From: an uncultured Ruminococcus sp.
GTDB taxonomy: Bacteria; Bacillota; Clostridia; Oscillospirales; Ruminococcaceae
NCBI GenBank assembly: GCA_946612185.1
Contig: CAMOEP010000010.1
Coordinates: 1 to 18,533 of the forward strand
Direction: 5' to 3'
Length of the DNA stretch: 18,533 nt
Shown: positions 1 to 18,533 of the stretch, one piece after another
Layout: every line of letters starts with the position of its first letter
How positions within the stretch are numbered: position 1 is the stretch's first letter
Position numbers and translations under genes: made by a program
The notes under the pieces: generated by a model
What the model was told of the DNA's origin: nothing
The model's input: only the letters and a program-made list of their open reading frames with translations
Database searches by the model: none

Positions 1-112
1 TATGCTTGCTGAGAAAAACATTAGCGAAAATGAGAACATCATTATCTATAGCATAATAACTCTTGTCGAACAGAGCAAAGTGGTTGCAGTCGAGCCATTT
101 CACAAAAATCAT
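1..112 (-). CDS. Partial hypothetical protein, N-terminal part only
   Basis: An open frame on the minus strand begins at ATG 112-110 and stays open to the left edge of the window. The visible start reads MIFVKWLDCNHFALFDK and goes on with no stop. A GTG at 103-101 in the same frame is the better start, because an AAGGA sequence lies 9 bases before it and directly touches the ATG. The gene follows the 141-residue protein at 201-626 in the same direction, with about 90 bases between, so the two may be co-transcribed. About 37 residues are visible; they contain no recognisable domain. Function unknown. Confidence 0.5.
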   Translation of the reverse strand, partial: MIFVKWLDCNHFALFDKSYYAIDNDVLIFANVFLSKH

Positions 113-200
113 TCCTTTCGTAGATATTAGAACCTTTCCACATAGGGATTCATGTGCAGCCCCGGAGATATAACACCGGGACTGCGCCATGAATGTCTGG

Positions 201-626
201 TCAGTCAGGATAGTCCTGCATCTCGATGAATCTGCGGAAGCGCAGCACATTCAAGGAGGCTTTCAGGAACGTATTCTGGAAAGAATCAATCGACGTACAG
301 TCCGTTATGGGGCAGTTATCGTAGCAGAATACTACGATATCCTGGTTTTCGGTACTGTCGTAAATGATATGAAAATTATTCGCAGGGAACGTATCCTCGA
401 ACTCCTTGATCTCGCTCCACTTAGGAGTACGGTTTATATTGTCGATCAAGAGCAGTTCGTAGGAGCGGGTGCTGGTGATTGTGATGTTGCCGTAGATGCC
501 GGTGAGGGAGTCAGTGAAGTCGATGGATGAGTTTGATTCGCAGGAGCAGTTGTACTTCATTTTGCAGTTATTAAGTGCGCTGCATATCATAAAGCTGATG
601 ATGTTAAAGTTTTTGTTACTGTTCAT
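201..626 (-). CDS. Small cysteine-rich hypothetical protein (141 aa)
   Basis: I do not recognise this protein. It is short, acidic toward its C-terminus and unusually rich in cysteine for its size: Cys15, Cys21, Cys27 and Cys29 near the start (including a CxC pair), then a second group around residues 99-110 in CYDNCPITDC. The first 20 residues are fairly hydrophobic but lack a clear signal peptide or lipobox. The start is well supported by a GGAGG ribosome site at correct spacing before ATG 626. The promoter and palindrome at 674-705 lie just upstream, and a terminator separates the gene from pgeF. A metal-binding or redox role is possible but not shown. An immunity or toxin-antitoxin-like small protein is another option given the neighbours. 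Confidence 0.7.
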   Translation of the reverse strand: MNSNKNFNIISFMICSALNNCKMKYNCSCESNSSIDFTDSLTGIYGNITITSTRSYELLLIDNINRTPKWSEIKEFEDTFPANNFHIIYDSTENQDIVVFCYDNCPITDCTSIDSFQNTFLKASLNVLRFRRFIEMQDYPD

Positions 627-673
627 AATTATTACCTCCGTAGGATTCAGGTTTGGTTTTTGTTTCTGAATAA

Positions 674-705
674 ATTATATCATACTGTTCATCAAAAGAA
701 CAGTA
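674..705 (-). promoter_or_regulatory. Extended -10 promoter with palindromic operator
   Basis: On the minus strand a TATAAT box (plus-strand 674-679) is preceded by TGA, giving an extended -10 (TGnTATAAT). There is no good -35. Directly upstream, at 683-705, is a perfect inverted repeat of 8-base arms, TACTGTTC and GAACAGTA, separated by 7 bases. It covers the spacer and -35 region, where a repressor or activator dimer would act. It drives the small protein gene ending at 201. The regulator is unknown. Confidence 0.55.
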
Positions 706-727
706 CATTTACCGTACAATAATCATA

Positions 728-821
728 CAAAAAGCCGACACGCAAAAAACGTATCGGCTTTTATCATCAGAACCCCTCGGAGGTCTATTATTCAGGAAAT
801 CTGAGCATTGGTGTATGGCTT
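728..821 (-). ncRNA. Candidate small RNA (about 95 nt)
   Basis: Transcription from the consensus promoter at 828-856 would start near 821 and stop at the terminator at 729-762, giving an RNA of about 95 nt. It holds only a 6-codon frame (MLRFPE) with no ribosome site, so it is probably non-coding. The middle (775-787) can form a short hairpin and shows CCUCC, the complement of a GGAGG ribosome site. If the terminator leaks, the same RNA would be an attenuated leader of the small protein gene at 201-626. Inferred from signals only; I match it to no known RNA family. Confidence 0.45.
729..762 (-). terminator. Rho-independent terminator, probably bidirectional
   Basis: The stem AAAAGCCGA / TCGGCTTTT continues into ACG / CGT across one mismatch, closed by an A-rich loop. 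On the minus strand it is followed by a T run (plus-strand A at 729-733). It would end the NACHT-pgeF operon and the candidate small RNA. TTTT follows on the plus strand as well. Confidence 0.8.
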
Positions 822-827
822 TGGTAC

Positions 828-856
828 ATTATAGCACAAAAGCCCTATAATGTCAA
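828..856 (-). promoter_or_regulatory. Perfect consensus promoter inside an inverted repeat
   Basis: The minus strand reads TTGACA (plus 851-856), a 17-base spacer, then TATAAT (plus 828-833), a perfect sigma-A consensus. It lies 5 bases past the pgeF stop codon. The same bases form an inverted repeat, ACATTATAG (826-834) and CTATAATGT (845-853) with a 10-base spacer, which could be an operator covering both promoter elements. A TATAAT also reads on the plus strand (846-851), but its -35 is poor. Confidence 0.75.
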
Positions 857-860
857 TATT

Positions 861-1721
861 CTATTTCAGGCGTATCCAGTAACCGTTCTGACCATTAAGG
901 TGAACGTTATTCTCGTCGATAGGGCCACGGCGGAAGCTATGCCAGAGATCAGCGTCCCGGACAGTATCCATATCGTCGATGACGTACACATTTTCCTCGG
1001 ACAGACCGGTGCTGAGGAGGATCTTGCGGTTCACGCCGGGGAGATCAACATGGGGCTTATCGTAGCGGCGTTCATCTACAAACTCACCGAAGCCTGCGTC
1101 TTTAAACTGCTTTGCAACGTCAGCGCCCACCTCAAAATTATCAATTCCGATAGAAGGGCATACCACGCAGATAATGTCCTTGATATCAGAGCCGTACTGA
1201 GCGACAAAAGCTTCTACTTCCTTCTGGAATATTCCAACAAGAGAACCTCTCCATGAAGCGTGGCAGCTTCCGCATACCTTTTTCACCGGGTCGAGGAAGA
1301 AAGCGATAGCGCAGTCGGCGGCGTAGTTGAAAAGGCACACATTCTTGTCATCTGTTATAAGACCGTCGGCTCTGGGAGCGGATTCCTCGCTGTAGATATC
1401 GTATCCCTTCAGGTCATCAGCACTGACGGAGCGCACCTTATCCGTGAAAGCGATAAGGCGGTTAGTGATAACGTCCCTGTCGGAAATTCCCACCGCCTCG
1501 CAGCCCAGACGGAAGTCACGGATACCGTTTTCAAAAATGTCCTGGTCACTGTAAAGCTTGTAAAGATTCGGGTTGAACTTGCCGGCAGGTTCATCTGAAT
1601 CCCCCTCAGCATTACGGATACTTGTGTAAGCCATAGCAACGCCGGTATTATTTATTGGCAGTATACTAAGCATTTTCAAGCCGTTAGGCATTTCGACGAT
1701 CTCATAAATTTTCTTATCCAT
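861..1721 (-). CDS. PgeF/LACC1-family (polyphenol oxidase/purine nucleoside phosphorylase-like) protein, metal-site altered
   Basis: 286 residues, normal length for the Cu-oxidase_4 (PF02578; YfiH/PgeF/LACC1) family. Family members are zinc enzymes of purine nucleoside cleavage. The core is clear: ADGLIT (118-123), ADC with Cys137, then the CHASWRGS segment with His154 and Arg158, CPSIG (188-192), FEVG and a C-terminal SFRRG. Oddity: the first metal-ligand histidine, normally in a QxH motif about 35-45 residues before the ADC, is absent. The frame runs AFTDKVRSV (91-99), as if about five residues carrying QTH had been lost, and no His occurs before His154. The usual late CT motif reads DT. 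ATG 1721 has an AAGGAG site whose bases overlap the stop codon of the upstream NACHT gene (10-base gap), so the two are likely translationally coupled. Activity may be lost or changed. Confidence 0.85.
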   Translation of the reverse strand: MDKKIYEIVEMPNGLKMLSILPINNTGVAMAYTSIRNAEGDSDEPAGKFNPNLYKLYSDQDIFENGIRDFRLGCEAVGISDRDVITNRLIAFTDKVRSVSADDLKGYDIYSEESAPRADGLITDDKNVCLFNYAADCAIAFFLDPVKKVCGSCHASWRGSLVGIFQKEVEAFVAQYGSDIKDIICVVCPSIGIDNFEVGADVAKQFKDAGFGEFVDERRYDKPHVDLPGVNRKILLSTGLSEENVYVIDDMDTVRDADLWHSFRRGPIDENNVHLNGQNGYWIRLK

Positions 1722-1731
1722 TGTAATCTCC

Positions 1732-4700
1732 TTAAATAGTGAAGTAGTCTTTCAGCAGGTCGATGAATGATCGTTTTGTCTGATCGTTTTCAAAAACGCA
1801 GGTACTCAGGTCGATATCGTGGTTAGCGATAAGGTCGGCGTGGGTATTGATGAAATCGGAAACCGAAATGGTATCGGAAGTGAAGTTCAGCCTCATGATC
1901 TGACCGTTAAGCAGTCCCACAAGGGCAAGGTCGTCAAGCACGTCGATGCAAATGGGCTGAGCGGGAGTCTTAACGCTTGCAATATCCGCAGCGATAGTCA
2001 TATCCGGGTTCAGTTTCAGCGCAGCAATGGTGTTGTTCTTGTTAAGCACGATAAGGCGCATATTCTCTTTGGAGTTAATAAAGGCGAATGAATTAGCGCT
2101 GTCGCCAACGGGAATGGAAGCGGAGGAAATGACCTGATAATCGCTGCTTGAAATGATACGGATAACGACCACGAAGGACTTCTGCTCCTTACCGCCGGCA
2201 GCGATAAGGTAATTTTTTCCGTCCACGGAGCAGTTAGTCATCTGTCGGATAAACACATCTTCGCCAAGGTTGAGAAGCTGCTTTATCTCACCTTCGGAAA
2301 CTGTGCCGAGGATTCCGTCCGAGCCGCTGCCCTGGTTGTAGAACACCAGAGGAACGTCGTTTGCCTCATCAGCGCCGATATTCTCAGTAATTGCCCGGAG
2401 TTTGTGCTTATCCGGAGCATGGACAGGAGTACTATCGCATACAAGCTTGCCGCCGGTATTACGGCAGTGATATATAGCAGACTGTGAGATCGCCCAGAGG
2501 TCGCCGGAATCCGAGGAAATGCAGAAGTCAAGGATAGGCTCATTTCCCTGAATGAGGACTTCCGGAGCATCGAAAGAACGCAGGTTAGTGAGCATAAGGG
2601 TCTTGTCATAGGAGCAGGTAAGGATATTGCTGCACTTGCTGTTCCAGTTGTCGAAATCCAGTGCGCAGATTTTCCACACCCAGTCCTTGTGAATCTTCCT
2701 GACGTTCCTGACAGACCACACGCCTTCCGGTTTGGCGGATTCATCGCAGTCCTCCTCCGGTTCTTCACTCAGGTCATTAAAAAGCGGGTCATTAACGAGC
2801 TGCTTCACAGTACTGTAGGAGATATGCAGCGCATTTCCGTCATAAAGAGCGCAAATAGCATTATTGCTGTCGAGGATCCTGATATCGTGTACACCGTTGT
2901 AAGCGCCGCTGATGTGGTTGATAGCGATATCCTCCACGTCAGGCACTTGAATGTCGATAGAGCGGTCATCGCAGGTAGTAGCAAGGCGTGTGTGATCGGT
3001 GTCAGAGAGACGGAAGAAAACGCCGGAGTGGGTAGCAAGTTTCTGCTCGTTACGGATGATCTTAACATTGACCTCAGGCGCATCGGCGGAATTATTGCCT
3101 GAAACGGATATCATAAAGAAGTCGGGCATATTGTCGTAATTATCATTTTTGTACGCACGGATACCCACCAGTACGCCCTCCGCATTATTATTGAGTTCCG
3201 GAGGTATCTCCGAGAGGTAGGTGAAGAAAAAGTCCCTGTCATTCACATAAAAAGAGAAAGTATTCTTCTCAGGATCTTTGTTATTAGTGAGACAGACACG
3301 GTAAACCTCGCTTATACCCTTATTGATATCAATAATTGAAATGCAGAAGCCCTCATTTATGAAGATATAGTTTTTTGAAGCGTAGATATCCAGAATAAGT
3401 TCCGGTTCGGGACGGCCACGTTTTATGTTGAACCCTTTTTTCGTTAACTTACCAGTTTTAGAACTAAAGTACAGCCGAAAGACCTTGCTGCCGAAAGCGA
3501 CGATACCCATATTTCCTCTTTGGGTCATAAAGCAGGTGATGTCCCACTTCATAGCGTAAAACTTTGCTTTAATGCCGTCCAGTTCCTCATTGGAATCGTA
3601 GAGACTGAGCGAACGTAATTCCGTATCATCAGCGGCATAGAGTTCACGGTAGAAAACGTCGCCGGTAGAGTTGCAGAAAACGATATATTCACGCTTTTCA
3701 TGTTCCAGGAAAATGACAGTCTCGATCTCGCCTTTACCCTTACCGGCTTTTTTGGGGTCAATAGTGGCGATAAAGACTTCCTTCTGATAATTGAGTTCCT
3801 TGTATGGGTAGAAAATAGCGACACAGCCGTTTCTACAGCCGAGGAAAATTGCGAGTCTGCCGTTATACATATGCGGAACAGCGTCGATGATCCAGTCGCA
3901 GTCTAACATACCCCGGATAATTTCCACCTGATTTTCCGCAACGTCGATTATCATTGCGGTAGTAGCGGCGAAAGCAGCGATGAAGGTCTTGCCGCCAAGC
4001 TGATACTTGCAGATGGTAGAGGAAGCAGTTTGCAGACCGTCTTTCAGAAAGGTATTTGCGCTGATCTTCGAGCCGGCGAGGTTAATAACATTAGTACCCT
4101 CCCTGTCGAAAAGTTCATATCCGCTGAGGGATATTTCAGTGAGATCGAGGTAACTGAGGTTAAGTTCAGCGATGCAGTTATGGTGGGAGAAAGCGAATAT
4201 CCTGACAAGGACACTGAGGGGGAAGTCATAGTTATCCTTGTAGATACCCACGATCCTTTCCTTATTATTGCGGAGAATGTCAATTATCTCCTGGATTTTG
4301 CCGCCGCTTATGAAGCATGATACAAGTTCAAGTATCTCGTCATTGGTGGTGATACTATTATTAACGAAAGTTTCGCCGTCGTCGAGAATCCTTACGATAT
4401 TATCAGCATCTATATTTTTAAGCTGCTTGGCGAAGTACTGGGCGCAGTAATTATCACGGAAATTCTGGTGGCTGAATTCAAAGGAATCCTCACCGCAATC
4501 GTTTGAACTGAGTGAAAAAATGGACTCAACGTTATTTTCAGCCTTAAAAAGGGTATCAAGTTCGCTGCTTGAGAGCAGGGATTCCATTTCATTGTAGGAG
4601 ATCTTGAACGTGTTATGGAGAAGCATGAATCTGGCGATCCTTTCAAGCAGACCGTAAACCAGCAGCTTCTCATGGGCAGAGGTTATATTCAGCAAAGTGT

Positions 4701-6054
4701 CGATATAATCGAAAATAAGCTGACCAAGAGAAGTGATATTCTTTATTTTTGAAAGATTATTTCCGACGTAGTCCGCAAACATCACGCAGCCCTGGGGAGT
4801 TTCCAGGAGTTTTCTGGTCGAGAAGGGAACATCTTTGTATCTTGCGCTGCACCCAACGTCATGGAAATAGGTGTCGATCTGATCTCTGGAGAGCGGGAGG
4901 ACTTTAGCCTTGCTAAAGACCTGGTCTGAACCGTAGTTAAGGCTGTTGAAGCTGCTGGTATGGTCTATACGGCTGGACACAAGAAAACGAGTACCATACT
5001 GCTGGCGGAGAAAGCAGATATCGCTGGCTATCTTCATGCGCATTTTTGAGTCAGTGACTTCGTTAAGACCGTCAGCGAAAATGAGCATATTCCCGGCACA
5101 TTTACTGAGAACATCTTCAACAGTTTCCGGCTCATTATGCCAGACGTAGCGGGCAAGGTAAGCGACGATAATATTGCCGCTGATGACGTTTTCAAGACTG
5201 TTGAGAGGAAGGTAAATTGGGATAGTATCCTTAGCGGCATCGGGTATACTTATAATAGTCTGTTCATCGTCGGTAGTAGTACCTGAGAGGATATCCTCGA
5301 TACAGTGGAATATCTGGTAGGTCTTGCCAGAACCGCCGTGACCGCACAGATTCACGGAATCCTTGCCGTTCATAAATAGGATATCCATCAGGGAGTACTT
5401 GCCGTTTTCGTCGATAGACAGTTTATTTTTCAGATGTTGGATAGGAGTGCCGCTGCGAGTCTCGAAGTAGCCACGGTATCTGCCAGTCCCTTTTTTAGCG
5501 GTGAACCAGGCTTTTGCCACTTCGATCGGAGAATTGGCAGGTTTTGGGGTATTCGCAGGGGGGGCTGGGGTAGGCGCAGGTGGGGCTAAGGTCGCAAGAT
5601 ATTCTTCAAGGGCTTTGTCGCTTTCGTAGCGCTCATTATCCGGCAATTGATCCAGGTTGAAAGTGCTTTTTTTCGCTTGCTGAACCGGCGAAGGATAGCA
5701 GGCGCATAAAAGGATATCGCACAAGATCTCAAACAGCGAAATATCGTCAGCTTTGGAAAGATATAGATATCTGTATAATTTGCGTAATTTTTCATCTGGC
5801 ATTCTTGGGCGAAAGTTCATTTTGATATACGTTTCTTCGTCTTTATGTTTTTTTTTGCTTTGCTCTATATCGTCTGTAAAGCCTTTTGTACTGTTAGCTC
5901 CACTCATTTTTTTGGTAATGTTGCCCTCAGATATGCTAAGGTCGGTAATAATACTGAATACATTATCAGCTAACCACTTTGCACCTGTTCCTTTTTGTCC
6001 TGGATTAAAGGCTTGTGTAAAGTCTTTTAATGTAAAATCTTCTCGCATATACAT
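1732..6054 (-). CDS. NACHT-domain STAND NTPase (NLR-like) with C-terminal beta-propeller
   Basis: 1440 residues. Order seen: an unfamiliar N-terminal domain (about 1-125), a Pro/Ala-rich linker (about 156-176), a linking region, the NACHT NTPase with Walker A GHGGSGKT (238-245), Walker B LIFADGLNEV (324-333) and sensor FLVSSR (357-362), then a winged-helix end with the SFEFSHQNFRDNY motif near 525-537. A short stretch resembling pentapeptide/LRR layers (about 634-670) leads into roughly 770 residues of beta-rich repeats. These resemble WD40-type propellers; SYDKTLMLTNL near residue 1200 is WD-like. In bacterial NLR-like defence proteins the C-terminal part senses a phage or stress ligand, the NACHT oligomerises, and the N-terminal part is the effector. 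Here the effector domain is unrecognised. The start has AAGGAAG six bases upstream; ATG at codon 3 is an alternative. A consensus promoter lies about 245 bases upstream. Antiphage function is inferred from architecture. Confidence 0.85.
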   Translation of the reverse strand: MYMREDFTLKDFTQAFNPGQKGTGAKWLADNVFSIITDLSISEGNITKKMSGANSTKGFTDDIEQSKKKHKDEETYIKMNFRPRMPDEKLRKLYRYLYLSKADDISLFEILCDILLCACYPSPVQQAKKSTFNLDQLPDNERYESDKALEEYLATLAPPAPTPAPPANTPKPANSPIEVAKAWFTAKKGTGRYRGYFETRSGTPIQHLKNKLSIDENGKYSLMDILFMNGKDSVNLCGHGGSGKTYQIFHCIEDILSGTTTDDEQTIISIPDAAKDTIPIYLPLNSLENVISGNIIVAYLARYVWHNEPETVEDVLSKCAGNMLIFADGLNEVTDSKMRMKIASDICFLRQQYGTRFLVSSRIDHTSSFNSLNYGSDQVFSKAKVLPLSRDQIDTYFHDVGCSARYKDVPFSTRKLLETPQGCVMFADYVGNNLSKIKNITSLGQLIFDYIDTLLNITSAHEKLLVYGLLERIARFMLLHNTFKISYNEMESLLSSSELDTLFKAENNVESIFSLSSNDCGEDSFEFSHQNFRDNYCAQYFAKQLKNIDADNIVRILDDGETFVNNSITTNDEILELVSCFISGGKIQEIIDILRNNKERIVGIYKDNYDFPLSVLVRIFAFSHHNCIAELNLSYLDLTEISLSGYELFDREGTNVINLAGSKISANTFLKDGLQTASSTICKYQLGGKTFIAAFAATTAMIIDVAENQVEIIRGMLDCDWIIDAVPHMYNGRLAIFLGCRNGCVAIFYPYKELNYQKEVFIATIDPKKAGKGKGEIETVIFLEHEKREYIVFCNSTGDVFYRELYAADDTELRSLSLYDSNEELDGIKAKFYAMKWDITCFMTQRGNMGIVAFGSKVFRLYFSSKTGKLTKKGFNIKRGRPEPELILDIYASKNYIFINEGFCISIIDINKGISEVYRVCLTNNKDPEKNTFSFYVNDRDFFFTYLSEIPPELNNNAEGVLVGIRAYKNDNYDNMPDFFMISVSGNNSADAPEVNVKIIRNEQKLATHSGVFFRLSDTDHTRLATTCDDRSIDIQVPDVEDIAINHISGAYNGVHDIRILDSNNAICALYDGNALHISYSTVKQLVNDPLFNDLSEEPEEDCDESAKPEGVWSVRNVRKIHKDWVWKICALDFDNWNSKCSNILTCSYDKTLMLTNLRSFDAPEVLIQGNEPILDFCISSDSGDLWAISQSAIYHCRNTGGKLVCDSTPVHAPDKHKLRAITENIGADEANDVPLVFYNQGSGSDGILGTVSEGEIKQLLNLGEDVFIRQMTNCSVDGKNYLIAAGGKEQKSFVVVIRIISSSDYQVISSASIPVGDSANSFAFINSKENMRLIVLNKNNTIAALKLNPDMTIAADIASVKTPAQPICIDVLDDLALVGLLNGQIMRLNFTSDTISVSDFINTHADLIANHDIDLSTCVFENDQTKRSFIDLLKDYFTI

Positions 6055-6093
6055 TTTTCACTTCCTTTATAAATGTCCAAAATGGGACGGCTT

Positions 6094-6145
6094 TTGTCAG
6101 ATTTCCGTAAACCTGATGCCGAACTGAAAATGTTATAATAATATT
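6094..6145 (+). repeat. Operator-promoter direct repeat, copy 1
   Basis: First of two direct repeats. It begins TTGTCAG, contains a near-palindrome TCAG...CTGA at 6097-6116 (8 of 10 base pairs match) and ends in an extended -10, TGTTATAAT, with the hexamer at 6134-6139. The palindrome start lies 37 bases before the -10, exactly as in copy 2, so its centre falls near -40, the usual place of a class II activator. There is no -35 hexamer. On the minus strand it sits inside the leader of the NACHT gene, where the palindrome can fold as an 8-bp hairpin with an ACGG loop. Confidence 0.55.
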
Positions 6146-6207
6146 ATGACAATTTCTCAGAACTTATCAGCAGTACAATTCCAGTGATTGCCAAGATTGG
6201 GTGATTA

Positions 6208-6259
6208 TTGTCAGGTTTTCGTACATCTGATATGCCGATTTAAATGGTATAATGGATTT
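6208..6259 (+). repeat. Operator-promoter direct repeat, copy 2
   Basis: Second copy, 114 bases after the first. It has TTGTCAG, a palindrome at 6211-6230 (7 of 10 pairs), GCCGA, and the extended -10 TGGTATAAT with the hexamer at 6248-6253. Spacing from palindrome to -10 is again 37 bases. Transcription would start near 6260 and run through the structured RNA at 6375-6502 into the nuclease gene. The regulator is not identified. Confidence 0.55.
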
Positions 6260-6297
6260 AATGAAACAAATATCCACACTAACGATACACCAATTAT

Positions 6298-6326
6298 ATT
6301 TTACCACAGATCACGCAATGTGTCAA
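6298..6326 (-). promoter_or_regulatory. Promoter of the NACHT-pgeF operon
   Basis: On the minus strand: TTGACA (plus 6321-6326), a 17-base spacer, then TAAAAT (plus 6298-6303). The start near 6291 gives a leader of about 235 bases that passes through both direct repeats before the NACHT start codon. No other good minus-strand promoter was found closer to the gene. Confidence 0.65.
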
Positions 6327-6374
6327 GATTCATTGTTGAATATTATGTTAAACTATGAGGTTTGACTACACAAA

Positions 6375-6502
6375 TCAGTTACTTGACAACTGAATAAACA
6401 CGGGCCGCCTGTATCAGGGACAGAGTGCCATGCGGAACGAAAGTTCCAAGCGCTCCCCTGGTTTAAGTGTACACAGTACGCCCAAGCGGAGAAAACCGTG
6501 TC
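6375..6502 (+). ncRNA. Structured RNA, three-way junction with GAAA-capped arm; unknown class
   Basis: The stretch folds well by eye. A first hairpin TCAGTT/AACTGA (6375-6380 with 6388-6393) precedes a closed domain. In that domain P1 pairs ACACGG (6398-6403) with CCGTGT (6496-6501) and CCGC (6405-6408) with GCGG (6486-6489), leaving AGAAAA unpaired. P2 pairs CAGGG (6415-6419) with CCCTG (6456-6460), then GAGTGC (6423-6428) with GCGCTC (6450-6455), then GGAAC (6434-6438) with GTTCC (6443-6447) around a GAAA tetraloop. P3 pairs GTGTAC (6467-6472) with GTACGC (6476-6481). It lies about 40 bases before the nuclease start codon with no terminator between, so it may be a cis-regulatory leader; a free RNA is also possible. 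It matches no riboswitch or ribozyme I know. Confidence 0.55.
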
Positions 6503-6542
6503 ATACGAATTCACATTAATAAATAAAAAGGGGAAATGTATT

Positions 6543-7916
6543 ATGTTACACTTTGAATCTATTAACCATTCCAAAATAGAAAAGTACATGGCAGCCATGT
6601 TATCCGGCGATGAGAAAAAGTTACCCAATAACCAGAAAATGCTGATAGAAGGGGTAAAATGCGTTAAGGTAGTCAAGAAGAAGATAGTACCTGTTAGCGC
6701 TAAGAAAGAAGCCGAAGAAGTTTTCGAGCTTGAAACTCCCACCGAGGACGCAAAACAGGAGCAGGAAGAAACCGGAGAAGTTTCCGAAGCCGATACAGTC
6801 AAGGAACAGCCTGAGCCTGAAACTCCCACCGAGGACGCAAAACAGGAGCAGGAAGAAGCTGAGGAAGTTTCCGAAGCCGATACAGCCGAGAAACAGCCTG
6901 AACCTGAGACTCCCACCGAGTACGTAAAACAGGAGCAGGAAGAAACCGGAGAAGTATCCGAAGCCGATGCAGCCGATGAACAGCCTGAAACTCCTGCCGA
7001 GGACGCAAAACAGGAGCAGGAAGAAACCGAGGAAGTTTCCGAAGCCGATGCAGTCAAGGAACAGCCTGAGCCTGAAACTCCCACCGAGGACGCAAAACCT
7101 GAGCAGGAAGAAACCGGGGAAGTTTCCGAAGCCGATACAGCCAATGAACAGCCTGAGCCTGAAACTCCTGCTGATGATACACCTGGAAATGTTATCTTCG
7201 ACCACTTTCTGACTAACGACTACGTTATATCTGAATACTCCGAGCCAGATGCAATTCCCGGTTTAAGAGCCCTTACATATAAAATAGGCGCACATTACAA
7301 CAGGCTTGCACCGTTCCTTCAAGAAGCGAGAAAAGCTATCAGTAACAAGCAGCTTCATGAAAAAACAGTGAGCATAAGCATAAATGACAGCGACAAGCCC
7401 ATTTATAACGATCTGCTTACCGTTATGAGAAAGTACGGCTTACTGACCAAGCACAACATTGAAAAGAACCGCCTGACCGCAACGATCAGCCCTGTTCCCA
7501 GAGTTCAGAGTTACCTTGGCGGCAAATGGCTGGAGCTGTTCTCAACCTACATATTCGAGGAAGTTGTAGGGGATTTCGCTAAGTCCAGAGGTCTTGACTA
7601 TGAGATACTCATGAACGTTAAGGTCACTCTGATAAAGTCCAAGGGAAACTGCGCTCACGAACTGGACAGCGTTATCTCTGTCGGTGACAAGTGCTTCGCT
7701 TTTGAAGCCAAGAGTGGCAGCAATTTCAACGACTACGCTAAACTCTACAAGACCCTCAAGGAACTTGCTTTCGTGCCTGACCGCTATCTTCTTCTCCAGC
7801 CTACACTGGAAGATGATACTGCGCTGACACTTCAGTACTTCTATGAATTCTTTGTTACCAATATGCAGAACTTCAAGAATGTCACCAGAGAAATGCTTGA
7901 GAAGGCATTCGCATAA
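6543..7916 (+). CDS. PD-(D/E)xK nuclease, DUF1887/Card1-like C-terminus, with acidic repeat linker
   Basis: 457 residues. The N-terminal 60 residues are basic and unrecognised. Residues 64-206 are five tandem acidic repeats rich in E, P, Q and T, almost certainly disordered. Residues about 216-320 look like a small winged-helix domain (YNRLAPFLQEARKAI; KYGLLTKHNI). The C-terminal nuclease has WLE (Glu331), ELD (Asp375) and FEAKSG (Glu388, Lys390), the PD-(D/E)xK core, and its GGKWLE...ELD...EAK order resembles DUF1887 proteins such as Card1/Can2. No CARF sensor domain is seen. Start ATG 6543 has AAGGGG seven to nine bases upstream; an in-frame GTG at 6498 is rejected because it lies in the RNA stem. 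The winged-helix gene follows after 13 bases. DNA or RNA cleavage is inferred from the motif only. Confidence 0.7.
   Translation: MLHFESINHSKIEKYMAAMLSGDEKKLPNNQKMLIEGVKCVKVVKKKIVPVSAKKEAEEVFELETPTEDAKQEQEETGEVSEADTVKEQPEPETPTEDAKQEQEEAEEVSEADTAEKQPEPETPTEYVKQEQEETGEVSEADAADEQPETPAEDAKQEQEETEEVSEADAVKEQPEPETPTEDAKPEQEETGEVSEADTANEQPEPETPADDTPGNVIFDHFLTNDYVISEYSEPDAIPGLRALTYKIGAHYNRLAPFLQEARKAISNKQLHEKTVSISINDSDKPIYNDLLTVMRKYGLLTKHNIEKNRLTATISPVPRVQSYLGGKWLELFSTYIFEEVVGDFAKSRGLDYEILMNVKVTLIKSKGNCAHELDSVISVGDKCFAFEAKSGSNFNDYAKLYKTLKELAFVPDRYLLLQPTLEDDTALTLQYFYEFFVTNMQNFKNVTREMLEKAFA
6732..7160 (+). repeat. Five in-frame tandem repeats of 87 bp (one 81 bp)
   Basis: Codons 64-206 of the nuclease gene repeat five times. 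Each unit is 29 residues and starts ETPTEDAKQEQEE, then GEVSEAD and EQPEP. The third unit is two residues shorter (EQP then ET). Units differ by a few substitutions, so the array is not brand new but is still prone to copy-number change. It produces long but meaningless open frames on the opposite strand. Confidence 0.95.
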
Positions 7917-7929
7917 GGAGGAAACAACT

Positions 7930-8871
7930 ATGATAAAGAACAAGTACTCAAATCCTGCTAACTACCAGTCTCTCCCTGATCCTCAGGGGGAGACAAGCTC
8001 TGCCGGATACATATTCACATCTGTAGCCAATGAGAAACTTGACTACGACACTAAGGGAGTGCTGAGATATCCCGGCAATATTTCAGCGCTTCTGCAATCT
8101 CCTCTTGACCAGTTCGAGAGACACATTCTCGGCATTATCGGAACATACAGCTATATCACCACTGGTATGATTTCCGACTGCCTGAACCTTATGGGAATCC
8201 CCTCCGACGAGGATTCCGTCATCAAAGCCGCTGAACATATGAGAAAAACCGGTCTGATACACTCCTTCCGCTTCAAGGACGCAGATACCGGCGAGACAAG
8301 CACTTATATGGTTCATATACTCACAAAAGCAGCCGGCGAGAATGCCCTCCATTCACTTTGCGTACCTATGGAGCCGCTGGATAATTTCAACGTTGTGGCT
8401 GACCCTGCCATAGTCAAGCGTAATCTTGCTGTGAACCATATCATAATAGAGTACCTGAAGAATATGCCTATTGCTGACATGGACAAGTCCAAGCGATTTT
8501 CAGTAATTGATAAGTCAACCAGAGAGGGCGTATCTGCAAGACCCTCCCTGACTATTACCTTCGCAGATGGCAGCAGAATTTTCTATGAAGTAGTCAGAAA
8601 ACTCGATTTCTGGAAAACCGACCTGGAGAACAAAATTATCCGCTACAAGAGAATACAGGACAACTGCGACGCTGACAACGAATGTCCTCCAATAATATTC
8701 TGCTGCGAAAACGCTGAAAATGCATGGGAGGTATACGAAATGGTGTCCCGCATCGGACTGCAAGCAATGTTCACCCATGACCAGCTTCTCTGCGGCATCA
8801 GTTTCAAGAGCCATATTTTCAACTTCAACAAGAACGGCAGCGTCAATTACTACAGAATGATACTCGATTGA
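7930..8871 (+). CDS. Replication-relaxation-like winged-helix protein (313 aa)
   Basis: Start ATG 7930 follows AAGGAGG by 7 bases, and that site overlaps the end of the nuclease gene, so the pair is an operon. Residues about 60-135 look like a winged-helix domain (FERHILGIIGTYSYITTGMI; HMRKTGLIHSFRF). Residues about 165-300 form an alpha/beta domain with RPSLTITFADGSRIFYEVVRK, like the nuclease-fold C-terminal half of replication-relaxation proteins (PF13814) of Bacillota and Actinobacteria mobile elements. A catalytic ExK is not evident (Glu220 is followed by Val-Val), so it may be non-catalytic and bind DNA only. Family assignment is from overall pattern. In conjugative elements such proteins often sit beside VirD4-like ATPases, as here. 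Confidence 0.55.
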   Translation: MIKNKYSNPANYQSLPDPQGETSSAGYIFTSVANEKLDYDTKGVLRYPGNISALLQSPLDQFERHILGIIGTYSYITTGMISDCLNLMGIPSDEDSVIKAAEHMRKTGLIHSFRFKDADTGETSTYMVHILTKAAGENALHSLCVPMEPLDNFNVVADPAIVKRNLAVNHIIIEYLKNMPIADMDKSKRFSVIDKSTREGVSARPSLTITFADGSRIFYEVVRKLDFWKTDLENKIIRYKRIQDNCDADNECPPIIFCCENAENAWEVYEMVSRIGLQAMFTHDQLLCGISFKSHIFNFNKNGSVNYYRMILD

Positions 8872-8877
8872 TGTCAT

Positions 8878-8983
8878 AAAACCGTATTCAAGTACGACGC
8901 TGATACAGAAGTCTTATGCCATGGTATTTCTGATCTATCGTCAGAAGTACTGTGGCATTTCTGTTGACAATACAGCGGTTTTT
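8878..8983 (+). terminator. Long structured hairpin ending the nuclease operon
   Basis: An outer stem AAAACCG (8878-8884) with CGGTTTT (8976-8982), extended by TATT/AATA, encloses a long hairpin. The inner arms 8916-8933 and 8941-8958 pair over 18 bases without a gap (3 are G-T wobbles) around a 7-base loop. CAGAA (8906-8910) with TTCTG (8959-8963) continues it after a bulge. The T-rich tail suits a terminator for the upstream pair of genes. The size (106 bp) is large for one, so a small palindromic mobile repeat is an alternative. Confidence 0.6.
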
Positions 8984-9084
8984 ATTTTCAAGGGAATTTT
9001 TTCGGAAAAGTAAAAAATACTTCCTCATAATTGTAAATACACCGTAAGACAAATCCGTATACACACAATAGGAAAGGAACTTTT

Positions 9085-9672
9085 ATGAATATTCAGGTAA
9101 AATCAAGCAACGGCATCACACTTGTTCCTGCTGAGTCAAGACTCTTATCTGACAGGAAAATATTTATCGAGGGGGAGATAAATGAAAAGACAGCATTGGA
9201 GTTCCTCAAACAGATGATGATACTCGTCAAGGAGGATAAGAATCTTCCCATTGATGTGCTGATAAACTCACCCGGCGGCAAGATCAATTCCGGACTGATG
9301 ATGTATGACGTGATACAGTCCTGTGAAGCAACCGTGAGAATGTTCTGCATTGGCGGCGCTTACAGTATGGCAGCAGTACTTTTCGCCAGCGGCAAACACG
9401 GCAGATTCATGCTTCCCAACAGTGAACTGATGCTTCACGAGCCTCTTATAAGCAACGGTGTCAGCGGAAACGCATCTTCCATACAGTCCATATCCGAAAG
9501 TCTCCTTGCCACAAGGGAGAAGATGAACGGTATCCTCGCAAAGCATACCGGCAAGACTGTTGAGGAGATAGAGGAAGCTACCCGTTTCGACCACTACTAT
9601 TCCGCAGAAGAAAGCATAGCATTTGGTCTGGCAGATGAGATAGCCGGATTTGAGAAGATAATGGAGGGCTAA
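9085..9672 (+). CDS. ClpP-like serine peptidase (S14 family)
   Basis: 195 residues, the normal length for mature ClpP. The catalytic triad is complete: Ser94 in GGAYSMAA, His118 in LMLHEP, Asp169 in TRFDHYYSAEE. The oxyanion NSPGG is at 61-65. It differs from housekeeping ClpP (which has GQAASM and MIHQP), so it is a divergent accessory copy like those encoded by phages and integrative elements. AGGAAAGGAA precedes ATG 9085. The ATPase gene begins one base after its stop, so the two are co-translated and may act together. ClpP needs a partner unfoldase for folded substrates. The neighbour is a VirD4-like ATPase and not a Clp ATPase, so a physical partnership is speculative. The role could also be processing of an element-encoded protein. 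Confidence 0.85.
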   Translation: MNIQVKSSNGITLVPAESRLLSDRKIFIEGEINEKTALEFLKQMMILVKEDKNLPIDVLINSPGGKINSGLMMYDVIQSCEATVRMFCIGGAYSMAAVLFASGKHGRFMLPNSELMLHEPLISNGVSGNASSIQSISESLLATREKMNGILAKHTGKTVEEIEEATRFDHYYSAEESIAFGLADEIAGFEKIMEG

Positions 9673-9673
9673 G

Positions 9674-10960
9674 ATGAAAGATAAAATGATATTGGGAGAA
9701 AACATCGAGTTCACCACCGACAGCGAGATAACAGGGGTAAATAATAACGTTATCGTATGCGCCGGAAGCGGCTGCGGAAAAACACTGTCAATAGTTGACC
9801 CAAGGCTTCTGAATACATACGATTCCAGCCTTATCGTCACTGTCACAAAGCGCAGGCTGGTATACCAGTACACTCAGATGTTCAAGAAAAGAGGCTACAA
9901 CGTACTCGACCTTAACTTCGTAAAGCCCCAGAACAGCAACATTGCCTTTGACCCCTTGAAGTACATAAAAAGCTACACCGACATAACCTTCATTGCTGAG
10001 TCCATAGTCAAGGCGAACCCCCGGAAAGAACATACTACTGCTGACCCTTTCTGGGACGATAACTCTGTAAGTCTGCTGTCCGCACTTATCGCATACACAA
10101 TGGGAGAAAACAAGGACGCAACCTTCGATGACGTTATTGAGATGTTCACACGCATGACTATTGAAGAAGACGGAACAGGTATCACTACCAATTTGGACAG
10201 AAAGTTTGAAAATACAAACACCTTTGCCAAAAACCGCTGGCGTTCATTCCGTTCACTCCCCATGAAGACCGCAAGCTGCGTATTCTCCACACTCAGCACC
10301 ACTATCGACATGATGTTCACCCCTGAACTGCGCAAGATAATCAATGCCCAGAAAACCGTTGACTTTGAGCGAATCGCAAAGGAAAAGACCGTCCTTTTCG
10401 TGACCACCTCCGCAGTAAATCCCGTGCTGAACCTTTTCGTGAATATGTTCTACGCCCAGGCTATCAAGCAGCTTTTCGAGATAGGCGAGGCTATGCCCGA
10501 CGGCAGACTTCCCATACCCGTAAGCATAATCTGCGATGATTTCGCCACCGGCAGCCGTATCCTGAATTTCCCTGAGTACATATCAATATTCAGAGAAAAG
10601 GGGATATCAGTTACTTTGCTGGTTCAGAGCGAGTCACAGCTTGCATCAATTTACGGTGCAGATGATTCTACGACCATAATCAACAACTGCGATACCTACG
10701 TCTACATGGGCGGAATGGACATCAAGACCGCCAGAAACATCAGCGAGCGCATCGACCGTCCCCTTGACGAAGTGCTTTATATGCCCGTGGGAAAGGTGAT
10801 GATATTCCGCAGAGGACAGCGCCCCATTCAGACAAACAGGTACGACATATTCCATGACCCTGAATTTCTCAAGGAAAAGAAGGTCTATGAAAGCAGAGTC
10901 GTATTGGAAAAGCTTGTGAAATCCGCAGCAGAGTACAAGATCCAGACATCAGTGATGTAG
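9674..10960 (+). CDS. VirD4/TraG-like coupling ATPase without membrane domain
   Basis: 428 residues. Walker A GSGCGKT is at 31-37. Walker B is IPVSIICDDFATG (281-293), followed by the family motif ...FREKGISVTLLVQSESQL... (306-323) with the Gln of a coupling-protein motif III. An all-alpha insert lies between about 120 and 220. Two things are unusual: there are no N-terminal transmembrane helices, and Walker B reads DD (288-289) where DE is common. Coupling proteins bring DNA-protein complexes to a type IV secretion channel; no relaxase or channel genes lie in this window. The ATG follows the ClpP stop by one base, with GGAGGG just upstream. The TAG stop codon is the first three bases of the MITE-like element at 10958-11122, so the C-terminus may have been trimmed or altered by insertion. 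Confidence 0.8.
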   Translation: MKDKMILGENIEFTTDSEITGVNNNVIVCAGSGCGKTLSIVDPRLLNTYDSSLIVTVTKRRLVYQYTQMFKKRGYNVLDLNFVKPQNSNIAFDPLKYIKSYTDITFIAESIVKANPRKEHTTADPFWDDNSVSLLSALIAYTMGENKDATFDDVIEMFTRMTIEEDGTGITTNLDRKFENTNTFAKNRWRSFRSLPMKTASCVFSTLSTTIDMMFTPELRKIINAQKTVDFERIAKEKTVLFVTTSAVNPVLNLFVNMFYAQAIKQLFEIGEAMPDGRLPIPVSIICDDFATGSRILNFPEYISIFREKGISVTLLVQSESQLASIYGADDSTTIINNCDTYVYMGGMDIKTARNISERIDRPLDEVLYMPVGKVMIFRRGQRPIQTNRYDIFHDPEFLKEKKVYESRVVLEKLVKSAAEYKIQTSVM

Positions 10961-11122
10961 GACGTGTTGACACTAATCCTAAAGCGCATCTTTTTGGCAG
11001 AATTTTACGCATACTGCGTCGATAAAACTTGCCGGGCGACAGCCCGCCTGCATTTTATCTTCTTGTCTGCGTAGAAATTCTGCTCAAAAATCTGCGCATT
11101 ATTATAGTGTCAACACGCCCTA
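10958..11122. mobile_element. MITE-like palindromic element (165 bp)
   Basis: Terminal inverted repeats of 18 bp, TAGGACGTGTTGACACTA (10958-10975) and its complement at 11105-11122, differ at one base. The TA at each outer end could be a target-site duplication, as with IS630/Tc1-type transposases. The inside is also a long imperfect palindrome: GCGCA...CAGAATTTTACGCA pairs with TGCGTAGAAATTCTG...TGCGC, and the centre has GATAAAA/TTTTATC and GGGC-GACA-GCCC. There is no open frame for a transposase. The left end overlaps the stop codon of the ATPase gene. Confidence 0.7.
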
Positions 11123-11128
11123 ATATAT

Positions 11129-11170
11129 AATGCCCCTGAGTACTGCAAAGAACCCAGGGGCATTGTTGTT
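11129..11170 (+). terminator. Terminator after the ClpP-ATPase pair
   Basis: A 10-bp perfect stem AATGCCCCTG (11129-11138) with CAGGGGCATT (11155-11164), followed by a T-rich stretch on the plus strand. It lies between two converging genes and probably also ends the flavodoxin transcript, although the minus-strand tail is less T-rich. Confidence 0.8.
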
Positions 11171-11227
11171 TATTTGTAAAGCGACAGCACTCAAATGCTC
11201 CGGGGCATGATTACTGCACAGCTTTTC

Positions 11228-11710
11228 TCAGAGCATTGCGGTTTCGAGCCACTTTGTCAAAGCGTCCACAGAAGGAGCGCCGTTTAACATTCTTCCGTCC
11301 TTGACCACGGTACTGTCAGGGAGTATTTCCCTCAGATCAGCGGCAGTCTTACCTAAGCTGCTGCTTCCTGACGTTGCGAACAGTACAATCTTTTTGCCCG
11401 AAAAATCGGCACTTTCAAGGAAAGTCTTAACGATAGTAGGAGCAGTGTACCACCACACAGGGAAGCACAGGAAAATGGTGTCATAGCTTGCGATATCGGC
11501 AGAAACAGGAACTATAGCAGGACGGGAATTCCTGTCATTCATCTCCACGCTGCTGCGTGAGGACTTGTTCTGCCAGTTGAGATCATCGGAAGTATAAGGC
11601 ACAGCCGGCTTTATCTCCACGATATCAGCTTTAGCGGCCTTGGCGAGACTCTCAGCAGCAGAAGCGGTAGTGCCTGTAGCGCTGAAATATGCGACCAGGA
11701 TTTTGTTCAT
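11228..11710 (-). CDS. Flavodoxin
   Basis: 160 residues, typical of the Flavodoxin_4 group. The FMN phosphate loop is SATGTTASAAE (residues 10-20), and the ring-binding region is FPVWWYTAPTIVKTFLE, the usual short-chain flavodoxin pattern with W-W-Y. There is no signal peptide, so it is cytosolic; it probably carries electrons in anaerobic redox reactions or acts as a quinone or nitro-reductase-like protein. It stands alone, with its own consensus promoter (11746-11774) and an AGGAGTG site before ATG 11710. The next gene in the same direction is a cell-surface protein with its own terminator, so this is a single-gene unit. Confidence 0.88.
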   Translation of the reverse strand: MNKILVAYFSATGTTASAAESLAKAAKADIVEIKPAVPYTSDDLNWQNKSSRSSVEMNDRNSRPAIVPVSADIASYDTIFLCFPVWWYTAPTIVKTFLESADFSGKKIVLFATSGSSSLGKTAADLREILPDSTVVKDGRMLNGAPSVDALTKWLETAML

Positions 11711-11745
11711 AACGTATCACTCCTTTGTTAGAATTGTATAGATAT

Positions 11746-11774
11746 ATTATAGCAGTACCATTTTGATTTGTCAA
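11746..11774 (-). promoter_or_regulatory. Consensus promoter of the flavodoxin gene
   Basis: On the minus strand TTGACA (plus 11769-11774), 17 bases, TATAAT (plus 11746-11751): a perfect sigma-A match, about 35 bases before the start codon. No operator is obvious. Confidence 0.85.
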
Positions 11775-11916
11775 GAGTGTTTATGAAATTTATTTGACCA
11801 TTTGGAGTTTTCAGGTGTGTTATAAGTGAAAGAGGTGGAACACTAAAAAATGCAGCAGATAAGTTCACTGTCAGCAGTGAAAGGGTTCGGGAAGCAGTTC
11901 ACCCACCGAATAACGC

Positions 11917-11948
11917 AAAAAAGGCAGCTTTTAAGGGCTGCCCTTTTT
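11917..11948 (-). terminator. Terminator after the LRR-dockerin gene
   Basis: GGCAGC (11923-11928) pairs with GCTGCC (11937-11942), flanked by A and T runs on both sides, so it can work in both directions. It lies 12 bases past the stop of the LRR-dockerin gene. A second 7-bp hairpin, TTCACTG / CAGTGAA, is at 11864-11881. Confidence 0.8.
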
Positions 11949-11959
11949 GTATGTGTAGA

Positions 11960-13978
11960 TCACTTAGTTTTCATCTTGCCCTTGATCTCAGCGAAATCGA
12001 AGGCATTAAGTCTGCCGTCGCCATTCAGGTCAGCAGCTACCCAATCGCCAAGAGAAGTGTCAGGAACACCCATGAGGTACTTCTGGAGAACAACTGCATC
12101 GGCTACACTGAACTTGCCGTCCATATTGCAGTCGCCGCCGAAATCCTGGTTAGAAGCGCTTATCTGCACGAAAGTTCTGCCAAATTCCTTTGCGTAGTCC
12201 TGGGCAGGGGAATCGGGCTGACCGTAAATAATAGCGGTGGAGTTGATAGTTCCGTCAGCCAGCGAGAGGTTGGTGGACTCACCGTTTATGTAAACTCTCT
12301 TTAAGGCGTCGCAATTCTCGAATGCATAATCGCCCACGTTAGAAACACTTTCAGGAATGGTAATATCATGCAGTGAATCACACTCAGAGAAAGCGTAGTC
12401 AGAGATAACGGAAACGCCCTCTGAAATCGCAACATTTTTCAGTTTATCACAAAAAGCGAACGCATATGAGCCGATAGTGGTAACATTTTTGGGAATGGTA
12501 ATATCAACAAGACTGTTGCAGCGGAAGAACGCCTCGTCATCAATGACCAGCAGGGAATCAGGGAGACTTATGTCGGTCAGACTGCCGCAATCATAGAAGG
12601 AGTTCTTCTGAATGGCGACAACTCCCTCCGGGATATCTATTTTTGCCAGTGAATAACACTCACGGAAAGCGCCGTCACCGATAGTTTCAACAGCTTCGGA
12701 GAAAGTAACGTCTGTCAGACTTGAACAGCCACTGAACATCTCGTCAGAAACGAGGGTAACGTCTTTGGGAAACTTGAACTTGCTCAGATTCTCACAATCT
12801 GCAAAAGCATTATTGCCGATAGTAGTAACGCTGTCCGGAATATCAATGGTAACGAGACTATCACAGTTACAGAAAGCAGATTCACCGATATACTCGATAG
12901 TATCAGGGAGAACTACTTTGCTAAGAGAGGTGCAGTTACCGAAAAGTGTTGACTCGATAGAAGTTACAGACTCCGGGATAGTTATTTCCGTAAGACCTGG
13001 GCAGTTTGCAAAAGCGCTGTCACCGATGACTGCCAGGTTATTATTCAGAGAAACGTTTGAAAGTGAAACGCAGCTATCAAAAGCACCGCCGCCAATGACC
13101 TTAACAGAATCCGGCTGAATAAACTCTTTCAGCTTGGAGCAGCCTTCAAAAGCAGCATCTCCGATATCTGTAACGCCCTCAGGGATAGTGATGTTTGCAA
13201 GGCTTGTACAGCTTTTGAAAGTACCGTCGCCTATATCTTTCAGAGTTGACGGCAGGGTTATTTTGGAAAGACTTGAACAATAGCTGAATGCGCCGATAGC
13301 TCTGCCCTCACCGAACTCATAATGACCGTCCAGATGAACCACGCCCTCAGGAATGGTCACACTTTTAAGAGATGAACAACTGCTGAAAGCCTTCGCCTCG
13401 ATAGTAACTACACTATCAGGGATAGTAACACTTGAAAGTGCGCTGCAAAAGGTCAGAGTACCCTCGCTTATGCGCTCTATGCCCTTAGGGAATGTGAACT
13501 TGCTGAGTTTATAGCAGTGTTCAAAAGCACATTCGCCAATAAATGCAACGCTTTCCGGTATCTTCACGCTGACCAGCGAAGTGCAGTAACTAAATGCAAA
13601 ACCTCTTATTTCGGTAATGCCGTCCGGGATAGTAACTGACACGACCTTGTCATTATCAGAGAAAGCACGCTCACCGATAGATGTTACCTTAACGCCACTG
13701 ATCTCGGACGGAATAGTAACAGTTGCCGCAGTACCGGTGTACTCCAGGATAGCAGCGTCTTTTTCGCCGGTGAACACCTTTTCACCGTTTTCATCGTAGT
13801 CGAAAGTGGCGTAGATCTCGTATCTGAAATGGTCTTTAGTCTCACCCTCCTCAGCAACGTCCACATAAGCAGCATCTGCTCTTAAAGGAGTGATGAGAGA
13901 CTGCGACTGAACAACTGGTGCGCTGCCGCATAATACTGTCAGAGCAGCAAGCATTGATAAAACATTTTTGCATTTCAT
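11960..13978 (-). CDS. Secreted BspA-like leucine-rich-repeat protein with C-terminal dockerin
   Basis: 672 residues. The start MKCKNVLSMLAALTVLCGSA is a signal peptide, probably cut after an ADA site near residue 36. Residues about 106-576 hold 20 LRR_5 (BspA-type, PF13306) repeats of about 23 residues, pattern FxxCxSLxxVTIPxxVxxIGxxA. One repeat near residues 198-230 is longer by about 10 residues. Residues 613-672 are a type I dockerin with two calcium loops (DCNMDGKFSVADA and DLNGDGRLNAFDF). A dockerin plugs into a cohesin of the cellulosome scaffold, so the LRR stack is placed on the cell-surface complex, where it may bind plant or host material or other proteins. No catalytic domain is present. 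GAGGGGGA precedes ATG 13978. Confidence 0.92.
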   Translation of the reverse strand: MKCKNVLSMLAALTVLCGSAPVVQSQSLITPLRADAAYVDVAEEGETKDHFRYEIYATFDYDENGEKVFTGEKDAAILEYTGTAATVTIPSEISGVKVTSIGERAFSDNDKVVSVTIPDGITEIRGFAFSYCTSLVSVKIPESVAFIGECAFEHCYKLSKFTFPKGIERISEGTLTFCSALSSVTIPDSVVTIEAKAFSSCSSLKSVTIPEGVVHLDGHYEFGEGRAIGAFSYCSSLSKITLPSTLKDIGDGTFKSCTSLANITIPEGVTDIGDAAFEGCSKLKEFIQPDSVKVIGGGAFDSCVSLSNVSLNNNLAVIGDSAFANCPGLTEITIPESVTSIESTLFGNCTSLSKVVLPDTIEYIGESAFCNCDSLVTIDIPDSVTTIGNNAFADCENLSKFKFPKDVTLVSDEMFSGCSSLTDVTFSEAVETIGDGAFRECYSLAKIDIPEGVVAIQKNSFYDCGSLTDISLPDSLLVIDDEAFFRCNSLVDITIPKNVTTIGSYAFAFCDKLKNVAISEGVSVISDYAFSECDSLHDITIPESVSNVGDYAFENCDALKRVYINGESTNLSLADGTINSTAIIYGQPDSPAQDYAKEFGRTFVQISASNQDFGGDCNMDGKFSVADAVVLQKYLMGVPDTSLGDWVAADLNGDGRLNAFDFAEIKGKMKTK

Positions 13979-14038
13979 GATGATAATTCCCCCTCAATAA
14001 AAAAATCATATATGACGATATATTTTTTATCTTCTTTC

Positions 14039-14067
14039 ATTATACTTCTTTTTTTCCGGAATATCAA
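14039..14067 (-). promoter_or_regulatory. Promoter of the LRR-dockerin gene
   Basis: On the minus strand TTGATA (plus 14062-14067), 17 bases, TATAAT (plus 14039-14044), about 60 bases before the start codon. The leader at 14000-14028 contains an A-T-rich quasi-palindrome of uncertain meaning. Confidence 0.7.
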
Positions 14068-14122
14068 TACTCATTGGCAAAATTAACAAATTGTACACAA
14101 TTATGCCAAAAGCAAAAAAATC

Positions 14123-14151
14123 TTGAAATTTCCGCAGGAATATTGTATAAT
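14123..14151 (+). promoter_or_regulatory. Promoter of the sugar-uptake operon
   Basis: TTGAAA (14123-14128), 17 bases, TATAAT (14146-14151), about 35 bases before the start of the solute-binding lipoprotein. It is divergent from the LRR-dockerin promoter, about 55 bases away. No clear operator was seen. Confidence 0.75.
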
Positions 14152-14185
14152 AAAAGTATCATTATGTTTAGAGGGAATTGAGAGT

Positions 14186-15496
14186 ATGAAAAACAATATC
14201 ACTGCGCTGGCGGCAATGCTTGGACTGGCGCTACTCACTTCCTGCGGAGGAAGCGCCGAAAGCAAGGATACTTCTCCGGACGGGAGACTTGACCCATGTT
14301 CTCTGCGGTTTTCATGGTGGGGCGGCGATGACAGACATGAAGCGACACTGAAAGCAATTGACCTTTGGGAAAAAAAGCACCCGGATATAAAGATAATCCC
14401 CGAATATGGCGGCTGGGACGGCTGGACTGAAAAGGTGAGCGCACAGATAAAAGGCGGTACAGCGCCGGATGTCATGCAGATAAACTATGACTGGCTCATT
14501 TCGCTTTCAATGGACGGCAACGGCTTTTATGACCTGGGTCGGCTTGACAGTATACTTGACACTTCTGGCTTTGACGACGATGTTCTGTGCTTCGGCAGGG
14601 TCGGCGGCAAGCTGAACGCTGTTACTGTGTCAGTCAGCGGACGAGGACTGTTCTACAATTCTGACGTTTACAAACGGCTTGGCGCTGAGTACCCGGAGAC
14701 ATGGGACGACCTCATAGCGCTGGGCGAGGTTTTCGGAAAGAAAGGCGCATATCCCCTCGACCTTGACATACAGTCCGGCGGAACAGCCTGGTATCTTGCG
14801 GTAGTCTACGTCCAGCAGCGCACAGGCAGGGAGTTTCTTTCAATGGACGGAGTTCTTGGATTCACAAGGGACGACATGAAAATGGCACTGGATTTCTATA
14901 AGGAGCTTGAGGACAATCACGTTATCCGCACCATACGTTCACGCACAGACGAGGACGGCAACGCTGCGCTTTACCAGTCTCCGGAGTTTATTGACGGCAG
15001 TATCGCAGGCGTTCTGGAGTGGGGAAGTTCCGTAGGGAAGTACGAAATGGTGCTTCCTGACGGTGTACTCGAAGCAGGGCCTATGCTCAAGGGAGACAGC
15101 GGCGAGGACGGCGGCTGGATGATAAAGCCCTCCCTTCTCTACGCAATTTCCAGCAAAACGAAGTACCCGGACGAAGCAGCAGCGTTTATGGATTTTCTGC
15201 TGAATGACACCGAATGTGCTGTGATACTCGGTACGACCAGGGGGATACCATCGTCCTCCTACGCTGAGGAAAGCCTTGAGGAAAACGGGCTTCTGACGGG
15301 TCTTGCCCAGGAGAATGACCAGATGCTTGAAGTGCTTGATACATCGACTATCAGCCCTTACATGGAGCTTCCCAGAATGAAGGAATTCTACAACAACGCT
15401 ATTGAGAAAGTCTCCTACAGCACCACCGATACTGCGGAGGCGGCTGAGGAATTATACAACTCGATAAATGAATACCTGGAGAAGATCAGACGATGA
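14186..15496 (+). CDS. ABC transporter solute-binding lipoprotein (family 1)
   Basis: 436 residues from ATG 14186, chosen because GAGGGAATTGAGAG lies just upstream and because a proper lipoprotein signal begins there. The lipobox LLTSC puts the anchored cysteine at residue 20. After it, SWWGGDDRHEATLKAIDLWE and GTAPDVMQINYDWL are typical of family 1 carbohydrate-binding proteins. It captures an oligosaccharide outside the membrane and delivers it to the two permeases that follow. The stop codon overlaps the start of the next gene (ATGA). The GH105 enzyme in the same operon points to unsaturated rhamnogalacturonan or similar pectin fragments as substrate, an inference from context. Confidence 0.9.
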   Translation: MKNNITALAAMLGLALLTSCGGSAESKDTSPDGRLDPCSLRFSWWGGDDRHEATLKAIDLWEKKHPDIKIIPEYGGWDGWTEKVSAQIKGGTAPDVMQINYDWLISLSMDGNGFYDLGRLDSILDTSGFDDDVLCFGRVGGKLNAVTVSVSGRGLFYNSDVYKRLGAEYPETWDDLIALGEVFGKKGAYPLDLDIQSGGTAWYLAVVYVQQRTGREFLSMDGVLGFTRDDMKMALDFYKELEDNHVIRTIRSRTDEDGNAALYQSPEFIDGSIAGVLEWGSSVGKYEMVLPDGVLEAGPMLKGDSGEDGGWMIKPSLLYAISSKTKYPDEAAAFMDFLLNDTECAVILGTTRGIPSSSYAEESLEENGLLTGLAQENDQMLEVLDTSTISPYMELPRMKEFYNNAIEKVSYSTTDTAEAAEELYNSINEYLEKIRR

Positions 15497-16374
15497 AAAA
15501 ACGAACTTTCCACAACCCTGTAGGTGTGGGAAAATTCACAGGATTATGGCTGATAAGTCCCTTTATACTGGGATTTTCGGTCTTTACCCTCTACCCGTTT
15601 CTTTCCTCGTTCCTTCTGGGAATGACGGATATCCACGGGGACTTTACAGGCCCTTCAAACTACATTGACGTGCTGACCAGCCGGAGTTTCCGGAGTGCGG
15701 CAATGGTCACGATGCGGTACACGCTGATACTTGTGCCGCTGAAACTTATAGTATCGCTGCTGACGGCAGTCCTCCTTAACCAGCGTGCAAAGGGAATGGG
15801 GCTGTTCCGGACGGCGTTCTACATACCCTCGATACTTGGCAGCAACCTGGCAATCGTCATTATGTGGCAATTCCTGTTCACTACCGACGGTCTGGTAAAC
15901 CAGTGTCTCCGGCTGATAGGCATAAGCCCGGTAAGCTGGTACGGTGACTCAGGTAATGCACTTTTTATAATTATATTGCTCCGGCTCTGGGAGTTTGGTT
16001 CAGCAATGGTGATATTCCTGAATGCCCTCCGTGACATACCGGCGGAGTACTACGAAGCTGCAAAAGTTGACGGCTGCGGAAGTGTCCGTGCGTTCTTCAG
16101 CATAACCCTTCCCATGCTCAGGGACGTTATCTTCCTGAACCTGGTCTTGCAGACTATCTCTGCCATGCAGGAGTTCAGCGCTCCCTACATGATAACCGGC
16201 GGAGGGCCTATGGGCAGCACAGAAACAGTAGGTATGCTCATATATGACGAGATGTTCAGATATGGCGATACAGGCTATGCAAACGCAGTTTCATGGAGTT
16301 TATTCGTGCTGATAACTGCGGCTGTACTGCTTCTTTTCAAAATTACCGGCAAGCTGAGGGAGGAGAACAGATGA
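15493..16374 (+). CDS. Sugar ABC transporter permease, MalF/UgpA type
   Basis: 293 residues with six predicted transmembrane segments. The cytoplasmic EAA loop (EYYEAAKVDGCGSVRAFF) has EAA at 188-190 and Gly194, with LP at 206-207; it contacts the ATPase. The start ATG overlaps the previous stop by ATGA, and the next permease begins in the same way, so the operon is translationally coupled. It resembles YtcP/YtePQ-type pectin-fragment permeases of Bacillus. The first of the two permeases. Confidence 0.9.
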   Translation: MKKRTFHNPVGVGKFTGLWLISPFILGFSVFTLYPFLSSFLLGMTDIHGDFTGPSNYIDVLTSRSFRSAAMVTMRYTLILVPLKLIVSLLTAVLLNQRAKGMGLFRTAFYIPSILGSNLAIVIMWQFLFTTDGLVNQCLRLIGISPVSWYGDSGNALFIIILLRLWEFGSAMVIFLNALRDIPAEYYEAAKVDGCGSVRAFFSITLPMLRDVIFLNLVLQTISAMQEFSAPYMITGGGPMGSTETVGMLIYDEMFRYGDTGYANAVSWSLFVLITAAVLLLFKITGKLREENR

Positions 16375-17198
16375 AGAAATTTTTCATGTACCTGACCCTC
16401 GCAGCCGGAGCGCTGATAATGCTTTACCCGCTTTTGTGGCTGATAGGCGGCAGCTTCAAAAGTAATGAGGAGATATACAGTTCGGTATGGTTCATGCCGG
16501 GGCGTTTTGACTTTTCGGTGTATGTAAATGCGTGGAAAACAGTAACGCCGTTCAGTATGGGTCACTACTTTCTGAACGCTTTTAGCATTATATTGCCCAA
16601 GATTTTTTTCACCCTCATCTCCTCGGTACTGACTGCATACGGTTTCGCCCGGTTCGACTTTCCCGGCAGGAAATTCTTTTTTGCCCTGCTTATGGGAGCA
16701 ATGTTCATGCCGGCGATAGTGACCGTTATGCCGCTGTACCTCATGTGGGGCAGTATCGGGGCGCTCGACAGTTATGTGCCGCTGACCGTACCCTCTCTCT
16801 TTGCGGTGGAAGGCACATTCGTGTTCATGCTGATACAGTTTTTCCGTGGCATACCCAGGGAGTTCGACGAAGCCGCAAGGATAGACGGCTGCAACACGCT
16901 CCAAGCGTTGTTTTACGTCATTATTCCCTGTACCCGACCGGTGCTGGTGTCTATCAGCGTATTCACATTCCTCTGGACGATGAACGATTTTCTGACTCCG
17001 CTTATCATGATAAGTTCAGTGGAGAAATATCCGCTGTCGCTGCTTCTGCGGCTGTCCGCAGACAGTACAGGTGACGGCTATGAGCTTTGCAAACTCCTGG
17101 CAATGTCCGTTCTGGGACTTCTGCCCTCGATAACGGTATTTGCCATTGCTCAGAAAAAATTTGTAGGCGGTATCACTGCAGGAGGATTGTCCGGATGA
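16371..17198 (+). CDS. Sugar ABC transporter permease, MalG/UgpE type
   Basis: 275 residues from ATG 16371, which overlaps the upstream stop (ATGA); GGGAGGAG lies just upstream. Six transmembrane segments. The EAA loop (EFDEAARIDGCNTLQALF) has EAA at 167-169, Gly173 and IP at 185-186. It pairs with the MalF-type permease to make the channel. No ATPase gene is in this operon, as usual where a shared MsmK-like ATPase encoded elsewhere powers several importers. Confidence 0.9.
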   Translation: MKKFFMYLTLAAGALIMLYPLLWLIGGSFKSNEEIYSSVWFMPGRFDFSVYVNAWKTVTPFSMGHYFLNAFSIILPKIFFTLISSVLTAYGFARFDFPGRKFFFALLMGAMFMPAIVTVMPLYLMWGSIGALDSYVPLTVPSLFAVEGTFVFMLIQFFRGIPREFDEAARIDGCNTLQALFYVIIPCTRPVLVSISVFTFLWTMNDFLTPLIMISSVEKYPLSLLLRLSADSTGDGYELCKLLAMSVLGLLPSITVFAIAQKKFVGGITAGGLSG

Positions 17199-18343
17199 CA
17201 AACAATAGGCAACTAAAAGCGGCTGCAATTGGCTATATAGAGCGGCTTGTGATTCCCTCTGACCCGTTGCAGCCACTATGGAACAGGGAGAACTTCATCT
17301 TCCGGAAAACGGCAAAGTGGAACTACATTGATAGCTGTATGATACGCTCGGTACTCATGCTCCATGAGCTGACCGGCGATGAGCGTCTTGTGGACTACGC
17401 CAAACGGTTCACGTCGGCGTATGTGACAGAAAATGGCGAAATACCAACGATTCGCCCGGAGGACTTCAACCTCGACAACATCGCCGGCGGGCGGAATCTG
17501 TTATGGCTTTATCGCCTCACCGGTGAGGAGAAATTTTTGAGTGCGGCGCATATGCTCTACAGTGAGCAGCTATTGCACCAGCCACGGCTAAAGTGCGGAA
17601 GTTACTGGCATAAGGCGATATATCCGAATCAGCTATGGCTTGACGGGGCGTATATGGCGCTGCCGTTCCTGGCAGATTATGGAATTTTCACCGGTGACGA
17701 AAGTCTCATAGAGGACGCACTTCACCAGGCAGACAATATCCGCAAAATAATGCAAGATAAGGCGACAGGGCTATATTATCACGGATATGACGAGACACGT
17801 TCCCTTATCTGGGCGGACAAGAAAACCGGTCTTTCGGCAAACTTCTGGCTGCGGTCGATGGGCTGGCTGTGCGCAGGACTCGTGGAACTTTACGAACTCA
17901 CGGACGACGCACCCGTAGGCGAGATGCTCTGCGACCTGCTCAGTTCGCTTGCGAAATACCAGCAGCCCAGCGGAATGTTATTGCAGCTTCCGGCACTTGC
18001 ACATATCCCGGAGAACTACCCCGAAACCAGCGGAACGCTGCTTTTCTCCTACGCTTCTCTCAAAGCCTGTCGGCTGGGATTGTGCGATGATACGCTGAAA
18101 ACTGCCGGCATGAGTGCGCTTTCCGCAGCCGGTGACTTTATCACCATGAACCCGGACGGTTTCCCGGTTTTAAGGAATGTATGTCTTATGGGCGGACTTG
18201 GCGGCGGTCAGAACCGTGACGGCTCGGCGGGATACTATCTCAGCGAGAAGATAGTGGAGAATGACGCAAAAGGCATCGCCCCATTCCTTATGGCGTATAC
18301 GGAAATGCTCAGAAGTGAAAATGCACAAATCTTAGATGTGTGA
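17195..18343 (+). CDS. GH105 unsaturated rhamnogalacturonyl (glycuronyl) hydrolase
   Basis: 382 residues from ATG 17195, overlapping the permease stop by ATGA. Family GH105 (YteR/RhiN type), an alpha6/alpha6 barrel. WLDGAYMALPFL (148-159) holds the catalytic Asp150; HGYDE (196-200), SANFWLRSMGWLCAGL (214-229) and the late GLGGGQNRDGSAGYYLSEK segment with KGIAPF match the family. There is no signal peptide, so it works in the cytosol on the imported product, removing the unsaturated uronic residue left by polysaccharide lyases. It is a sound guide to the substrate of the transporter. The exact substrate, rhamnogalacturonan rather than another uronan, is not proved by sequence. Confidence 0.9.
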   Translation: MTNNRQLKAAAIGYIERLVIPSDPLQPLWNRENFIFRKTAKWNYIDSCMIRSVLMLHELTGDERLVDYAKRFTSAYVTENGEIPTIRPEDFNLDNIAGGRNLLWLYRLTGEEKFLSAAHMLYSEQLLHQPRLKCGSYWHKAIYPNQLWLDGAYMALPFLADYGIFTGDESLIEDALHQADNIRKIMQDKATGLYYHGYDETRSLIWADKKTGLSANFWLRSMGWLCAGLVELYELTDDAPVGEMLCDLLSSLAKYQQPSGMLLQLPALAHIPENYPETSGTLLFSYASLKACRLGLCDDTLKTAGMSALSAAGDFITMNPDGFPVLRNVCLMGGLGGGQNRDGSAGYYLSEKIVENDAKGIAPFLMAYTEMLRSENAQILDV

Positions 18344-18418
18344 TTTGTGAGTAATACTCAAAACATGACTGAAATATGATACTATAGTTTTCAGTATTGG
18401 ATTATTCCAAAAAAACTA

Positions 18419-18447
18419 TTGCAAAATAGTACAAATTGTGTTATAAT
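18419..18447 (+). promoter_or_regulatory. Promoter of the right-edge gene
   Basis: TTGCAA (18419-18424), 17 bases, TATAAT (18442-18447), about 48 bases before the start codon at 18495. It separates this gene from the uptake operon. The stretch 18344-18410 shows only a weak ACTGAAA/TTTCAGT repeat with no T run and no clear terminator. Confidence 0.75.
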
Positions 18448-18494
18448 ATCATCGTAGGGATTACTACAATATTTTTACGAAAGGGGGATCAGCC

Positions 18495-18533
18495 ATGAAC
18501 GTATTGTTCTGGGCGGTGTTGGTCGTTCTGTTT
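18495..18533 (+). CDS. Partial membrane protein, N-terminus (possibly NfeD-like)
   Basis: ATG 18495 follows GAAAGGGGGATC at normal spacing and reads MNVLFWAVLVVLF to the right edge. These 13 residues are one hydrophobic segment. The pattern (short polar start, then FWAVLVVLF) is like the first helix of NfeD-family proteins, but so few residues do not identify a family; treat the name as a guess. Confidence 0.5.
   Translation, partial: MNVLFWAVLVVLF

Follow-up and report, generated by a model that had tools for sequence, protein, structure and literature searches.

Does the adjacency of a bacterial NACHT gene and a gene of the PgeF family in an uncultured Ruminococcus reflect a functional partnership, perhaps in immunity, or merely the chance proximity of a common housekeeping gene? 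The earlier note on this DNA, which covers 18,533 nucleotides (hereafter the window) of a draft assembly of 2.6 Mb in 433 contigs (74% complete), left both answers standing and drew a parallel to the animal NACHT receptor NOD2 and the PgeF-family protein LACC1/FAMIN.

The locus and its NACHT protein

Both open reading frames were recovered at the coordinates given in that note (Table 1). The PgeF-like ATG at 1721 lies 10 nt past the NACHT stop codon, the ribosome binding site AAGGAG (1733-1728) does overlap the TAA (1734-1732), and the residues named as catalytic, Cys137 and His154, are present and invariant in our alignment. The two genes are probable members of one transcription unit, and the gene that follows (201-626) probably belongs to another. 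Rfam models matched nothing within the window, and a direct repeat suspected 5' of the NACHT gene was absent on checking.

Table 1. Features of the two-gene locus, in window positions.
Feature	Position	Strand	Remarks
NACHT-type STAND NTPase with C-terminal beta-propeller region, 1440 aa	1732..6054	-	ORF and homologues P0002-P0021
N-terminal module of NACHT protein, about 175 aa	5530..6054	-	Variable, without recognised domain
NACHT NTPase region, aa 236-420	4795..5349	-	
Walker A GHGGSGKT (aa 238) of NACHT protein	5320-5343	-	
Walker B-like LIFADGLNEV (aa 324) of NACHT protein	5056-5085	-	
Beta-propeller region, aa 631-1440	1735..4164	-	Putative sensor; family profile match and WD40 in P0017
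PgeF/DUF152-like protein, 286 aa	861..1721	-	
Shine-Dalgarno AAGGAG	1728..1733	-	Overlaps NACHT stop TAA (1732-1734)
PgeF-like Asp119	1365..1367	-	YfiH Asp89 of catalytic triad
PgeF-like Cys137	1311..1313	-	YfiH Cys107, nucleophile
PgeF-like His154	1260..1262	-	YfiH His124
Specificity loop N87-R97	1431..1463	-	In place of Q-x-H motif of ordinary PgeF
NG-x-NG C-terminal motif of PgeF-like protein	882..896	-	Family-specific
Sigma-70-like promoter 5' of NACHT gene	6298..6326	-	11/12, TG before second hexamer; consensus match only
Sigma-70-like promoter directly 3' of PgeF-like gene	828..856	-	12/12; consensus match only
Hairpin past the promoter 3' of PgeF-like gene	730-762		

The window NACHT protein had no Pfam match at E 0.01. 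We nevertheless call it a NACHT-propeller protein on the strength of its Walker A motif, a Walker B of the form D-G-x-N/D-E (FADGLNEV, within LIFADGLNEV) and the properties of its relatives. Three of the six relatives tested pass the PF05729 cut-off of 26.7 bits (P0003 with 26.8, L011 with 31.7 and L015 with 27.6) and three miss it (L010, P0006 and P0017); WD40 scores above its cut-off in P0017, and the family profile matches propeller chains of the RACK1/WDR5 type with a best E-value of 2e-7. The DG.NE motif is invariant across 13 aligned relatives. The 2023 PADLOC library gave no match at E 0.01 for either the NACHT or the PgeF-like protein of the window, and six NACHT relatives drew only two weak matches (E 0.01-0.02), nothing convincing.

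The N-terminus of this protein is hypervariable. Over the first 150 aa, the window protein is 4-19% identical to P0002-P0021, against 46-65% in the NACHT region of the same set, and the N-termini of 24 NACHT proteins fell into seven groups (BLAST linkage at E 1e-3, at which remote kinship between groups is possible). The N-terminal module matched no Pfam domain, and within the largest group (n = 15) no column reached 85% conservation, leaving no conserved candidate active site. This lack of a recognisable fused enzyme makes an effector acting in trans plausible. A conserved docking motif in the C-terminal tail was also considered and dropped, conservation there being modest (rank 205 of 796 sequence windows).

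Pairing with the PgeF-like gene

At all eight PgeF-like loci with readable context (the window, L009-L014 and L015), a NACHT-propeller gene or a fragment of one lies directly upstream. The upstream gene matches our NACHT-propeller profile at seven of the eight, a count in which the window, L010, L011 and L014 match by construction, since all four belong to the set from which the profile was built. At L013 the upstream ORF spans only 207 aa and corresponds to a C-terminal piece of the L011 NACHT protein (E 4e-21), and in genome G056 the upstream gene is PF05729-positive and matches the NACHT-propeller profile weakly (55 bits). The intergenic gap is 5-18 nt at the seven loci where it was measured, the PgeF-like start being ambiguous at L012. 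Several of these loci are incomplete: the L009 contig carries only the propeller half of the NACHT gene, the L012 NACHT gene is split across two frames, and the L014 PgeF-like gene runs past the contig end. The NACHT piece in genome G005 is cut at a contig end and is uninformative on pairing.

Ordinary pgeF genes served as the control, and none of 59 high-scoring loci (L017-L046 and L052-L080, flanks of about 1.5 kb) had a NACHT match at E 10; the flank of a further locus, L091, had none at E 1. With the L013 fragment scored as a miss, Fisher's test gives p = 9e-9 for the pairing, a value to be read with the eight loci being relatives and thus not fully independent. Three more pairs can be inferred only from contigs of the same size for both proteins (17283, 106249 and 20892).

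Identity among the linked loci falls to about 33% for the PgeF-like protein and about 17% for the NACHT protein, and distances for one gene track those for the other (Mantel r 0.73, p 0.0015, over nine pairs, three of them linked by inference and those of L009, L012 and L015 having partial NACHT reads). The dN/dS ratio was 0.09 for the PgeF-like gene versus 0.25 for the NACHT gene in the single pair compared (L011/L012), where the L012 NACHT gene is the frame-split one. The evidence supports a genuine pairing, old and specific, that belongs to the accessory genome and not to the core. The chance adjacency allowed for in the earlier note has in its favour that pgeF is common in the phylum, where the profile finds matches in 335 of 398 genomes, but it is refuted by the counts (8/8 against 0/59) and opposed by the failure to find an ordinary pgeF in 100 sampled host-family genomes, and its probability is negligible; nor do PgeF neighbours differ among relatives, the same NACHT-type gene occupying that place in all eight loci.

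Distribution and neighbourhood

A second way of deflating the pairing would be for this gene to be the genome's only pgeF, sitting in a conserved core locus. No other PF02578 gene turned up in the assembly, which is 74% complete, yet most of the family lacks one: 97 of 100 sampled host-family genomes have no PF02578 protein, and in the other three (the window's own, G010 and G056) the gene adjoins a NACHT gene in each. When the family sample is restricted to genomes with 90% completeness or more and 5% contamination or less, PF02578 occurs in one of 72 (G010). Across 197 family genomes, the PgeF-like gene was found in three (own, G010 and G056) and the NACHT gene in three (own, G010 and G005), the PgeF-like member of G056, a draft with 6% contamination, being divergent (33-35% identity) and added by the host-family search. 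At the level of the order the PgeF-like profile finds a match in 250 of 394 genomes, which apart from the window's own all lie outside the host family. A second, normal pgeF is present in G569, the genome of L011, which holds one ordinary copy (L046, with no NACHT match nearby) and one linked copy; in the window's own assembly, at 74% completeness, no other was found. Four of the six genomes reached via L009-L014 hold the linked gene only, and Ruminococcus albus 8 (L014), whose gene is truncated at the edge of its contig, yielded no match. The idea of a housekeeping pgeF that merely lies at this spot is rejected on the near-absence of such genes from the family, on G569, and on the changed residues and separate clade described below.

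Queried with the PgeF-like protein, a set of 5.8 billion proteins returned 58 matches, 55 at 47-99% identity and three at 34% or less; a profile search returned 671, and among the best 120 the scores drop from 298 to 222 bits past the linked clade. A scan of 84,980 species found six loci, every record title naming Clostridia, and would miss divergent members such as that of G056 because its patterns were drawn from the window type. In the phylum sample (398 genomes) only the window's own match stood clear of ordinary scores (the runner-up reached 193.5 bits), and the class sample (321 genomes) yielded one other match (E 1e-60), which reads as an ordinary PgeF and has no NACHT match in the flanking DNA. 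The adjacency across distant taxa that the earlier note proposed to look for was not seen: in neither sample did a further linked protein stand out, and within these sampling limits the system looks narrow. The linked loci, which in the samples examined here occur in Clostridia only, are few, and several come from draft or imperfect bins. Two scans of viral contigs found no relative, and viral cargo was rejected. Plasmid (28 records) and phage (7 records) matches all fell below 60% identity, those listed at 25-37%; six of the eight plasmid matches listed are annotated as pgeF or yfiH, the other two and the phage records being unannotated.

Serine recombinases adjoin L011 upstream (that of L012 is assigned by likeness), a relaxase lies close to L013 and a transposase close to L014, and the window encodes a VirD4-like protein, all of which suggests mobile cargo. 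The distribution is sporadic and partly mobile. Known defence genes are scarce nearby: of eight neighbour proteins, and five in the window, run against PADLOC, only PDC-M14B stands out, and the window neighbours gave only weak PDDEXK-type and mad8 matches. We take PDC to stand for 'phage defence candidate'; the names are not explained in the accessible portion of PMC9252829. The PDC-M14B gene lies directly 3' of the PgeF-like gene in L011 and L012, which count as one event because the two are close relatives, and was absent by tblastn from all other linked loci.

A remodelled enzyme and its possible role

The PgeF-like protein belongs to the DUF152 superfamily by Pfam cut-off (PF02578, 140.7 bits against 22.9) and by fold, which is that of PgeF/YlmD. 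It scores 107.2 bits with the PgeF equivalog model TIGR00726, under the cut-off of 141.15, which L011 (137.3) and P0076 (138.3) also fail to reach and which L004 (158.8) and P0104 (148.6) exceed. In an IQ-TREE analysis of 68 chosen proteins (23 of the window type or group A, 10 intermediates or group B, and 35 ordinary PgeFs), the linked proteins separate from ordinary PgeFs with support 100/100, group B forming a grade that leads to group A. They also carry an extra NGxNG tail and the tie to NACHT.

We then compared residues (YfiH numbering) among 84 window-type, 10 intermediate and 69 ordinary proteins, the first two making up the 94 linked ones. The triad D89/C107/H124 is kept in every protein of the three sets (84/84, 10/10 and 69/69), while specificity residues of PgeF have changed. 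Gln69 is found in none of the 94 linked proteins versus all 69 ordinary ones, and His71, equivalent to the ribose-contacting His80 of YlmD, in none of the 84 window-type proteins versus all ordinary and all 10 group B proteins. Group B thereby keeps all three residues of the published Cys-His-His site (10/10), as does LACC1, at variance with the window type (PMC6978800, as far as accessible). Because the C-terminal end of the E. coli YfiH row looks displaced by two columns, Arg235 was assessed via the consensus Arg of ordinary PgeFs at column 276; this Arg, present in 60 of 69 ordinary PgeFs, is Asn in 93 of 94 linked proteins (N276 in the window protein). An apparent replacement of a catalytic His by Arg97 was dropped, as the wider alignment places the His at position 91/92. 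The claim of a shared enzyme family with LACC1 therefore stands for the fold and fails for the ribose-site His (lost in 84/84 window-type proteins) and the specificity Gln. Cleavage of purine nucleosides becomes a poor guess for the window type for the same two losses; a Cys hydrolase of altered specificity appears likelier, and the loss of His71 may weaken catalysis.

The reading we favour, tentatively and at a little under even confidence, is a two-gene NLR-type immune module of a NACHT sensor and a co-translated PgeF-derived hydrolase effector, likely acting on a wall precursor. The NACHT protein would sense an invader or its effect through the propeller and/or the variable N-terminus, switch with ATP and then oligomerise, and turn on or recruit the PgeF-derived protein; this Cys-His-Asp hydrolase would be the effector that halts the infected cell, most likely by hydrolysing an amide bond in a cell-wall precursor linked to a nucleotide. 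In its ordinary form PgeF takes L-Ser or L-Ala off UDP-MurNAc-monopeptide. Gln69 and the consensus Arg standing for Arg235, which read this one free amino acid, are gone and the groove and triad are kept, suggesting that the substrate is perhaps a longer UDP-MurNAc-peptide, whose admission could shut down wall synthesis; E. coli YfiH itself is reported as a UDP-MurNAc-L-Ser amidase in the accessible part of PMC8844914. We infer the defence role of the pair, and within it sensing, oligomerisation, activation and the antiphage effect; the proposed substrate is a guess.

Several bacterial NACHT proteins are demonstrated antiphage proteins (PMC12169576, accessible part), and the protein described here resembles them in its central NACHT, N-terminal module, C-terminal putative sensor and sporadic distribution. 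It differs in that no fused effector was recognised, the constant partner being a separate, co-translated DUF152 enzyme, and in lacking a convincing PADLOC model. EAD/STAND conflict systems likewise place an enzyme next door to a STAND sensor; the effectors named in the accessible portions of PMC7159879 and PMC8195603 are peptidases, nucleases, PNPase, TIR and the like, 'laccase' going unmentioned in both and 'YfiH' in the former. In the accessible portions of the open PMC literature we found no paper that, judged by its listing, deals with a bacterial NACHT-DUF152 pair, subscription papers falling mostly outside this scope.

Of the alternatives, the one that survives best, an unlikely one in our estimate, makes the PgeF-like protein a ligand-binding co-sensor of muropeptide or UDP-MurNAc, with the NACHT protein killing or arresting the cell via its N-terminal module, in the fashion of NOD2 and muramyl dipeptide. 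Replacement of His71, Gln69 and the consensus Arg would suit it, as would the suggestion of the YfiH authors that some DUF152 proteins have possibly turned sensors (PMC8844914, accessible part) and the review of LACC1 as a member of the NOD2 complex (PMC12687293, accessible part), but a triad invariant in 94/94 linked proteins is unusual for a dead sensor, and the largest N-terminal group offers no conserved candidate active site with which to kill. Rather more improbable is a role outside defence, in which the NACHT protein regulates a metabolic or cell-wall function with the enzyme as partner. The only other NACHT-WD40 match among 345 genomes of the order, the wider-family gene L084 (G279), lies in sugar-metabolism-like surroundings and has a 3-dehydroquinate-synthase-like gene, not a PgeF gene, after it, so that NACHT proteins of this kind may regulate metabolism, and defence genes are few among the neighbours tested; the sporadic presence (3/197), the mobile-element genes close to several loci, the hypervariable N-terminus and the antiphage activity of other bacterial NACHT proteins (PMC12169576) argue the other way. 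Similarly doubtful, and if anything a shade more so, is an enzyme that deamidates proteins or cleaves peptide amides, with a protein of the cell, of the phage or the NACHT protein as its target; weak fold matches to CheD, NTAN1 and CNF bear on this reading and on no other. The purine nucleoside cleavage of FAMIN and YlmD, with purine depletion or signalling as its outcome, is less probable again: the fold is shared, the Cys and one His of the published site are kept, and group B retains all three site residues (10/10), but the third, ribose-contacting residue is missing from 84/84 window-type proteins.

The hydrolase-effector reading can be carried further, to a bacterial counterpart of the NOD2-LACC1 axis in which NACHT and DUF152 proteins both work on muramyl chemistry and infection unleashes a MurNAc-peptide amidase that collapses wall synthesis, a speculation that we consider improbable, if not remotely so. 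By the literature the animal axis likewise links a DUF152 protein to a NACHT receptor, but the animal genes are separate, without an operon, and nothing here indicates shared ancestry; LACC1 has been credited in reports with roles in purine and citrulline chemistry and in the NOD2 complex (PMC6978800, PMC9813773 and PMC12687293, each as far as accessible). If this counterpart were true, abortive infection would gain a new effector class, and the reason for the coupling of LACC1 to NOD2 in animals might become clearer. If the two-gene module is what we propose, a housekeeping cell-wall editing enzyme would have been turned into the partner, and probably the effector, of a bacterial NLR, and the pair would offer a simple system in which to study the function of DUF152 partners of NACHT receptors, a question that LACC1 raises as well.

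Genes flanking the NACHT-PgeF pair

Beside the pair in L011 and L012, which are close relatives among the loci linking a PgeF-like gene to an upstream NACHT-propeller gene, lies a PDC-M14B family gene, and tblastn found none in the remaining linked loci. In the window, the 472-aa protein carries long repeats rich in Glu, Pro and Thr and ends in a C-terminus that is weakly CARF-PDDEXK-like. The ClpP-like protease also resembles phage head maturation proteases.

Features of the window and related loci
Feature	Location	Remark
472-aa protein	window 6498-7916	divergent from NACHT gene
Intergenic element, ~85 nt	window 8889-8979	19-pair hairpin, 8916-8958
ClpP-like protease, then directly VirD4-like coupling protein	window 9085-10960	
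Repeat, ~45 nt	window 10954-11000	
PDC-M14B family gene	L011 10967-11806	downstream of PgeF-like gene
PDC-M14B family gene	L012 7457-8218	downstream of PgeF-like gene
NACHT-WD40 gene	L084 (G279:C2:22000-36000)	1256 aa
Further NACHT match, own genome	L092 (G000:C145)	29.1 bits; open frame of 855 aa

Repeated elements

By sequence search, copies of the intergenic element occur at 77-88% identity in many of 20 genomes of the genus, and Rfam gave no match for it. The shorter repeat has about 10 more copies in its own genome among the matches listed, several of them near contig starts.

PgeF fusions and other NACHT genes

Four ordinary pgeF loci from other families of the order (L031, L034, L035 and L037) encode PgeF fused C-terminal to a domain of ~300 aa, which by eye we take to be exonuclease-like. 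The N-terminus of the L092 frame appears, also by eye, protein-kinase-like. In L084, from the same order, the NACHT-WD40 gene is followed after 18 nt by a 3-dehydroquinate-synthase-like gene, beyond which come first a gene of the ROK family and next one resembling short-chain dehydrogenases; judged by sequence, this locus is a further case of a NACHT gene adjoining a predicted metabolic enzyme.
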